A stretch of DNA of 64,000 bases from Muribaculaceae bacterium. Lineage in GTDB: Bacteria; Bacteroidota; Bacteroidia; Bacteroidales; Muribaculaceae. The notes under the pieces were generated by a model. That model was not told where the DNA came from. It saw nothing but the letters and a program-made list of their open reading frames with translations, and made no database searches. The stretch lies in the NCBI GenBank assembly GCA_017473615.1, contig JAFUKL010000017.1, positions 50,011 to 114,010 of the forward strand, read 5' to 3'. The position numbers and the translations under genes were made by a program. Positions 1 to 64,000 of the stretch are shown one piece after another (positions within the stretch are counted from its first letter, which is position 1; each line of letters starts with the position of its first letter).

Positions 1-151
1 ACATTTTTTCCTCATAAGAAAGGCAAAAGCCATACTTGAAGTCTCCCACTCTATGACAAAACTCCTATCAAAAACAACGGATTAACTTGGATTGGGTCTG
101 ATTTATTTTGAAGAATTAGGACAATCATTGGGTATTTATAATCTTATTTAT

Positions 152-159
152 TAATTTTG
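152..159 (+). promoter_or_regulatory. Probable -7 promoter box for legB operon
   Basis: TAATTTTG matches the Bacteroidetes -7 consensus TAnnTTTG and lies 43 bases before the chosen legB start codon at 203. No convincing -33 element is visible. The first 150 bases hold no gene I can assign. Confidence 0.5.
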
Positions 160-202
160 TGTGGGATTACTAATCCCTAAATTCATTAATTTCCATAGAA
201 AT

Positions 203-1180
203 ATGAAAAATGTATTGGTTACAGGTGCCGATGGATTCATAGGCTCACACCTTGTGGAACTGCTGCTTGATGAGGGATACTGCGTGCGCGCACTCAGCGT
301 TTACAATTCGTTTAATTATTGGGGGTGGTTAGAAGATATTCACCATCCTAACCTTGAGGTTGTGTGCGGCGATGTACGCGACCCTAATTATTGCCGCGAG
401 ATAATGAAAGGATGTGACACAGTGCTGCATCTTGCGGCGCTTATCGCCATCCCTTACAGCTACACCGCCCCCGACAGCTATGTTGATACCAACATAAAAG
501 GAACTCTTAATATCTGTCAGGCTGCACGGGACTTAGGCGTGGAACGTGTGATTGTCACATCCACAAGCGAAGTTTACGGTACTGCACAATACGTGCCTAT
601 CGACGAGAAACACCCTCGCCAACCACAATCTCCGTATTCAGCCACTAAAATCGGAGCTGATGCCATAGCAATGAGTTTCTATAACGCTTTCAATCTGCCC
701 GTGGTCATCGCTCGCCCATTCAACACCTACGGTCCTCGGCAATCGGCAAGAGCAATCATCCCTACTATCATCACACAAATAGCTAACGGCGTGCGAGAAA
801 TTAAAGTGGGCGACCTTACACCCACACGCGATTTCAACTACGTAAAGGATACTTGTCGCGGATTCCTTGCATTGGCAAAAGCACAGGGAATAGAAGGACA
901 GGAAATAAACATAGCCACCAATTCGGAAATATCAATGGAGAACACCTTGAAAACCATTGCACGACTGATGAATGCCGATGTGAATTGGGTACAAGACCCT
1001 GAACGCTTACGTCCGTCAAAGAGTGAAGTTTTCCGCTTGTGGGGAGACAACACCAAGATTACCACTCTTACCGACTGGCAACCGCAATACAGCATCGAGC
1101 AGGGACTATCGGAAACCATTGAATGGTTCACCAAGAAAGAAAATTTGGCGAAATATAAAGCAAACTTATACAACAAGTAA
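203..1180 (+). CDS. legB: NAD-dependent 4,6-dehydratase, LegB-like (nonulosonic acid pathway)
   Basis: Extended short-chain dehydrogenase of 325 residues. An N-terminal Rossmann motif (VTGADGFIGSHLVE) binds NAD, and the active site shows the TSTSEVYG serine region and Y145-x3-K149 (YSATK). Family knowledge: LegB oxidises C4 and dehydrates C5/C6 of an NDP-GlcNAc-type sugar, the first step toward legionaminic acid. The stretch VRALSVYNSFNYWGWLED soon after the nucleotide-binding motif is typical of this subgroup. The start is ATG 203 because the conserved fold begins at MKNVLVTG; an upstream GTG at 161 adds 14 unlikely residues. An acetyltransferase follows after 13 bases and neuB, neuC and neuA lie further on, supporting a sugar role. 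The aminotransferase normally paired with LegB is not in the window. Another NDP-sugar dehydratase or epimerase of the same family remains possible. Confidence 0.8.
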   Translation: MKNVLVTGADGFIGSHLVELLLDEGYCVRALSVYNSFNYWGWLEDIHHPNLEVVCGDVRDPNYCREIMKGCDTVLHLAALIAIPYSYTAPDSYVDTNIKGTLNICQAARDLGVERVIVTSTSEVYGTAQYVPIDEKHPRQPQSPYSATKIGADAIAMSFYNAFNLPVVIARPFNTYGPRQSARAIIPTIITQIANGVREIKVGDLTPTRDFNYVKDTCRGFLALAKAQGIEGQEINIATNSEISMENTLKTIARLMNADVNWVQDPERLRPSKSEVFRLWGDNTKITTLTDWQPQYSIEQGLSETIEWFTKKENLAKYKANLYNK

Positions 1181-1193
1181 GGAACAATAAGCT

Positions 1194-1832
1194 ATGGGAG
1201 AGAAACGATTGATACTTGTGGGTGGAGGCGGTCATTGCAAGGCTGTAATCGATGTCATCCTATCAACCGGACGCAGCATCTGTGGCATACTCGACAACAA
1301 CATCACCATAGGCAGCACCGTTCTTGGTATCCCCATAATAGGCAATGACAACGATATTGCGTCATTCGCAGACGCAAATACCGAATTTATCATTACCGTA
1401 GGACAAATCAAAACACCAACCATTCGCCGAGAAATAGTCGAGAGAATAAAATCTGCTGCCGGAACGTTAGCCGCACCCGTTATTGCAAGTTCCGCTCATA
1501 TTGCAAAAGGGGTTACGATAGGCAGAGGTACGGTGATTATGCATAATGTCGTTATCAATTCAGCCGCCACCATAGGAGAAAACACAATCATCAACACCGG
1601 TGCTATAGTGGAACACGACTGTAGCGTAGGTGATTTCGTTCACATCTCCACAGGAGCAATTATAAATGGAGGTTGCAACATCGGCTGCAACACATTCATA
1701 GGAAGCCATGTCACCGTTGTCAACGGAAAACAAGTGTCCAATGACATCGTTGTGGGTGCAGGAGCAACAGTAACTTGCGACATCACCCAATCCGGCACTT
1801 ACTGCGGCACCCCGGCAAAACCCATAACATAA
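1194..1832 (+). CDS. neuD: NeuD/PglD-family sugar acetyltransferase
   Basis: A 212-residue protein with a small N-terminal nucleotide-sugar-binding Rossmann unit (LILVGGGGHCKAVID, residues 5-19) followed by left-handed beta-helix hexapeptide repeats (about 95-200). H141 in the VEHDC motif sits where PglD-type enzymes carry the catalytic histidine. It would transfer acetyl from acetyl-CoA to an amino group (LegH/PglD role) or to a sialic acid hydroxyl (NeuD role). The 13-base gap after legB implies one transcript. The neighbouring AT-rich Rhs island begins only 4 bases after its stop, so the rest of its pathway (neuB, neuC, neuA) now lies 9 kb downstream. Family assignment is firm; the exact acceptor is inferred from context. 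Confidence 0.83.
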   Translation: MGEKRLILVGGGGHCKAVIDVILSTGRSICGILDNNITIGSTVLGIPIIGNDNDIASFADANTEFIITVGQIKTPTIRREIVERIKSAAGTLAAPVIASSAHIAKGVTIGRGTVIMHNVVINSAATIGENTIINTGAIVEHDCSVGDFVHISTGAIINGGCNIGCNTFIGSHVTVVNGKQVSNDIVVGAGATVTCDITQSGTYCGTPAKPIT

Positions 1833-1836
1833 AACC

Positions 1837-2241
1837 ATGAAACATTTAATTACAATTCTAATATTACTAATCTCCATAACTATAGAATCGCAAACGATAA
1901 CATATAGTTATGATGCTTGCGGTAATCGTATAAGTCGTGAAATCATATTATCCCGTTCCATAGATACTTCAAAAAAATCATTTGAAGAAAAATTATCAGA
2001 AAATACAATTATTATATACCCAAATCCTACTGAAGGTATATTAAAAATAGAAATTAAAGGATGGGAACAAACCGGAAATCAATCAATCATCGTTTACGAT
2101 TCTAATGGAGGATTAATTCATGATACCATTATAACATCATCTATTACAGAAATTGATTTAAGTAATTGTACTAATAGCATATATATCTTAATAATTTCAT
2201 ACAACAACGAAACTTCAACTTGGAAGATTATCAAGAAATAA
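1837..2241 (+). CDS. Small secreted protein with T9SS type A sorting domain, Rhs companion
   Basis: A 134-residue protein. Residues 1-19 form a signal peptide. Next comes one YD-repeat-like sliver (ITYSYDACGNRISRE, about 20-35), then a charged linker, then a type A C-terminal sorting domain beginning at Y61-P-N-P and ending WKIIKK. Such domains direct export through the type IX system and removal of the domain at the surface. The mature protein would therefore be only about 40 residues. It starts 4 bases after the neuD stop and ends 6 bases before the giant Rhs gene, so the two are probably cotranscribed. The Rhs protein itself ends in a toxin and not in a sorting domain. I do not know a defined function; a leftover of an Rhs gene or a secretion partner are both possible. 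Confidence 0.7.
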   Translation: MKHLITILILLISITIESQTITYSYDACGNRISREIILSRSIDTSKKSFEEKLSENTIIIYPNPTEGILKIEIKGWEQTGNQSIIVYDSNGGLIHDTIITSSITEIDLSNCTNSIYILIISYNNETSTWKIIKK

Positions 2242-2247
2242 TTTAGA

Positions 2248-5200
2248 ATGAAGAAAATATTATTTTTCATATTATATATTCTAATATCTTTATTTCATGC
2301 AAAAACATACGCCACAAACGGGCATGAAACAGCCATAACTGACACTGTTAATCTATCAAATCTAACCGATGAACAATATGAATCATATTTTGATTCAATA
2401 AAATCGAAATTATACCCCCAACCAATTTTAGTATCCGCCGATTCATCTAAGATTACGCAAGAATCGCCAATAGAAACATATTCCTTATATGATGACGAAA
2501 TTATAATATCTTCTGTTAGTCTTGATTACACAAAAGATGTCGGACAAATACCCATTAAATCAGATGTTACCTCAACCGGTGCAAAAACTTATGAGATCCC
2601 GATTGATGTATATCCCGGAATAAAAGAACTGAACCCAAAATTATCTTTATATTATAATAGTCAGCAAGGCAACAATATTTTAGGCGTGGGGTGGTCGCTA
2701 TCGGGAATACAAGCGATTACACGAGGAGTAAAAACAAAACTCATGGATGGAGATACAGGAGGTGTAAAACAAAAACCTGATGACGCTTTCTATCTAAACG
2801 GAATAAGATTAGTAAAACTTAGCGAAACAGATGAAAATATAATCTATGAATCCGAAAAAGGAAACATAAAAGTAAAGGCTTATATATCAGGAAATATTAC
2901 TAAATATTTTGAGGTATTTTATCCGAATGGAAATAAAGGAATCTTCGGGAAATCATCAAATACATCGACCAACTACCACAGCTACCCTTTAATGTCATTA
3001 TACGACTTATTTCAAAATAGTATAGAATACATTTATAATTATTTCGATAATCACTATTCTCTCAGAAGAATAGAATACAATAATGCAACTGTTGAATTTC
3101 AATATATCACACGCACAGACACTCTTAATTATTATTCCGGAGGATATAATATTATAGAAACAAAATTATTATCAAGCATTATATCTAAATTTGAAAATAA
3201 AACATTAGGAACCTATACTTTATCATATACCACAAACAACTATTTATCATTACTATCGCAAGTAGATTATGATTGTAACAGTAGGACGTTCAACCCTATT
3301 CGTTTTTTTTATAAAAAAAACCATGAGAATGAACCTTTTTCAAAAAGAAACGTCCAACTATTTGAATGGTATCGCTTTAATTCCTCAAGTACAATACGAA
3401 CAGTACGCGGTAAATTTGATTATATATCCGGTGATGATGGTTTGATTGTATTCCCGAACAATAATCCTTATTGGAAATATTATCAGCATTCCACATGGTT
3501 TAGAGATACAAAGAATTATTTTAAAAATCTATACGAAAACAATCAAAAAATTATCGTATATACAAATCTTTCAGGATTTACAACAGTAACACAAGGAATA
3601 ATGACAACCGGAAATGGATTCATTGATGTTCTTTGTGCTGATTTAGAAGGAAAACAAGACGAATATATAATAAAAATCAATAATACCGTTACAAACTCAA
3701 AAGACAGAGTCACATTCAAGGTATATCGAGCAAGTATTATGAGTGGATTAGTCAATATGTATTCAAGAGATTATGACTTTTCTACTGTATATAAGGACGA
3801 AAGCGACAACCAAAGCATACAACCAAAGTTCTATTATTCAGGCGATTTTAATGGTGACGGAAAATCTGAAATATTGGCTGTTTCTGTTCATGAACCATTT
3901 GGAGACACCACAAAACCTTCTATTTGTTATTTATTTGACTTGGCAAATAATCGGATTTTACATCAAGAACATGTCTTTGATTTTAATTTCGAATTTGTAG
4001 GAACATCTCAAACAGATCCACAAGCAGCAACCAATAATTCAGATAAACTACTTGTTTTAGATGTAGATGGCGATGGGAAAAGTGATATTTGTCACATTGA
4101 TAAGGACGGAATACACGTATATACATTTAATTTGTCAGGCAGTTCTTTGGTTGCAGAGAAAATGTACTCTTTTCCTTATTTAAACAAGCAAATTCTACGA
4201 TATAAAGAAGTTTTACTTGGCGATATGAATGGAGACGGCTTGGGTGATTTGGTCGTTACTCCAAGTTGCTACAATTCCGGTGATAACAGTTGGTGGATAT
4301 GTAATTCTACCGGAGCCGGATTTTCTACTGTCCATGATTTTGAGTCAGCATATAATTCCACAGATACAAATATCGGATTTATGTTACAAGATGTAAATAC
4401 TGATGGAATTTCCGATATAATCAAATTTCAGAGAAACAGTGCTAATGTATACTTTGCAAAAAACAACACAGCTAATTCCGACAATATTCAAATTATATTA
4501 TCTCACTATAATAATACAGCAAAATTAATTCCTCTCAATGTTACATCTCGTAATACTTACACTCAACTTTTAGCGCTGAATGACAGTATTATAACTCGTA
4601 TATCCCACAACCGGCATTATGCCGATGAAACACTTATCAGAGGAATGGCTAATAGTTTGGGGGTGGTCGAAAGTAATACTTATCAAAAAATAGATGCCGA
4701 AAGTGTAGAATCGGGTTTCTACACAAAGGGGATAGACGCTGTTTTTCCATACGTAAATATACAAGAACCGCTTTCTATTGTTTCATCGGTAGAAACATTT
4801 GTAAATGGTTCTTTTTTTGAAAAATTGGATTATAGTTATACCAATGCAGTAATTCATCGACAAGGATTAGGATTCTGTGGTTTTGGTGAAATAAAATGTA
4901 CTGACAGCAGAGCAAAAACAAGAACTCAAATATTCGACCCTTATAAATATGGGGTAATGACAAAAGAGATTACCGATGAATACGAACATATTTTCAGTTA
5001 TTCTTCTTTACGACGCTCAAACGGCACTTTGCGTTTACATTTAGGCAGTAAAACGGAAAAAGATTTATTAAAAGGAACACAAACAGTGACTTTGATAGAA
5101 TATGACGATTATGAAAGTCCTAAGAGCATTGCCGTATATTATCCTAATGGAATAACAACCAACACAAATAATTATTACTCCAATAATACGAATGTAGGAG

Positions 5201-8200
5201 ACGGCTATTATATAGGTTTCTTGAACGAAAAAACTGTTGTCACTCATCGTACAGGAACTGAATCTATTACTGAACGAATGTTCATTCCTGCTCATTCTTC
5301 CATGCAACCAAGCATTAAACAATATTTCATTAATGGTAATCTTATTGAAAATAATGTATATCAGTATGATGAATACGGGAATCTTACATCACACCGAGTA
5401 ACACCATACGAATCAACGGTGTCGCAAGTAATCAATTATAACTATGATAGTTATGGGCGACTTATAAAGAAAACCGACCCGATGGGACTTTCCAATGAAT
5501 ATGTTTTTGATGACAAAGGACGTGTATCGGTTACTAAAGATAAACGTGGTAATGCGACAACCCACGCATACGACTCTTTTGGCAGAGACACCTTGACCGT
5601 TTACCCCGACAATACTAAGAAAGCGATAAAATATGCTTGGAGTACCGACCGCAACGGAGAATTATACACCATCACAACTTCAGAAACCGGAAAACCTACC
5701 GAAATTGTTTATTATGATGCTTTAAATCGGGAAACTCGTAGAGGAACGGTACGATTTGACGGTTCAATGATTTATGTGGATAAAGTTTACAACAGCATAG
5801 GTAAACTCAAAAAAGAATCGTTACCATACAAAACCGGCTCGGCAAGCCTTTGGAATATCTACACATATGATAGTCATGATAGAGTTACCGCCTATACAGA
5901 AGCATCAGGACGCACCACGGCTTATTCTTATAACGGCACAAAAATCACAACCGTTGAAGACGGTGTAAGCATAACTCGCGATTACGATGCACTCGGTAAT
6001 ATTATTACAGTGGAAGACGCAGCCGGAATTATATCGTATAACCTATGTGCCGATGGAAAGCCCGCATCCATTTCAGTTCCGGGCAATGTCACTACGACTT
6101 TCGGGTATGATAGGTACAGGCGACGCATATCATTAAATGATCCAAGTCATGGAATCACCACATACGAATATAACGCTGCCGGTAATATTTATAAAGTAAC
6201 CAACGCACGAGGTGACAGCACTATTTATTCATACGACAACTTCAATCGCCTTGTATATGCAGTAATGCCTGAAATGGTAGTCAGTTATATTTATAATGAA
6301 TATAATGAGCCGATAGAATCCATAACAGAATATATGAGTGGAACATCATTACAATCATATTCATATACTGATTATGATAATTATGGTAGAATATCCACAT
6401 ATTCTGAAACGTTAGATAACAAAACTTTCAGAAAAGACTTTGAATATTCAGATGGTAATGTATCATGTGTAAAATATTACTATAAATCATCTTTATTAGC
6501 GAAAGAGAACCATGAATATATAAATGGGCATTTGGAGCGTATTAAGATAGATGATTTCACACGTTACAAACTATCTGCTGAAAATGAATTCGGACAACCC
6601 ACTCAAATATCAAGCTACAGAAATACCAGATACTATAATTACGACAGTTATGGCTTGCCAATAGGACGAAAAGTAAAAAATGCACATGGCGATACTATTC
6701 AGAATGAAACATATTCGTTTGACATTGCCACTCGCAACCTGCTCTCCCGAAGCGACAGAATACATAACACTGTAGAAACATTCTCTTATGACAATCTTAA
6801 TCGTCTCGTCGGCGACAGTTTCGGAGATATACAGTATGATATAAAAGGAAATATCCTGTTTAAATCCGGAGTCGGCTCAATGGAATACAATCTCCCATCA
6901 AAGCCTTACGCTGTCACCAATGTGGAAAATGTAGGAGAATCGATACCCAGATATACACAATCTGTCAGCTACACATCATTCCATCGTCCTAATGTGATAA
7001 GCGAAAACGGCATTGAGGCAAGAATACAATATGATGGGAATGGCGACAGACACAGAATGTATGTTAAACGTAATGGTAATACCATTCTCACACGTCACTA
7101 CTTCTCCGACTGTTATGAGCGTGATGTGGATTCACTATCAAATGTAACACAACGCTTATACCTTGGGGGCAGTACATACGACGCCACAATGATGCTTGAA
7201 ATAGATAGTACAGGCAGTGAATTGCATTATCTGTTCCGAGATTATTTAGGCAATGTCAGGCTTGTAACCGACCGCTTTGGTGATGTCGTTCAAGAACTGA
7301 GCTATGACGCTTGGGGCAGATTGCGTAACCCTGCCACACATGAAGTGTATGCGCCGGGAGAAGAACCCGAATTGAAGATAGGGCGAGGATATACAGGACA
7401 CGAACATTTACCATGGTTTGGACTGATAAACATGAATGCCCGATTGTATGATCCCGTCTTGGGACGTTTCTTGTCCCCCGACCCGTTTGTTCAAGCTCCG
7501 GACTTATCACAGAGTTTTAATCGCTATACTTATGCCATGAACAACCCATTCCGCTACACCGATGAATCCGGAGAATTTTGGTGGCTTGTGATAGGTGCAG
7601 TAATAGGTGGTGCAACGAATGTGATTATGAAAGCCGTCAGCGAGCAATTACACAGTTGGGGTGATGGCTTTGCCGCATTTGGGATAGGTGCGGCTGCCGG
7701 TATGGTGGGAGGAGCTGTAAGCGGATGGGCATTTGGTGTTGCCGGGGGTGCTGCCGCAGGTGCTGGTGGATTCTATGCGGGATCCTTAAGTGGAGCTGCA
7801 GGCAGTGCCATTTCGGCTCCGATATTGAGTGGAGGTAATTCGTTATATTTTGGAGACCCGTTTATGTCGGCAAGTGAGTATGCCTATGGCGTACTTGGAG
7901 GTGCTTTGGTGGGAGGAACTATCAATGGAATCACAGCAAGCGTCAACGGCAAAAATTTCTTCACAGGTAGGGGAAAGAACTCTGTTGAAGATATTATTGC
8001 AGGATATAAAGATTCTTTTTCGCTCAATGAGCATCATAATACAACAAATTATTCTGCTCACGATTCGCATAATGGAATAAACACTTCATCAACAAATAAT
8101 ATTACTAATAACAATTACACAAGATTTATAGCAAATGAAGATGGTTCTATTATTGATATGAAACCAACTATTGACAGAGTTTCAAAAGGAGAAACTATAT

Positions 8201-8400
8201 CAAGATTTAAGAATGATGGTACTATTTTTCGCAATGAAGAATTGTTACTACCTAAAATAAACACCAATTATACAGAGTGGGTTGTTCCTACGCCAGGATT
8301 ACCCTTACACCGTGCAGGACCTATGCGTATTGTATTTGGAGGCGAAAAATATTGGTTTACTAATGACCATTATAAGAGTTTTATATTATTAAATCCATAA
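2248..8400 (+). CDS. Secreted SpvB/Rhs polymorphic toxin with C-terminal barnase-family ribonuclease
   Basis: A 2050-residue protein. Residues 1-23 are a Sec signal peptide. An SpvB-like region (YNSQQGNNILGVGWSLSG) lies around 134-151. Four FG-GAP/VCBS calcium-binding loops lie near 532 (DFNGDGKSE), 605 (DVDGDGKSD), 658 (DMNGDGLGD) and 715 (DVNTDGISD). YD repeats fill about 1045-1600. The Rhs core (DYLGNVRLVTD to NRYTYAMNNPFRYTDESG) covers about 1660-1775, followed by a glycine/alanine-rich hydrophobic stretch to about 1905 and a variable tail. The last 80 residues align by eye with barnase and RNase Sa: IFRNE, then YTEWVVPTPG with E2010, MRIVFGG with R2027, and NDHYKSF with H2041, the general base, arginine and acid of that family. 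No PAAR or T6SS N-terminus is present, so export via Sec and an outer-membrane route is inferred. The barstar-like gene next door supports the ribonuclease call. The gene is much more AT-rich than neuD or neuB. Confidence 0.88.
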   Translation: MKKILFFILYILISLFHAKTYATNGHETAITDTVNLSNLTDEQYESYFDSIKSKLYPQPILVSADSSKITQESPIETYSLYDDEIIISSVSLDYTKDVGQIPIKSDVTSTGAKTYEIPIDVYPGIKELNPKLSLYYNSQQGNNILGVGWSLSGIQAITRGVKTKLMDGDTGGVKQKPDDAFYLNGIRLVKLSETDENIIYESEKGNIKVKAYISGNITKYFEVFYPNGNKGIFGKSSNTSTNYHSYPLMSLYDLFQNSIEYIYNYFDNHYSLRRIEYNNATVEFQYITRTDTLNYYSGGYNIIETKLLSSIISKFENKTLGTYTLSYTTNNYLSLLSQVDYDCNSRTFNPIRFFYKKNHENEPFSKRNVQLFEWYRFNSSSTIRTVRGKFDYISGDDGLIVFPNNNPYWKYYQHSTWFRDTKNYFKNLYENNQKIIVYTNLSGFTTVTQGIMTTGNGFIDVLCADLEGKQDEYIIKINNTVTNSKDRVTFKVYRASIMSGLVNMYSRDYDFSTVYKDESDNQSIQPKFYYSGDFNGDGKSEILAVSVHEPFGDTTKPSICYLFDLANNRILHQEHVFDFNFEFVGTSQTDPQAATNNSDKLLVLDVDGDGKSDICHIDKDGIHVYTFNLSGSSLVAEKMYSFPYLNKQILRYKEVLLGDMNGDGLGDLVVTPSCYNSGDNSWWICNSTGAGFSTVHDFESAYNSTDTNIGFMLQDVNTDGISDIIKFQRNSANVYFAKNNTANSDNIQIILSHYNNTAKLIPLNVTSRNTYTQLLALNDSIITRISHNRHYADETLIRGMANSLGVVESNTYQKIDAESVESGFYTKGIDAVFPYVNIQEPLSIVSSVETFVNGSFFEKLDYSYTNAVIHRQGLGFCGFGEIKCTDSRAKTRTQIFDPYKYGVMTKEITDEYEHIFSYSSLRRSNGTLRLHLGSKTEKDLLKGTQTVTLIEYDDYESPKSIAVYYPNGITTNTNNYYSNNTNVGDGYYIGFLNEKTVVTHRTGTESITERMFIPAHSSMQPSIKQYFINGNLIENNVYQYDEYGNLTSHRVTPYESTVSQVINYNYDSYGRLIKKTDPMGLSNEYVFDDKGRVSVTKDKRGNATTHAYDSFGRDTLTVYPDNTKKAIKYAWSTDRNGELYTITTSETGKPTEIVYYDALNRETRRGTVRFDGSMIYVDKVYNSIGKLKKESLPYKTGSASLWNIYTYDSHDRVTAYTEASGRTTAYSYNGTKITTVEDGVSITRDYDALGNIITVEDAAGIISYNLCADGKPASISVPGNVTTTFGYDRYRRRISLNDPSHGITTYEYNAAGNIYKVTNARGDSTIYSYDNFNRLVYAVMPEMVVSYIYNEYNEPIESITEYMSGTSLQSYSYTDYDNYGRISTYSETLDNKTFRKDFEYSDGNVSCVKYYYKSSLLAKENHEYINGHLERIKIDDFTRYKLSAENEFGQPTQISSYRNTRYYNYDSYGLPIGRKVKNAHGDTIQNETYSFDIATRNLLSRSDRIHNTVETFSYDNLNRLVGDSFGDIQYDIKGNILFKSGVGSMEYNLPSKPYAVTNVENVGESIPRYTQSVSYTSFHRPNVISENGIEARIQYDGNGDRHRMYVKRNGNTILTRHYFSDCYERDVDSLSNVTQRLYLGGSTYDATMMLEIDSTGSELHYLFRDYLGNVRLVTDRFGDVVQELSYDAWGRLRNPATHEVYAPGEEPELKIGRGYTGHEHLPWFGLINMNARLYDPVLGRFLSPDPFVQAPDLSQSFNRYTYAMNNPFRYTDESGEFWWLVIGAVIGGATNVIMKAVSEQLHSWGDGFAAFGIGAAAGMVGGAVSGWAFGVAGGAAAGAGGFYAGSLSGAAGSAISAPILSGGNSLYFGDPFMSASEYAYGVLGGALVGGTINGITASVNGKNFFTGRGKNSVEDIIAGYKDSFSLNEHHNTTNYSAHDSHNGINTSSTNNITNNNYTRFIANEDGSIIDMKPTIDRVSKGETISRFKNDGTIFRNEELLLPKINTNYTEWVVPTPGLPLHRAGPMRIVFGGEKYWFTNDHYKSFILLNP

Positions 8401-8409
8401 TATTACGAC

Positions 8410-9192
8410 ATGAAACAAATAGTGTATTTTAAAGAATTAAAATCATTGAAATATACCGACAGCTATAATGCGTATATTTCATCAAATGATATATTATCGC
8501 AACTTTTTCAACATTTCGATATTCCGGAATGTATTTATGAAAGAACTTGGTATGGATTGAAAAATGCACTTGAGGAACAATGGTGGTTCTCAACAAATAA
8601 TATAGTTATCATCCTTGAAGATATATCACGTATACCAGACAAAGACATGGTAAACTATATATGGCTAATAAATAATCTTCATGAATCTCAACTTAATTTT
8701 ACTTTTATATTTAATGAAAAAGACATTGCAATTATAAAGTTATTGCATACATTTGTTGAAATTGCAGATTTATTAAACGACATCATTAAAGCCAAAGATT
8801 ATATATGGAAAAACTTTTGTGGTGGAGATAAAATATTGTTTCAAGATATTTGTTACCATCATAAGGAATATCGCTATATTGCAAATATAAAAAGTATTAA
8901 GAATAAAACTGAATTATTTGAAGAACTTAGTACAAAGTTACATTTACCATCTTACTTTGGACATAATTGGGACGCATTAAATGAATTGTTCAATGATTTT
9001 CATTGGATTGATGAAAAAGAAATTATAATAATTCATGAAGATGTTTCTTCTATGAATCAAAATGATTTAGAAATCTATATTAAAATCATCTCGAATTCTT
9101 TGATTTCTTGGCAACAAGATACAAAACATATTATTAAATATATTTTCAAAACAAAGGATAAAGATTTAGTTCAATGTATAATGAATAAATAA
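8410..9192 (+). CDS. Double-barstar immunity protein for the Rhs ribonuclease
   Basis: A 260-residue protein starting 9 bases after the toxin stop. Its C-terminal half (about 150-250) matches barstar: LPSYFGHNWDALNELFNDF resembles the barstar helix-2 region, with D188 at the place of barstar D35 and glutamate at the place of the key D39, followed by IIIIHEDV and a last beta strand. The N-terminal half (about 15-110) repeats the pattern weakly (ERTWYGLKNALEEQWW, then IVIILEDIS) but lacks the aspartates that plug the RNase active site. I infer a tandem duplication with one active and one degenerate barstar unit. Barstars bind and block barnase-family RNases in the cytoplasm of the producer. Absence of a signal peptide fits this. 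The composition is AT-rich like the toxin gene. Confidence 0.82.
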   Translation: MKQIVYFKELKSLKYTDSYNAYISSNDILSQLFQHFDIPECIYERTWYGLKNALEEQWWFSTNNIVIILEDISRIPDKDMVNYIWLINNLHESQLNFTFIFNEKDIAIIKLLHTFVEIADLLNDIIKAKDYIWKNFCGGDKILFQDICYHHKEYRYIANIKSIKNKTELFEELSTKLHLPSYFGHNWDALNELFNDFHWIDEKEIIIIHEDVSSMNQNDLEIYIKIISNSLISWQQDTKHIIKYIFKTKDKDLVQCIMNK

Positions 9193-9194
9193 AA

Positions 9195-9651
9195 GTGATG
9201 GTTAAATATCTAAAAGAGGGAAATATATTCAATATAGAAGGTGTAATGAATTATGCTCATGGGTATAATTGTGCCGGTGCAATGGGTAAAGGTATTGCTT
9301 TACAATTCAAAGAAAAATATCCTCAAATGTTTCGTCTATATAAACAAAAATGTAAAACCGGAGATTTTGTCCCGGGTGATGTTTTTGAATATAACTATGG
9401 TAATGGGTATGTATATAATTTAGGCACACAAAAAAACTTGGAGGACAAAAGCTGAAATTGAATTTATAAGAATGTCATTAGAAAATATGATGTTACAAGC
9501 TGAAAATCGAAAAGTCAAAGCCATTGCTTTGCCTGCAATAGGAGCCGGATTAGGCGGACTTGATTGGAATGATGTTAAAAAAGAGATTAAATATATTTCT
9601 AAAAAATATCCTAATATCGATTTATATGTCGTAGAATCTTATAAACCTTAA
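9195..9651 (+). pseudogene. Macro-domain (ADP-ribose-binding) protein, frameshifted
   Basis: The first 86 codons give a macro domain start: GYNCAGAMGKGIALQFKEKYP is the ADP-ribose-binding loop of the Poa1p/DarG-like group. The frame then stops at 9453. The expected continuation (TWRTKAEIEFIRMSLENM, then ALPAIGAGLGGLDW, then the end at 9651) is intact in the +1 frame. The change lies in a run of seven A at about 9428-9434; six A would restore one reading frame of about 151 residues. A real mutation or a homopolymer sequencing error could explain it. The slip needed is +1, so the classic -1 slippery signal does not apply. GTG 9195 and ATG 9198 are both possible starts. Position in an immunity cluster suggests protection against an ADP-ribosylating toxin; that is inference. 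Confidence 0.75.
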
Positions 9652-9660
9652 ATTCATATT

Positions 9661-10452
9661 ATGGCAAAAAGGATAGTAACAAGAATTGGAGATATATTTT
9701 GTGTTGAGATTGATGGCGAATATAAATGTTACTTTCAATTTCTGGAGAGAGATGTCAACTTGTTAAATAGCGATGTAATAAGAGCCTTTAAAACACGTTA
9801 TCCGATAGATTATGAACCTGTTCTTTCTGAAATAGTTCGAGATGATGTGCTTTTTTATACGCATACATTTATAAGAGTTGGATTGGAGTATAACGCTTGG
9901 TATAAGATAGGTAGATTGAAACCCAAAGAACCATATAATCTTACAAATGTAAAATTTGGAACTTATTGTGAAACAAGATTAAAAAGAGATAATGGCATTT
10001 TTGAATTTATATCTGTCAGCCCTTTAGAGAATTGGACTACGTGGTATGTTAACAGAAAATATGAATGTGATGTTGATTTAAAGAGTGAAGATATAGAGAT
10101 ACTGGAACTTGGAGGAGTTATGCCCTATTCACAGATTTTATATAGAATCAAATATGGATATTTTTTATCTTGGTCTAAAGGATATGACATTATCAAGCGT
10201 CGACCGATTGCAGGGGTGAATAGTTACACGAAACATGAGATTGATGGGAACGTGTGCTATTTTCATTATATCGGCGAGGATATACATCGTGAAATTATTA
10301 TAACTCCACAGGGTGTAATAAAACTTACCCAAGATGTCCCCGAAAGAAATGGATATACATTTCATGCCCGTAAGTTTTGGGAAATCAATTGGGCTTTCAA
10401 AGACCACATTTCTGAAGATGATTTCCTCACAGCATGGAACAAATACACATGA
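9661..10452 (+). CDS. Hypothetical protein, immunity-like (Imm26-like N-terminus)
   Basis: A 263-residue protein without signal peptide or membrane segment. The N-terminus (KRIVTRIGDIFCVEIDGEYKC) resembles the opening beta strands of Imm26-type immunity proteins, but I cannot show more than that. It is rich in tyrosine, tryptophan and charged residues. It follows the macro-domain gene by 9 bases and is as AT-rich as the toxin island. Its place in a row behind an Rhs toxin and its barstar makes an orphan immunity function the best guess. The target toxin is not in this window. Confidence 0.55.
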   Translation: MAKRIVTRIGDIFCVEIDGEYKCYFQFLERDVNLLNSDVIRAFKTRYPIDYEPVLSEIVRDDVLFYTHTFIRVGLEYNAWYKIGRLKPKEPYNLTNVKFGTYCETRLKRDNGIFEFISVSPLENWTTWYVNRKYECDVDLKSEDIEILELGGVMPYSQILYRIKYGYFLSWSKGYDIIKRRPIAGVNSYTKHEIDGNVCYFHYIGEDIHREIIITPQGVIKLTQDVPERNGYTFHARKFWEINWAFKDHISEDDFLTAWNKYT

Positions 10453-10506
10453 AATCTTATATAACGAATTAAAGTTTGAAAGATAATTATCAGAAAATGA
10501 ACTGAT

Positions 10507-10599
10507 ATGAGAAAAGTATTATTTTTCATATTATATATTCTAATATCTTTATTTCATGCACAAACATTCGCTACTATACATACCTTGTACAAAAACTAA
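10507..10599 (+). pseudogene. Truncated duplicate of the Rhs signal-peptide region
   Basis: A 30-codon frame starting MRKVLFFILYILISLFHAQTF. Bases 10517-10560 are identical over 44 bases to 2258-2301 inside the Rhs gene start, with near-identical start codons in front. After residue 21 the frame diverges and stops. This is the 5' end of a second Rhs-type gene whose body has been lost, marking the right part of the toxin island. Confidence 0.8.
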
Positions 10600-10616
10600 A
10601 AATTACAAATTAACTT

Positions 10617-10843
10617 AGAAGCTGTTTTGAATTTTCTAAGAATCTGTTTAAAATTTTCTTGAAATTTTTATTACAGTTCTACTTGGGACAAGTTTCGGAT
10701 TCTTTAAGGCTCTTTTGGTTGTCTTTTTTATCAAATCGCTTGGAAATAGCTCGCTATTATCTGCGCAATTTGATGAAAAAATCCATTCCAAAATACTGCT
10801 TAAAATAATCTCGAAATAAAATTTAAACAGATTCTAAGAAGTT
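10617..10843 (+). repeat. Intergenic AT-rich repeat with inverted ends
   Basis: The left part (10617-10715) shares long words with 36741-36818, such as ACTTGGG followed by GTTTCGGATTCTTTAAGG. A 20-base insertion containing AGAATCTGTTTA lies inside it, and the same word returns inverted as TAAACAGATTCT near 10826-10837. The bases between look non-coding. The 421 bases between the end of the 263-residue gene and neuB thus hold the Rhs relic, this repeat and the neuB promoter. Confidence 0.65.
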
Positions 10844-10856
10844 GCATTTCTTTTTA

Positions 10857-10864
10857 TAACTTTG
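10857..10864 (+). promoter_or_regulatory. -7 promoter box of neuBCA
   Basis: TAACTTTG is a perfect TAnnTTTG box ending 9 bases before the neuB ATG at 10874. Transcription would start almost at the start codon, giving a leaderless or near-leaderless message. It gives neuBCA its own promoter despite the upstream island. Confidence 0.7.
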
Positions 10865-10873
10865 TATCTCGAT

Positions 10874-11875
10874 ATGGGGAAAACGATTATTATAGCTGAG
10901 GCGGGGGTGAATCACAATGGTGATATGGCAATAGCAAGGGGACTGATAGATGCAGCCTCCACTGCCGGTGCTGACTATGTGAAATTTCAGACGTTCAAGA
11001 CCGAAAATCTTGTGTCTTGTAATGCCACAACGGCTGAATACCAACAGAATGCCACCGGTGAGACATCGCAATTTGCTATGCTCAAACGCCTTGAATTAAC
11101 CCGAAATCAACATCTTGAATTAATGGATTATTGCCGTGAAAAAGGTGTGAAATTTCTTTCTACGGCATTCGACCTTGACAGCATAGATTTTCTAAACACT
11201 CTCAACCTCGATTTTTGGAAAATTCCAAGTGGAGAAATCACAAACTACCCGTATTTAGCCCGAATAGCAAAAACCGGGCAACCGATAATCATGTCGACAG
11301 GTATGTGCGACAACGCCGATATAGAGAACGCCCTAACGGCTTTATACGAAAACGGAGCTATCAAGGAAAATATCACCATTTTACATTGCAACACGCAATA
11401 TCCCACCCCATTTGAGGACGTTAATCTAAAAGCAATGCGCACAATAGCCGAGAGGTTCGGCGTGTCTGTAGGATATAGCGACCACACTCAGGGGATAGAA
11501 ATCCCCATTGCCGCCGTGGCATTAGGTGCGACAGTAATAGAAAAGCATTTCACTCTTGACCGCAACATGGAAGGACCCGACCACAAAGCCTCATTAGAGC
11601 CTATGGAACTCAAAAACATGGTTTCAGCTATACGCAATATCGAAAAGGCTTTAGGCAACGGCGACAAAAACATATCGTCAAGCGAAATCCCCAATAAAAC
11701 CGTTGCTCGGAAAAGTATCGTAGCTGCAAAACACATTAAAAAAGGCGAACAGCTTACCGAAGACAACATCACCGTGAAACGTCCCGGAAACGGTATCTCC
11801 CCAATGCGTTGGAAAGAGGTACTGGGAACTATTGCATCCAAGGAGTATTTTCCCGATGAACTTATTGAATTATAA
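10874..11875 (+). CDS. neuB: N-acetylneuraminate / legionaminate synthase
   Basis: A 333-residue enzyme condensing phosphoenolpyruvate with a six-carbon amino sugar to a nine-carbon nonulosonic acid. The N-terminal TIM barrel starts IIIAEAGVNHNGD and carries KFQTFKTENLV, KIPSGEITNYPYL and GYSDHTQG family motifs. The C-terminal SAF (antifreeze-like) domain occupies about 275-333 (SIVAAKHIKKGEQL). I use ATG 10874: a TTG at 10862 would lie inside the promoter box. The next gene starts 4 bases after its stop. With legB and neuD in the window, di-N-acetyllegionaminate (LegI role) is somewhat likelier than Neu5Ac, but this is context-based. Confidence 0.9.
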   Translation: MGKTIIIAEAGVNHNGDMAIARGLIDAASTAGADYVKFQTFKTENLVSCNATTAEYQQNATGETSQFAMLKRLELTRNQHLELMDYCREKGVKFLSTAFDLDSIDFLNTLNLDFWKIPSGEITNYPYLARIAKTGQPIIMSTGMCDNADIENALTALYENGAIKENITILHCNTQYPTPFEDVNLKAMRTIAERFGVSVGYSDHTQGIEIPIAAVALGATVIEKHFTLDRNMEGPDHKASLEPMELKNMVSAIRNIEKALGNGDKNISSSEIPNKTVARKSIVAAKHIKKGEQLTEDNITVKRPGNGISPMRWKEVLGTIASKEYFPDELIEL

Positions 11876-11879
11876 GAAA

Positions 11880-13043
11880 ATGAAACGCAAGATATGCATC
11901 GTTACAGGAACACGCGCCGAATGGGGGCTGTTAAGCGGTATTGCTAAGGCTTTAGACAACCGTAAAGATGTGGTTTTACAAATAATAGCCACCAACATGC
12001 ACCTATCGGAAAAATATGGCGACACATGGAAAGAAATCCAGCGCAATGGACTGAAAATAACCCTCAAAGTTCCTATACCCACATATATCACAACAGCTCA
12101 TGACACAGTAAACGCCATGAGCGAGTGCATGAAAGGCATGTCAAAAGCATTCTCCACACTATCCCCCGACCTTATACTGATTCTTGGCGACCGTTTTGAA
12201 ATGCTGGCTGTGGCATCTGCAGCTCTTATACACCGCATCCCCGTGGCTCACATGCATGGAGGAGAGGTTACTCAAGGAGCTTTCGATGAGAGCATCAGGC
12301 ACTCTATCACAAAAATGAGCCATTTGCATTTTACATCCACCGAGGAAGCCCGCAACCGCATAATCCAATTAGGCGAAAACCCGGCTCATGTATTCAATAC
12401 CGGTGCAATAGGCGTTTACAATATATTACACACACCACTGATGACACGTGAGGAACTTGAAAGCGATTTAGGTATCACAATTCCCGGCAACTCGGTATTT
12501 GTGACGTTCCACCCCACCACTCTCGACAGCATACCACCATATATACAATGCGAGAACCTGCTCAATGCTCTCGACCGAAGAAAAGACATTAAGATATTGT
12601 TTTCCTATCCTAACAATGACACCGGCGGAAACGATATAATACAACTTATCGACCGATTTGTCTCCAATAATGCCGACCGAAGTGCTGTATTTCCATCTCT
12701 CGGCGCACGAAGATACTTATCTGTCTTACGATGTGTAAGTGCAGTCGTCGGAAATTCTTCAAGCGGCATAATAGAAGTACCTTCAATGCACATCCCCACA
12801 CTGAACATCGGCATTCGCCAAAAGGGACGGCAACGGGCGGAGTCTGTAATCGACTGCGGTGTGACTTTTGAAGAAATAAGCGAAGGACTTGAAAAAGTCT
12901 TGTCAGAAGAAAGCATATCATCAGCAAGAACGTGCAATAACCCCTATGAACAAGCCGGGACATTAGATAAAATAGTGGAAATCACAGCCACCTATCCTTT
13001 AGAAAACATAATCCAAAAACCCTTTTACGACATAAAACAATGA
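11880..13043 (+). CDS. neuC: Hydrolysing UDP-GlcNAc 2-epimerase (NeuC/LegG type)
   Basis: A 387-residue GT-B fold epimerase that inverts C2 and releases the free sugar for NeuB. N-terminal motif KICIVTGTRAEWGLLSG, central ILGDRFEML and HMHGGEVTQGAFDESIRHSITKMSHLHF, and C-terminal VGNSSSGIIEVPS with the conserved serines near the UDP site. ATG 11880 is chosen because the conserved fold begins there; an upstream ATG at 11832 lies within neuB. The stop overlaps the neuA start by 4 bases (ATGA), indicating translational coupling. In the legionaminate route the same family acts on UDP-diacetylbacillosamine. Confidence 0.9.
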   Translation: MKRKICIVTGTRAEWGLLSGIAKALDNRKDVVLQIIATNMHLSEKYGDTWKEIQRNGLKITLKVPIPTYITTAHDTVNAMSECMKGMSKAFSTLSPDLILILGDRFEMLAVASAALIHRIPVAHMHGGEVTQGAFDESIRHSITKMSHLHFTSTEEARNRIIQLGENPAHVFNTGAIGVYNILHTPLMTREELESDLGITIPGNSVFVTFHPTTLDSIPPYIQCENLLNALDRRKDIKILFSYPNNDTGGNDIIQLIDRFVSNNADRSAVFPSLGARRYLSVLRCVSAVVGNSSSGIIEVPSMHIPTLNIGIRQKGRQRAESVIDCGVTFEEISEGLEKVLSEESISSARTCNNPYEQAGTLDKIVEITATYPLENIIQKPFYDIKQ

Positions 13044-13729
13044 GAACCCTGTATGTAATCCCCGCCCGAGGTGGCAGCAAAGGAATTTCGGGCAAAAACA
13101 TAAAACCACTGGCAGGCAAACCTCTAATAGCTTATTCGATAGACTTAGCACGCAAATTTGCCGATGATTCCGATATATGCGTCAGCACCGATGATATGGA
13201 AATCATCGGCATAGTTGAAAAGATGGGGCTGAAAGTACCGTTCGTACGTCCCGCCGAACTCGCCACCGACCACAGTGGAACATACGAGGTATTACTGCAC
13301 GCTCTTGATTATTACACTTCAAAGGGCATTCACTACGATACAATAGTATTACTTCAACCCACATCTCCCTTTCGCACAGCCGATGATATACGCCGTTGCA
13401 TAGAACTTTATACTCCCGACATCGATATGGTAGTGAGCGTGAAACCGGCAGCGACCAATCCTTATTACAATGCGTTTGAAACCGATGGTAACGGATTCTT
13501 ACACATATCCAAAGGCGAGGGTAATTACACCCGTAGACAAGACGCTCCGAAAGTATGGGAATACAACGGTGCTGTGTATGTAATCAACACCGAATCGCTG
13601 CGGCGCATGAAGTTGGGGGAATTTCCACGCAGACGCATGTGTGAAATGAGCGAAGAGCATTCTCTTGACCTCGACACCCTCACCGATTGGCTCATAGCCG
13701 AAACCATCCTCGCCCAAAAGCAATCATAG
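13040..13729 (+). CDS. neuA: CMP-nonulosonate (acylneuraminate) cytidylyltransferase
   Basis: A 229-residue enzyme that activates the nonulosonic acid with CTP to the CMP-sugar used by glycosyltransferases. The CTP-binding start PARGGSKGISGKNIKPLAGKP is intact, as are VLLQPTSPFRTADDI and the metal-binding DLDTLTDW near the C-terminus. It overlaps neuC by 4 bases and is the last gene of neuBCA. No sialyltransferase-like gene follows, so the acceptor glycan cannot be deduced here. Confidence 0.9.
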   Translation: MRTLYVIPARGGSKGISGKNIKPLAGKPLIAYSIDLARKFADDSDICVSTDDMEIIGIVEKMGLKVPFVRPAELATDHSGTYEVLLHALDYYTSKGIHYDTIVLLQPTSPFRTADDIRRCIELYTPDIDMVVSVKPAATNPYYNAFETDGNGFLHISKGEGNYTRRQDAPKVWEYNGAVYVINTESLRRMKLGEFPRRRMCEMSEEHSLDLDTLTDWLIAETILAQKQS

Positions 13730-13814
13730 CAGAAAGCCGCCATTGCTGTTACATAAAAGACGTTAACTACCCTTATTCTTTTTACTTAGATTTCTCTATT
13801 CGGGGATTTTGCGT

Positions 13815-13822
13815 TATCTTTG
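13815..13822 (+). promoter_or_regulatory. -7 promoter box of the four-gene head-group operon
   Basis: TATCTTTG fits TAnnTTTG and lies 27 bases before the ATG at 13850, in the 120-base gap after neuA. It separates the downstream operon from neuBCA. Confidence 0.65.
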
Positions 13823-13849
13823 CAAAGATTTTTATAACTTAACAGAATT

Positions 13850-14557
13850 ATGACATTTGCAATTATAGCTGCAGGCGAAGGTTCACGCCTTTCACAAGAA
13901 GGCGTTGCATTGCCTAAACCGCTTGTAAGCCTCAACGGGACGGCGATGATCGATCGTCTCATAAAAATATTCACCCTATGCGAAGCCGATAAAGTGGTTA
14001 TTATCATCAATGATTTACACAAGGTTACACAAGAACACTTGCTGAAACTTCAAGCTCAATCACAAGTGCCTGTCGAAATCATTGTCAAGACCACACCAAG
14101 CTCGATGCATAGTTTCTTTGAACTAAGCAAACTCATACAAGACGACAAATTCTGCCTTACAACAGTAGACACCATTTTCCGTGAGGAAGAATTTAAAGTA
14201 TTCATAGAAGAATTCAAAAGCAGCGATTGCGATGGATACATGGCTGTGACCGATTTTATCGATGATGAGAAACCGCTATACATCTCTACCGACAAAGAGT
14301 TGAACATTACAGGGTTTCACGACACCGCCACTCCGGATTGCCGTTTCATTTCAGGCGGCATATATTGCTTGACACAACCGGCAATAAACACACTCAACAA
14401 GTGTATGGAAAAAGGAATCTCACGCATGCGTAATTTCCAGCGGGAGCTTGTAGCCGACGGATTGAGACTCAAAGCATACCCATTCAGTAAAATATTGGAC
14501 GTGGATCATGCCGATGACATAACAAAAGCCGAAAAATTCCTGTCAGGCAACGAATAA
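13850..14557 (+). CDS. NTP-transferase family nucleotidyltransferase
   Basis: A 235-residue protein of the sugar/polyol-phosphate nucleotidyltransferase fold. The signature AAGEGSRLSQEGVALPKPL (residues 6-24) binds NTP, and DVDHADD near the C-terminus resembles the metal-binding D of the family. It most resembles LicC/IPCT-like enzymes, which turn a phosphorylated alcohol or sugar plus CTP (or another NTP) into an NDP derivative. First gene of an operon with an ATP-grasp protein (20 bases later), a CDP-alcohol transferase and a HAD hydrolase. I infer that its NDP product feeds the CDP-alcohol transferase. The substrate is unknown. Confidence 0.78.
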   Translation: MTFAIIAAGEGSRLSQEGVALPKPLVSLNGTAMIDRLIKIFTLCEADKVVIIINDLHKVTQEHLLKLQAQSQVPVEIIVKTTPSSMHSFFELSKLIQDDKFCLTTVDTIFREEEFKVFIEEFKSSDCDGYMAVTDFIDDEKPLYISTDKELNITGFHDTATPDCRFISGGIYCLTQPAINTLNKCMEKGISRMRNFQRELVADGLRLKAYPFSKILDVDHADDITKAEKFLSGNE

Positions 14558-14577
14558 ATAACCCCAAGAAAAGACTT

Positions 14578-15432
14578 ATGAGCAAATTACATATCACAGG
14601 CATAAGCCGCGGCAGCGAATATTCTCCCAACAACGTAGGTAGCGACAGTGAAATATTCAACAATGTCGTAAATGCCTTGACCGAACTCGGATGTGACGTT
14701 GACATCTATTCCGAAAAAGAATTTGTGGAAAAGAACATACAAGCAGAAATTATATTTGACATGGCTCGCGATAAAGCCACCATCAAGCGTCTTCAGGAGC
14801 TTGAAGATGGCGGAGCACTTGTCATTAACTCAGCCTATGGTATCATGAACTGCGTGCGAAAGCCGATGACAGAATTACTGTTAAAGAACAACGTACCGCA
14901 TCCACACACTGTAATAATAGACACAAAAGAGGAATTTTGCGGAGACTTTTATCCTTGCTGGATAAAACGAGGCAATTCTCATACCATACTGAAAGAAGAT
15001 GTGACTTACGTAACTTGCAAAGAGGAAGCAGAAACAGCTTTAGCTGATTTTCGTAACCGCAACATATCGACAGCCGTAATAAGCGAGCATCTTGAAGGAG
15101 ACCTGATAAAATTCTATGGAGTGCAAGACACCGACTTTTTCTATTGGTTCTACCCTTCACACGTACACAGCAAATTCGGTCTTGAAAAAATCAATGGCGA
15201 CAGCCAAGGTTACAACTTCGATGTCAATGAATTGAAACGCATAAGCGATCTTGCAGCCGTAGCACTCAACACGCCTGTTTATGGCGGAGATTGCGTGGTT
15301 TCCAAAGACGGAACAGTGAGACTTATCGACTTCAACGACTGGCCGAGTTTTGCACGTTGCCGAGAAGAAGCAGGCAAAAAAATAGCCGAATGCATATACA
15401 ACAGAGCTAAAAATCACAAGAAACAACAATGA
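14578..15432 (+). CDS. ATP-grasp fold ligase-like protein
   Basis: A 284-residue protein. The N-terminal third resembles the pre-ATP-grasp domain (SPNNVGSDSEIFNNV). The central part has PCWIKRGN as the likely ATP-binding lysine strand. Near the C-terminus, GGDCVVSKDGTVRLIDFNDWPSF carries the acidic and asparagine residues that hold magnesium in ATP-grasp enzymes. Family members join a carboxylate to an amine, thiol or phosphate using ATP. It overlaps the next gene by 4 bases. In this operon it may attach an amino acid or carboxylate to the product, which would be unusual for a CDP-alcohol pathway. No specific family name recognised. Confidence 0.65.
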   Translation: MSKLHITGISRGSEYSPNNVGSDSEIFNNVVNALTELGCDVDIYSEKEFVEKNIQAEIIFDMARDKATIKRLQELEDGGALVINSAYGIMNCVRKPMTELLLKNNVPHPHTVIIDTKEEFCGDFYPCWIKRGNSHTILKEDVTYVTCKEEAETALADFRNRNISTAVISEHLEGDLIKFYGVQDTDFFYWFYPSHVHSKFGLEKINGDSQGYNFDVNELKRISDLAAVALNTPVYGGDCVVSKDGTVRLIDFNDWPSFARCREEAGKKIAECIYNRAKNHKKQQ

Positions 15433-16379
15433 GCGAAACCAACAAGAAAAATAAAGGCATCGAGGCAACTCTCAAATCACAAGATACCGAAGAGTTCCTT
15501 GACATCTACACCAATCGTCCCATAGGCTATGCATGGGCTTTATTCTTCAATAAACTGAACGTTCACCCCAATGTTGTAACAATATTGTCCATCATACTCG
15601 GCGTGAGCGCAGGTGTCATGTTCTATTTTCCCGATATGACACATACCCTGATAGGTATAGCCCTGCTGATGTGGGCAAATCATTACGATAGTGCCGACGG
15701 ACAATTAGCAAGAATGACCGGAAAGAAAACCCGTTGGGGACGCATGCTCGATGGTTTTGCCGGCGACCTTTGGTTTTTCTCCATATACGTAGCTATATGC
15801 TTGCGGCTCACAAGTGAACCAATACCATTCGGAATTAGTGATGGTATGCACTGGGGACCGATTATTTGGATTATGGCAATCTTTGCCGGCACTGTGTGCC
15901 ACAGCAAGCAATGCACTCTTGCCGATTACTATCGCAACATCCATCTTTTCTTCTTAAAAGGTGAAAGCGGTAGTGAACTCGACAATTTCGCTCAACAACG
16001 CAAGATATTCAACGAATTGCCTTGGAAAGGGAACTTCTGGTGGAAAACATTCTTGTATTTCTACGGTAACTACACTCGCAGTCAAGAAAAAATGACACCC
16101 AACTTCCAAAAATTCCTTGCATTGGTAAAAAGCAAATACGGGAACAACATCCCCCAAGATTTGCGAGATAATTTCCGCACTTACAGCAAACCATTGATGA
16201 AATATACCAACATTCTCACATTTAATACACGGGCAATAGCTCTATACATAAGCATGCTTATAGGAGAACCTTGGTTATACTTTATCTTTGAAATTATCGT
16301 AATGAGTGCGATATTCCTGTTCATGCGCAAACGCCATGAGGATTTATGCGCCAAATTATATGAAAAATACGCTAAATAA
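15429..16379 (+). CDS. CDP-alcohol phosphatidyltransferase family membrane enzyme with altered motif
   Basis: A 316-residue integral membrane protein with several hydrophobic helices. Enzymes of this family transfer a phospho-alcohol from a CDP donor to a second alcohol. The signature normally reads DGx2ARx8Gx3Dx3D. Here D90-G91, A94-R95, G104 and D108 are in place, but position 112 is glycine and the next aspartate is D113, so the last spacing is x4. The true pssA in this window (25677) has canonical spacing. The long loop at about 165-230 is soluble and charged. It overlaps the ATP-grasp gene by 4 bases. Product unknown; a phosphodiester-linked lipid or inositol-type head group is possible. 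Confidence 0.75.
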   Translation: MSETNKKNKGIEATLKSQDTEEFLDIYTNRPIGYAWALFFNKLNVHPNVVTILSIILGVSAGVMFYFPDMTHTLIGIALLMWANHYDSADGQLARMTGKKTRWGRMLDGFAGDLWFFSIYVAICLRLTSEPIPFGISDGMHWGPIIWIMAIFAGTVCHSKQCTLADYYRNIHLFFLKGESGSELDNFAQQRKIFNELPWKGNFWWKTFLYFYGNYTRSQEKMTPNFQKFLALVKSKYGNNIPQDLRDNFRTYSKPLMKYTNILTFNTRAIALYISMLIGEPWLYFIFEIIVMSAIFLFMRKRHEDLCAKLYEKYAK

Positions 16380-16394
16380 AACACCTATTTATAT

Positions 16395-17111
16395 ATGCTG
16401 ACAGAAATCAAGGGTATCATTTTTGACTACGGCGGTACGATAGATACCAACAGTCGCCATTGGGCTGAAGTGCTTTGGAGCAAATATGTCGAAATTAATG
16501 TGCCTACCGATAAAGAGTCTTTCAGAGATGCTTACGTGTATGGCGAAAGAGCTATGGCAAAACATCCTTATGTGAAACCTGAGCATAACTTCTATGATGT
16601 GCTTGACATCAAGACCCGGTTGCAAATGGATTTCCTCTATGAATCAGGAAAAATGACCGAACCGAAAGACATACTTTACGGTTATGCGAAACAAATAACC
16701 GACTTATGCTACCGGTATGTTCTTGATGTTTTGAAATCCACTCTTCCAGTGGTAGAAACACTATCAAAAAAATATAAGCTTGTGCTTGTATCCAACTTCT
16801 ACGGCAATATAAACACAATCCTTGAGGACTTCAAGCTCATAAACTATTTCGACAGCATTATAGAATCTTCGGTTGTAGGCGTGCGCAAGCCCGATCCCGC
16901 CATATACCAATTAGGAGTAGACGCTATGGGCTACAAGGCAGAAAGCGTCCTTGTGGTGGGCGATTCTTTCTCCAAGGATGTAGTTCCGGCTAAAGCTGTT
17001 GGTTGTCAAGTAGCATGGCTGAAAGGAGAAGGCTGGGGAGGAGAAGTCATAGACGAGACTCTTCCTGATGTTATCATCACCGATCTACCGCAACTTCTTG
17101 AATTGGTATAA
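16395..17111 (+). CDS. HAD family hydrolase
   Basis: A 238-residue haloacid-dehalogenase-like protein. Motif I is D11-Y-G-G-T, with glycine in place of the usual second aspartate, motif II is VSNF, the motif III lysine is in GVRKPDP, and motif IV is VVGDSFSKDV. A large helical cap lies between motifs I and II. It is the last gene of the operon, 15 bases after the CDP-alcohol enzyme, and could remove the phosphate left after the transfer step. The missing second aspartate occurs in many HAD members and weakens a simple phosphatase call. Confidence 0.7.
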   Translation: MLTEIKGIIFDYGGTIDTNSRHWAEVLWSKYVEINVPTDKESFRDAYVYGERAMAKHPYVKPEHNFYDVLDIKTRLQMDFLYESGKMTEPKDILYGYAKQITDLCYRYVLDVLKSTLPVVETLSKKYKLVLVSNFYGNINTILEDFKLINYFDSIIESSVVGVRKPDPAIYQLGVDAMGYKAESVLVVGDSFSKDVVPAKAVGCQVAWLKGEGWGGEVIDETLPDVIITDLPQLLELV

Positions 17112-17160
17112 AAACTTTTAGAAGTTAGAAGTTACTTTAAAGTAATACCTCAAAAATAGT

Positions 17161-17193
17161 GTGAGCGGCGTGCCATCACGGCAAACCGCTCAC
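17161..17193. terminator. Hairpin between convergent operons
   Basis: GTGAGCGG (17161-17168) pairs with CCGCTCAC (17186-17193), and an inner TGCC/GGCA extends the stem. It sits between two convergent genes. No strong T run follows, so it may act by structure alone. Confidence 0.55.
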
Positions 17194-17222
17194 GTTGGTT
17201 TATAGGGAATTGTATCTTGTTT

Positions 17223-17954
17223 TTACTCTTTCTTTTCTGTATCTTCATCAAGGCTTATAGCCTTTATTGTTCCCAATTGGAATGATTTTATCTCGGCGGG
17301 CTTGCCACGATAGTAAAGTTTACCTGTTCCGCTGCCTTTTATCGACAATTTTCCACCATCGACACGGCAATAAACCTTTCCTGTACCCAATATACGGCAA
17401 TTTACATTTTCGGCAATCAGTTCATCCGCCCTTATAGTCCCTTTTCCGGTATTTTTAACATTCAGTCCTGTACACTTGCCCTTTACCGAAATATTTCCCT
17501 TTCCGGTAAGTATTTCCAAGTCAACAGTTGTGGCTACAACCTCATCCACTATAATCGAGCCGTTATCCATAAGTTTGAACTTGACATGGGGAGCCGGAGC
17601 AACGCTGCGCACAATCAAAGTGCTGTCACCAAGATTATCGGCACTCTGCAAATAAGCCGAATAAACCACGATATCAGGAAGGTTCTCGTTATATACACTG
17701 TCGGTTCCTACCGTAATGGACAACTTACCCTTCTTATTATTAGTGAAAATCAACTGATTCGCCATTGCCGGAAAAGCTGAGAATTTGGCATATCCGGTAG
17801 AGTCGGGATTACAACGGTACTCAACATTTATGTCATCCACAACAGTCAAACTCGTAAAATCACCCACATTCACCGTAAAATCCTGCATCTCTTGTGCATC
17901 AGCAACAAGAAACGCCATCAGAAACGCGATCACATACAACATTCTACTTTTCAT
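17223..17954 (-). CDS. Secreted GIN-domain (DUF2807) protein
   Basis: A 243-residue protein. The signal peptide ends VADA, with glutamine as the first mature residue. The rest is a beta-helical GIN domain: regular short strands such as GSIIVDEVVATTVDLEILTGKGNISVKG with repeating glycines, typical of the putative auto-transporter adhesin head domain of Bacteroidetes. Its role is not defined in the family; an envelope-associated or surface beta-helix is likely. It begins 15 bases after dusB and is probably cotranscribed. Confidence 0.8.
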   Translation of the reverse strand: MKSRMLYVIAFLMAFLVADAQEMQDFTVNVGDFTSLTVVDDINVEYRCNPDSTGYAKFSAFPAMANQLIFTNNKKGKLSITVGTDSVYNENLPDIVVYSAYLQSADNLGDSTLIVRSVAPAPHVKFKLMDNGSIIVDEVVATTVDLEILTGKGNISVKGKCTGLNVKNTGKGTIRADELIAENVNCRILGTGKVYCRVDGGKLSIKGSGTGKLYYRGKPAEIKSFQLGTIKAISLDEDTEKKE

Positions 17955-17969
17955 CGCTATTTACGTTTA

Positions 17970-18953
17970 TTATGTTAATATATCCTTTTCTATCCGATTG
18001 AGAATAGCATCGAGCTCGTCAAAACTATTTGCTTTCAACATTGCAATACGGGTTTCCCTGAAATTAGGTATACCCTTAAACAACGGTGTTGCAGCCAAAT
18101 GACGGCGTATATGCAATATACCTCGATATTCATCAATCCTGTCAATACTCTCTTTTATCTGTCGACGAAGTAAAGCTAATTTTTCCACAGCCGGAATAGG
18201 CTCGATAGCCTCACCATGTTGCAAATAATACTTCATCTCTTTGAATATCCACGGTGCACCTATAGATGCACGACCCACCATAACAGCATCCACTCCATAA
18301 CGGTCGTAATATTCAGCCAATTTTTCAGGCGTGGTTATATCACCATTCCCTATTATAGGAATTTTCATGCGAGGATTGTTCTTCACCTCTCCTATGAGTG
18401 TCCAATCAGCCTCACCGGTATACATTTGACTGCGGGTTCGTCCATGAATGGTTAAAGCCTGTATTCCACAATCCTGCAATTGTTCGGCAAGGTCTACTAT
18501 TATTTTGCTGCTACAATCCCACCCCAACCGCGTCTTTACCGTTACCGGAATTTTCACAGCATCCACGATGGCCCGAGTAATTTCAAGCAATAGCGGTATA
18601 TTACGCAACATTCCCGAACCGGCTCCCTTAGAGGCAACTTTCTTAACGGGACACCCGAAATTTATATCCAGAACCTCGGGACCGGCTGTTTCTGCTATGA
18701 GAGCAGCCTCAACCATAGGGGCTACCTCCTTACCGTATATCTGAATAGCGGCAGGTCGTTCACCGGTATTGATTGAGAGTTTACGGGTTGTGGCATTTAT
18801 ATTTCTTATCAAGGCATCGGCACTGACAAATTCCGTATATACCATATCAGCCCCTTGCTCCCTGCATATAAGTCTGAAAGACGGATCTGTAACGTCTTCC
18901 ATCGGTGCCAACAGCACCGGTTTTTCTCCCAAATCTATATTCCCTATGTGCAT
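17970..18953 (-). CDS. dusB: tRNA-dihydrouridine synthase
   Basis: A 327-residue FMN enzyme that reduces uridines in tRNA D-loops. TIM-barrel motifs LAPMEDVTDPSFR, DINFGCPVKKVASKGAGSGML (catalytic cysteine in GCP), TVKTRLGW, TIHGRTRSQMYTG and VMVGRASIGAPW are all present. Length is normal for DusB. Promoter box at 18984-18991 on the same strand. It leads an operon with the GIN-domain protein. Confidence 0.93.
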   Translation of the reverse strand: MHIGNIDLGEKPVLLAPMEDVTDPSFRLICREQGADMVYTEFVSADALIRNINATTRKLSINTGERPAAIQIYGKEVAPMVEAALIAETAGPEVLDINFGCPVKKVASKGAGSGMLRNIPLLLEITRAIVDAVKIPVTVKTRLGWDCSSKIIVDLAEQLQDCGIQALTIHGRTRSQMYTGEADWTLIGEVKNNPRMKIPIIGNGDITTPEKLAEYYDRYGVDAVMVGRASIGAPWIFKEMKYYLQHGEAIEPIPAVEKLALLRRQIKESIDRIDEYRGILHIRRHLAATPLFKGIPNFRETRIAMLKANSFDELDAILNRIEKDILT

Positions 18954-18983
18954 AAACCTTTTCTATTTCTTATAATTACATTA

Positions 18984-18991
18984 CAAAGATA
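18984..18991 (-). promoter_or_regulatory. -7 promoter box of dusB
   Basis: On the minus strand the bases read TATCTTTG, a perfect TAnnTTTG, 30 bases upstream of the dusB ATG. Confidence 0.65.
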
Positions 18992-19151
18992 GCAAACTCC
19001 ATACTTTATATAAAAAACAATGAGACATTTTGACAAAAAATAGTGATTTTCGGAACATGCAACATGTGTTTTAACCTCGTTTGCTCAATATAAAACTTTC
19101 ACGCCCCACATCGGAATGCTTATAAGACCTTGCGTAATGGATTTTTTATAG

Positions 19152-19159
19152 TATTTTTG
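19152..19159 (+). promoter_or_regulatory. -7 promoter box of the Cof-type HAD gene
   Basis: TATTTTTG, 21 bases before ATG 19181. It lies inside a longer in-frame extension starting at 19130, which argues against that upstream start. Confidence 0.55.
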
Positions 19160-19180
19160 CAACGATTGTATAATATAGAT

Positions 19181-19966
19181 ATGATTAAAGCAGTATTTTT
19201 CGACATAGACGGAACTTTAGTGTCTTTCAACACTCACAAAATTCCTGAATCCACATTATATGCGTTAGACAGTCTCAGGCAAAAAGGAATAAAAACTTTC
19301 ATCGCCACAGGACGTTCATGGCGACAAATCCAAGAGGTTAAAGATTTTCCAATATTTGACGGATATATAACGCTTAACGGAAGTTATTGCATTGATGATA
19401 AAGGGGAAACAATATACAGCAACTGCATACCCGAAGAGGATTTGGCACGGCTGGCAGAATTCCACCGAGAAAGACCATTTCCCGTTGAGTTTGTCTACAA
19501 CGACCACGAAACAATGACCGAAGTAAACCAAGCTGTTATCGATGCTTGGGAAAAGGTGAATGTACCCGTTCCTCCCATCACACCTATGCAAGACAGCAAA
19601 AGAAAAGGTGTCTTTCAGTTAGGCATATTTCTCACACGTGAAGAAGAAACCGCACTGAAACTCACCGACCGTTTCATGCCCGGTTGTGAATCTATGCGAT
19701 GGAGCCCCGATTTCTTTGATATAATACCTAAAGGAAGCCGTAAAAGCTGCGGCATCGATAAAATCATATCTCACTACGGTATCAAGTTGTCAGAAGTAAT
19801 GTCTTTCGGAGACGGAGGCAACGACATCGACATGATAAAGCATGCAAGTATCGGTATAGCTATGGGCAACGCAGGAGATGACGTCAAAGCTGCTGCCGAC
19901 TACACAACCACTACGGTAGACGAAGATGGCGTGCTGAACGCATTAAAACATTTCGGGATTCTATAA
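19181..19966 (+). CDS. Cof-type HAD-IIB phosphatase
   Basis: A 261-residue HAD phosphatase with cap type C2B. Motif I FFDIDGTLVSF, motif II FIATGRSW, the motif III lysine in PKGSRKSCGIDK, motif IV MSFGDGGNDIDMIKHA. Such enzymes hydrolyse sugar phosphates, pyridoxal phosphate or flavin phosphates; the substrate cannot be read from sequence. Start ATG 19181 fits the fold and the promoter box. purN follows 20 bases later but has its own box. Confidence 0.88.
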   Translation: MIKAVFFDIDGTLVSFNTHKIPESTLYALDSLRQKGIKTFIATGRSWRQIQEVKDFPIFDGYITLNGSYCIDDKGETIYSNCIPEEDLARLAEFHRERPFPVEFVYNDHETMTEVNQAVIDAWEKVNVPVPPITPMQDSKRKGVFQLGIFLTREEETALKLTDRFMPGCESMRWSPDFFDIIPKGSRKSCGIDKIISHYGIKLSEVMSFGDGGNDIDMIKHASIGIAMGNAGDDVKAAADYTTTTVDEDGVLNALKHFGIL

Positions 19967-19974
19967 AATAATAC

Positions 19975-19982
19975 TACCTTTG
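19975..19982 (+). promoter_or_regulatory. -7 promoter box of purN
   Basis: TACCTTTG ends 4 bases before the purN ATG, so the transcript would be leaderless. Confidence 0.6.
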
Positions 19983-19986
19983 CAAC

Positions 19987-20559
19987 ATGAAGAATATAGC
20001 TATTTTTGCATCAGGAAACGGCTCTAACGCTGAAGCTATTGCCCGCTATTTTGCAAACTATAAAAACATCTGCGTCAAATGCGTTCTGTCCAATCGTCAT
20101 AATGCCGGTGTTCACCAACGCATGGAACAACTCAACATTCCATCTTATTCATTCTCCAAAGAAGAATGGCAAGATGCACACAAAATTACCGATTTTCTGA
20201 AAAAAGAGAATATCGAACTTATCGTATTGGCTGGATTCCTCGCCAAGATAGAGAAACCTATCCTATCAGCATTCCAAGGAAATATAATTAATATTCACCC
20301 ATCATTATTGCCGAAATACGGAGGAAAAGGCATGTGGGGACATCACATACATGAAGCTGTCATTGCAGCCGGCGAAACACAAAGCGGCATTACAATACAT
20401 TATATAGATGAAAACATCGATGAAGGCAGGATTATATTTCAAACTTCCTGTGACGTACTGCCGGGAGACACACCCGATACCCTTGCCGAAAGAATCCATA
20501 AACTTGAGCATAGATACTTTCCTGAAATAATCGAAAAGATTCTTGGAAAAGAAATATAA
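19987..20559 (+). CDS. purN: Phosphoribosylglycinamide formyltransferase
   Basis: A 190-residue enzyme that formylates GAR with 10-formyl-THF in purine synthesis. The phosphate loop GNGSNAEA, the catalytic NIHPSLLPKYGG (asparagine and histidine) and DEGRIIFQ (aspartate) are present. The length is standard. It is followed by a short AT-rich repeat region and a convergent gene. Confidence 0.93.
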   Translation: MKNIAIFASGNGSNAEAIARYFANYKNICVKCVLSNRHNAGVHQRMEQLNIPSYSFSKEEWQDAHKITDFLKKENIELIVLAGFLAKIEKPILSAFQGNIINIHPSLLPKYGGKGMWGHHIHEAVIAAGETQSGITIHYIDENIDEGRIIFQTSCDVLPGDTPDTLAERIHKLEHRYFPEIIEKILGKEI

Positions 20560-20564
20560 GAATC

Positions 20565-20610
20565 TGTTTAAATTTCAGAAGTCGTTTTAATTTTATTTCG
20601 AGAGTATTTA
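20565..20610 (+). repeat. Intergenic repeat words
   Basis: AAGAATCTGTTTAAATTT followed by AGAAGTCGTTTTAATTTT and TATTTCGA. The same words occur inverted at 10815-10843, and related words recur at 21450-21495. Part of a dispersed AT-rich family in this window. Confidence 0.5.
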
Positions 20611-20622
20611 GAATGGCTTACA

Positions 20623-21399
20623 TTAACGATGAGCGTTAGGATAAGCCGCTTTCAACTCTTCCATGACCTTCGAAACAAAAGGTGTGGGTGAAAGTTCATA
20701 AGCCCTTTGCATGAACTCCAGAGCTTTCATTGCGGTCGAGGTCAATTGCGATCGCGTACCTTCCGATGCTTTCCACATCACATAGTTGTAGTTACCCAAC
20801 GCAAGCAAAGCAGCATAATTGCAATCATCCAACGCAAGAATTCTGTTATAATAAACAACAGCTCTTTCAAATTCTCCTAAAATCATATATCCGCGGGCAA
20901 CAATAGAAATATAGCCTATTTCATCGGGAGTTGCAGAAAGCAGTTCATTACCTATCGCCACCATTTCAGGCGCATCGTTTCTGAAATCATAATACTTCAG
21001 CAGACGGGTATTAATGTGACGCGCCATCCACGGTTGACGCTCCTTTACAAGAATAAGGAATCGCTCATATTCCCGGGAACAACCTATTTCAAACGAGAAA
21101 TCTCTCACTTCCGTGAATACCGAATCAAGCGCCATTCCCTGTCTCTGAGTACGCTCCAACAGGCTCATTTGCGCATCATCATCCGCCATTATTCCGCTTG
21201 TCACTATCGCCCGGGCATAATTAACGGCTTTATCAGGGCGCATATCCATCATAAGCAAATACATGGCATTCGCGCTGTTCCACTCTTGAAAAGCCACAAA
21301 CCGCTCAGCTTTCGCCTCCAACTTATCATAATCAGCCGCAAAGCACTCCCACGCCAATATTGCAGCAATAAAAACCGTTATTAATCTCATTCTTTCCAT
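20623..21399 (-). CDS. Secreted TPR-like repeat protein
   Basis: A 258-residue protein with a signal peptide (residues 1-20, ending CFA) and helical repeats; EFERAVVYYNRILALDDCNYAALLALGNYNY is a clear TPR pair and further helices continue to the C-terminus. TPR proteins of the Bacteroidetes periplasm act as scaffolds, and no catalytic motif is visible. The start at 21399 is preferred to 21411, because a minus-strand TATATTTG box at 21409-21416 overlaps the longer start. It is convergent with purN and divergent from pheT. Confidence 0.7.
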   Translation of the reverse strand: MERMRLITVFIAAILAWECFAADYDKLEAKAERFVAFQEWNSANAMYLLMMDMRPDKAVNYARAIVTSGIMADDDAQMSLLERTQRQGMALDSVFTEVRDFSFEIGCSREYERFLILVKERQPWMARHINTRLLKYYDFRNDAPEMVAIGNELLSATPDEIGYISIVARGYMILGEFERAVVYYNRILALDDCNYAALLALGNYNYVMWKASEGTRSQLTSTAMKALEFMQRAYELSPTPFVSKVMEELKAAYPNAHR

Positions 21400-21408
21400 A
21401 TTACTGCA

Positions 21409-21416
21409 CAAATATA
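21409..21416 (-). promoter_or_regulatory. -7 promoter box of the TPR gene
   Basis: TATATTTG on the minus strand, 9 bases before ATG 21399, again implying a very short or absent leader. Confidence 0.55.
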
Positions 21417-21535
21417 ACGAAAGGCGAGAGAAGAAAAAGCAAGAAACCGTTTAAATTTTATTATAGTTTTTCTCAAAACATGTTTCGGATTCTAAAAATC
21501 AAGGAGCAAGGGAAGAATTATTCATATTTTCTTTG

Positions 21536-21543
21536 TAAATTTG
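21536..21543 (+). promoter_or_regulatory. -7 promoter box of pheT
   Basis: TAAATTTG, about 62 bases before the pheT start at 21606. Confidence 0.5.
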
Positions 21544-21605
21544 TGCAATTTTTGGTGAATTGGCTCTAAATGAGCCTTAAAACAACAGAAAATACACTCA
21601 TAATT

Positions 21606-24068
21606 ATGAATATATCTTATAATTGGCTGAAAGAATATATTGATTTCAACCTTACGCCGGAGGAACTGGGTGCAGCACTCACTTCCCTTGGGCTTGAATG
21701 TGGAACCATAGAGAAAGTTGAGACCATCAAAGGAGGACTTGAAGGGCTTGTAGTGGGTGAAGTGCTTACATGCGAGAATCACCCCGATAGCGACCACCTT
21801 CACATCACAACCGTAGACCTTGGCGATGGCACACCCACTCAAATAGTGTGCGGAGCATCCAATGTAGCAGCAGGTCAACACGTGATAGTAGCTACAGTAG
21901 GAACCAAACTTTACGACGGCGACAAAGAATTTGCAATCAAAAAATCAAAGATACGCGGCGTTGAATCATTCGGTATGATATGCGCTGAAGACGAGATAGG
22001 CGTAGGTAATTCTCATGCAGGAATCATCGAGTTGCCGCTTGACGTTCCTGCCGGTACACCCGCCAAGGAATATTACAATATAAAGGACGACTATGTACTC
22101 GAAGTAGACCTTACGCCCAACCGTATAGACGGAGGCTCGCACTATGGCGTCGCACGCGACTTGGCAGCATGGCTTAACGTACATGGCACTCCGGCGCAAC
22201 TTCACCGCCCTTCGGTAGAAAACTTCAAGAGTGACCGTGCCGATGGAGCTGTAGAGGTGATTGTAGAAAATACCGAAGCTTGTCCTCGCTATTGCGGTGT
22301 CACTATTCGTAATGTAAAAGTGCAGGAAAGTCCCGAATGGTTACGCAATTATCTGACAGCCATAGGACAACGCCCTATCAACAATATCGTCGATATTACC
22401 AATTTCATACTTCTCGGCATGGGACAGCCATTGCACTGTTTTGATCTCGCCAAGGTAAAAGGAGAAAAAGTCATCGTCAAGACCGTAGCCGAAGGTACTA
22501 AGTTTACCACTCTTGATGAAGTTGAACGCACTCTTTCCGATCGAGATTTGATGATATGCAACACCGAAGAACCTATGTGCATAGGCGGTGTTTTCGGCGG
22601 TCTTGATTCAGGTGTAACCGAACACACCACCGACATATTCTTGGAAGCGGCTTATTTCCATCCTACTTGGATTCGTAAGACAGCCCGCCGTTTCGGTTTA
22701 AATACCGATGCATCTTTCCACTTTGAAAGAGGTATCGACCCGAATGATGTCATCTATAACCTGAAACTTGCTGCATTATTGGTTAAAGAAGTGGCCGGTG
22801 GAGAGATTTGCGGAGAAATAATCGACAAAAAGGCTGCAGAGTTCCCTGCATTCCCTGTAACATTGGAATACAGCTACTTAAATTCTCTTATAGGCAAAGC
22901 AATACCTGCAGACACCATTAAAAGCATTCTTAACAGCCTTGAAATAGCAATAACAAAGGAATCGGATACCGAACTCGAATTGCTTGTTCCCACTTACCGC
23001 GTCGATGTTCAACGCCCATGCGACGTTGTGGAAGATATTCTCCGCGTATATGGCTACAACAATGTGGAATTTGACGAAAGCGTGCGCAGCAACCTTTCCT
23101 ACAAGACCATTGTCGACATAAAGAACGACTTGCAGAAACTGATTTCAGAACAGCTCACAGCATGTGGTTTCAACGAAATCATGAACAATTCACTCACAGC
23201 CGAAATCTATTATGAAGGACTTAGCGCATACCCGCAAGAGAATTGCGTAAAGTTGATGAACGCCCTAAGCAATGACTTGAATGTTATGCGCCAAACCCTG
23301 CTTTTCGGAGGACTTGAAAGCATTGCCCACAACATCAACCGTCGCATGGCAAACCTAAAGATGTATGAGTTCGGCAATGTATATCGGTTTACCCCCGGAA
23401 TCGACCAAAGTGAAAAGGTTCTTGCCCCATATTCAGAGCATACATCTCTCGGAATATGGATGACAGGCAACGACACTGAAAGCAACTGGGCAAGAAAAGA
23501 AAACAAAATCACGGTTTTCGACTTGAAAGCCGTAGTTGAGAATATATTTGCAAGATTAGGCATCAGTGCAGGAGAAATCGTCATAACACAGTCATGCGAT
23601 GATGTGTTCTCGGCAAAACTTGACATAACCAACCGCGGAGGCAAGTTGCTCGGCTCTCTCGGTGTAATAAAATATGCACTCTTAAAGAAAATGGACATCG
23701 AGCAACCCGTATTCTACGCCGAATTTGATTGGGACACCGTAGTGAAAGCTGCAGCCAAAAAGAAAGTTACATTCACAGACCTGCCAAAGACACAAGCAGT
23801 AAAACGCGACTTGGCTCTGCTCGTCGATAACACGGTTACTTTCGCCCAAATAGAAAAAGTAGTCAACGCATCCGAAAAGAAACTGTTGCGAGGCGTAACC
23901 CTATTTGACGTGTACGAAGGAAAGAACCTTGAACCGGGTAAAAAGTCCTACGCTATCAGCATCACCTTGCAAGATACAGAAAAGACATTGCAAGACAAAC
24001 AAATCGATAACGTAATGAACAAAATAATCGCCAACCTTGAACGAGAAGTTGGAGCTAAACTGCGTTAA
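21606..24068 (+). CDS. pheT: Phenylalanyl-tRNA synthetase beta subunit
   Basis: An 820-residue subunit of the alpha2-beta2 enzyme that charges tRNA-Phe. It has the N-terminal MNISYNWLKEYIDF, a tRNA-binding OB domain (about 40-150), the B3/B4 editing domain (TPNRIDGGSHYGVARDLA and following), the B5 domain, the catalytic-like core (FNEIMNNSLTAE) and the C-terminal FDX-ACB domain (FDVYEGKNLEPGKKSYAISITLQD). Start at ATG 21606, where homology begins. pheS is elsewhere, as is usual in Bacteroidales. yebC follows after 46 bases. Confidence 0.95.
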   Translation: MNISYNWLKEYIDFNLTPEELGAALTSLGLECGTIEKVETIKGGLEGLVVGEVLTCENHPDSDHLHITTVDLGDGTPTQIVCGASNVAAGQHVIVATVGTKLYDGDKEFAIKKSKIRGVESFGMICAEDEIGVGNSHAGIIELPLDVPAGTPAKEYYNIKDDYVLEVDLTPNRIDGGSHYGVARDLAAWLNVHGTPAQLHRPSVENFKSDRADGAVEVIVENTEACPRYCGVTIRNVKVQESPEWLRNYLTAIGQRPINNIVDITNFILLGMGQPLHCFDLAKVKGEKVIVKTVAEGTKFTTLDEVERTLSDRDLMICNTEEPMCIGGVFGGLDSGVTEHTTDIFLEAAYFHPTWIRKTARRFGLNTDASFHFERGIDPNDVIYNLKLAALLVKEVAGGEICGEIIDKKAAEFPAFPVTLEYSYLNSLIGKAIPADTIKSILNSLEIAITKESDTELELLVPTYRVDVQRPCDVVEDILRVYGYNNVEFDESVRSNLSYKTIVDIKNDLQKLISEQLTACGFNEIMNNSLTAEIYYEGLSAYPQENCVKLMNALSNDLNVMRQTLLFGGLESIAHNINRRMANLKMYEFGNVYRFTPGIDQSEKVLAPYSEHTSLGIWMTGNDTESNWARKENKITVFDLKAVVENIFARLGISAGEIVITQSCDDVFSAKLDITNRGGKLLGSLGVIKYALLKKMDIEQPVFYAEFDWDTVVKAAAKKKVTFTDLPKTQAVKRDLALLVDNTVTFAQIEKVVNASEKKLLRGVTLFDVYEGKNLEPGKKSYAISITLQDTEKTLQDKQIDNVMNKIIANLEREVGAKLR

Positions 24069-24114
24069 AAAGCAACAAAAACGAATATTATTAAAAATAA
24101 AATAACAAAAACTC

Positions 24115-24837
24115 ATGGGAAGAGCATTTGAATTTCGCAAAGCAAGAAAACTAAAACGCTGGGGAAACATGTCACGCACATTCACCCGCATAGGTAAGGA
24201 AATCACAATCGCCGTAAAATCGGGCGGTCCGGATCCTTCAGGCAACTCACGCCTACGCGCACTTCTTGCCAACGCTAAAGCGGCTAACATGCCTAAGGAC
24301 ACTATAGAACGTGCTATCAAGAAAGCTACCGACAAAGACGCAACCGACTACAAGGAAATCGTATATGAAGGATACGGACCTTTCGGTATAGCAATACTTA
24401 TCGAGGCTGCTACCGACAATAACACCCGCACTGTAGCCAATGTGCGCAGCTATTTCAACAAGTTCAACGGAAGCCTTGGTACCAGCGGCAGCCTTTCTTT
24501 CTTGTTTGAACACAAATGCGTATTCCACATCAAGCCTAAAGACGGTGTATCGGTTGAAGATTTGGAACTTGAACTTATCGACTACGGTGTAGACGAAGTA
24601 GAACAGGATGAAAACGAAATCATCGTTTCAGGTGCATTCGAGGAAAATTCCAATATACAGAAGTACCTTGAAGATAACGGCTATGAAATAGAAAGTTCTG
24701 AATTTGTACGCATCCCGAACGACTTGAAAGAAGTTACCGCAGAACAGCGCGAAGTTCTTGAGAAACTTCTTGAAAAATTTGAAGACGATGACGACGTACA
24801 GAACGTATTCCACAACATGAAAGAAGAGGAAGAGTAA
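24115..24837 (+). CDS. yebC: YebC/PmpR family regulatory protein
   Basis: A 240-residue protein of the YebC/TACO1 family. The three-domain fold shows RIGKEITIAVKSGGPDPSGNSRLR, NMPKDTIERAIKKA, YEGYGPFGIAILIEAATDN and NVRSYFNKFNGSLGTSGSLSFLF. Family members bind DNA or help ribosomes through proline stretches. The start MGRAFEFRKARKLKRWG differs slightly from the common MAGHSKW opening, as in other Bacteroidetes. The acidic tail (EDDDDVQNVFHNM) is typical. A strong terminator follows. Confidence 0.92.
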   Translation: MGRAFEFRKARKLKRWGNMSRTFTRIGKEITIAVKSGGPDPSGNSRLRALLANAKAANMPKDTIERAIKKATDKDATDYKEIVYEGYGPFGIAILIEAATDNNTRTVANVRSYFNKFNGSLGTSGSLSFLFEHKCVFHIKPKDGVSVEDLELELIDYGVDEVEQDENEIIVSGAFEENSNIQKYLEDNGYEIESSEFVRIPNDLKEVTAEQREVLEKLLEKFEDDDDVQNVFHNMKEEEE

Positions 24838-24888
24838 CTCCTCCACCATCCATAACGACTGCTCAAAATCAAGCTGTCACATAATCAC

Positions 24889-24937
24889 AAAAATAGAAAA
24901 GGAAATTCGGCTCACTGAGATTCCTTTTCTATTTTTT
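24889..24937 (+). terminator. Rho-independent terminator after yebC
   Basis: AAAAATAGAAAAGGAA (24889-24904) pairs perfectly over 16 bases with TTCCTTTTCTATTTTT (24921-24936), ending in a T run. Confidence 0.85.
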
Positions 24938-24957
24938 GCGCATTAACGAAAAAGCGT

Positions 24958-24965
24958 TATCTTTG
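24958..24965 (+). promoter_or_regulatory. -7 promoter box of psd-pssA operon
   Basis: TATCTTTG, 28 bases before the psd ATG and directly after the yebC terminator. Confidence 0.65.
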
Positions 24966-24993
24966 TGATTGGATTAAACTATACCTATCTGAA

Positions 24994-25665
24994 ATGAGAG
25001 TTAAAATTCACCGTGAAGGATTAAACATAATACTGATACTGCTGTTCATTCTATTGGTGTTCAACGGTTTGGCATTCCTTTTCATCGGTTATACGGTTAT
25101 ACCCATAATCTTTGCCGCCATATCGGGAATTTTATTCTTGTTTGTAGTTAATTTTTTTCGTTCCCCACGCAGACACTTCACAGGCAACAAAGAAAACACC
25201 GTAATATCCTCGGTGGACGGCACGGTTGTGGCTGTGGAAGAAGTCTATGAAGCAGAGTATCTGAAACGTAACGTGATGCAGGTATCGGTATTTATGAGCG
25301 TATTCAACGTACACGCCAATTGGGTTCCGGCTGACGGTACGGTAAAATTCGTAACACATCACTCAGGGCGTTTCCTTGCGGCATACCTGCCCAAGTCCAG
25401 CACCGAGAACGAACGTTCAACCATCGTAATAGAGACACCGGGAGGACATGAAATTCTCATGCGACAAATAGCCGGAGCTATCGCACGACGCATTGTCACC
25501 TATCCCGAACAAGGAGAACAAGTCTATATAGACGAACACATAGGATTCATCAAATTCGGTTCTCGCGTAGACCTGTATTTGCCGCTCGACAGCGAAATTT
25601 TCGTAAAGATAGGCGATAAGACTATGGGTGGTATAACCGAAATAGCACGTTTGAAACAACATTAA
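24994..25665 (+). CDS. psd: Phosphatidylserine decarboxylase (short type)
   Basis: A 223-residue proenzyme. Two N-terminal hydrophobic helices (about 10-50) anchor it, then SVFNVHANWVP holds the conserved histidine and KFGSRVD the self-cleavage site; G189/S190 would become the pyruvoyl-bearing alpha chain. It converts phosphatidylserine to phosphatidylethanolamine in the inner membrane. The next gene, pssA, supplies its substrate 11 bases later, so the pair is a complete PE branch from CDP-diacylglycerol. Confidence 0.93.
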   Translation: MRVKIHREGLNIILILLFILLVFNGLAFLFIGYTVIPIIFAAISGILFLFVVNFFRSPRRHFTGNKENTVISSVDGTVVAVEEVYEAEYLKRNVMQVSVFMSVFNVHANWVPADGTVKFVTHHSGRFLAAYLPKSSTENERSTIVIETPGGHEILMRQIAGAIARRIVTYPEQGEQVYIDEHIGFIKFGSRVDLYLPLDSEIFVKIGDKTMGGITEIARLKQH

Positions 25666-25676
25666 TCCCTCACAAA

Positions 25677-26372
25677 ATGAAAGTGCTGCAATCAATAAAA
25701 AACAACATCCCCAACTCCATAACCTGCCTTAACCTTATGGCAGGTGCAACAGCTTGTATTTACGCTCTTAACGGAACTGCCCAATACGGTACACTCAATG
25801 GGTTTCAAGTAGCATTCATCTTCATTTGCATAGGAGCTATATTTGATTTCTGCGACGGACTTGTGGCAAGAATGCTGAACACCGTGTCAGCCATAGGCAA
25901 AGAACTTGATTCCTTGAGCGACTGCGTGACTTTCGGGCTTGCTCCGTCAATGATGATATACACCATGCTTGAACAGCACAATCCGGGATGCCTCTGCAAT
26001 TATGCCGCATTCTTGATAGCGGTATTCGGCGCTGTGCGTTTGGCAAAATTCAATATTGACACTACTCAAGCCACATCATTCAAGGGTATGCCTATTCCTG
26101 CAAACGCCATCTTCTGGATAGGCTATGTGAACTTCTGCATTGAAAACGGTTATACCGGAGTCGGCACTTTCATCGCCATTGCAGCGCTAAGCTACTTAAT
26201 GATCTGCAACATGCCGATGTTCAGTTTCAAGATGAAATCTTTCGGAATAAAGGAAAACTTTCATCGCTACTTGCTTGTTGTGTTGACGATTGCATTTGTT
26301 GTATGCTTTGGTGTTACAGGCTTGTTCTATACTATCGTTGCATATACAATCCTTTCGCTGATAAAAAAATAA
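25677..26372 (+). CDS. pssA: CDP-diacylglycerol-serine O-phosphatidyltransferase
   Basis: A 231-residue membrane enzyme that makes phosphatidylserine. The CDP-alcohol motif is canonical: DG LV AR, eight residues, G KEL D SLS D in DFCDGLVARMLNTVSAIG and the following KELDSLSDC (about 56-84). Several membrane helices follow. It is directly behind psd in the same operon. Confidence 0.92.
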   Translation: MKVLQSIKNNIPNSITCLNLMAGATACIYALNGTAQYGTLNGFQVAFIFICIGAIFDFCDGLVARMLNTVSAIGKELDSLSDCVTFGLAPSMMIYTMLEQHNPGCLCNYAAFLIAVFGAVRLAKFNIDTTQATSFKGMPIPANAIFWIGYVNFCIENGYTGVGTFIAIAALSYLMICNMPMFSFKMKSFGIKENFHRYLLVVLTIAFVVCFGVTGLFYTIVAYTILSLIKK

Positions 26373-26413
26373 CGAATCACTACTTCTTACATTCATATTA
26401 AGCCCTTTTATTT

Positions 26414-26749
26414 ATGGAATTATTACTGTTACTGCTTATCATATTCGTGTTTTTCCCGCTCTTCAAGGTAATATTCGCTGTGGGGAAAACAGCTCACACA
26501 TTTAAGAAAGCTTACGACCAACAAACGAAACAATACGCCAAAGCCAAGCAGGAGCAAACCGAAAACGCCGAAAAAAACGGCAGAAAAGAACGTCTACGCT
26601 CTTTCTTCAAAAGAACAAGCGAGGATGTGGAGTTTGAGGAAATCAAAACAGACCGCACTGCAAAGCAGACAAGCGAAAACAGACAAACCACATCGGGCAA
26701 CAGTTCGGCAAAACCCGGCATAACCGATGCGCACTTTGAAGATGTGTAA
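26414..26749 (+). CDS. DUF4834 family membrane protein
   Basis: A 111-residue protein with one N-terminal membrane helix (LLLLLLIIFVFFPLFKVIFAV) and a long charged, low-complexity cytoplasmic tail. It has the size and look of DUF4834, a Bacteroidetes-only family usually found beside pssA. Function unknown. It is 41 bases after pssA. Confidence 0.75.
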   Translation: MELLLLLLIIFVFFPLFKVIFAVGKTAHTFKKAYDQQTKQYAKAKQEQTENAEKNGRKERLRSFFKRTSEDVEFEEIKTDRTAKQTSENRQTTSGNSSAKPGITDAHFEDV

Positions 26750-26781
26750 AACCGGCATTATACACAATCACACCACACAAA

Positions 26782-27723
26782 ATGTCAATAGACAATACAC
26801 TTTTCTTGGAGCTGGTTGAGGCAGCCATCCAATCACCGTCGGGACATAACACCCAGCCGTGGAAATTTGCCCTGACAGCCGACGGCAACATGAAAGTGAT
26901 GCCCGACTACACACGTACACTTCCCGCAACCGATCCCTCCAACCGCGAACTTCTGATTTCGGTCGGATGCGCCACAGAAAGCATCTCCATATACGCCGCA
27001 AGTAAAGGCTTTTCGGTTCACGAACAACCCGAAAACGACGCTGTTATAATATCTTTTACAGAATCAAACAAAGCGACAGATAAGAAACTCTCCGAAGCGA
27101 TAAGCACACGCCAAACCAACCGTAATTCCTATAACGGTACTAAAATATCGCATGAGGCTATCGGATTATTGAAGGCAAAAGGCATCATGTTTTATGAAAA
27201 CGGAACGCATGAGTTCGCAATAATAAACGAACACATAGAAACAGCCAACAATATCCAAATGAACGATGAAAGATTCAAGCAAGAACTGAAACAATACATG
27301 AGATATTGCGAAAATGACGCCCGGAAAAGCGGCGACGGACTTAGCTATGATACACTCGGAGTTCCTTCCATTCCCGTTTTCATGCGAAAAAGCGCAACGG
27401 CTCTGTCACTGAACGCCTCTATGCAAAACCGTTTTAACAGCAAGAAAATAGCCGGCAGTTCACATTTCATCGTCATCACAGGAGAAGACACCGTTTCCGG
27501 ATATATCGACACAGGCAGGCGTCTTATGCGTTTACTGCTCAAAGCAGAAACCCTCGGTATAGCATGTGCCTACATGAATCAGCCGTGTGAATTAAGCACA
27601 GTGCGTAATATGTTAAAGACAGCCCTGTCTATCGATGGCGTTCCACAAATCATACTGCGCATGGGATACAGTTCTCGCACGCCACGTTCTCACCGCCGTC
27701 CTACGACATCATTCATTGAATGA
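26782..27723 (+). CDS. Nitroreductase-like flavoprotein (Acg-like)
   Basis: A 313-residue protein with FMN-binding nitroreductase features: AAIQSPSGHNTQPWKF at the N-terminus, a central TRQTNRNSYNG stretch and the C-terminal GIACAYMNQPCELSTVRNML and ILRMGYS. The two-half architecture resembles Acg-type proteins. The substrate is unknown. It is 32 bases after the DUF4834 gene and likely the last gene of this operon. Its stop is only 20 bases before the left inverted repeat of the next module. Confidence 0.78.
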   Translation: MSIDNTLFLELVEAAIQSPSGHNTQPWKFALTADGNMKVMPDYTRTLPATDPSNRELLISVGCATESISIYAASKGFSVHEQPENDAVIISFTESNKATDKKLSEAISTRQTNRNSYNGTKISHEAIGLLKAKGIMFYENGTHEFAIINEHIETANNIQMNDERFKQELKQYMRYCENDARKSGDGLSYDTLGVPSIPVFMRKSATALSLNASMQNRFNSKKIAGSSHFIVITGEDTVSGYIDTGRRLMRLLLKAETLGIACAYMNQPCELSTVRNMLKTALSIDGVPQIILRMGYSSRTPRSHRRPTTSFIE

Positions 27724-27743
27724 TGCCTGTTTTATATTGTGAT

Positions 27744-27798
27744 TAGTATCTATAGTGACAATATTAAAGCACTACTTTAATGGCTTTTCCGCCTTGAC
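27744..27798 (+). repeat. Left arm of a 55-bp inverted repeat
   Basis: These 55 bases match the reverse complement of 30877-30931 with one mismatch (at 27782). Similarity continues weakly for about 17 bases outside. On the minus strand the arm encodes QGGKAIKVVL and stop, the same C-terminal end as the secreted protein gene at 29565-30911, so it also reads as the tail of a lost paralogue. Inside it ATTAAAG-CACTA-CTTTAAT forms a perfect 7-bp hairpin. Confidence 0.9.
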
Positions 27799-27874
27799 AA
27801 ATCTTTAAGAAGTTATTTTAATTAGTGATAAGAAATCACTATTGTTTTTCTGAAAATATAGGATGTTTTATTGT

Positions 27875-28019
27875 AAAAGTCGCTTGAAAAATATATATTT
27901 GCATCAAAAAGTCGCTTGAAAAAATAGTCACTCGACATAAAAGTCCCTTGAAAAAGTTGCTATTTTGATAAAAAGTCGCTTGAAAAAATTACAAATCACA
28001 TAAAAAGTCATTCTAAAAA
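27875..28019 (+). repeat. 17-bp motif repeated with exact 32-bp period
   Basis: AAAAGTCGCTTGAAAAA occurs at 27875, 27907 and 27971, with one change (AAAAGTCCCTTGAAAAA) at 27939 and a decayed copy (AAAAGTCATTCTAAAAA) at 28003. All starts are 32 bases apart, about three helical turns. A half-phase weak copy sits at 27923. The 15-base spacers differ from each other. The period is not a multiple of three, so it is not coding. A TATATTTG promoter box (27894-27901) lies in the first spacer, and the last copy ends 6 bases before the ATPase start codon. An operator array or RNA leader are both possible. With the left inverted-repeat arm, this accounts for the 301-base gap after the nitroreductase. 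Confidence 0.88.
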
Positions 28020-28024
28020 ATATC

Positions 28025-29344
28025 ATGTTAAATAGAAAAATAGAAAAGACTCTTCTTGAATGGAAAGATTTACCAAATCATAATCCGTTGATTATAAAGG
28101 GATGCAGACAATGTGGGAAAACCTATTCTGTGCTAAAATTTGCTCATAAACATTATAAGCATGTTATCTACATAAACTTCTTTGAAAATCCCGCCTACAT
28201 TTCAATTTTTAATGGTTCGTTGAAGATCGATGACCTTATATTATATATGTCTGCTGCCTTAGGTTCTAAAGCTGTATTCGAAGAAAAACACACATGTATA
28301 ATTCTTGATGAAATACAGGAATGTCCAAATGCGCGAACATCATTAAAATTTTTCAAGCAAGATGGTAGATTTGATGTTATCTGCACAGGTTCATTATTAG
28401 GCGTGAATGGATATAAGGAACGGACGATGTCTATTCCGGTTGGATATGAAACGATAATTAATATGTTTCCACTTGATTTCGAAGAATTTTTATGGGCTAA
28501 TAATATACCTGAAAGTGTTATTGACAATTTAAAGGAATGTTTAAGCACATGTACAGCCGTTCACGATTTGATTCATGAAAGAATGAATGAATTACTTTTG
28601 CAATATACCGTGGTAGGCGGTATGCCTGCTGTCGTCAATGAATTTATTGCCTCACATCAGATTAACAATGTTTTACAACTGCAAAGAGACATTGTGAACG
28701 GCTATGGCGATGATATGGTTAAATATGCCGATAAAAGTAATAAATCCAAAATCCGTGAATGTTTTTATTCAATCCCCAAACAGCTCGGAAAGGAAAATAA
28801 AAAATTTCAATATTCAATAATAAAAAAGGGGGCAAGCTCTGTAAAATATGAAGGCAGTCTTCAATGGATAGAAGATGCCGGCATTATTCGTCGTTGCTAC
28901 AACCTGAATATCACCGAATTACCGTTAGATGGTAATGCCGACAAAAATATATTTAAAGTATATATGGCTGATATAGGGTTGTTTGTAAGTATGCTTGAAG
29001 ATGGAACACAATATGATATATTAAAAGGTAATTTATTGGGATATAAAGGTGCAATCTTTGAAAATCTTGTTGCCGATTTCTTTGGTAAAATGGGACGTAA
29101 ATTATATTATTTCCATAAGGATTCCGGTTTGGAAGTAGATTTTGTGATAAGGTATAAAGGTGAATGTATATTAGTTGAATGTAAGTCTAACTCCGGAAAT
29201 ATAAAAAGCACTAAAACAGTATTAAAACATCCCGAAAAATATCACGTATATAATGCCATAAAATTAGGAAATTACAATGTTGGGAAAAGTGGGAATATCA
29301 CAACATTACCTTTATATATGGGATTCTTACTTATAGAAAGATAG
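28025..29344 (+). CDS. AAA family ATPase with DUF4143 C-terminal domain
   Basis: A 439-residue protein. The N-terminal AAA_14 domain has Walker A GCRQCGKT (26-33) and Walker B CIILDEIQ (91-98) with sensor TGSLLG. The C-terminal DUF4143 part contains E370-V-D372-F-V-I and V-E385-C-K387, the pattern of a PD-(D/E)xK nuclease-like fold. Such ATPases are abundant in Bacteroidales, often as several copies per genome, and their role is unsettled; links to toxin-antitoxin or mobile modules have been suggested. Here it lies inside an inverted-repeat-bounded segment behind a 32-bp periodic array. It is more AT-rich than the neighbouring operons. Confidence 0.88.
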   Translation: MLNRKIEKTLLEWKDLPNHNPLIIKGCRQCGKTYSVLKFAHKHYKHVIYINFFENPAYISIFNGSLKIDDLILYMSAALGSKAVFEEKHTCIILDEIQECPNARTSLKFFKQDGRFDVICTGSLLGVNGYKERTMSIPVGYETIINMFPLDFEEFLWANNIPESVIDNLKECLSTCTAVHDLIHERMNELLLQYTVVGGMPAVVNEFIASHQINNVLQLQRDIVNGYGDDMVKYADKSNKSKIRECFYSIPKQLGKENKKFQYSIIKKGASSVKYEGSLQWIEDAGIIRRCYNLNITELPLDGNADKNIFKVYMADIGLFVSMLEDGTQYDILKGNLLGYKGAIFENLVADFFGKMGRKLYYFHKDSGLEVDFVIRYKGECILVECKSNSGNIKSTKTVLKHPEKYHVYNAIKLGNYNVGKSGNITTLPLYMGFLLIER

Positions 29345-29437
29345 ATTTTGCTTGGGATGCTACTTATTTTATTGATTAGTGAAAATTTTACCATAAAATT
29401 TTACCTGAATTTTATATTTGATATTAATATTAATAGT

Positions 29438-29445
29438 TACCTTTG
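29438..29445 (+). promoter_or_regulatory. -7 promoter box of the secreted chitobiase-C-like gene
   Basis: TACCTTTG about 120 bases before ATG 29565, implying a leader of about 115 bases. No known riboswitch is recognisable in that leader. Confidence 0.55.
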
Positions 29446-29564
29446 TATCAATAAACAAAAACGGGTAAATATAGTATTGGGGTTCAACGGTTTGCTTAAA
29501 AGATGAAATCCCTAATGTTAATAATTAAAACAAAATAATCACTAATCAATAAACTTAAAGATTT

Positions 29565-30911
29565 ATGAAGAAAATTTTACTTACACTTTTATGTCTTTTT
29601 AGCATTATAGCCACAAGTGCCACTGAAACTACAATTAAATTCTCAGAAAAAGGCTATACAAATGCTCAAGAAGTAACAGAAGTTGATGTTGATGATTTCA
29701 TCAAACTAACTTTCAATCAAGGTTCTAACAATAATAATACGCCTAAGTATTATAACACCGGCTCTGCAATGCGTGTGTATGGTGGAAACACTATGACTGT
29801 TTCGGTAAAGGATGGCTCAATACTTCTCAATAAAGTGACTATGACCACTACTACAAGCAATGTAGTAAATGCAGAAAGTACCGTAACTAATGGTAAATTA
29901 GCAATAGATGGTACTACTGCGATTATTTCCGAAATAAATTCTACAGAAACAACGTTTACTCAAGGGGGAACTTCAGGACACGTAAGAATTGTTTCTTTGA
30001 CAATTGAATATTCGGTTATAGATGAAAATGTAGTCCATGCACCTACTTTCTCAGTGGCAGGAGGAACTTATTATGATGCACAAAATGTAGAAATTGTTTG
30101 TGAAGATGAAAATGCTGAGATATATTACACTTTAGATGGGGAAACACCTTCAAAGGATGCAATATTTTATACCGGAGCAATCACTATTTCAGAAAACACT
30201 ACAGTAAAAGCCATTGCATACGTTGGTCTTAAAGAAAGTTCTATAGCTACTGTTACTTATGAGATTATTCAAAAATCAACTGAATCGTATAAAATTACAA
30301 CGACAATCGAGCCGGGCTACCATTATATAATAGTAGGCAAATATGGTGAAGACTATTATGCTATGAGTATAACTCAAAATTCAAACAATAGACCTATTGT
30401 GCCTGTGACAGTTTCAGAAGATGGCACTATCAAGAATCCTGCTGTTACGGTATGCGAATTTGAAACCGCACTCTCAGGTGGTTTATGGGGTTTTTATGAT
30501 TTTACTAATGAGGGATATTTGTATGCTGCATCATCAAGCAAAAATTATTTGAGAGTTCAATCTGAATTTAACGATAACGCTAAGGCGACAGTGGAGTTTG
30601 GCATAGATAATGATGCGAATGTAGCTAAAATCATATTCCAAGGCGAAAATACTCGAAATGATTTGCGTTTCAATCATCTTAGTAAAGTGTTTTCTTGTTA
30701 TAGCAATGATAAAGAATATACAGAAGAATCATCTTTACCGGTTTATCTCTATCAACGAGTAAATGACATTCAAACCGGTATTGAGGATGCGATGATTGAT
30801 GCTGATGCACCGGTGGAATATTATAATTTGCAGGGTGTGAAAGTGGCAAATCCTGAAAACGGTATCTTTATTAAGCGTCAAGGCGGAAAAGCTATTAAAG
30901 TAGTGCTTTAA
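29565..30911 (+). CDS. Secreted protein with chitobiase C-terminal domain and sorting-like tail
   Basis: A 448-residue protein. Residues 1-19 are a signal peptide. The next 130 residues form a beta-rich domain without a name I know. PTFSVAGGTYYDAQNVEI to KAIAYVGLKESSIATVTYEI (about 165-245) is a CHB_HEX_C-type Ig-like domain, with YYTLDGETPS as its hallmark. A further beta domain follows. The last 30 residues (YYNLQGVKVANPENGIFIKR) have the look of a T9SS-like C-terminal tail common in Bacteroidales. No catalytic site seen; surface binding is a guess. Its last 35 bases are part of the right inverted-repeat arm. Confidence 0.75.
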   Translation: MKKILLTLLCLFSIIATSATETTIKFSEKGYTNAQEVTEVDVDDFIKLTFNQGSNNNNTPKYYNTGSAMRVYGGNTMTVSVKDGSILLNKVTMTTTTSNVVNAESTVTNGKLAIDGTTAIISEINSTETTFTQGGTSGHVRIVSLTIEYSVIDENVVHAPTFSVAGGTYYDAQNVEIVCEDENAEIYYTLDGETPSKDAIFYTGAITISENTTVKAIAYVGLKESSIATVTYEIIQKSTESYKITTTIEPGYHYIIVGKYGEDYYAMSITQNSNNRPIVPVTVSEDGTIKNPAVTVCEFETALSGGLWGFYDFTNEGYLYAASSSKNYLRVQSEFNDNAKATVEFGIDNDANVAKIIFQGENTRNDLRFNHLSKVFSCYSNDKEYTEESSLPVYLYQRVNDIQTGIEDAMIDADAPVEYYNLQGVKVANPENGIFIKRQGGKAIKVVL

Positions 30912-30931
30912 TATTGTCACTATAGATACTA
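30877..30931 (-). repeat. Right arm of the 55-bp inverted repeat
   Basis: Inverted counterpart of 27744-27798 with one mismatch. It covers the last 12 codons of the secreted protein gene and 20 bases beyond its stop. The two arms enclose about 3.1 kb. Confidence 0.9.
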
Positions 30932-30941
30932 TTCATAGTAT

Positions 30942-30975
30942 AAACAGATGCGTCTTAACTCGGGCGCATCTGTTT
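30942..30975 (+). terminator. Rho-independent terminator
   Basis: AAACAGATGCG (30942-30952) pairs with CGCATCTGTTT (30965-30975), followed by T-rich sequence. It lies just outside the right inverted-repeat arm. Confidence 0.8.
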
Positions 30976-31002
30976 TTGTTTTCTCGTTTTCTGTAAAATT
31001 AT

Positions 31003-31010
31003 TATTTTTG
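31003..31010 (+). promoter_or_regulatory. -7 promoter box of the glutaminyl cyclase gene
   Basis: TATTTTTG, 26 bases before ATG 31037. Confidence 0.5.
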
Positions 31011-31036
31011 TAAATGTATAATTTTCAATATTGTTT

Positions 31037-32029
31037 ATGACACGATTTATTCTATTTTCAATACTTCTTTCCGCTATTATACTCGGCGGATGCTCCTCTA
31101 CAGGAAAATCAAGCGAGAAAACGACTAATCAAACCGATACTATCACACAAATCATGGATTTCAATGCCGACAGTGCATATAATTTTGTGAAAACACAATG
31201 CGACTTCGGCGCACGTGTGCCAAACTCCAAAGCCCACCGACAATGCGGTGATTTTCTTATCGATAAACTGAAATTCTACGGTGCAAACGTAATCATACAA
31301 TCACCGGTTCTTACCGCCTACGACGGAACAAAACTGAATGCCCGTAATATCATAGGGGAATTTGCTCCCGAGAAAAAACGTCGCATATTGCTCTTGGCTC
31401 ATTGGGATTGCCGACCGTGGGCTGACAGTGACCCCGACCCCAAGAACCACAAACAGCCGGTCATGGGAGCCAATGACGGAGCAAGCGGTGTAGGCGTTTT
31501 GCTTGAAATGGCTCGCCTGTTTAACGAGAAAACACCCGGCATAGGAGTTGACATCATGCTTGTCGATGCCGAGGACTGGGGTGACAACAGCGGGTCTTCA
31601 ACCGATGCCGACAATAGTTGGGCATTAGGCACGCAATACTGGACTGCAAACCCTCATCGATTGGGCTACCGCCCGCTGTTCGGTATTCTGCTTGACATGG
31701 TGGGAGCTAAAGGTTCGCGTTTCAGCAGAGAATATTTTTCCATGCAATATGCACCGGCTCTTGTAAAAGAAGTTTGGGACATTGCCGACCGCAGCGGATA
31801 CGGCGACTATTTCGTCAAGAGCGACGGCGGTGCCATCACCGATGATCATGTATTCGTCAATCGTGCCGGGATTCCCACCATAGACATAATAGCGATGGAT
31901 TCATCAAGCCCTAACGGATTTTTTCCGCAATGGCACACCACAGACGACACCATGAAACATATAGATCCCGCCACGCTCAAAGCCGTGGGGCAAACCCTTA
32001 CCAATCTCATTTACAGTGATAAATTTTAG
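31037..32029 (+). CDS. Type II glutaminyl cyclase-like M28 zinc lipoprotein
   Basis: A 330-residue protein with lipobox LGGC19 after a short hydrophobic signal, so it is lipid-anchored. The M28 fold shows LLLAHWDCRPWAD, GANDGASGVGVLLEMARL (zinc aspartate), VDAEDWG (zinc/catalytic glutamate) and QWHTTDDTM (zinc histidine). This set matches the Bacteroidetes glutaminyl cyclases that convert N-terminal glutamine, exposed after signal-peptide removal, to pyroglutamate. Several secreted proteins in this window would start with glutamine. A peptidase function cannot be excluded by eye. ATG 31037 is preferred to a TTG six bases upstream. Confidence 0.82.
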   Translation: MTRFILFSILLSAIILGGCSSTGKSSEKTTNQTDTITQIMDFNADSAYNFVKTQCDFGARVPNSKAHRQCGDFLIDKLKFYGANVIIQSPVLTAYDGTKLNARNIIGEFAPEKKRRILLLAHWDCRPWADSDPDPKNHKQPVMGANDGASGVGVLLEMARLFNEKTPGIGVDIMLVDAEDWGDNSGSSTDADNSWALGTQYWTANPHRLGYRPLFGILLDMVGAKGSRFSREYFSMQYAPALVKEVWDIADRSGYGDYFVKSDGGAITDDHVFVNRAGIPTIDIIAMDSSSPNGFFPQWHTTDDTMKHIDPATLKAVGQTLTNLIYSDKF

Positions 32030-32084
32030 GTATTAATCATATAAATGAGGCTTTGAGAACCGACAAGAACAAAACAATTAAGAT

Positions 32085-34214
32085 ATGAAAAAGACAGTGA
32101 TTATGGCAGGTTTTATCTTAGGGACAGGCGCAAGCGCATGTCTTGTGGGATGCAACGGTCAAGCAAAGCTTGACTACCCTGAAACGAAAACAGTAGATAC
32201 GGTAGATGTGTATTTCGGAACAGCAGTAGCCGACCCTTACCGGTGGCTTGAAGACGATAATTCCGAAGAAACGGCGGAATGGGTAAAAGCACAGAATGCC
32301 GTAACCAACGCCTACCTTGAAAAGATTCCATTCAGGGAAACACTGCGGAATAAGTTGACGGCTCTTTCCAATTACGAGAAAATGGGAACGCCGTGGAAAG
32401 AAAAAGGTAAGTATTATTTCTTCAAGAACAACGGGCTGCAGAACCAAAGCGTACTATATGAATGTGACTCACTCAAGGGCGAGCCGCACATATTACTCGA
32501 TCCCAACAAATTGAGCGAAGACGGCACCGTATCGCTCGCTTCTTTCAGTTTTTCCAAGAACAGAAAGTATCTCGCTTACGTGATTTCGCGCAGCGGTAGC
32601 GATTGGAACGAAATATATGTAATGGATACAGCCACAGGCAAGTTGCTTGAAGACCATATCATGTGGGCTAAATTCACAGGCGTCAGCTGGCAAGGCGACG
32701 GTTTCTACTATAGTGCATACGATGCTCCCGCCGACGGGAAAGGGCTATCGGCAAAGAACGAGTTCCAAAAGGTTTACTATCACAAGATAGGAACACCGCA
32801 ATCAGACGACCGACTTGAATACATGAACAAGCAACATCCACTTCGTTTCTATCAGGCAGGAGTAACCGACGATGAACGTTTCATCTGCCTATACGAAAGC
32901 GACGGTGAGGGTAATGCAGTATATGTAAAAGATACCAAGAAACCCGGTTCCGGATATGTGTGCATTGCAAAAGACATGTCTAAAGACAACTCTATAGTAC
33001 ATGCCGACGACCAACGGATATTATTGAAGACCAACGACGGTGCGCCTAACTACAAAATACTTGAATTTGACGTAAATAATCTCAGCGCCGACAAAAGCAA
33101 AGTGCTTATAGCCGAAAACGAGCATTTGCTTGAAGGAGTAAATATGGCAGGAGATAAGATCATAGCCGTATATATGGAGAATATTGCCAATCACGCTTAC
33201 CTGTTTGACGGAAAAGGTAACAAAATGAGAGAAATTCATTTGCCTACGGTTGGTTCGGTAGGCTTTTCGTCAAGCAGCAAGCATAATGAGGTATTCTATT
33301 CATTCTCGTCTTACACATTCCCCGGTACAATATACAAGTATGACATAGATAAGGACGTATCCTCCCTTATCTTCTCCCCCGATGTGGATTTCAATCCGGA
33401 AGATTATGTAACCGAACAAATCTCCTACCCAAGCAAGGACAGCACTATGGTAAACATGTTCATTACCTACAAAAAAGGTCTCGAAAAGAACGGCAAGAAC
33501 CCGGTGTTCCTTTACGGATACGGAGGGTTCAACATAAGCCTGAACCCGGGATTCGGTGCAATGCGCATTCCTTTTATCAGTAACGGCGGAATCTATGCCG
33601 TAGCCAATCTGCGCGGAGGCGGCGAATTTGGAGAAACTTGGCATAAAGCAGGCACAAAAATGAACAAGCAGAATGTATTTGATGATTTCATTTCCGCAGC
33701 AGAATACCTTATCAGGGAAGGCTACACTTCACCTGAGCATATCGCAATCAATGGCGGCTCCAATGGCGGACTTCTTGTAGGAGCTGTCGTTAACCAACGT
33801 CCTGATTTGTTCCGAGTGGCAGTACCGCAAGTAGGCGTAATGGACATGCTCCGCTACCATAAGTTCACTATCGGTTGGAACTGGGCAAGCGATTACGGAC
33901 GCAGTGATGACAATAAGGAAATGTTTGAATATCTATACCGCTATTCGCCATTGCACAGCATTAAGAATGACGGAACAAAATATCCTGCTATAATGGTTAC
34001 AACAGCCGATCATGACGACCGCGTAGTACCGGCTCACTCATTCAAATACACGGCTCAGCTGCAAGCATCCGACACCGGCAATGAACCGAAAATAATACGC
34101 ATCGACAGCAAGGCAGGACACGGCGGCGGCAAGCCTATCGCCAAAGTTATCGAAGAGCAAACCGACATTTGGTCATTCATCATGTACAACTTAGACATGA
34201 ACCCGACCGAATAG
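32085..34214 (+). CDS. Prolyl oligopeptidase (S9A) lipoprotein
   Basis: A 709-residue serine peptidase. The N-terminus is a lipoprotein-like signal (LVGC). A seven-bladed propeller domain (PYRWLEDDNSEETAEWV onward) precedes the alpha/beta hydrolase domain. The catalytic serine lies in INGGSNGGLLVG, aspartate in DHDDRVVP and histidine in KAGHGGG. It cleaves short proline-containing peptides, presumably in the periplasm. It follows the glutaminyl cyclase gene by 55 bases, and the two may share a transcript. Confidence 0.92.
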   Translation: MKKTVIMAGFILGTGASACLVGCNGQAKLDYPETKTVDTVDVYFGTAVADPYRWLEDDNSEETAEWVKAQNAVTNAYLEKIPFRETLRNKLTALSNYEKMGTPWKEKGKYYFFKNNGLQNQSVLYECDSLKGEPHILLDPNKLSEDGTVSLASFSFSKNRKYLAYVISRSGSDWNEIYVMDTATGKLLEDHIMWAKFTGVSWQGDGFYYSAYDAPADGKGLSAKNEFQKVYYHKIGTPQSDDRLEYMNKQHPLRFYQAGVTDDERFICLYESDGEGNAVYVKDTKKPGSGYVCIAKDMSKDNSIVHADDQRILLKTNDGAPNYKILEFDVNNLSADKSKVLIAENEHLLEGVNMAGDKIIAVYMENIANHAYLFDGKGNKMREIHLPTVGSVGFSSSSKHNEVFYSFSSYTFPGTIYKYDIDKDVSSLIFSPDVDFNPEDYVTEQISYPSKDSTMVNMFITYKKGLEKNGKNPVFLYGYGGFNISLNPGFGAMRIPFISNGGIYAVANLRGGGEFGETWHKAGTKMNKQNVFDDFISAAEYLIREGYTSPEHIAINGGSNGGLLVGAVVNQRPDLFRVAVPQVGVMDMLRYHKFTIGWNWASDYGRSDDNKEMFEYLYRYSPLHSIKNDGTKYPAIMVTTADHDDRVVPAHSFKYTAQLQASDTGNEPKIIRIDSKAGHGGGKPIAKVIEEQTDIWSFIMYNLDMNPTE

Positions 34215-34238
34215 CGTTTATCTTTAAACAAAGTACAG

Positions 34239-34274
34239 AAAAAGCTCGGTGGCACACATTCCACCGAGCTTTTT
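34239..34274. terminator. Bidirectional terminator between prolyl oligopeptidase and recA
   Basis: AAAAAGCTCGGTGG (34239-34252) pairs perfectly with CCACCGAGCTTTTT (34261-34274) over 14 bases around an 8-base loop, with A and T runs on both sides for the two convergent genes. Confidence 0.9.
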
Positions 34275-34302
34275 TCTATTCCGGATGCCAAATCATCGGC
34301 TG

Positions 34303-35355
34303 TTATGCCTGATTATCTTGCGTCTCACCGCGCATTGCGGATGCAATCTTAGCTTCTATTTCTTCGGCAAGTTCAGGATTATCGGCAATTGTGCGTTTTG
34401 CAGCCTCTCGTCCCTGACCTATTTTACTGTCTTGATAAGAGAACCAAGCACCACTCTTCTTCACAATACCGTACTGAACACCCAAATCAACAATTTCCCC
34501 TATCTTGGAAATACCTTGACCGAAAAGAATCTCAAACTCTGCCTTGCGGAAAGGAGGTGCAACCTTATTTTTCACCACTTTCACTCTGGTCTGATTTCCA
34601 AGAACCTCTTCACCGTCCTTAATCTGACCTATACGGCGTATATCAAGACGAACCGATGAATAGAACTTCAAAGCATTACCTCCCGTTGTGGTCTCAGGTG
34701 AACCGAACATTACCCCCAACTTGTCACGTAACTGATTGATGAAAATACATGTAGTGTTGGTCTTCGAAATAGTGGCAGTAAGTTTACGCAATGCCTGCGA
34801 CATAAGGCGAGCTTGAAGTCCCATTTTGCTGTCACCCATTTCACCTTCAATTTCAGCTTTCGGCGTAAGGGCAGCCACCGAGTCGATAACGATAATATCA
34901 ATAGCCGAAGAACGAATAAGTTGATCGGCAATTTCAAGAGCCTGTTCACCATTGTCGGGTTGAGAAATCCACAGATTATTCACATCAACACCGAGTTTTT
35001 CGGCATAAAAGCGGTCAAAAGCATGCTCAGCATCTATAATGGCAGCTATTCCACCTTGCTTTTGTGCCTCAGCAATAGCATGAATGGCAAGAGTGGTCTT
35101 ACCCGAAGATTCCGGACCGTAGATTTCAATGATTCTGCCTCTCGGATAGCCGCCCACTCCGAGCGCATAATCCAAAGCGATAGAACCGGTAGGTATCACC
35201 TCCACGTCCTCTATACTATCATCACCCATTTTCATGATAGAGCCGCGACCATAGGTCTTGTCTATCTTGTCCATTGCTATCTGCAACGCTTTAAGCTTTT
35301 CAGCCGACACAGGAACTCTTTCCTGTGTTTTTGCATTCTGTTCAAGTTCTTCCAT
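34303..35355 (-). CDS. recA: RecA recombinase
   Basis: A 350-residue strand-exchange ATPase that also triggers LexA-type self-cleavage. Walker A GPESSGKT at 80-87, the Walker B region [11 protein letters not shown], loop L1 [21 protein letters not shown] and loop L2 with [15 protein letters not shown] are all intact. It starts 16 bases after bcp and is probably in the same operon. Confidence 0.97.
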
Positions 35356-35371
35356 AATTTATATATATATT

Positions 35372-35824
35372 TTATTTGTTCATATTCAAAATCTGCCCGG
35401 CACTGTTCTTCGTGTCAACATCTGTTATGACATCTTTTACAATACCGTTCTCATCAATAATAAACGTGGTGCGCACCGTACCCATATATTCACCCGCCGC
35501 AAATGTTTGCTTATGCCACACGCCAAAATGCTTGTTCAGCACCAATTCCGTATCGGCAATCAACGGAAACGGCAGGGAATGTTCCTCGGCAAACTTTCTG
35601 TGAGACTCGGCGCTGTCGGCACTCACGCCCACCACCTTGTAACCTGCCTTGAGTAGCGCACCATATCCCGAAGCGAGACTGCACGCCTCATCGGTACATA
35701 ACGGCGTTCCGTCCTTGGGATAAAAGTATAAGACCAATTTACTACCTGCAAAATCTTGAGCAGTCCACTTCCTGCCATTTGCATCTACTCCCAATATTTC
35801 GGGAATCTTGTCACCTTTTTTCAT
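35372..35824 (-). CDS. bcp: Thioredoxin-dependent peroxiredoxin, Bcp type
   Basis: A 150-residue peroxidase reducing hydroperoxides. Peroxidatic C43 in YPKDGTPLCTDEAC and resolving C48 are present. The usual TPGC is TPLC here, a small change beside the active cysteine. A minus-strand TAGCTTTG box at 35889-35896 is its likely promoter. It leads the bcp-recA pair. Confidence 0.92.
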   Translation of the reverse strand: MKKGDKIPEILGVDANGRKWTAQDFAGSKLVLYFYPKDGTPLCTDEACSLASGYGALLKAGYKVVGVSADSAESHRKFAEEHSLPFPLIADTELVLNKHFGVWHKQTFAAGEYMGTVRTTFIIDENGIVKDVITDVDTKNSAGQILNMNK

Positions 35825-35952
35825 AATTACTTAAATTTAAACCCAACGGCTTACTCATGTAGCTAAATGATTATTCATTTTTACTCTGCAAAGCTATAAC
35901 CACCCCGGGCATGTTTTTTTCACACAACACACAAAAAAGGTAAAAAGTTGGG

Positions 35953-36720
35953 TTATTTAAGTAACTTTTGAAGTAATTCAGGTTCGTTTGTAGTAATAAA
36001 GTCAATACCTTGCCCGATACACCACTTCATATCATCTTCCTTATTGACAGTCCAAACATTCACTTTCATTCCCAAGTCATGACACTCCTTAATCCATTCG
36101 GGATGCTTTTTCAGCACCGACAGGTTATAGTCAATCCCTGCTGCACCCATGCGATACAGTTCCTGTGGGGTCTTGTCTCCGTTAAGATAATACACGGGGG
36201 TGCCTTTAGGCGCATATTTCAGGAACTCCTCCAAAGCAGCTGCAGAGAAAGTGATATATTCCACACGGTCATTAAGCCCCATGCGTTCTATCATCATAAT
36301 GCCATCAATAACGGCTTTTGCCTCACGTAACCGATTCTCATGCGGTTTCAATTCAAAGATAAGACGTGTATCAAGAGACTTGCCCATCTCCAAATATTGC
36401 TCCAAAGCAGGTATATATTCGCCATTTCCAAGTTTCAATCCAAATACATCAGCCGATTGAGCCTCCTCTATTACGATTCCGTCAACCTTGGCATCATGAT
36501 TTACCACAAGCCTGCCGTCTGCCGTCATCCACACATCAAATTCCGAGCCATAACAATTAATCGAGTCAGCCTTTATCAAAGCACGCAACGAGTTCTGAGC
36601 CGAGCCTTCAGTCTTCCAATATCCACGGTGAGCAATCACCTTGGTTTGTGCAAATGTCGTCATCGTAAATGCCATAAGGGCAAGCATTGTCAATAGGTTC
36701 TTAATAGTCTTCATTTTCAA
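35953..36720 (-). CDS. Secreted glycerophosphodiester phosphodiesterase
   Basis: A 255-residue GDPD-family enzyme. The signal peptide ends TTFA, leaving glutamine first. IAHRGYW (histidine, arginine), GSEFDVWMTADG (metal E and D) and VVNHD (histidine) form the active site, and FELKPHE and VNVWTVN complete the barrel. It releases glycerol-3-phosphate from deacylated phospholipids in the periplasm. It is a single gene, followed by bcp-recA on the same strand. Confidence 0.9.
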   Translation of the reverse strand: MKMKTIKNLLTMLALMAFTMTTFAQTKVIAHRGYWKTEGSAQNSLRALIKADSINCYGSEFDVWMTADGRLVVNHDAKVDGIVIEEAQSADVFGLKLGNGEYIPALEQYLEMGKSLDTRLIFELKPHENRLREAKAVIDGIMMIERMGLNDRVEYITFSAAALEEFLKYAPKGTPVYYLNGDKTPQELYRMGAAGIDYNLSVLKKHPEWIKECHDLGMKVNVWTVNKEDDMKWCIGQGIDFITTNEPELLQKLLK

Positions 36721-36740
36721 ATATTTTTTTACAAATATAA

Positions 36741-36818
36741 GAAGTTGTTTTGAATTTTCTTGAAATTTTTATTACAGTTTTACTTGGGTCATGTTTCGGA
36801 TTCTTTAAGGTTCTTTTT
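36741..36818 (+). repeat. Intergenic AT-rich repeat copy
   Basis: GAAGTTGTTTTGAATTTTC followed by TTGAAATTTTTATTACAG, then ACTTGGG and GTTTCGGATTCTTTAAGG. It is close to 10617-10715 without that copy's 20-base insertion. It lies between the phosphodiesterase and xerD genes. Confidence 0.65.
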
Positions 36819-37734
36819 GACTGTATTTTTTCTTGTTTCTCGGGTGGTGCATCAGTATTTCTTCCCTTAAAAAACTCCTATCGATATGCACATAGATTTC
36901 AGTTGTCGTGATACTCTCATGTCCAAGCATCTGCTGAATGGCACGCAGATTGGCACCTCCTTCAAGCAAATGTGTAGCGAATGAGTGTCTTAACGTGTGC
37001 GGACTGACAACCTTTTTTATTCCGGCAAGTTCACACAGTTCTTTTATTATGTAAAAAATCATTACACGCGTAAGTTTACCCCCTCTACGATTCAAGAACA
37101 GGACGTCTTCATCACCACGCTTTATAGAAAGAAACGAACGAGTGCCATCGATATATTTGGCTATTTCATCCAACGCAACTTGTGAAATAGGAACAAGACG
37201 TTGCTTGTCTCCTTTCCCGACCACTACCACATATCCCTCATCGGCATATATACGGCTTATTTGCAAATCCACTAATTCGCTCACACGCAAACCGCATCCG
37301 TACAATGTTTCAATAATGGCACGATTGCGCTGACCTTCAGGCTTACTCATATCAATGGCTGCTATCATTTCATCTATCTCCTCCACGGTGAGGACTGTGG
37401 GCAGATGCCGTCCCAAGCGCGGTGTTTCAAGCAGTAATGCAGGATTGACATCGATAAATCCTTCTGCTTTCAGAAACTTAAAAAACACTTTTAATCCTGA
37501 AATGATTCTTGCCTGCGACTTGACAGCCATACCCAAGTCACGCAAACAACAAACAAATTCATGCAAATCATTCTCCTCCACCTCGGTAAGTTGTTTCTGC
37601 CCTTGCAAGAATCCTACAAACTTCTGTACATCATGTCTATAGGCATCCTCCGTATTAAAAGCAAGCCCCTTTTCCATGCGCAAATACACCATAAATCGGC
37701 GCATTATATCATCTATGTTCTGAATATTTCTCAT
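36805..37734 (-). CDS. xerD: Tyrosine recombinase XerD
   Basis: A 309-residue recombinase. The N-terminal SAM-like core-binding domain (about 8-95) is followed by the catalytic domain with YGCGLRVSELVDL (first arginine), HTLRHSFATHLLEGG (H-x2-R), GHESITTTEIYVHID (histidine and the nucleophilic tyrosine). It most likely resolves chromosome dimers at dif. A minus-strand TAGCTTTG box at 37746-37753 ends 11 bases before the ATG. It is not part of an obvious mobile element. Confidence 0.9.
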   Translation of the reverse strand: MRNIQNIDDIMRRFMVYLRMEKGLAFNTEDAYRHDVQKFVGFLQGQKQLTEVEENDLHEFVCCLRDLGMAVKSQARIISGLKVFFKFLKAEGFIDVNPALLLETPRLGRHLPTVLTVEEIDEMIAAIDMSKPEGQRNRAIIETLYGCGLRVSELVDLQISRIYADEGYVVVVGKGDKQRLVPISQVALDEIAKYIDGTRSFLSIKRGDEDVLFLNRRGGKLTRVMIFYIIKELCELAGIKKVVSPHTLRHSFATHLLEGGANLRAIQQMLGHESITTTEIYVHIDRSFLREEILMHHPRNKKKYSQKEP

Positions 37735-37745
37735 CTTATCTACTA

Positions 37746-37753
37746 CAAAGCTA
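37746..37753 (-). promoter_or_regulatory. -7 promoter box of xerD
   Basis: TAGCTTTG on the minus strand, 11 bases before the xerD start. Confidence 0.55.
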
Positions 37754-37839
37754 CAAAAAATAAATGTTTTTCGTAACTTTACATGTCATTTCATTTATAG
37801 GACTTATTTCAATAAATACTACCATTAAATTAAAAAGAT

Positions 37840-40320
37840 ATGAGCCAAGACAAAAAACGATTGAACATTTTCAAGAACAAGAATATAATTCACACAATAA
37901 TAGCCATAGCGGTCATGGCTGTCGTCTCCATAGCTTATTTCTATCCCGATGCTTTCAACGGAAATGTATTGCAACAACATGACACTACACAAGGCATCGC
38001 CAACGGACAGGAAGCCAAAGCTTTTACCGAAAGTACCGGTGAAGTCACCCGGTGGACTAATTCCCTGTTTTCAGGAATGCCCACTTTCCAAATATCACCA
38101 TCCTATGAAAGTTCCGGTCTGATAAATTGGATAAGTACCGTGTATGGTCTCGGACTGCCTGCTCCGACCAATCTGATATTTATGATGATGGCAGGTTTCT
38201 TCATTCTGCTATCGGCATTCAATGTTAAATGGTACACGGCTTTGTTCGGAGCCGTGGCATACGCTTTTTCGTCTTATTTCTTCATTATCATCGGAGCCGG
38301 ACATATATGGAAATTTGCCACTCTTACATACGTTCCGCCCACAATAGCCGGAATTGTGTGGTGCTACCGTAAACGATATGCTTTAGGAGGCTCGGTTGCA
38401 GCTCTCTCTGCCACGATGCAGCTTGCGTCCAACCACTTCCAAATGACCTATTATTTCACTTTCCTGATGGTGGCAATGGTTATAGGCTACCTTATCACTG
38501 CTATTAAGAATAAAACTGTTAAAAGTTGGGGGATAGCGACAGGAACACTCATCATCGCCGCTATTCTTGCCGTAGCTGCCAATGCACCAAATCTTTACAG
38601 CACTTATAAGTACAGCAAGGAAACCATGCGCGGCGGGCATTCAGAGCTTGCTGCAACAGAAAGTCCATCCGCCCAAGGTCTTGACAAGAACTATATAACG
38701 GCCTGGAGTTACGGTTTAGATGAAACAGCCAGCCTTATTGTGCCAAACGTAAAAGGCGGTGCAACTATCCGACCCGAAAAAGGAAGAAACAAGTTGATGT
38801 CACTCGGCGAAACTAAAAAGGCTGTTGAGCTGCTTAACAGCGGTAAAATAGCAGGAGAGGAATATCAATACCTCAATCAATTCCCCCAATATTTTGGAGA
38901 TCAGCCTATGACTAACGGTCCCGTGTATGTAGGCATTATCGTTTTTGCGCTATTCCTTATAGGCTGTTTTGCCGTAAAAGGCTCATTGAAGTGGGCTTTA
39001 TTGGCAGCTACATTACTGTCTTTGCTAATGGGATGGGGACATAATGCGATGTGGTTTACCGACTGGATGATCGACAATTTCCCATTCTATAATAAATTCC
39101 GCACGGTAGCCAGTGCTTTTGTGGTATTGGAACTGACAATCCCACTGTTGGCAGCACTCGCTCTAAACAAGATTCTGACTGAAAAAGACTTTTTAAACAA
39201 CCATATCAAACTCATAACCGGCTGTTTTATATTTACCGCATTATTGTGTCTGTTTATTTATATCGCTCCCGGCATGTTTGGAGGATACACAAAACAAGAG
39301 ACACAAGAGTACATCAACAGCGGCGTAGCGCAACAAATCCCGGGATTGTTCAATGCAGTAAAAGAAATACGACTGGACATGGTAAGCACCGACGCTCTGC
39401 GCAGCCTTATCTTTGTAATACTTGGATTCGGTGTGCTTCTGCTTTTCTTCACCAAGAAGATTAAAGCCGGCACTTGTGGCATTATCATCACCATAGTCAT
39501 TCTTACCGACATGTATACCGTAAACAAACGATACATCAGTTCTTCTTCATTCACATCACCCATGCCGCAGAACGAACAGATTACGGCACGACCTGCCGAC
39601 AAACAAATTCTACAAGACACAACCATGAATTACCGTGTACTTGACATCAATAAATTCGGCGATGCATCACCTTCTTACTACCACAAGATGATAGGAGGTT
39701 ATCATGCCGCCAAACTCACACGCTATCAAGACCTTATAGACCGTCAAATAAGCAACAACAACCCCGAAGTGCTGAATATGCTCAACACCAAATACATCAT
39801 CGCAGACGATAACACAGCCATAGAGAATCCTGATGCTATGGGTAACGCATGGTGGGTAGAAAATGTGGATTTTGTAAATACACCAAACGAAGAAATGGAT
39901 TATTTGGACGATTTTGTGGCAGATTCTTCAGCCGTGGCTGACATTAAATTCAAACCGATATTGGCAGATGCAGCCAAGCCCAAATCTCATGGTGACACAA
40001 TATACGAAATCACCTATGCACCAAACGAACTCAATTACCATGCCATTACCCGTAACGGGGGAGTTGCTGTATTCTCCGAGATATATTTTCCTTGGGGCTG
40101 GAAAGCCACAATAGACGGACAACCGGCAGAAATAGCGAGAGTGAATTATGTACTGCGTGCTTTAAGCGTTCCGGCCGGAACACACACCATAAATTTCAAA
40201 TTTGAGCCGGATACTGTAATAACAGCCGACCGCATAGCCTTCGCAGCTATATCAATAATCTATTTGGCTATCCTTGCGACAGCCGGATGTGCATTATGGA
40301 AAAAATCAAAAGGTATCTGA
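37840..40320 (+). CDS. YfhO-family multi-pass membrane protein
   Basis: An 826-residue protein. About a dozen membrane helices occupy the first 540 residues, with a soluble extracytoplasmic part (about 545-790) and a last helix near the C-terminus. The opening loop with FNGNVLQQHDTTQG and the WTNSLFSGMPTFQ stretch are typical of Bacteroidetes YfhO proteins, which have a GT-C-like layout and may transfer sugars onto cell-wall polymers or lipids. The activity is unproven in this phylum. Its end overlaps the next gene by 34 bases. Confidence 0.8.
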   Translation: MSQDKKRLNIFKNKNIIHTIIAIAVMAVVSIAYFYPDAFNGNVLQQHDTTQGIANGQEAKAFTESTGEVTRWTNSLFSGMPTFQISPSYESSGLINWISTVYGLGLPAPTNLIFMMMAGFFILLSAFNVKWYTALFGAVAYAFSSYFFIIIGAGHIWKFATLTYVPPTIAGIVWCYRKRYALGGSVAALSATMQLASNHFQMTYYFTFLMVAMVIGYLITAIKNKTVKSWGIATGTLIIAAILAVAANAPNLYSTYKYSKETMRGGHSELAATESPSAQGLDKNYITAWSYGLDETASLIVPNVKGGATIRPEKGRNKLMSLGETKKAVELLNSGKIAGEEYQYLNQFPQYFGDQPMTNGPVYVGIIVFALFLIGCFAVKGSLKWALLAATLLSLLMGWGHNAMWFTDWMIDNFPFYNKFRTVASAFVVLELTIPLLAALALNKILTEKDFLNNHIKLITGCFIFTALLCLFIYIAPGMFGGYTKQETQEYINSGVAQQIPGLFNAVKEIRLDMVSTDALRSLIFVILGFGVLLLFFTKKIKAGTCGIIITIVILTDMYTVNKRYISSSSFTSPMPQNEQITARPADKQILQDTTMNYRVLDINKFGDASPSYYHKMIGGYHAAKLTRYQDLIDRQISNNNPEVLNMLNTKYIIADDNTAIENPDAMGNAWWVENVDFVNTPNEEMDYLDDFVADSSAVADIKFKPILADAAKPKSHGDTIYEITYAPNELNYHAITRNGGVAVFSEIYFPWGWKATIDGQPAEIARVNYVLRALSVPAGTHTINFKFEPDTVITADRIAFAAISIIYLAILATAGCALWKKSKGI

Positions 40321-41012
40321 CCGCCATAAGGCGATATCACCGCAGCAAAGGACACGGTATACATTCACCCTTTGCCTTCGGGTTCACGCTGAACGTACTC
40401 CGTGAACGACTGCCTTATTATGCTTACGACGACATCGCAGAACTAAGGCGGCTTGCCGTTTCAAGAACAAAATACCTATGGAGACATCCGCGCATAATTT
40501 CATTTAAAAACGCCAAGCTGATATTCCGCGTGACAAATTATTTTAATCCGGCGGTAATATTGCAGATAGGGACAAATTATGGTATTTCAAGCGCATCGAT
40601 GCTTGCCGTTTCAAGCAAAAGCGAGCTATACCTTTGCGAACCAAGTATAAGCGAATATCCTGTTACTCATGAGATACTGTCGCATTTCGGCAATAAAATT
40701 CATCCTTATAAAACATTCGACGGAGGTATTACAGCATACAAAAACGCATGTAGCAAAACTAACGTACCTTTCGTCTTGATTAACAGTGTTCAGGAAGAAG
40801 AATATAGCAACGTGCTTAATTACTTACACGGGATACGCAAAAGCGATGGCATCATCATAATTCGCAATATCAGCCGTAACTCAGTCATGCAGGCTTTATG
40901 GGAAGCATGTCGCAATGCAGCCGATACAGGAATGACTTTCAGCAATGGGAAACTCGCCATCATTGTGGCATCCGCTAAATTGCCGCACCAGAATTTCTCA
41001 TTATGGTTTTAA
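40287..41012 (+). CDS. SAM-dependent methyltransferase-like protein
   Basis: A 241-residue protein. KGHGIHSPFAFGF near the N-terminus is a conserved start of a Bacteroidetes group annotated as methyltransferases. AVILQIGTNYGISSASML resembles the SAM-binding glycine strand, but the usual acidic residues are weak. ATG 40287 or 40296 are possible starts; both lie inside the YfhO gene, which suggests translational coupling. The substrate is not known. Confidence 0.6.
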   Translation: MCIMEKIKRYLTAIRRYHRSKGHGIHSPFAFGFTLNVLRERLPYYAYDDIAELRRLAVSRTKYLWRHPRIISFKNAKLIFRVTNYFNPAVILQIGTNYGISSASMLAVSSKSELYLCEPSISEYPVTHEILSHFGNKIHPYKTFDGGITAYKNACSKTNVPFVLINSVQEEEYSNVLNYLHGIRKSDGIIIIRNISRNSVMQALWEACRNAADTGMTFSNGKLAIIVASAKLPHQNFSLWF

Positions 41013-41038
41013 AACTTCACTTTGTAATAAATTGACTT

Positions 41039-41866
41039 ATGAATATCGTTAAAATACATGGAAGCGTAGGAGAACAAATGTTTCAATACGCATTCTTCAT
41101 GCGCTTACTGAAAAACCACCCCGATTCAAAAATAGACACACCCAAAGGCTGGATAGCCAAAATGTTCCCCAACCTCCCCGAGACTCATATAGCGACATCA
41201 AAGGACATCAACGCTATACACAAATCTCTCAAAGGTTCTATTGCCGGCATTTTATCGGGAACTAAACGCAACGGCATCGACTATAAAGAGCATGGCAACA
41301 ATTATAAGCCGGAAATTCTAACTCCGGAACAAGACACCTATTTTGATGGTTTTTGGCTGTCTTACAGATACTTCGACAGCATTGCAAGCGATGTGGAAAA
41401 AATATTCACAGTACCGACTCATAAACTCACTAAAGGCACACAAAGCCTAATCAAGATGCTCGAAAAAGAAAAAGAGTCGGTGGCAATACATGTTTATCGT
41501 CCCACAAGCAAACAAAATACTTGCACAAAGGACTATTACAACTGGGCAATAACGCACATTCGCAATTTTATCGATAATCCGTTTTTTGTGGTGATTACTG
41601 ATGACGAGAAATGGGTAAAGGGTAATCTTCTGCTTAACGAAAAAGAACATATCGTTATAAAAGCTGCATCACACCACCATTTTTCAATAATACAATTGTT
41701 TAATCACGCTAAGCACAACATAATAGCCAATACACTTGAAAGCTGGTGGGCTGCATGGCTCAACCCCAATCCTGATAAGATTGTAATTGCCCCCAAAGAA
41801 TGGAGCCGCACAACAGAATACCCCGACCTGATTCCTCACTACTGGATTTCCATCCCCACCACATGA
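41039..41866 (+). CDS. GT11-like (alpha-1,2-fucosyltransferase family) protein
   Basis: A 275-residue protein. IHGSVGEQMFQYAFFMRLL is the GT11 opening, YFDGFWLSYRYF, NPFFVVITDDEKWVKGNL, and HNIIANTLESWWAAWLNPNPDKIVIAPKEW match later GT11 motifs. The donor-binding HxRRxD motif is altered to H151-V-Y-R154-P-T, which loses one arginine and the aspartate. A fucosyltransferase with changed donor use, or an inactive one, is possible. Its stop is 3 bases from that of mutS on the other strand. Confidence 0.75.
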   Translation: MNIVKIHGSVGEQMFQYAFFMRLLKNHPDSKIDTPKGWIAKMFPNLPETHIATSKDINAIHKSLKGSIAGILSGTKRNGIDYKEHGNNYKPEILTPEQDTYFDGFWLSYRYFDSIASDVEKIFTVPTHKLTKGTQSLIKMLEKEKESVAIHVYRPTSKQNTCTKDYYNWAITHIRNFIDNPFFVVITDDEKWVKGNLLLNEKEHIVIKAASHHHFSIIQLFNHAKHNIIANTLESWWAAWLNPNPDKIVIAPKEWSRTTEYPDLIPHYWISIPTT

Positions 41867-41869
41867 TTT

Positions 41870-44494
41870 TCAGGAGTCTTTGCCGGTGATGATTTTCTTT
41901 ATTTCATTGAGTTTATTGAGAGCCTCAACGGGGGTAAGATTATTAATATCTACGTGAAGTATTTCATCACGCACTTGACACAATACCGGGTCTTCAAGCT
42001 GAAAGAACGACAACTGCATTCCGGGAGTGGAACTGCCCACTTCGGCAAGATTCTTGTGCATGGTTTCCCCGTTGCCATTATTATTACTTTCTAATATTTT
42101 CAACACCTCATTAGCACGTTGTACTATTGTCGGCGGCATACCGGCAATCTTTGCTACATGGATACCGAAACTATGTTGACTACCTCCACGCACAAGCTTA
42201 CGCACAAACACCACTTTACCGGCAATTTCTTTTACCGATACATTATAGTTGGCAATTCGCTTGAATGTCTTTTCCATTTCGTTAAGTTCATGGTAGTGAG
42301 TGGCAAAAAGCGTTTTTGCCCTCGCTCGCGAATTCTCATGGATATATTCGACAATAGCCCAAGCTATTGAAATACCGTCGTAAGTGCTTGTACCTCGGCC
42401 TAATTCATCGAAAAGGATAAGACTGCGTTCACTTATATTGTTTAGTATGGAAGCTGCCTCGGTCATTTCCACCATGAAAGTAGATTCTCCAAGTGAGATA
42501 TTGTCACTTGCTCCTACACGGGTAAAAATCTTATCCACTATACCTATTCGGGCTGATTCGGCAGGTACGAAACACCCTATTTGCGCCATAAGTACGATAA
42601 GAGCCGTCTGTCTCAATAATGCCGACTTACCCGCCATATTAGGTCCGGTAATCATGATTATCTGCTGTGTGTCGTTATTAAGCGTCACACTATTGGATAT
42701 ATATTTTTCACCCAAAGGCAGTTCTTTTTCAATCACCGGATGACGTCCTTCGGTAATATCTATTTCAAGCGATTCGTTCACTTCAGGACGATTATATTTA
42801 TTCTCGATAGCAGCTCGAGTAAACGAACAAAGACAATCAAGCCGGGCAACAAGATTGGAGTCTACCTGAATGGCAGGTATGAACTCCCCTACTGAAGCGA
42901 CAAGTTCATTAAACAACCTGTTTTCTATAGCCTGTATTTTCTCTTCGGCACCAAGGATTTTTTCTTCATATTCTTTCAGTTCCTGAGTGACGTAACGCTC
43001 GGCATTTACAAGTGTCTGCTTGCGAATCCATTCCGGCGGCACTTTGTCCTTATGGGTGTTACGCACCTCTATATAGTAGCCGAATACATTATTATAGCTT
43101 ATCTTCAGGCTCGGTATATTAGTCAACTCGCTTTCACGCTGCTGAATTTTCATCAGATAGTCCTTACTCGACACCGACAATTCTCGTAATTCATCAAGTT
43201 CGGTATTAACACCACTGTTGATGACATTGCCTCGGGCAAGCATATTAGGAGCATCTGCATTTATCTCCCGCTCGATGCGTTCATATATGGTTCTGCACGG
43301 ATTCAATTGTTCGCCGAAAGCATTCAACACTGCATTATCGGCATCCATACAAAGCCGCTTTATCGGCACAATAGCACCTAAGGCATTCTTTAATTGTACA
43401 AGTTCTCGCGGGGTAATACGCCCTACCGCAACCTTGGAAATAAGACGTTCCATATCGCCTATCAATTCCAGTTGCTCTTTCACTAATTCTCTGCCGTCTC
43501 TGTCTTTAAAAAAATATTCCACCACATCAAGACGGTTATTCACCTGCTTAACGTCTTTTAGCGGGAACAATACCCAACGTCGCAACAATCGCGCTCCCAT
43601 AGGTGACATGGTACGGTCAATGACAGAAAGCAAACTTTTTCCATCATCACACATTGGCTCTATAAGTTCCAAATTACGCACAGTAAAACGGTCAAGACGC
43701 ACATATCGCTCTTCCTCTATACGTGACAGAGTGGTAATATGCCCTATCTGCGTATGTTGGGTGATATCGAGATAATGAAATATCGCTCCCGATGCTGTAA
43801 TAGCGTCACTCATCTTGTGAATACCAAACCCCTTCAAATTCTTGGTCTCAAAATGACGCAAAAGCCTATCGGAAGCCGATTCATAGGTAAAAGCCCAATC
43901 GTCAAGCTCAAATGTAAGGTATTTAGCAGTGAACGTGGCGTTAAACAGTTGTCGATTACTACGCTCTATAAGCACCTCTTTTGGAGAAAAATTGGCAAGC
44001 AGTTTATCCACATAGTCGGATGTACCTTCTGCCGTAAGAAATTCTCCGGTACTTATATCTAAAAACGCCACACCGCATTGCTTTTTACTGAAATGAACAG
44101 CGGCAAGAAAATTATTTTCCCTATGATTAAGAATATTATCGTTTATTGAGACTCCGGGTGTTACCAGTTCGGTAATACCTCGCTTAACCAATTTCTTGGT
44201 AAGCTTAGGATCTTCTAATTGTTCACAGATGGCAACTCGCTTGCCGGCACGCACCAACTTCGGCAGATAAGTGTCAAGAGCATGATGCGGGAATCCCGCC
44301 ATTTCCACCGTTTTAGCCGCACCGTTGGCACGACGGGTGAGTGTTATACCGAGAATTTCAGCCGATGCCACAGCATCATCGGAATATGTCTCATAGAAAT
44401 CGCCTACACGAAATAAAAGCACTGCATCGGGATGCTTTGCCTTCATTTCGAAGTATTGTTTCATCAATGGGGTTTCAACAATATCTTTTGCCAC
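41870..44494 (-). CDS. mutS: DNA mismatch repair protein MutS
   Basis: An 874-residue mismatch sensor. The N-terminal mismatch-binding domain opens [30 protein letters not shown] (phenylalanine wedge in the FYE motif). Connector, lever and clamp domains follow. The ATPase has Walker [23 protein letters not shown], Walker [17 protein letters not shown] and the ATHYHEL switch. A beta-clamp/MutL tail of about 80 residues ends the protein. Length and motifs are normal. Confidence 0.97.
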
Positions 44495-44550
44495 CTGTAT
44501 TCATGTTTATTGACTACAAAAATAGTGAAAAACGCCCACAATCGCAAAAA

Positions 44551-46230
44551 TCAATACTTAAAGCTGCTACCACCAAGAAATTCACGCAACAGCGAAGTGC
44601 TTGGTATCTGCTTTTCACTGATAGGAAGAAAATAACTCAACAATGCACGCAACCGCCACGCCTCGGCATACTCCGGAACATTATGTGGCACTTGGCGTAA
44701 CAACGGCTCGGCATACTCTTTCATTACGCCCAATTCAAAGAGCAAAGATGAATTAAATGTGGCATCGGCATTCTCTTGATAAGGGAAAATCCACTTTTCT
44801 TCGCCTGAACGAACGCTCTGCCATCGGGCTATGGTATCGCGTGCGCTTACACCTCGATATTTATGATCGCGTATAATACGGCGTAACAGCCGATTGTCGG
44901 TTGTTGGCACCCAATTATGATCATCGATTGACAACGTCGTGAGAGCACTGGCATAAACACGGAATTTCTGTTCTTCGGGTATCTCCGCTGTAAGTTCAGG
45001 ATTAAGCCCATGAATACCTTCTATCAACAGAATGGAATTTTTTCCCAACTTCATCTTATTACCTCGGAACTCTCTCAAGCCGGTTTCAAAGTTATAGGTA
45101 GGCATCTCCACCTCCTCACCGGCAATAAGCGCATTAAGGTCATGATTAAACAGCTCAAGGTCAAGCGCATAAAGCGATTCATAATCATAGTCTCCCGACT
45201 CGTCACGCGGTGTATCCACACGGTTCACGAAATAGTTGTCAAGCGAAATTATCTGAGGAACAAGAAGATTACACATCAGCTGAATGGCAAGACGCTTAGA
45301 AGAAGTAGTCTTTCCACTCGATGACGGTCCGGCAATAAGCACTATTCGCGCACCGCCTTCACGATAACGGCGAGTGATTTCTTCGGCAATAAGACTGAAA
45401 CTCTTGGTATGCAGTGCTTCAGCCACATTCATCAGCATATTAGTATCCCCATTCCGCACTACATCATTAAGTTCTCCTACATTCTTGATACCTATAATGT
45501 TGTTAAAGTCAAGATAGTCGGTAAACGCCTTGTACATCTTTTCTTGACAGACCGGCATATCCGGTTTGGATATATCTTTTTTACCTATAGCAAGCAACAG
45601 CATCCCTTTCTGGAACAACTGCAAATCAAACACCTGCAAATATCCTGTAGACGGAGCAAGATTACCATAAAAACTGTCGGCAAGTCCGTCAAGCGTATAA
45701 TATATCGTATATAACTCTTCTGAATATTTCAATAATTTCACTTTATCGATAAGCCCCTGTTTCTTGAACAACTTAACAGCATCGACCGTAAGTTTTTCAT
45801 GACGTACAAAAGGTATGTCACAATCAATGATTTCACGCATGCGACGTTTAACCGTCGTTACCATTGCCTCCGATGGCAGAAGAACCTCACCGTCTTGAAT
45901 AAACAGAACATAATACCCGTTGGAAATAGAATGCTCTATACGCAATGTTATACCGGGGAATGTATCATGAACCGCTTTATACAACACCATGCACAATGAA
46001 TGCACATACACCCTGCGACCCGATGGAGTATCCACCCCGAGAAATTCCACTTGTTTAGGAGAAAATACCGGATAACCCATGTTTTCAGTCTTATTGTTCA
46101 CCCGTGCACATATAGGCGTTATATCGATTTTATCTTTCAGTCTTTCGAAAATTTCTTTCAGAGTTTCTCCTCCTTGAATCTTAACATACTCCTTTATATT
46201 AGAGCAATAGATTTTCATTTCCTTATTCAT
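44551..46230 (-). CDS. Uridine-kinase-like nucleoside kinase with TGS/SAD N-terminus
   Basis: A 559-residue protein. Residues about 5-75 resemble a TGS domain and about 75-215 a threonyl-tRNA synthetase second additional domain. The C-terminal half is a P-loop kinase: IAGPSSSGKTTSSKRLAIQL (about 300), ISLDNYFVNR, LLIEGIHGLNPEL, and an arginine-rich lid (RLLRRIIRDHKYRG). This fused form is usual in Bacteroidetes and Firmicutes and is annotated as nucleoside or uridine kinase; the natural substrate is uncertain. It is 56 bases upstream of mutS on the same strand. Confidence 0.87.
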   Translation of the reverse strand: MNKEMKIYCSNIKEYVKIQGGETLKEIFERLKDKIDITPICARVNNKTENMGYPVFSPKQVEFLGVDTPSGRRVYVHSLCMVLYKAVHDTFPGITLRIEHSISNGYYVLFIQDGEVLLPSEAMVTTVKRRMREIIDCDIPFVRHEKLTVDAVKLFKKQGLIDKVKLLKYSEELYTIYYTLDGLADSFYGNLAPSTGYLQVFDLQLFQKGMLLLAIGKKDISKPDMPVCQEKMYKAFTDYLDFNNIIGIKNVGELNDVVRNGDTNMLMNVAEALHTKSFSLIAEEITRRYREGGARIVLIAGPSSSGKTTSSKRLAIQLMCNLLVPQIISLDNYFVNRVDTPRDESGDYDYESLYALDLELFNHDLNALIAGEEVEMPTYNFETGLREFRGNKMKLGKNSILLIEGIHGLNPELTAEIPEEQKFRVYASALTTLSIDDHNWVPTTDNRLLRRIIRDHKYRGVSARDTIARWQSVRSGEEKWIFPYQENADATFNSSLLFELGVMKEYAEPLLRQVPHNVPEYAEAWRLRALLSYFLPISEKQIPSTSLLREFLGGSSFKY

Positions 46231-46422
46231 GACAATACTGATATTTAAAGTTAAACCATCGCATACAATATATTAACCATTTTAAGGTGTACTAAGTTAT
46301 AAATTATTCTTGAAAGATTAGCAATTTTCCAATCATCAAAATTATCTGCTCCTCCCCTATAATACAGCATTAAGTTTAATGCAATAGGTCTTTTAAGGAA
46401 TTGAAACGTATTAAGAGGACAC

Positions 46423-46430
46423 TAACTTTG
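46423..46430 (+). promoter_or_regulatory. -7 promoter box of the portal-like gene
   Basis: TAACTTTG, a perfect TAnnTTTG, 19 bases before ATG 46450. Confidence 0.6.
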
Positions 46431-46449
46431 CCACAAAAAACCTAATTCT

Positions 46450-47892
46450 ATGAAAAACACAAACATTAATCATGAGCAGGAGGCGGCACGTATTCTGCGA
46501 GCCGCCTACAGGGCATGGATAAGCGGCAGCGAACTGCGTCGCTCCCGCCAACGCAACAAGGATTTTACTTATGGTCGTCAATGGAACGACTACACAACCG
46601 ACATCGATGGAAACCCTATTACCGAATATCGCAAACTAAAGGAATCCGGCAAAGACCCCATCACCAACAACATGATGCGACAAATGGTGAAAAGTGTTGT
46701 AGGACGTTTTCGCAACAATATCAAAGAAAGCACACAAGAGAATCCCGTATCGGAATCCATACGTAACGCCAACAGCCTCGATGAACTTGATAGTCGCATT
46801 CTGGAAGAGTTTCTCATTTCAGGTTGCTGTATCCAACGCGTAGACAAAGATTTCCGCTCAGGACAAGGCATTCGTGTGGATAATGTGAACATAAACCGCT
46901 TTTTCATCAATTCTGTTCATGACACACGTTCATGGGATTGTGAAATCGTAGGACAAATACACGACCTCAGCCTTGCCGAGCTGCTGATGCGTACAGGCTC
47001 ACGCAATAATCGCAATCGCGCAGCATGGATAAGAACCTTGTATTGTAACGAGAATACAGAAAATGCCATAGCCGATTTTACGTCCCGTATTGGGGCAAAT
47101 AATGAAACCGGTAGCGGATTCTGGTATGCACAGGGCGGAAAGTTCCGCGCCATTGAAGTATGGACTCTTGAAAGTAGAGAAGTGCTTAAATGTCATGATC
47201 CTCACAACGCAGCCTATTATTCGGTATCCATTGAAGAGCAGCCCATCATAGACAAAGAAAACCATCACAGGGAAAACAAAGGTATCCCGGGTATAACCTA
47301 CCAATGGGATATCGAACAAACTTGGTTTTGCAGCTGGTTTACCCCTATGGGAAATCTGATTACCAAATATCCTTCACCTTACGTTCACGGCTCACATCCT
47401 TATGTGATGAAATTCTATCCGCTTACCGATGGAGAAGTCCATTCTTTTGTGGAAGATGTCATCGACCAACAGAAATACGTTAACCGCCTCATTACTCTTA
47501 TCGATCACATAATGGGAGCCAGTGCTAAAGGCGTTCTGCTATTCCCCGAAAACGGACTGCCCGACGGTTTCACATGGGAAGATATAAAGCGTATATGGAG
47601 TGCAACCAATGGCATCATTCCATATTCTCCGAATCACTCGGGAGATGTTCCAAAACAGATTTCCACCAATGCCACCGACATTGGAGCTTTTGAAATGATA
47701 CAACTGCAAATGAAACTTTTTGAGGATATTTCGGGAGTAAACAGCGCACTTCAAGGCAAATTAGCATCATCTGCAATCGGGTCAGATACATTTCGTCAAC
47801 AAATAGACAATGCAACGATTGCACTTGCCGATATTTTCGACACATTCAATGCATTTCGACAAGAAAGAGACCACAAAATACTACAAATCTAA
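46450..47892 (+). CDS. Solitary phage portal-like protein
   Basis: A 480-residue protein resembling the P22-type portal fold: an N-terminal helical region with GRQWNDY, DPITNNMMRQMVKSVVGRFR, a beta-rich wing, the clip-like FVEDVIDQQKYVNRLITLIDHIMGASAKGVLLFPE, and NSALQGKLASSAIGSDTFRQQIDNATIALADIFDTF near the end. P22 portals are longer, so the C-terminal barrel is missing. No terminase, capsid or tail gene is near, and housekeeping genes flank it. It has its own promoter box and a terminator directly after it. A prophage remnant or a domesticated gene are both possible. Confidence 0.7.
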   Translation: MKNTNINHEQEAARILRAAYRAWISGSELRRSRQRNKDFTYGRQWNDYTTDIDGNPITEYRKLKESGKDPITNNMMRQMVKSVVGRFRNNIKESTQENPVSESIRNANSLDELDSRILEEFLISGCCIQRVDKDFRSGQGIRVDNVNINRFFINSVHDTRSWDCEIVGQIHDLSLAELLMRTGSRNNRNRAAWIRTLYCNENTENAIADFTSRIGANNETGSGFWYAQGGKFRAIEVWTLESREVLKCHDPHNAAYYSVSIEEQPIIDKENHHRENKGIPGITYQWDIEQTWFCSWFTPMGNLITKYPSPYVHGSHPYVMKFYPLTDGEVHSFVEDVIDQQKYVNRLITLIDHIMGASAKGVLLFPENGLPDGFTWEDIKRIWSATNGIIPYSPNHSGDVPKQISTNATDIGAFEMIQLQMKLFEDISGVNSALQGKLASSAIGSDTFRQQIDNATIALADIFDTFNAFRQERDHKILQI

Positions 47893-47908
47893 TCCTCTGT
47901 AACTCAAC

Positions 47909-47970
47909 GCCGAAAACAGAACATACTGCAAGGACAGTATCGTAGCAATTTTCTGTTTTCGGCATTTTTT
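47909..47970 (+). terminator. Terminator after the portal-like gene
   Basis: GCCGAAAACAGAA (47909-47921) pairs with TTCTGTTTTCGGC (47951-47963) over 13 bases, with an inner ATACTG/CAGTAT stem in the loop and a run of T after it. Confidence 0.85.
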
Positions 47971-47972
47971 TG

Positions 47973-47980
47973 TACCTTTG
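47973..47980 (+). promoter_or_regulatory. -7 promoter box of the efflux operon
   Basis: TACCTTTG directly after the terminator. The first efflux gene starts at 48171, so the leader would be about 185 bases. Confidence 0.6.
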
Positions 47981-47999
47981 TAACCGATTTTAGGTTTAT

Positions 48000-48086
48000 A
48001 TGTTATTCAATTATTACTTTATTCTCATAAGAACTTACAATAAGATTCACCGCCCTTACGGCTGGGGAGTCGAATTCATCTCATAG
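48000..48086 (+). CDS. Possible 28-residue leader ORF before the efflux operon
   Basis: An ATG-initiated frame (MLFNYYFILIRTYNKIHRPY and eight more residues, then TAG) lies in the long leader between the promoter box and the TolC gene. It has a hydrophobic, aromatic start and a basic middle. No homologue recognised. It could be a leader peptide acting on expression or a chance frame. Confidence 0.3.
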   Translation: MLFNYYFILIRTYNKIHRPYGWGVEFIS

Positions 48087-48170
48087 CTTTTTACATATAA
48101 TCAACATGGCTTTAAGTCCTACCGATTATAGGGAATAATTCAGATTCAAACCATTAATTCTATAATATTT

Positions 48171-49493
48171 ATGAGCAATTTTCTAAAGCTCATAGCATGG
48201 GTTATGCTCTTGCTATGCAGCAATGCTATCTATGCCGACAATGGCACAAATACACGATTACTCACAATCGATGAAGTGTTTAACCTTGCCGAGAACAACA
48301 GCGCATCACTAAAAAGCAGCAAAGTGGCGGCTGAAGTTGCAGAAGCATCCATTTCGAATGCCAAAGCCGAGTTGTTACCCGACATCAACGCATCTCTCAG
48401 CTTGAGTTATTTAGGTAACGGACATCTTTGGGATAGGGATTTCAAGAACGGAATGAGTATAGGAATGCCACATTTCGGCAATAATTTTGCCATTAAGGCA
48501 TCACAAGCAATCTATACAGGCGGTGCGCTATCATCAAAAGTAAAATTATCCCGACAAGGTCATCAAATGGCTACTCACCAAGTAGAAAACACCCGCAACA
48601 GCATGCGTTTCATGCTCATTGGATATTACTTGCAGTTAGCCATGCTTGAGAACAGGATAAACGTATACGATGCCAATATAAAACTTACCGAAAGTGTTCT
48701 ATCTCAAATGCAAGTACGATACAAAGAAGGTGTTGTGCTGAAAAACGACATCACTCGCTACGAATTGCAGCTTGAAAGCCAAAAGTTGCAACGAGAACGT
48801 ATTGCCGACAACCGAAAAATCATCAATCATCGTCTGGCTACAGCTATAGGTTTGCCTGCCGATACTAAGATTGTGCCGGATACAACCATCATATCCCGGC
48901 TGCCTAAAACTCACGGCGAAGCAGAATGGCAGAACTTAGCGCTCCTCAATTCTCCTACTCTGAAGATGTCAACACTCAACATTGGCATGAAACAAACTGA
49001 AGAACGTCTCGCCAAATCGGAATTACTGCCTAAAGTGGCTCTTTTCGCCGAAAATCACCTTGACGGCCCTATTACTATTGAAGTTCCAACACTCAACAAC
49101 AATTTCAATTATTGGTTAGTAGGGGTAAGTATAAGTTATAATATATCTTCGCTCTTCAAGTCAAATAAAAAGATACGACAAGCCTATATCTCCACACGCA
49201 AAGCACAACAAGACCTTACGCTTGCACAAGAGCAAGTGGAAAACAACGTACAGGCGGCATATACCAACTTTCTTACTTCATTCACCGACCTGAATACGCA
49301 AACCAAAAGCGTGGAACTCGCCAACCAAAATTATGATGTGGTGAGTAACCGCTACCACAACGGACTGGCTCTCATTACTGATATGACCGATGCTGCCACA
49401 ATGAAATTACAAAGCGAACTGGCTCTTGTTGATTCACGTATCAATGTGATTTACTGTTACTATAGCTTAAAATTCGCAGCCGGAAAAATCTAA
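48171..49493 (+). CDS. TolC-family outer membrane efflux protein
   Basis: A 440-residue protein with a signal peptide (1-22, ending YA). Two repeats of long alpha-helical barrel plus beta strands: LTIDEVFNLAENNSASLKSSKVAAEVAEA at the start, and LTLAQEQVENNVQAAYTNF with NQNYDVVSNRYHNGLALITDMTDA in the second repeat. It forms the outer-membrane channel of a tripartite pump. The adaptor follows after 39 bases and the transporter after that, so all three parts are in one operon. Confidence 0.92.
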   Translation: MSNFLKLIAWVMLLLCSNAIYADNGTNTRLLTIDEVFNLAENNSASLKSSKVAAEVAEASISNAKAELLPDINASLSLSYLGNGHLWDRDFKNGMSIGMPHFGNNFAIKASQAIYTGGALSSKVKLSRQGHQMATHQVENTRNSMRFMLIGYYLQLAMLENRINVYDANIKLTESVLSQMQVRYKEGVVLKNDITRYELQLESQKLQRERIADNRKIINHRLATAIGLPADTKIVPDTTIISRLPKTHGEAEWQNLALLNSPTLKMSTLNIGMKQTEERLAKSELLPKVALFAENHLDGPITIEVPTLNNNFNYWLVGVSISYNISSLFKSNKKIRQAYISTRKAQQDLTLAQEQVENNVQAAYTNFLTSFTDLNTQTKSVELANQNYDVVSNRYHNGLALITDMTDAATMKLQSELALVDSRINVIYCYYSLKFAAGKI

Positions 49494-49532
49494 AACAAAT
49501 ATAGCAATCATTAATTTAAAACAAATAATAAG

Positions 49533-50567
49533 ATGAAAAATAAGAAACTACGCAAACTCATTTATAATATTATCATTATAGCTGTAATAATAATCGGAAT
49601 GGGATATGTAATATCCAATTTTGTTCACATAGGTAATGTAGAATATACCGATAATGCCCATGTGAAACAACACATCACCCCGGTTAACACACGCGTACAA
49701 GGATTCATTAAGAAAATCTACTTCGATGAATTTCAAAATGTAAAAAAGGGTGACACCCTGCTGATTATAGAAGATGCTGAATTCAAACTCCGCCTTGCAC
49801 AAGCCGAAGCATCTCTTATAACAGCAAGAGCCGACAAAAATGCAACCAATAGTGGTATAGCCACGACACACAACAATCTAAGCGTGAATGATGCCGGTAT
49901 CGAACAGGCTCGTGTACAAATGGAGAATACCAAACGAGAACTTGAACGATTCGAAAAATTGCTGGCTCAAGAAGCTACTACACAACAACAATATGATAAT
50001 ATTAAAACAGCCCATGAAATGGCTGTAGCGCAATACCAACAAATGGTACGTTCCAAACAATCCACTTCATTAGTGAAAGAAGAACAAATTCATCGTCTGG
50101 CTCAAAGTGAAGCCGGCATAAATGTGGCAGAAGCCGCTGTTGAGCTTGCTCGCCTCAACTTGTCATATACAGTTATAACAGCTCCATGCGATGGTGTACT
50201 GGGACGCAAAGACATTGTTGAAGGGCAACTCATTCAACAGGGGCAAACAATAGTAAATATCGTTGACAGCAGCGACCTTTGGGTCGTGGCAAATTACCGT
50301 GAAACGCAATTACCCAACATCAATGTTGGCGCTGAAGTTATAATTTCCGCCGATGCTGTACCTGACGTGGAATACAAAGGTGTCGTGGAATCTATATCAG
50401 ATGCAACCGGGTCAGCATTCTCGCTTATACCGCAAGATAATGCCACCGGCAATTTCGTTAAGGTAGAGCAACGCATACCGATACGTATAAACTTAAAGGA
50501 CAACACTCCGGAGTCCATAAGCAAACTGAGAGCCGGTCTTAATGTAGAATGTAAAATAAAATACTGA
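49533..50567 (+). CDS. HlyD/EmrA-family membrane fusion protein
   Basis: A 344-residue periplasmic adaptor. One N-terminal membrane helix (about 10-30) is followed by the lipoyl half-motif VNTRVQGFIKKIYFDEFQNV, a long coiled-coil hairpin (about 85-200), the second lipoyl half APCDGVLGRKDIVEGQLIQQGQ, and a beta barrel (LWVVANYRETQLPNINVG). It links the MFS pump to the TolC-like channel. The MFS gene starts 4 bases after its stop. Confidence 0.92.
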   Translation: MKNKKLRKLIYNIIIIAVIIIGMGYVISNFVHIGNVEYTDNAHVKQHITPVNTRVQGFIKKIYFDEFQNVKKGDTLLIIEDAEFKLRLAQAEASLITARADKNATNSGIATTHNNLSVNDAGIEQARVQMENTKRELERFEKLLAQEATTQQQYDNIKTAHEMAVAQYQQMVRSKQSTSLVKEEQIHRLAQSEAGINVAEAAVELARLNLSYTVITAPCDGVLGRKDIVEGQLIQQGQTIVNIVDSSDLWVVANYRETQLPNINVGAEVIISADAVPDVEYKGVVESISDATGSAFSLIPQDNATGNFVKVEQRIPIRINLKDNTPESISKLRAGLNVECKIKY

Positions 50568-50571
50568 TACT

Positions 50572-52164
50572 ATGGGAAACCACGCCGGACCACCACCAGG
50601 ACCGTTTCAAATGCCAATGTACCACCGTTTTGTTCCTCACAAAATTCGTCCTTGGATATACTTGATATTCGCTATATGCTTCCAATTTTCGGGAGGAATG
50701 TATATGGGAGCACTCAACGAAATCATAGGGGGGAAATCACTTATGCGTGAAGATGTGCTTATGTGCCTCTATTCCAATCTCGCCGGGATGGCTATATACT
50801 TCCCACTTTTATTTCGCATGAAATTCCGGTTCACCAACAAAACGTTGTTACTGGCATCAGCATTAACTATAGCCGCATGCAACATTGTAATACCGCATAT
50901 TGACACTCTACCGATATTATGGACGGTATGTTTCATTTCCGGATGCGCCAAAATACAGGGAACATTCGAATGCATTTCCAACATACAACTATGGATTACT
51001 CCCAAACGTGACTTCGCTATATTTTTTCCGGTATTGCACACAGTCATTTTATGCAGTATACAAGCGAGCGACCTCATTACCACATGGCTTGTTCACCATT
51101 ACCATTGGCATGCTATGCACTGGTTAGTAACCGGACTTATGTTTATGGTTATGCTTGCAGTAACATTGCTCACAAAACATTGTCGCATAGTACCTAAGAT
51201 GCCGCTATACGGCATAGATTGGCTCGGCGCACTCTTATGGGCTATGCTCGGGCTGGAATTAGTGTTCATTTTCAATTATGGAGATTTCTACGATTGGTTT
51301 CATAGTCCGGTAATACGAGCTATATTCGGAGCGGCATTAATAACAGGAGGTGTTGCCACACATCGCATGATTCACATCCGCCACCCTTTCTTGGAACCCG
51401 GCATGTGGAAAACGAAACACTTGGTTCCGATATTATTGCTTATGGCGGTCGTAGAAAGTATGCTTATTTCGGAACATGTACTGGAAAAAATATACTACGC
51501 AGCAATGCAGTATTCAGAATATACAATAGCATCAACACTTAATTGGTGTACTATAATAGGTATTGTATCAGGTGCTTTGTTCTCATTATTTTGGCTGAAA
51601 AGACTTCAATATAGCTACTATAAACTCATTTCTATAGGTCTTGCTGCAATGGCAGGATATTTGGCTTATTTCTACTTCTTCATGTCACCCGAAGATAATA
51701 TTGAATTATTCTACCTGCCACTTATAATGAGAGGTTTCAGCAGCTGTGTTCTGAGTTCCATTTTCATGCTTAGCGTAAAACAACTTGTTCCATTTCTGCA
51801 GTTTTTTCAGGCTCTTGCGGTTTTCAATATTATACACATGTTCCTTGGTGGCTCTATCGGTGGTGCGCTATACACAACAGGAATGAACTACTATATGACC
51901 GATAACATAACAAGATATTCGTCTTATGTAGATTCGGTAGCAGTAAATCCTGCAACATTCAATTTCCCGGAGTTTATAGACGCATTCCTGAGCAACATGC
52001 AGATAGCAAGTTTAAAACAACTTTACGGATGGGTTTTATATGCATGTATATTCACTTTCTTGGCATTCTTGTTATATGATCGACCTTATGTTCGCCGAGC
52101 ATTACGACGCATTCCACGTTGGAAAGAAGTTGGTCAAAAACTAAAAAGCGCCATTCGTCATTAA
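50572..52164 (+). CDS. MFS transporter, DHA2/EmrB-like
   Basis: A 530-residue inner-membrane protein with about 14 predicted helices, the size and layout of the EmrB/DHA2 group. The usual motif A is poorly kept, as in many Bacteroidetes members. Together with HlyD and TolC partners it would expel drugs or fatty-acid-like compounds by proton exchange. The substrate cannot be read from sequence. A terminator follows. Confidence 0.85.
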   Translation: MGNHAGPPPGPFQMPMYHRFVPHKIRPWIYLIFAICFQFSGGMYMGALNEIIGGKSLMREDVLMCLYSNLAGMAIYFPLLFRMKFRFTNKTLLLASALTIAACNIVIPHIDTLPILWTVCFISGCAKIQGTFECISNIQLWITPKRDFAIFFPVLHTVILCSIQASDLITTWLVHHYHWHAMHWLVTGLMFMVMLAVTLLTKHCRIVPKMPLYGIDWLGALLWAMLGLELVFIFNYGDFYDWFHSPVIRAIFGAALITGGVATHRMIHIRHPFLEPGMWKTKHLVPILLLMAVVESMLISEHVLEKIYYAAMQYSEYTIASTLNWCTIIGIVSGALFSLFWLKRLQYSYYKLISIGLAAMAGYLAYFYFFMSPEDNIELFYLPLIMRGFSSCVLSSIFMLSVKQLVPFLQFFQALAVFNIIHMFLGGSIGGALYTTGMNYYMTDNITRYSSYVDSVAVNPATFNFPEFIDAFLSNMQIASLKQLYGWVLYACIFTFLAFLLYDRPYVRRALRRIPRWKEVGQKLKSAIRH

Positions 52165-52183
52165 GAAAAGTATCCATTAAGAT

Positions 52184-52217
52184 AAAAGCTCGGCATATCC
52201 ATTCTGCCGAGCTTTTA
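52184..52217. terminator. Terminator after efflux operon
   Basis: AAAAGCTCGGCA (52184-52195) pairs with TGCCGAGCTTTT (52205-52216). It lies between the convergent efflux operon and mrp and may serve both. Confidence 0.85.
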
Positions 52218-52228
52218 TTATTCTAAAA

Positions 52229-52267
52229 ATAAGAAATTGTTTAAGAAAATTCAAAACAACTTCTAAA
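52229..52267 (-). repeat. Intergenic AT-rich repeat copy, minus strand
   Basis: On the minus strand AGAAGTTGTTTTGAATTTTC is read, the same word as at 36740-36759. Part of the dispersed family. Confidence 0.55.
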
Positions 52268-52276
52268 AATACAGAC

Positions 52277-53380
52277 TTACTTCATTGCGACCTTTTGAGT
52301 GGGAGGTAAATCGGCATTACGGCGGTTTACGGCATCGACAACACGATCGGCAAGTTCCATAAATGCAGCACCGCTCACCGAGTTTTGCAGCACCACAGGA
52401 ACACCGTCATCTCCTCCCTTACAGATTCCTGCCACTAACGGAATTTGCCCCAACAAACCTACACCAAGCTTTTCGGCAAGACGCATGCCGCCTTCTTTAC
52501 CGAATATATAGTATTTTTCATCAGTATGAGCTGCCGGAGTAAACCATGCCATATTTTCCACAAGTCCGAGAATAGGCACATTCACCGCTTCACTTTGGAA
52601 CATGCTTATACCTTTGCGCGCATCGGCAAGAGCTACTTCCTGCGGTGTCGTCACCACTATAGCACCGGTGATTCCAAGCGTCTGAACCAAGGTTAAATGT
52701 ATATCGCTTGTACCCGGCGGCATATCTATCACAAAATAGTCTAAATCACCCCAATCAGCTTCTCCGATGAGTTGTTTCAAGGCATTGCTCGCCATTCCTC
52801 CACGCCATAGCACAGCCTTTTCTTTATCCACAAGAAAACCGATAGAAAGCACTTTTACTCCATATTTTTCAAGAGGAACTATCAGGTTGCGTCCCTCAAC
52901 TTCTTCCATATATATGGGAGCATCTTCAAGTCCGAACATCAAAGGAGCCGATGGTCCGAAAATATCGGCATCAAGCAGTCCCACCTTATATCCTTTTTGT
53001 GCCAAGGAGACAGCAAGATTGGTAGCAACAGTAGACTTACCCACACCGCCTTTACCTGAAGAAACACCTATAATATTCTTCACTCCGGGGAGCAGCTTTG
53101 GTGCAGGCACCGATGTTGCCATACGTGTTTTTACCGCAATATTTCCCTTTATTTCCACTTCAGGAGAAATATATGTATTTATCGCCACTTCGGCAGCACG
53201 TACCACCGACTTTATAAAAGGATCGGTAGGCTTATCGAAAATGAGAGAGAACGACACCTTATTACCGTCTATGCGTATGTCGTCTTCCACCATATTACAT
53301 TCCACAATATTCTTTCCGTTTCCGGGATAACGCACATTGACAAGTGCATCAAGAATCAACTTCGGATATAATCTTTCCAT
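52277..53380 (-). CDS. mrp: Mrp/ApbC-type P-loop iron-sulfur carrier ATPase
   Basis: A 367-residue protein. The N-terminal FeSCo/DUF59 domain (about 5-80) is followed by a deviant Walker A VSSGKGGVGKSTVATNLA, DADIFGPSAPLMFG, and DMPPGTSDIHLTL. It is thought to carry Fe-S clusters to apo-proteins. The CxxC that normally follows ENM is absent here (ENMAWFTPAAHTDEKYYIFG), so cluster binding must differ from the Salmonella ApbC model. Last gene of a four-gene operon, 9 bases after trmB. Confidence 0.9.
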   Translation of the reverse strand: MERLYPKLILDALVNVRYPGNGKNIVECNMVEDDIRIDGNKVSFSLIFDKPTDPFIKSVVRAAEVAINTYISPEVEIKGNIAVKTRMATSVPAPKLLPGVKNIIGVSSGKGGVGKSTVATNLAVSLAQKGYKVGLLDADIFGPSAPLMFGLEDAPIYMEEVEGRNLIVPLEKYGVKVLSIGFLVDKEKAVLWRGGMASNALKQLIGEADWGDLDYFVIDMPPGTSDIHLTLVQTLGITGAIVVTTPQEVALADARKGISMFQSEAVNVPILGLVENMAWFTPAAHTDEKYYIFGKEGGMRLAEKLGVGLLGQIPLVAGICKGGDDGVPVVLQNSVSGAAFMELADRVVDAVNRRNADLPPTQKVAMK

Positions 53381-53389
53381 ATTTCTATA

Positions 53390-54157
53390 TTATTCTTTGT
53401 TGTCGAGTTGTTGCGGGCATTGTATATAGCCGCGAGAGAAACTGCGGTAAGTATCTTCTTCTATCTCAATGTCAGGCTCTTGCAAACCTGTTGTGTGGTC
53501 GAGATGGAATTTGATGTATTTAATAGACAAACCGCGGTCAAGCCATTGTTGCTCATAGAACGTCTTTATCTCAAGTATATCGTCTACTATATCGGAATGG
53601 TAAAGATCGGACGTATTCACCTCAGTAGGTAAATCATTGAGTTTCACTATAGCATCGGTATAAGTATAGAGGAATGGACTATCGGTCTTGAGATGTACAA
53701 TACCTCCGTCTATCAATATATTTCGATATAACTCCAAGAAACGACTTGAAGTAAGGCGTTTACGCACTTTCTTCATCTGAGGGTCGGGGAATGTAATCCA
53801 TATCTCGCTCACCTCATCGGCTTCAAAAAAGCGATCTATAAGTTCTATATTCGTTCGCAAAAACGCCACATTGGATATGCCATCCTTTACCGCTGCCTTT
53901 GCGCCGGTCCACATTCTTGCCCCTTTAATGTCCACACCTATATAATTCTTTCCGGAGAAACGGCGCGCCAAACCTACGGCATATTCGCCTTTTCCGCATC
54001 CCAATTCTAACACAATAGGGTTGTCGTTCTTGAAGAAATCCTTATTCCAACGTCCTTTCAAAGGAAAACCATCGCGTTCCACAACAGCAAAAGGATACTG
54101 AAACACGTTGTCAAACGTTTTCATTTCTGCAAATTTCTTCAGCTTATTCTTTCCCAT
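53390..54157 (-). CDS. trmB: tRNA (guanine-N7)-methyltransferase
   Basis: A 255-residue enzyme that makes m7G46 in tRNA. The SAM site [29 protein letters not shown] and the catalytic stretch [20 protein letters not shown] are intact, as is the C-terminal tRNA-binding [10 protein letters not shown]. It lies 9 bases after the LRR gene and 9 bases before mrp. Confidence 0.93.
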
Positions 54158-54166
54158 AACCTGATA

Positions 54167-55669
54167 TTATCTTATAAGTTTTAATGTTTTTGCCCTACCC
54201 GACTCAAGCCGAACAGAAACGACATAAAGCCGTCCCGCCATTTCTGCGGTATCCACACTGACCGACTTGCTATACGGATTACTTGAAACAAGCAAAACGC
54301 CTCCGGGTTCACACACTTCTATATGTTTTATGATTTCGCTCGCCTTTACAATAAGCATTCTATCGGCAAAATAAACTTTTATATCATCACCGGAACCAAG
54401 TGTCTCTTCTATATCGCTCATATCACCTACGATATTAAACTCTTTCCATTGTTCGGCCGATTGATACAGCAACAAACTTTTCTGTGGAACTTTAAGCGTT
54501 ACGGCAGATTGATTCATTCCATAAAATACTTCATCTCCCAATTCCGGGACAGATTCTGCATTTATCGATATTCCTGCCAATGCCGCATTATACTCAAAAG
54601 CTCTATCCCCTATATAAGTCAATGCCGCAGGCAATGAAATTCCTGCCATTCCTACTCCACTGAAAGCATACCTGCCTATGCGTGATACCGTTTCCCCGAC
54701 ACCTATACTTCCGTTGATAGAATTTGCTCCGGTCAACACAAAATCACTCAACTCCTCAATATTACTTTGGGATAATTCTATTACGTTTAGTTCCGTATTG
54801 CCGAAAAAAGCCCCTTCTCCCAACGATTCCACTCCTGTAGGCAAATTCACCTCGTTCAACTGTGTTCCGGCAAAAGCCCAATACCCTATGGTTTTCAACT
54901 TGGAGCATGAGCCAAAAGGGAAAGAAGTCAATCCGGTAGAAGCGAAGGCATTCTCCCCAATGCTTTCCAATATGGGATTTTCTCCAATTAAAACCGTACT
55001 CAGCACTGAACAACCGGCAAACATTCCGGATGGAATAGCTGTCATAGCATCACTCAAAACAACGCTTTCAAGAGAGTTACAATTAGAAAACATATAATCT
55101 CCCATTGCACATGCAGAAGAAAGGCTCGTCAAATCAATCATCCTCAAACTTGAGCATCGAGAAAAACAGCCTTTGCCGATTTTGCCCACATTTCGAGGTA
55201 ATGAAATATATTCCAATGACGTACACGCTGCAAAAGCATAATCACCGATAGAATCGGGAGCAACAGGGAAAACCACTTCGGTGAGCATTACGCAACCGGC
55301 AAAAGCCCCCTTGCCAATGCACTTCAAAGATGCCGGAAGTTTCACGGTTTCATAGCTTTTATCAAAAAAGCAATAATCCGGCAAAACATCCTCACCATAT
55401 TCTAAGATATCACCAAAACACGGGCTGCTTCCACTATATGCCACTATTTTCACTTCGGTCAAATCCAAAATTTTCAATTCCTTCAGTTCTTCGGCAATAA
55501 ATTGAATATCACGAGCATCTATAGTACCGGTTACCACAAGTTCGGTTACAGCCTTATCTTTAACAAGCCTTTCCAACTGCCCGGCTTCAGACGCAGTCAC
55601 ATTCAAAGCATGCGAACTGAAACAAATCAGAAACGCACTCAATGCCAATATCAAAAGACCTTTATTCAT
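54167..55669 (-). CDS. Secreted BspA-type leucine-rich repeat protein
   Basis: A 500-residue protein with signal peptide (1-21). About ten LRR_5 repeats fill 90-400, with the pattern IGKGAFAGCVMLTEVVFP, IGDYAFAACTSLEYISLP, IGKGCFSRCSSLRMIDL. The last 80 residues (EVCEPGGVLLVSSNP to LKLIR) resemble a T9SS-like beta domain. BspA-type proteins bind host or bacterial surfaces. It is placed oddly between a repressor (2 bases upstream) and trmB (9 bases downstream), so it may be regulated with them. Confidence 0.83.
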   Translation of the reverse strand: MNKGLLILALSAFLICFSSHALNVTASEAGQLERLVKDKAVTELVVTGTIDARDIQFIAEELKELKILDLTEVKIVAYSGSSPCFGDILEYGEDVLPDYCFFDKSYETVKLPASLKCIGKGAFAGCVMLTEVVFPVAPDSIGDYAFAACTSLEYISLPRNVGKIGKGCFSRCSSLRMIDLTSLSSACAMGDYMFSNCNSLESVVLSDAMTAIPSGMFAGCSVLSTVLIGENPILESIGENAFASTGLTSFPFGSCSKLKTIGYWAFAGTQLNEVNLPTGVESLGEGAFFGNTELNVIELSQSNIEELSDFVLTGANSINGSIGVGETVSRIGRYAFSGVGMAGISLPAALTYIGDRAFEYNAALAGISINAESVPELGDEVFYGMNQSAVTLKVPQKSLLLYQSAEQWKEFNIVGDMSDIEETLGSGDDIKVYFADRMLIVKASEIIKHIEVCEPGGVLLVSSNPYSKSVSVDTAEMAGRLYVVSVRLESGRAKTLKLIR

Positions 55670-55671
55670 GA

Positions 55672-56352
55672 CTACAATCTCGTGTCTATATGAAGTATAT
55701 TTTGAACCATAAGCAGCTCACGTATGTCGGAGCGTGACACCTCCATATCGTCATATCGGGGATTTTCACTGCGCAAAATCACCTTATCAGAATCGGCATG
55801 CTTGCGAATGTACTTCACCATACGATAATCATCAAGCACCACTACATATATATGTCCCCAGAAAATTTGCGACATATTGGACAATTCTCTGACTGCAATA
55901 TAATCACCGTTGCATATCACAGGGCTCATGCTGTCGCCGCTCACTCGCACGATGCGGCAATCCGGGCTGATGTTAGGCATATTTACAGCTCCTACAATAT
56001 ATTCATCGGCAAACATCATGGAACGAGCCATACCTCCTGCTGTAACATCTATGTCATAAACAGGAGTTCCTTTCATGGACTTTAAGGCATCGGCATCTAT
56101 CACCAAGCTCGGTACAGAGCCTGAAGAATATTTGGCGAAAGGAACATCAGAGCCATCCTTCAGCCACGTCTTAGAAACACCTAAATTAATGATAATCTTG
56201 TTTATAAGAGACTCGCTTATAGGAAGTTTCCCATTCAAGTGTTTTGACAGATTAGACTGATCGCAACCTATTTTCTCCGCAAATTCCCCTTGCGTCATTC
56301 CAATCTCTTTTATAAGATATTTTATTCGTCCTATTATATCTTCGTTTGCCAT
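55672..56352 (-). CDS. LexA/CI-like repressor: XRE helix-turn-helix plus S24 peptidase domain
   Basis: A 226-residue protein from ATG 56352, where the conserved part begins; an upstream ATG at 56406 adds 18 residues and would overlap the operator-like palindrome. The XRE helix-turn-helix covers about 5-60 (MTQGEFAEKIGCDQSNLSKHLNG). The S24 domain has VSGDSMSPVICNGDYIAV with the nucleophilic serine and YRMVKYIRK with the dyad lysine. Family members self-cleave when RecA filaments form. The typical cleavage alanine-glycine could be the AGG in DVTAGGMARS. First gene of the operon repressor-LRR-trmB-mrp. Confidence 0.85.
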   Translation of the reverse strand: MANEDIIGRIKYLIKEIGMTQGEFAEKIGCDQSNLSKHLNGKLPISESLINKIIINLGVSKTWLKDGSDVPFAKYSSGSVPSLVIDADALKSMKGTPVYDIDVTAGGMARSMMFADEYIVGAVNMPNISPDCRIVRVSGDSMSPVICNGDYIAVRELSNMSQIFWGHIYVVVLDDYRMVKYIRKHADSDKVILRSENPRYDDMEVSRSDIRELLMVQNILHIDTRL

Positions 56353-56390
56353 TTCCGTTATATTATTTTGACGATGCAAGTTACCTCTTT

Positions 56391-56407
56391 TTTGGCACTT
56401 AGCCAAA
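56391..56407. promoter_or_regulatory. Operator-like palindrome upstream of the S24 repressor
   Basis: TTTGGC-ACTTA-GCCAAA is a perfect 6+6 inverted repeat. A second one, GCTAA (56427-56431) with TTAGC (56441-56445), lies just beyond. A near-consensus -7 box (TAACTTGC, minus strand, 56376-56383) sits between the palindrome and the start codon. Autoregulation is inferred from this arrangement. Confidence 0.6.
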
Positions 56408-56446
56408 TTTCAGGGTAAAAAACCAAGCTAAATTTGAAAATTAGCA

Positions 56447-57244
56447 CTAATTCTCAAATTTCCATGTAATAACTCCTACCCCCTCAGTGGTTTTATTTTT
56501 AGGCACTGAAAATTGAGATTGCAGAGAAGCCTGTTCACAACTGCGTCTTACAGCCGAATTACTTGCAGCCGAACCGCTACCTCCCACATAGGCAGCCGAT
56601 ATCACTTTACCTCTTGCGCTCACACGCACTTGAATCCTTACAACACCGTTAACAGGGCTGCTTGGCTCTCCCCAACTTGCAAGTGTATAACCTTCCAATC
56701 CCGAAACACCGGGAGCACCGCTGGCACTCCTCGACGTAGCACTGCCTGTGGGAACACCGGCTGAACCGGTTCCGTCACCACCGGTCTTTCCGAATGAAAC
56801 ACGTTTGTTTATCCTCTCAGCTGTTTCTTTTTCTTTACGCACACGTTCTGCCTCTGCTGCACGCTCTGCTTCAGTAGGACCGGGCTTTACTTCTTCTTTT
56901 TTCACTTTCATGGGAGACTCGGCATTTTGTGTCACTGTTTGTTCGGGTATTTCACCGATTTCACCCTCATTCATCGGTTCTTCACCTGATATCTCCGGAT
57001 TCTCGCTTGTGTTCTTTTCCACAGGCGTACCCGCCACATCCTCAACCGAAGGCTGAATAAAATCACCCAACATCACATATTCACCGCCGAAAAGTATCTC
57101 CTCTTTCTTCATCTCAATAAGGTCTTTATCCTTAGGCGGATAACTATAGTACAAATAAGAACAAACAAGAACTGCAACCAATATCGCATGAAACAGAACT
57201 GTTGCGATACCGCCCATCATCTTGTTTGTGTCATTTTTGCCCAT
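56447..57244 (-). CDS. TonB-family energy transducer
   Basis: A 265-residue protein from ATG 57244; a start at 57310 would add 22 residues and overlap exbD. One N-terminal membrane helix (about 9-30) precedes a long acidic/proline spacer with KVKKEEVKPGPTEAERAAEAERVRK. The C-terminal domain (about 185-265) with VRIQVRVSARGKVISAAYVGGSGSA is TonB/TolA-like. It transmits energy from ExbB-ExbD to outer-membrane receptors such as SusC. Last gene of pdxJ-exbB-exbD-tonB. Confidence 0.82.
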   Translation of the reverse strand: MGKNDTNKMMGGIATVLFHAILVAVLVCSYLYYSYPPKDKDLIEMKKEEILFGGEYVMLGDFIQPSVEDVAGTPVEKNTSENPEISGEEPMNEGEIGEIPEQTVTQNAESPMKVKKEEVKPGPTEAERAAEAERVRKEKETAERINKRVSFGKTGGDGTGSAGVPTGSATSRSASGAPGVSGLEGYTLASWGEPSSPVNGVVRIQVRVSARGKVISAAYVGGSGSAASNSAVRRSCEQASLQSQFSVPKNKTTEGVGVITWKFEN

Positions 57245-57281
57245 TAGCTTATTGATTGACAAGAAAAAATTGAACAATACT

Positions 57282-57701
57282 TTATTTTCTTGAAACAGGC
57301 TTGGTTGCAAGCACTATTTTTAAATTGGCTTTCGCACCTCGATCAAGTATTTTCACGATTGCGCCGTAGGGGACAGCTTCATCGGCATAAAGCGCAATGA
57401 ACTGTTCAGGAGCATTCTTGCCGGTAAGTTGCAAAAAAGCCATCAACTGCTCCTCATTCTCTATCAACACCGGTTCTTCATCTGAGAATGAACCATAAAT
57501 CTTTTGCTCCTTATCGATATATACCTTTGTTCCGGGTTTTATGGCTGTCTGTGTACTGCCTTGCGGGAGATTCACCTCCATAGCCGTAGGGAACACAAAC
57601 GTGGATGTAACCATAAAAAATATGAGCAACAAGAATATGACATCGGTCATCGACGCCATACTGAATGTTGACAGCATTTCATTTTGTCTTCTTAGAGCCA
57701 T
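57282..57701 (-). CDS. exbD: ExbD/TolR biopolymer transport protein
   Basis: A 139-residue protein with a single N-terminal helix carrying the proton-path aspartate in MTDVIFLLLIFFMVTSTF, and a periplasmic domain. It works with ExbB, encoded 24 bases upstream, and the TonB-like protein downstream. Confidence 0.88.
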   Translation of the reverse strand: MALRRQNEMLSTFSMASMTDVIFLLLIFFMVTSTFVFPTAMEVNLPQGSTQTAIKPGTKVYIDKEQKIYGSFSDEEPVLIENEEQLMAFLQLTGKNAPEQFIALYADEAVPYGAIVKILDRGAKANLKIVLATKPVSRK

Positions 57702-57725
57702 TGGAATAAACTTTTTACCCGATAA

Positions 57726-58451
57726 CTATTTTGCCGGTTCATTAAGCAAATCCATAAATTCCATAGTCTTTGCTTCAAGTTGTTTCATCACCTTGTTTAC
57801 CATTGCCACAAGATAGTTATAAGCAAACAATGCAATAATTCCCACAAACAAGCCCGCTACCGTAGTAACAAGAGCTTCATATATACCGTTAGCCAACACC
57901 GTGACATCGGCATTACTGCCGGCACTTGCCATTGCAAAAAACGCTTGCACCATACCGGTAACAGTACCCAAGAACCCTATCATAGGCGCACCTGCTGCTG
58001 TAGTGGCAAGCCATGTGAACCCTTTTTCCAATTCGGCTATTTCAAGATTCCCCACATTTTCAATTGCCACAAGGACATCATTCATGGGACGACCTATACG
58101 GGTAATACCTTTTAATATAAGTCTGGAATAAGGGGTATCAGTCTTCTTGCAAAGGTTCATCGCACTCTCTATCTCACCGTCATGGATATAGTCCTTTATA
58201 CGTTTCATGAATGTGCCGTCTTCTTTTGCCGCCTTGCGTATGGCAAAAAACCGTTCTACAAGTATATAAATACTGATTACTGAAAGGATAAACAACGGAA
58301 TCATTATGATACCGCCTTTCAGACAAAGTTCCCACATCGACAATTCCTGTTCCGTAAGAGCAGTATCAAGCGGTGCCGAATTGGTCAATGTATCTGCCGC
58401 CTGTTCCAACGCCTTTCCTGCAGGCAACATTATTGATGTCAAAATATTCAT
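57726..58451 (-). CDS. exbB: ExbB/TolQ/MotA proton channel protein
   Basis: A 241-residue protein with three membrane helices; ATTAAGAPMIGFLGTVTGMVQAF and YEALVTTVAGLFVGIIALFAYNYL are family signatures with the conserved polar residues. It forms the pentameric motor for ExbD. It starts 25 bases after pdxJ, probably on one transcript. Confidence 0.9.
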   Translation of the reverse strand: MNILTSIMLPAGKALEQAADTLTNSAPLDTALTEQELSMWELCLKGGIIMIPLFILSVISIYILVERFFAIRKAAKEDGTFMKRIKDYIHDGEIESAMNLCKKTDTPYSRLILKGITRIGRPMNDVLVAIENVGNLEIAELEKGFTWLATTAAGAPMIGFLGTVTGMVQAFFAMASAGSNADVTVLANGIYEALVTTVAGLFVGIIALFAYNYLVAMVNKVMKQLEAKTMEFMDLLNEPAK

Positions 58452-58476
58452 TCCGGGATACAGTTTTTTAACGTTA

Positions 58477-59190
58477 TTATTTCAAGCATTCTTTATAAGC
58501 CTTGATTGTAGCCTCAAGCCCCATATACAAGGCATCGGCAATCAACGAGTGACCTATCGAAACCTCATTAAGATACTTCACATTTTCTTTAAAAAACTTC
58601 AAGTTTTTCAAGTTCAAGTCATGACCGGCATTCACACCAAGTCCCTCGCGGTGAGCCGCATCGGCAGCTGTAACATACGGAGCGACAGCCGTATCGGGAT
58701 TCTTCTCATATTCTTCGGCGTATGGACCGGTATATAGTTCCACACGATCAGCACCTGTACGTGCCGCCATCTTGATGTTATCGGTATCAGTACCCACAAA
58801 AATACTTGTGCGTATACCGGCTTCCTTCAAGCGATCGACCACCGCAGTAAGGAATTCAAGATTGGGAGCCACATCCCAACCTGCCGATGAGGTGAGAACA
58901 TCGGGAGCATCGGGGACAAGCGTCACCTGAGCCGGCTTTACTTTTAGCACCAAGTCTAAAAATGCCTCCGAAGGGTATCCCTCTATATTAAACTCCGTCT
59001 TTACCAACGGACGCAACATATACACATCGCTATAACGTATGTGTCTCTCATCCGGACGCGGATGAACCGTTATACCATCGGCTCCAAACTGTTCACAGTC
59101 TATAGCCACTTGCTCAACATTGGGAAGATTTCCTCCGCGGGCATTGCGCAACGTTGCAACCTTATTGATATTTACACTTAAATTAGTCAT
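58477..59190 (-). CDS. pdxJ: Pyridoxine 5'-phosphate synthase
   Basis: A 237-residue TIM-barrel enzyme that joins deoxyxylulose 5-phosphate and 1-amino-acetone-3-phosphate. [49 protein letters not shown], and [13 protein letters not shown] are intact. It heads the exbB-exbD-tonB operon, a coupling seen in other Bacteroidetes. nadK is divergent. Confidence 0.94.
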
Positions 59191-59262
59191 TTCCTATTCT
59201 CTTTTTTAGTCTTGCACCGGCATTGCTGTAAAATACGGCTCTTCTCTTTTATAAATAATTCG

Positions 59263-59270
59263 TATATTTG
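59263..59270 (+). promoter_or_regulatory. -7 promoter box of nadK
   Basis: TATATTTG, 80 bases before ATG 59351 in the divergent pdxJ/nadK gap. Confidence 0.5.
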
Positions 59271-59350
59271 CCGATGCTAATTAATTTGCAAAAATAATAT
59301 GAAATATATTATTCTAAAAGTAAATTTTTAACTATTTAACTCATTATATC

Positions 59351-60223
59351 ATGCGCATAGCAGTTTTCGGCAGTACTCATCAGGAAAAGTACCTCGACGG
59401 CATCTCTCTATTGTTCAAGACGTTGTCTCAATTTAAAGTAAACCTTGGCATTCAAGAGAAATTCTACAGGTATCTGTGCTGTTCCATTCCCGAACCGCCG
59501 ATTACGGCAGATGTCATCACCGATGACACTTTTGATGCCGACATCGCAATAAGCCTTGGAGGCGATGGCACTTTTCTGCGCACAGCAAAATGTGTATCTC
59601 ATAAGAATATCCCCATTCTCGGCATTAACACCGGACATCTCGGTTATCTCACCGATGCCAAGATGAATGAAGTGGAAACTGCCTTGAATGATATAATGAA
59701 CAACAGATATAAGATAGAGCGCAGAACTCTATTGGAAGTGGTTACACACGACACGGAACGCGCGATTCCCGAACCTTTTGCCCTCAACGAAGTGGCCATA
59801 CTACGTCAAGATACATCTTCCATGATTTCAGTGGAAACAAGTGTGAACAATACCTATTTCACAACATATAAAGGAGACGGGCTTATAATCTCTACACCCA
59901 CAGGCTCGACAGCCTACAATCTGAGTGTCGGAGGTCCCATATTAGACCCTACTTCACAGAATATAGTTCTTTCGCCTATTTCACCGCATTCGCTCACCAT
60001 GCGCCCGCTTGTACTCCGCGATGATGCAGAAATTGCGATAAAGGCTCATTCGCGCGCCGACATGTTCAATGTGAGTATCGACGGACGCTCCAACCCTCTG
60101 CCTATAGGTTCGGTAATAACCATACGCAAAGCGCCGTTCACAATCAAAGTAATACAATCACTGAGACACTCTTTCATCAACACTTTACGGGATAAGCTAA
60201 TGTGGGGAACAGATGTACGATAA
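59351..60223 (+). CDS. nadK: NAD kinase
   Basis: A 290-residue ATP-NAD kinase. SLGGDGTFLRTAK is the GGDG motif, ALNEVAILR the NE motif, and GDGLIISTPTGSTAYNLSVGGP the conserved third. It provides NADP. The stop overlaps the next gene by 11 bases. Confidence 0.95.
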   Translation: MRIAVFGSTHQEKYLDGISLLFKTLSQFKVNLGIQEKFYRYLCCSIPEPPITADVITDDTFDADIAISLGGDGTFLRTAKCVSHKNIPILGINTGHLGYLTDAKMNEVETALNDIMNNRYKIERRTLLEVVTHDTERAIPEPFALNEVAILRQDTSSMISVETSVNNTYFTTYKGDGLIISTPTGSTAYNLSVGGPILDPTSQNIVLSPISPHSLTMRPLVLRDDAEIAIKAHSRADMFNVSIDGRSNPLPIGSVITIRKAPFTIKVIQSLRHSFINTLRDKLMWGTDVR

Positions 60224-60929
60224 CGAATTCGGAGAAATTAAATTAACAAGACGAATCGGCATGCGCAGCATCACGGCTCGCTGGCGTAACGATGTGTTAT
60301 GTATCAATACTTCACACCTTGTGCCTATTGGCGAAATAATCCTTTTCATCGGTAAAAACCGTGAAAAGCTTCGAATACTCCGGCAAAATGCACTCAGAAA
60401 GGCATCTCCTGAAATACATTATCGATTAGGGCAACGCATACCCTGCCTTAAAGGAGACATTCTTATAACTGCCATAAAATACCGACCAAACTTCACCGGC
60501 TACAAATGCGATAAAGACGGTAATCTTTTTATCTTCATTTCCGACAAAGACGACATAAACACCGACATAAAGCAAAAGGCCGTTTCCGGTGCTTTGAAAG
60601 AGCTTATGAAACGAACAGCACCCCACGTACTTATCCCTTACGCATGGGAAGTGGCTCAAGAAACAGGCGTGCAGCCCAAGGAGTTCGTTATCGGCAGGGG
60701 CATCAGGAAATTAGGACATTGCACTTCTAAGAAAGTAATCCAGCTTTCTTACATGCTTATGTTCATGCCCGAGGAACTCGTGCGCTACGTTATATGCCAC
60801 GAACTGGCGCATCTCACAATCATGAACCACAGCCCGCAGTTCCATTCATTGTGCAATATCCTATGCAACGGCAAAGAAAAAGCCCTTGAGAAAAAACTCA
60901 AAGGCTTTACTTTCCCTATTTTGAAATAA
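60213..60929 (+). CDS. YgjP-like (M48-related) metallopeptidase
   Basis: A 238-residue protein of the YgjP/DUF45 group with zinc motif CHELAHLTIMNHSPQFHSLC (HExxH plus a later histidine). KLGHCTSKKVIQLSYMLMFMP precedes it. Function in bacteria is not settled. It overlaps nadK by 11 bases, so translation may be coupled. Its stop is 1 base from that of rubrerythrin on the other strand. Confidence 0.85.
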   Translation: MYDNEFGEIKLTRRIGMRSITARWRNDVLCINTSHLVPIGEIILFIGKNREKLRILRQNALRKASPEIHYRLGQRIPCLKGDILITAIKYRPNFTGYKCDKDGNLFIFISDKDDINTDIKQKAVSGALKELMKRTAPHVLIPYAWEVAQETGVQPKEFVIGRGIRKLGHCTSKKVIQLSYMLMFMPEELVRYVICHELAHLTIMNHSPQFHSLCNILCNGKEKALEKKLKGFTFPILK

Positions 60930-60930
60930 T

Positions 60931-61476
60931 TTAATAATTTTCGGCACGAAGTGCGAAATAAGATTGTGCATGGTGGCACACAGGACAATCTTCAGGAGCT
61001 TTCTTGCCGATAACCACATGACCGCAATTCAAGCATTGCCAAATGCAATCACCATCACGTGAGAACACCACTTCATCCTCAATGTTTTTCAACAGCTTGC
61101 GGTAACGCTCTTCGTGAAGTTTTTCGATTGCAGCCACACCTTCCATTTGAGCCGCAATTTCCTCAAAACCTTCTTCGCGAGCCTCTTTTGCAAATTGAGC
61201 ATACATATCGGTCCACTCATAATTTTCTCCGCTTGCAGCGTCGGCAAGATTTTCTGTTGTAGCCGGCACTTTACCGCCATGAAGATGCTTAAACCAAAGT
61301 TTTGCATGTTCCTTTTCATTCAACGCAGTTTCTTCAAAAATATGAGCTATCTGCACATATCCGTCTTTCTTAGCCTTTGAAGCGTAGTACAAGTATTTGG
61401 TATGCGCTTGCGATTCACCTGCAAAAGCAGCTTGCAGATTCTTTTCGGTCTTTGTTCCTTTCAAATCTTTTGCCAT
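60931..61476 (-). CDS. rbr: Rubrerythrin
   Basis: A 181-residue diiron protein. The ferritin-like helices contain the ExxH metal motifs ([39 protein letters not shown]), and the C-terminal rubredoxin domain has CLNCGHVV and CPVCHHAQ for one iron. It reduces peroxide in anaerobes. It starts 27 bases after nptA and may be cotranscribed. Confidence 0.95.
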
Positions 61477-61503
61477 AGTAGTATAATTTAAGAAAAATTC
61501 CTG

Positions 61504-63270
61504 TTATTCATGATTAACACTAAGTTCTACATTACCGCCATCTACTGCCTGTGTCAACTGTTCTACCGACTCTACCACGTTAATGATATAGTCGCCCACC
61601 TTTTCAGCCTCGCACACAATATCCATATAGAAAATACCGCTCTGATAGTTGTATTCCTTCTGGTTTATGCTTTCTATGTTCTCCGTGCGCAACAGATTAC
61701 GGTAATTATTTATCTCACGCTCTTTGTTGTGGCTGCGCATAATGTCGGCATCACGCACATTTTCCACATCTTTCAGCACAAGTATCATGTTTGACATTGC
61801 CTCTTCCACATACTTGAACATAGTGTCTATATTCTTGTATATATTCTCGGTGAAATGAGCATGAGCCTCCTCCTTGCGAACAAGTGCTTTAGCCACATTG
61901 AAACAACTGTCGGCTATGCTTTCTATCTCGCTCACGATATTCAGTATGGACGATACACGCAACTTGCCTTCATAACTCAAGCGACCGTCCATCACTTTAT
62001 TCAGATAGTTGGCGATTTCTATTTCCATACGATCCGAAATCTCTTCATATTTCTCTATTCGGGTGTACAGTTTGTTAAATTCTTCCGTACCGTTCTTCGT
62101 ATGCACAAGTTCCTGCGCCATGCCTATCATGCGCTTTACGCGCTCTGCATAGACCACAGTCTCGCGCTGAGCCTGCATGATATTAAGTTCCGAGGCATGA
62201 AGAAGACCGCGGCTGATGAACTTCAACTGGAATTCTTCCTCCTCTTTATGAGAGGAACGGATTATCATGTCACAAATCTTCACAAACAAGCTCGGAAACC
62301 ATATCATCACCGATAAATTAATGATATTAAACACGGTGTGGAATATTGACAAGCCGAATGAAACCGCCACTTCGTAGGCATTGAGCGTTCCAAACGATGC
62401 CATAGCCTGTGCGGGATTTCCTTGTCCGAACATCTCTGTTATCCACACCACAAGGCTGCAGAACGGATAGAACAATATCACTGCCCATATCGAGCCGAAG
62501 AAATTAAACAAGAAATGCACCGTCGCGGCTTTCTTGGCAGTTATATTTGCTCCCAATGATGCCAAGATTGGTGTAATAGTAGTTCCGATATTGGAACCAA
62601 GCACCATAGCACAAGCCATTTCAAACGGAACCCAGCCTTTTAACGCCATCACCATCACTATGGCGAATGTAGCCGAAGACGACTGTATTATCATGGTTAC
62701 TATCAAGCCCACTGCCACAAACAGCAAAACCGATACGAAACCCATAGATGAGTATCCCGCAAGGAATTCAAGTTGCTCCGGACTTAATTCCGGAACATTG
62801 TCGCTTATAAGTCCGAGACCCATAAACAGCAACGCAAAGCCCAATATAAATTCGCTCAAGGACTTGTGGCTGCTCTTATTGGAGAACATCAGCGGAATGG
62901 ATACCGCAATCATCGGCATTATAAAAGCGGAAATATCAACTTTCACGCCAAATAAAGTAATAATCCACGACGTCATTGTTGTTCCCACATTGGCGCCCAT
63001 TATCACGCCGATAGACTGCACAAGCGACATCAAGCCGGCATTGACAAAACTCACCACCATCACCGTAGATGCCGACGAGGATTGAATGATTGCCGTAATT
63101 AATGTACCTGTTAAAACTCCCATGAAACGGTTGCGAGTCATTGCCGAAAGAATGTTTCTCATGCGGTCGCCTGCAACTTTCTGTAGACCCTCGCTCATCA
63201 CCTTCATTCCATACAGGAACAAACCGATAGCACCTATCAGGGTCAGAAAATCAAGAAATGAGTAGTTCAT
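61504..63270 (-). CDS. Na/Pi cotransporter family protein with PhoU-like domain
   Basis: A 588-residue protein. The membrane part (about 1-330) carries the two inverted QSSSA repeats (TAIIQSSSASTVMVVSFV and MIIQSSSATFAIVMVM) and GANVGTT/GSNIGTT loops of NptA/PiT2-type carriers. The cytoplasmic helical C-terminus (about 350-560) is PhoU-like. It would import phosphate with sodium. A likely minus-strand -7 box TATTTTTG lies at 63369-63376. Confidence 0.9.
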   Translation of the reverse strand: MNYSFLDFLTLIGAIGLFLYGMKVMSEGLQKVAGDRMRNILSAMTRNRFMGVLTGTLITAIIQSSSASTVMVVSFVNAGLMSLVQSIGVIMGANVGTTMTSWIITLFGVKVDISAFIMPMIAVSIPLMFSNKSSHKSLSEFILGFALLFMGLGLISDNVPELSPEQLEFLAGYSSMGFVSVLLFVAVGLIVTMIIQSSSATFAIVMVMALKGWVPFEMACAMVLGSNIGTTITPILASLGANITAKKAATVHFLFNFFGSIWAVILFYPFCSLVVWITEMFGQGNPAQAMASFGTLNAYEVAVSFGLSIFHTVFNIINLSVMIWFPSLFVKICDMIIRSSHKEEEEFQLKFISRGLLHASELNIMQAQRETVVYAERVKRMIGMAQELVHTKNGTEEFNKLYTRIEKYEEISDRMEIEIANYLNKVMDGRLSYEGKLRVSSILNIVSEIESIADSCFNVAKALVRKEEAHAHFTENIYKNIDTMFKYVEEAMSNMILVLKDVENVRDADIMRSHNKEREINNYRNLLRTENIESINQKEYNYQSGIFYMDIVCEAEKVGDYIINVVESVEQLTQAVDGGNVELSVNHE

Positions 63271-63476
63271 CTGCTCAAAGATTTTTTTGTTATGTAATTT
63301 ATTTCTCTATAAACAGCCCAAGGACGTGTTTTATCAGTCGATAATAAAACAACTATCCAAAATTATTACAAAAATATAACAAATGTATTAAATCCCCAAT
63401 ATCCCCACCATTTTTTTGAAAAATTCCTCAGAAACAGTTTTTGAATTTTCTTAAAAATGTTATTACAGATTTTATT

Positions 63477-63533
63477 AAAAATCCCTCAATGAGGGAGATT
63501 TTCTTAAAAAAAAGCACTCATTGAGGGATTTTT
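63477..63533. terminator. 17-bp perfect hairpin in nptA upstream region
   Basis: AAAAATCCCTCAATGAG (63477-63493) pairs with CTCATTGAGGGATTTTT (63517-63533). It could terminate in either direction, since it ends in A on the left and T on the right. Confidence 0.7.
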
Positions 63534-63616
63534 GAGACCTTAAAAGAAAAAGATATGCAGATATAATAGAAAATGGCTTTGGATATAAAGGGAAAGAGCA
63601 GGCGGATATAAACGAG

Positions 63617-63642
63617 AAAAGGCTGCGTAAAGGCAGCCTTTT
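63617..63642 (-). terminator. Terminator of the SusD-like operon
   Basis: AAAAGGCTGC and GCAGCCTTTT pair over 10 bases around a 6-base loop, 20 bases after the stop of the SusD-like gene on the minus strand. Confidence 0.8.
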
Positions 63643-63662
63643 CAATGTTTATGTGAGTTGGA

Positions 63663-64000
63663 TTATTCTTGGTCAGAATCCCACCATACAAGGATAGTCC
63701 AAGTATCATCTTCCATATTCCAGTTCTTGGAATCAACTTTTGCACCCGGTACTTTAGGACCGATTGCGATAAGCTGAGTTGAGTTGTAGTTGTACTCATG
63801 TGAGCACTGTCTCCAACGACGAAGATGCTTTCCTTCCGGAATATATTCCTTAGCAGTCTCATTGATGTAGTATTCAGCCGGAATTTCCCAGTTCAAGAAT
63901 ACGTTTGAGTCATAATCATAACGACGCATGTCATTAAATTGTTCTACTGAGAACATCATAGCCATGTGCTTTTGAGTCATAATCTTAGCAAGTGTAAGGT
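63663..64000 (-). CDS. SusD/RagB-family lipoprotein, C-terminal part (runs off window)
   Basis: The frame is open to the right edge of the window, so only the last 112 residues are visible. IMTQKHMAMMFSVEQFNDMRRYDYD is the conserved SusD C-terminal helix region (query KW.A.. then the R-R), followed by YINETAKEYIPEGKHLRRW and an extended C-terminus. SusD-like proteins cap a SusC channel and bind glycans. The SusC partner would lie further upstream beyond the edge. Confidence 0.82.
   Translation of the reverse strand, partial: LTLAKIMTQKHMAMMFSVEQFNDMRRYDYDSNVFLNWEIPAEYYINETAKEYIPEGKHLRRWRQCSHEYNYNSTQLIAIGPKVPGAKVDSKNWNMEDDTWTILVWWDSDQE

What the first reader, a model, noticed from the sequence alone, without database searches (positions are those of the whole stretch)
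2248..9192. Sec-exported Rhs toxin with a barnase-family tip and adjacent barstar immunity
Seen: the 2050-residue Rhs protein ends with YTEWVVPTPG (E2010), MRIVFGG (R2027) and NDHYKSF (H2041), with spacings similar to barnase E73/R87/H102. The next gene has a barstar helix-2 signature. Known: barnase and barstar form a toxin-inhibitor pair. Inference: a contact- or secretion-dependent RNase weapon that uses a signal peptide and SpvB/FG-GAP front and not a T6SS PAAR front. How a Sec-exported Rhs shell reaches competitors in Bacteroidales is unclear.
Basis: partly seen in the sequence, partly recalled or inferred. Interest (0 to 1): 0.75.

Follow-up and report, generated by a model that had tools for sequence, protein, structure and literature searches.

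The report
Rhs RNase toxin with T9SS partner
A Bacteroidales-type bacterium carries a large toxin whose tip looks like an RNA-cutting enzyme, beside its antidote gene and a tiny partner gene that may give the toxin its way out of the cell through the type 9 secretion system.

Summary
The 2050-aa Rhs protein (2248-8400) ends in a guanyl-specific ribonuclease-family domain (PF00545, above cut-off; nearest solved relative RNase Sa3), with E2010, R2027 and H2041 in the active-site columns. The next gene (8410-9192) is a barstar, in fact a tandem barstar whose first copy has lost the inhibitory signature. SpvB-type Rhs toxins and barnase-barstar cassettes are known.

The new part lies outside the given coordinates. 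Six bases upstream, 1837-2241 encodes a 134-aa protein: signal peptide (by eye), one YD (Rhs-repeat) motif, and a type IX secretion (T9SS) sorting domain. The Rhs protein has no such domain. The small protein lies directly upstream of SpvB-Rhs genes in 35 of 36 loci of the family and of Rhs genes in 51 of 74 assessable phylum-wide loci; in an unfiltered class sample only 12 of 23. The genome has SprA and no T6SS sheath hit.

Best reading: a two-gene T9SS weapon whose YD-CTD partner gives the Rhs toxin, in trans, its exit or surface anchor. Binding and export are untested. An Rhs-T9SS link is in print for Apibacter; I found no account of the single-YD partner.

The parts
1837..2241 (+). P0003, YD-CTD partner: 134 aa, signal peptide (by eye), one YD motif, T9SS type A sorting domain; starts 4 nt after the acetyltransferase gene and ends 6 nt before rhs
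   Evidence: PF18962 E 5.2e-12, TIGR04183 E 1.3e-10; AlphaFold2 model pLDDT 88.9; Foldseek best hit 8glk_D, a 75-residue chain of the T9SS-NucA substrate complex, TMt 0.85; homologues
1903..1938 (+). YD motif of the partner (residues 23-34), directly after the presumed signal peptide; modelled as a short beta hairpin of lower confidence
   Evidence: PF05593 E 0.012 and TIGR01643 E 0.039, both below cut-off; G29 invariant, Y25 and R34 at least 90% in 32 family sequences chosen without a motif filter; model
2014..2232 (+). T9SS C-terminal sorting domain of the partner
2248..8400 (+). P0001, SpvB/FG-GAP Rhs polymorphic toxin, 2050 aa, signal peptide (by eye), no T9SS CTD
2572..2883 (+). SpvB domain (residues 109-212)
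   Evidence: PF03534 E 5.8e-11
7303..7572 (+). RHS repeat-associated core (residues 1686-1775)
   Evidence: TIGR03696 E 2.5e-18
7573..7947 (+). Glycine/alanine-rich stretch between core and tip; possible membrane-passage segment (inference)
   Evidence: sequence read
8182..8388 (+). Ribonuclease N1/T1-family tip; E2010, R2027, H2041
   Evidence: PF00545 E 1e-6, above cut-off; RNase Sa3 E 5.1e-8; positions
8410..9192 (+). P0002, tandem barstar immunity protein, 260 aa
   Evidence: PF01337 E 9.9e-17; halves align with score 87 against shuffled mean 34, z 8.5, 0 of 2000 shuffles reach it; phmmer half against half E 0.002 and 0.0063
8443..8730 (+). N-terminal barstar-like copy, without the D35/D39-like signature
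   Evidence: no Pfam barstar hit on its own; homology to the C-terminal copy
8884..9120 (+). C-terminal canonical barstar copy
9661..10452 (+). P0004, probable orphan immunity gene of another Rhs tip
   Evidence: relatives lie directly after Rhs genes in L089 and L097 and further downstream in L091, L097 (second copy), L101 (two) and L170
10475..10574 (+). Relic of a second partner-rhs junction (89-nt repeat of the rhs start, 84%, and an overlapping 24-nt repeat of the partner gene, 88%)
   Evidence: the 24-nt repeat alone could be chance

Best explanation
An antibacterial two-gene T9SS weapon with its antidote. Shown: the Rhs protein is an SpvB/FG-GAP/YD-repeat polymorphic toxin with a ribonuclease N1/T1-family tip, followed by a tandem barstar. 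The gene six bases upstream encodes a small protein with a presumed signal peptide, one YD motif and a well-supported T9SS sorting domain, and this pair recurs across Bacteroidota. Inferred: both proteins go through Sec to the periplasm. The Rhs shell folds round the RNase. The single YD hairpin at the mature N-terminus of the partner docks onto the YD-repeat shell. The partner's CTD directs the pair to the T9SS, so that the toxin is exported or held on the surface. At a competitor the RNase is released, enters and cuts RNA. Barstar protects the producer and its kin in the cytoplasm. Whether the partner is a carrier through the pore, or a surface anchor for an Rhs that leaves otherwise, is not decided.
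For: RNase tip and barstar. Partner CTD; model pLDDT 88.9; best structural match a chain of a T9SS-NucA substrate complex, and the mirolase CTD at rank 4. Rhs lacks a CTD: none in P0001; 0 of 77 complete-3' Rhs ORFs match the CTD profile at E<=10. Linkage: 35 of 36 SpvB-derived loci of the shorter Rhs class in the family have the partner at -103 to +82 nt, 12 of them as 4-nt overlaps. Of 30 CTD loci found by plain protein search, 16 of 18 with a YD-like motif and 0 of 12 without have Rhs next (Fisher p 1e-6; 2 of the 18 classed by eye; by pattern alone 14 of 16 and 2 of 14). 51 of 74 assessable phylum-wide loci have Rhs within 320 nt and 9 more within 2.6 kb. A second Rhs class (13 fetched loci) has a different, 660-1016-aa gene directly upstream in 13 of 13; of 6 of these genes tested, 5 pass the TIGR04183 cut-off. 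SprA in the own genome and in 70 of 71 genomes tested. No VipA in the own genome.
Against: No binding between partner and Rhs was shown or modelled, and the YD hairpin is the least certain part of the partner's model. YD hits in the partner are below cut-offs. In the unfiltered class sample only 12 of 23 full-length small partners have Rhs directly downstream, although some of the other 11 lie beside Rhs fragments (by eye). 14 of 74 loci in the phylum-wide set have no Rhs within 2.6 kb. The SprA count has no comparison with genomes lacking the pair. The loci are related, so the counts are not independent events. Adjacency could be regulatory or hitch-hiking. T9SS cargo is known to carry its own CTD. 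RNase activity and killing are untested.
Confidence: 0.6

Rival explanations
1. Ordinary SpvB/TcdB-type Rhs polymorphic toxin with a barnase-barstar cassette; the small CTD protein is an unrelated T9SS substrate that shares the operon.
For: SpvB/propeller/RHS toxins and barnase-like toxins with Imm-Barstar are described by Zhang et al. 2012 (passages read). 11 of 23 full-length partners in the class sample lack a directly adjacent Rhs.
Against: 35 of 36 SpvB loci in the family carry the partner, and 0 of 12 CTD genes without a YD motif are followed by Rhs. The partner carries a Rhs-type YD motif. Own genome: 36 CTD matches but RHS-repeat matches in one ORF only.
Confidence: 0.2
2. The partner is a surface anchor or cap only: it is exported alone by T9SS, and holds or closes an Rhs shell that leaves by another route such as vesicles. 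(Overlaps with the best explanation, which leaves carrier and anchor open.)
For: [quoted passage not shown] A 2000-aa shell is large for a pore (inference). Some partners carry extra domains: L185 has three PPC stretches.
Against: No gene for another outer-membrane route was noticed beside the pair. The pairing fits a carrier as well.
Confidence: 0.25
3. Decayed locus: the partner and the tail fragments are leftovers of rearranged rhs genes.
For: There is a relic of a second partner-rhs junction, a macro-domain gene split between two frames and an orphan immunity-like gene.
Against: Partner, rhs and barstar are full-length open frames. The partner keeps the same layout in distant genomes.
Confidence: 0.05

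Closest known systems
TcdB/TcaC-type (SpvB, beta-propeller, RHS) polymorphic toxins, and barnase-like toxins with Imm-Barstar (Zhang et al. 2012, PMC3482391; passages read)
   Same: Signal peptide, SpvB, propeller and RHS repeats named as one export type, Bacteroidetes included; Imm-Barstar named as the immunity protein of barnase-like toxins, Bacteroidetes included
   Different: 'PorSS' and 'Por secretion' do not occur in the held text; here a T9SS-CTD partner is next to the toxin and the barstar is a tandem
Apibacter SpvB/TcdB Rhs genes beside T9SS type A sorting-domain genes (PMC8125069; passages read)
   Same: Same adjacency for most Apibacter rhs genes, and the same suggestion that these Rhs proteins are tied to T9SS
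   Different: The passages do not describe the neighbour as a single-YD protein, nor its spread, nor a lack of CTD in the Rhs proteins; I did not check Apibacter genomes
TANFOR polymorphic toxins (Jana et al. 2020, PMC7073777; parts 1-3 of 6 read)
   Same: Sec-exported Bacteroidota polymorphic toxins whose neighbourhoods are enriched in T9SS substrates; T9SS export hypothesised
   Different: TANFOR front, SprB-repeat neighbours; no TANFOR hit here
Two-partner secretion and T6SS Rhs effectors (recalled)
   Same: Toxin and delivery function split over two genes; Rhs shell with C-terminal toxin
   Different: No PAAR or TpsB-type hit in the proteins scanned; no VipA in the genome

Membership tests
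Ribonuclease N1/T1 (barnase/RNase Sa), PF00545 | Match to the family profile above the curated cut-off | tested here: met
   29.6 bits against 24, with the last 219 aa alone; RNase Sa3 E 5.1e-8
Ribonuclease N1/T1 (barnase/RNase Sa), PF00545 | Catalytic Glu, Arg and His at homologous places | tested here: met
   E2010, R2027, H2041 align with E, R and H of RNase Sa3; catalytic role recalled
Ribonuclease N1/T1 (barnase/RNase Sa), PF00545 | Fold and RNase activity | not tested
Barstar, PF01337 | Profile match above cut-off | tested here: met
   C-terminal half, 61.1 bits against 23.4
Barstar, PF01337 | Inhibitory helix-2 residues (Y29, D35, D39 of barstar; numbering recalled) | tested here: met
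   C-terminal half keeps Y29 and D35, D39 is E, a conservative change (alignment, itself only E 0.12); N-terminal half lacks the signature (alignment)
Barstar, PF01337 | N-terminal half is itself a barstar | tested here: inconclusive
   Homologous to the C-terminal half, no profile hit alone, model of no use, pLDDT 38
SpvB/TcdB-type Rhs polymorphic toxin | Signal peptide, SpvB, propeller, RHS repeats and core, variable C-terminal toxin, immunity gene downstream | tested here: met
   signal peptide by eye only
T9SS cargo (type A CTD) | Own C-terminal sorting domain in the Rhs protein | tested here: not met
   none in P0001; 0 of 77 complete-3' Rhs ORFs
T9SS cargo (type A CTD) | C-terminal sorting domain in the partner P0003 | tested here: met
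T9SS cargo (type A CTD) | T9SS translocon in the genome | tested here: met
   SprA TIGR04189, 2767 bits; other components not tested
T6SS Rhs effector | PAAR front and T6SS sheath genes | tested here: not met
   no PAAR hit; no VipA in the 78%-complete genome
TANFOR toxin | N-terminal TANFOR domain | tested here: not met
   no TANFOR model among the NCBIfam hits of P0001 at E<=1
Tc toxin complex | TcA component in the genome | tested here: inconclusive
   no PF18276 hit, but the control genomes did not ring either

The most novel reading that the evidence does not exclude
A phylum-wide trans-acting T9SS export mode: a roughly 135-aa adaptor whose mature form is one YD beta hairpin plus a T9SS CTD completes or clips onto a CTD-less Rhs cocoon and carries it across the outer membrane or displays it there. 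A polymorphic Rhs toxin thus needs no export signal of its own beyond Sec, which leaves its C-terminus free for exchange of toxin tips.
Probability: 0.4. Interest if true: 0.8.

Novelty: new variant of a known kind. Interest (0 to 1): 0.55.

Why it matters
If the small partner is the export or display factor, T9SS becomes a delivery route for Rhs toxins, with cargo recognised in trans through a single repeat unit of the cargo's own fold.

Tried and rejected
Fold of the barstar: P0002 was modelled without an alignment, pLDDT 38; not used. Double barstar elsewhere: 5 of 393 order genomes match P0002, and the four other than the own genome match only its C-terminal half, one of them through stops. 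T6SS delivery: no VipA. Tc complex: inconclusive. TANFOR membership: no hit. Decay as the explanation of the small gene: rejected because its layout is kept in distant genomes. The near-perfect YD motif in alignment A3 is partly by construction, since the scan used that motif as its pattern; alignment A1, 32 family sequences chosen by gene position and CTD-like end, has one invariant motif column, G29, with Y25 and R34 at least 90%. The CTD profile was built from partners, so its 122 of 128 partner hits are not an independent control, and some genomes occur in both fetched sets (for example L097 and L148). The class-wide search printed a capped list and scored at most 10 candidates a genome. 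Statement on print: a single-YD T9SS partner of Rhs was not seen in seven library searches, each listing at most 25 papers; most subscription journals and preprints are not in that library. Papers: PMC7073777 parts 1-3 of 6 read; passages only of PMC3482391, PMC8125069 and PMC10202324; all others as listings.

Full report
What is there. The genome has about 2.0 Mb in 51 contigs and is 78% complete. That it is Bacteroidales, probably Muribaculaceae, is inferred: a family genome's contig (G143:C314, 16214 bases) has the length of the Muribaculum caecicola contig of L148, and the partner genes on both are alike. Genes on the + strand: an epimerase (161-1180), an acetyltransferase (1194-1832), P0003 (1837-2241), the Rhs protein P0001 (2248-8400), the barstar P0002 (8410-9192), a macro-domain gene split over two frames (9198-9651; first piece matches DarG NF048014 at E 2e-16), P0004 (9661-10452), then neuB-, neuC- and neuA-like genes from 10862 (names of the sugar genes are read from sequence).

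The finding holds. The last 219 aa of P0001 match PF00545 above the cut-off. The best solved relatives are RNase Sa3 and RNase Sa, and E2010, R2027 and H2041 align with E, R and H there. P0002 is a barstar in its C-terminal half. Its two halves are homologous: local alignment score 87 against a shuffled mean of 34, 0 of 2000 shuffles as high, and phmmer E 0.002 and 0.0063 in a set of 4945 ORFs. The first half has lost the aspartates that barstar uses for inhibition (residue roles recalled), so one working and one changed copy is the simplest reading. P0001 has SpvB, FG-GAP and seven RHS-repeat stretches and the RHS core, and no T9SS CTD.

The upstream gene. P0003 has a signal peptide (by eye), one YD motif just after it, a linker and a T9SS type A sorting domain. 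A model from 55 sequences has pLDDT 88.9, with the CTD blocks at 95-98 and the YD hairpin blocks at 62-74. Foldseek puts first a 75-residue chain (8glk_D, E 5e-4, TMt 0.85) of a solved T9SS complex with bound NucA substrate, taken here to be the substrate's CTD; it is the only match at E<=0.001. The CTD of mirolase (8qb1, TMt 0.74) is fourth, after two chains that match poorly over their length.

It is a family tied to Rhs. A plain protein search of 198 family genomes found matches in 25. Of the 33 matches, 30 had loci. Of these, 18 have a YD-like motif (16 by pattern, L005 and L014 by eye) and 16 of the 18 are followed by Rhs. Of the two misses, L028 is masked downstream and in L009 other genes lie between. 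None of the 12 without the motif is followed by Rhs. By pattern alone the figures are 14 of 16 and 2 of 14. Starting instead from SpvB in 397 family genomes (42 with hits), I fetched 36 loci of the shorter Rhs class. In 35 the YD-CTD gene lies directly upstream (gaps -103 to +82 nt, 12 of them -4). The 36th, L118, has a 373-aa gene there whose end looks CTD-like by eye. Two further SpvB hits, in fragments at G142 and G062, were not examined. The longer Rhs class (13 loci fetched) has a 660-1016-aa gene directly upstream in 13 of 13 (some of these genes are cut by the end of the stretch). Six were tested and five pass the T9SS CTD cut-off of NCBIfam, the sixth scoring 22.8 against 23; in Pfam the three tested were below the cut-off.

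Across the phylum, a scan of named genomes with a YD-motif pattern gave 590 stretches (limit reached), of which 106 were confirmed and the best 80 kept. By record title they come from Prevotella, Hoylesella, Porphyromonas, Bacteroides cellulosilyticus, Labilibaculum, Marinifilum, Sunxiuqinia, Flavobacteriia, Ignavibacteria, Chlorobiota, Kapaibacterium and others; two titles name Bacillota and Ruminococcus, which for metagenome bins I take to be mislabels. Six loci end at a contig edge. Of the other 74, 51 have an Rhs match within 320 nt (a few are fragments), 9 within 2.6 kb (two of these under 120 aa), and 14 have none. The three Ignavibacteria and Kapaibacterium loci (L171, L188, L207) have no full Rhs gene beside them. 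A second, unfiltered sample of 395 class genomes had matches in 279; many of the listed ones cover the CTD alone. Of the 29 new loci returned, 23 are full-length small partners, and 12 of these have Rhs within 400 nt. Some of the other 11 sit beside Rhs fragments, for instance L232, L244 and L246 (by eye). Of the 6 remaining loci one (L235, a longer partner) is followed by Rhs. So the tie is very tight in the family and looser further out.

Rhs proteins of this set do not carry the export signal. 0 of 77 complete-3' Rhs ORFs match the CTD profile at E<=10, against 122 of 128 partners at E<=1e-3. SprA is present in the own genome and in 70 of 71 genomes tested: 41 family genomes, and the genomes of 30 of the 80 phylum-wide loci, some of which have the partner without an adjacent Rhs. 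The one miss is 81% complete. Genomes without the pair were not compared, so this shows compatibility, not dependence.

Where the island came from. In one of two same-genus genomes, G021, the matched parts of acetyltransferase and neuB lie 11 nt apart, so the block of about 9 kb from 1833 to about 10,850 looks like an insertion into a sugar operon. The other, G042, has neuB and neuC but no match to the acetyltransferase or epimerase in the 1.5 kb before them. The 89-nt repeat of the rhs start at 10486-10574, with a shorter repeat of the partner gene overlapping its start, is read as the trace of a second partner-rhs junction. P0004 has relatives directly after Rhs in L089 and L097 and further downstream in L091, L101 and L170. 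The tail of the island therefore looks like a set of displaced immunity genes.

How it most likely works is given in Best explanation. Shown: domains, gene order, conservation, absence of a CTD in Rhs, presence of a CTD in the partner, SprA. Inferred: docking by the YD hairpin, export or display by T9SS, RNase action in a competitor, protection by barstar.

What is known. The SpvB/propeller/RHS architecture and the barnase-barstar pairing are in Zhang et al. 2012 (passages). T9SS substrates near Bacteroidota polymorphic toxins, with the guess that T9SS exports them, are in Jana et al. 2020 for TANFOR toxins. The bee-gut paper PMC8125069 states that most Apibacter rhs genes are adjacent to T9SS type A sorting-domain genes and probably tied to T9SS (passage). 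So the link itself is not new. I saw no account of the single-YD partner, of its spread, or of the lack of a CTD in the Rhs proteins in seven searches.

Noticed in passing
window 9661-10452: P0004, no Pfam match above cut-off and no NCBIfam match; relatives lie directly after Rhs genes in L089 and L097 and further downstream in L091, L101 and L170; probably an orphan immunity gene for another tip.
   Followed up: partly
window 9198-9651: Macro-domain gene of DarG type split over two frames (9198-9455 and 9424-9651); none of the neighbouring proteins scanned matched a DarT toxin.
   Followed up: partly
window 10475-10574: Repeat of the rhs start and of a piece of the partner gene: relic of a second partner-rhs junction.
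   Followed up: yes
window 1833-10850; L226, L227: The island sits inside a nonulosonic-acid-type sugar operon; in one of two same-genus genomes (G021) acetyltransferase and neuB are directly adjacent.
   Followed up: yes
L126-L138: A second SpvB-Rhs class, mostly 2100-3100 aa, with its own 660-1016-aa gene directly upstream that ends in a T9SS CTD in most of those tested.
   Followed up: partly
L154 2631-5144; G938:C76 1794-6854: Arrays with two (L154) or three (G938) YD-CTD genes; Rhs tail pieces lie between or beside them in L154 and L246, as if the partner gene travels with the cassettes.
   Followed up: no
L174 2-4180; L185 7540-9510; L235: Longer partners: CTD and a YD motif preceded by other domains (three PPC stretches in L185), again directly before Rhs.
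   Followed up: partly
window 46450-47892: A 480-aa gene that by eye resembles a phage portal protein, among ordinary chromosomal genes.
   Followed up: no
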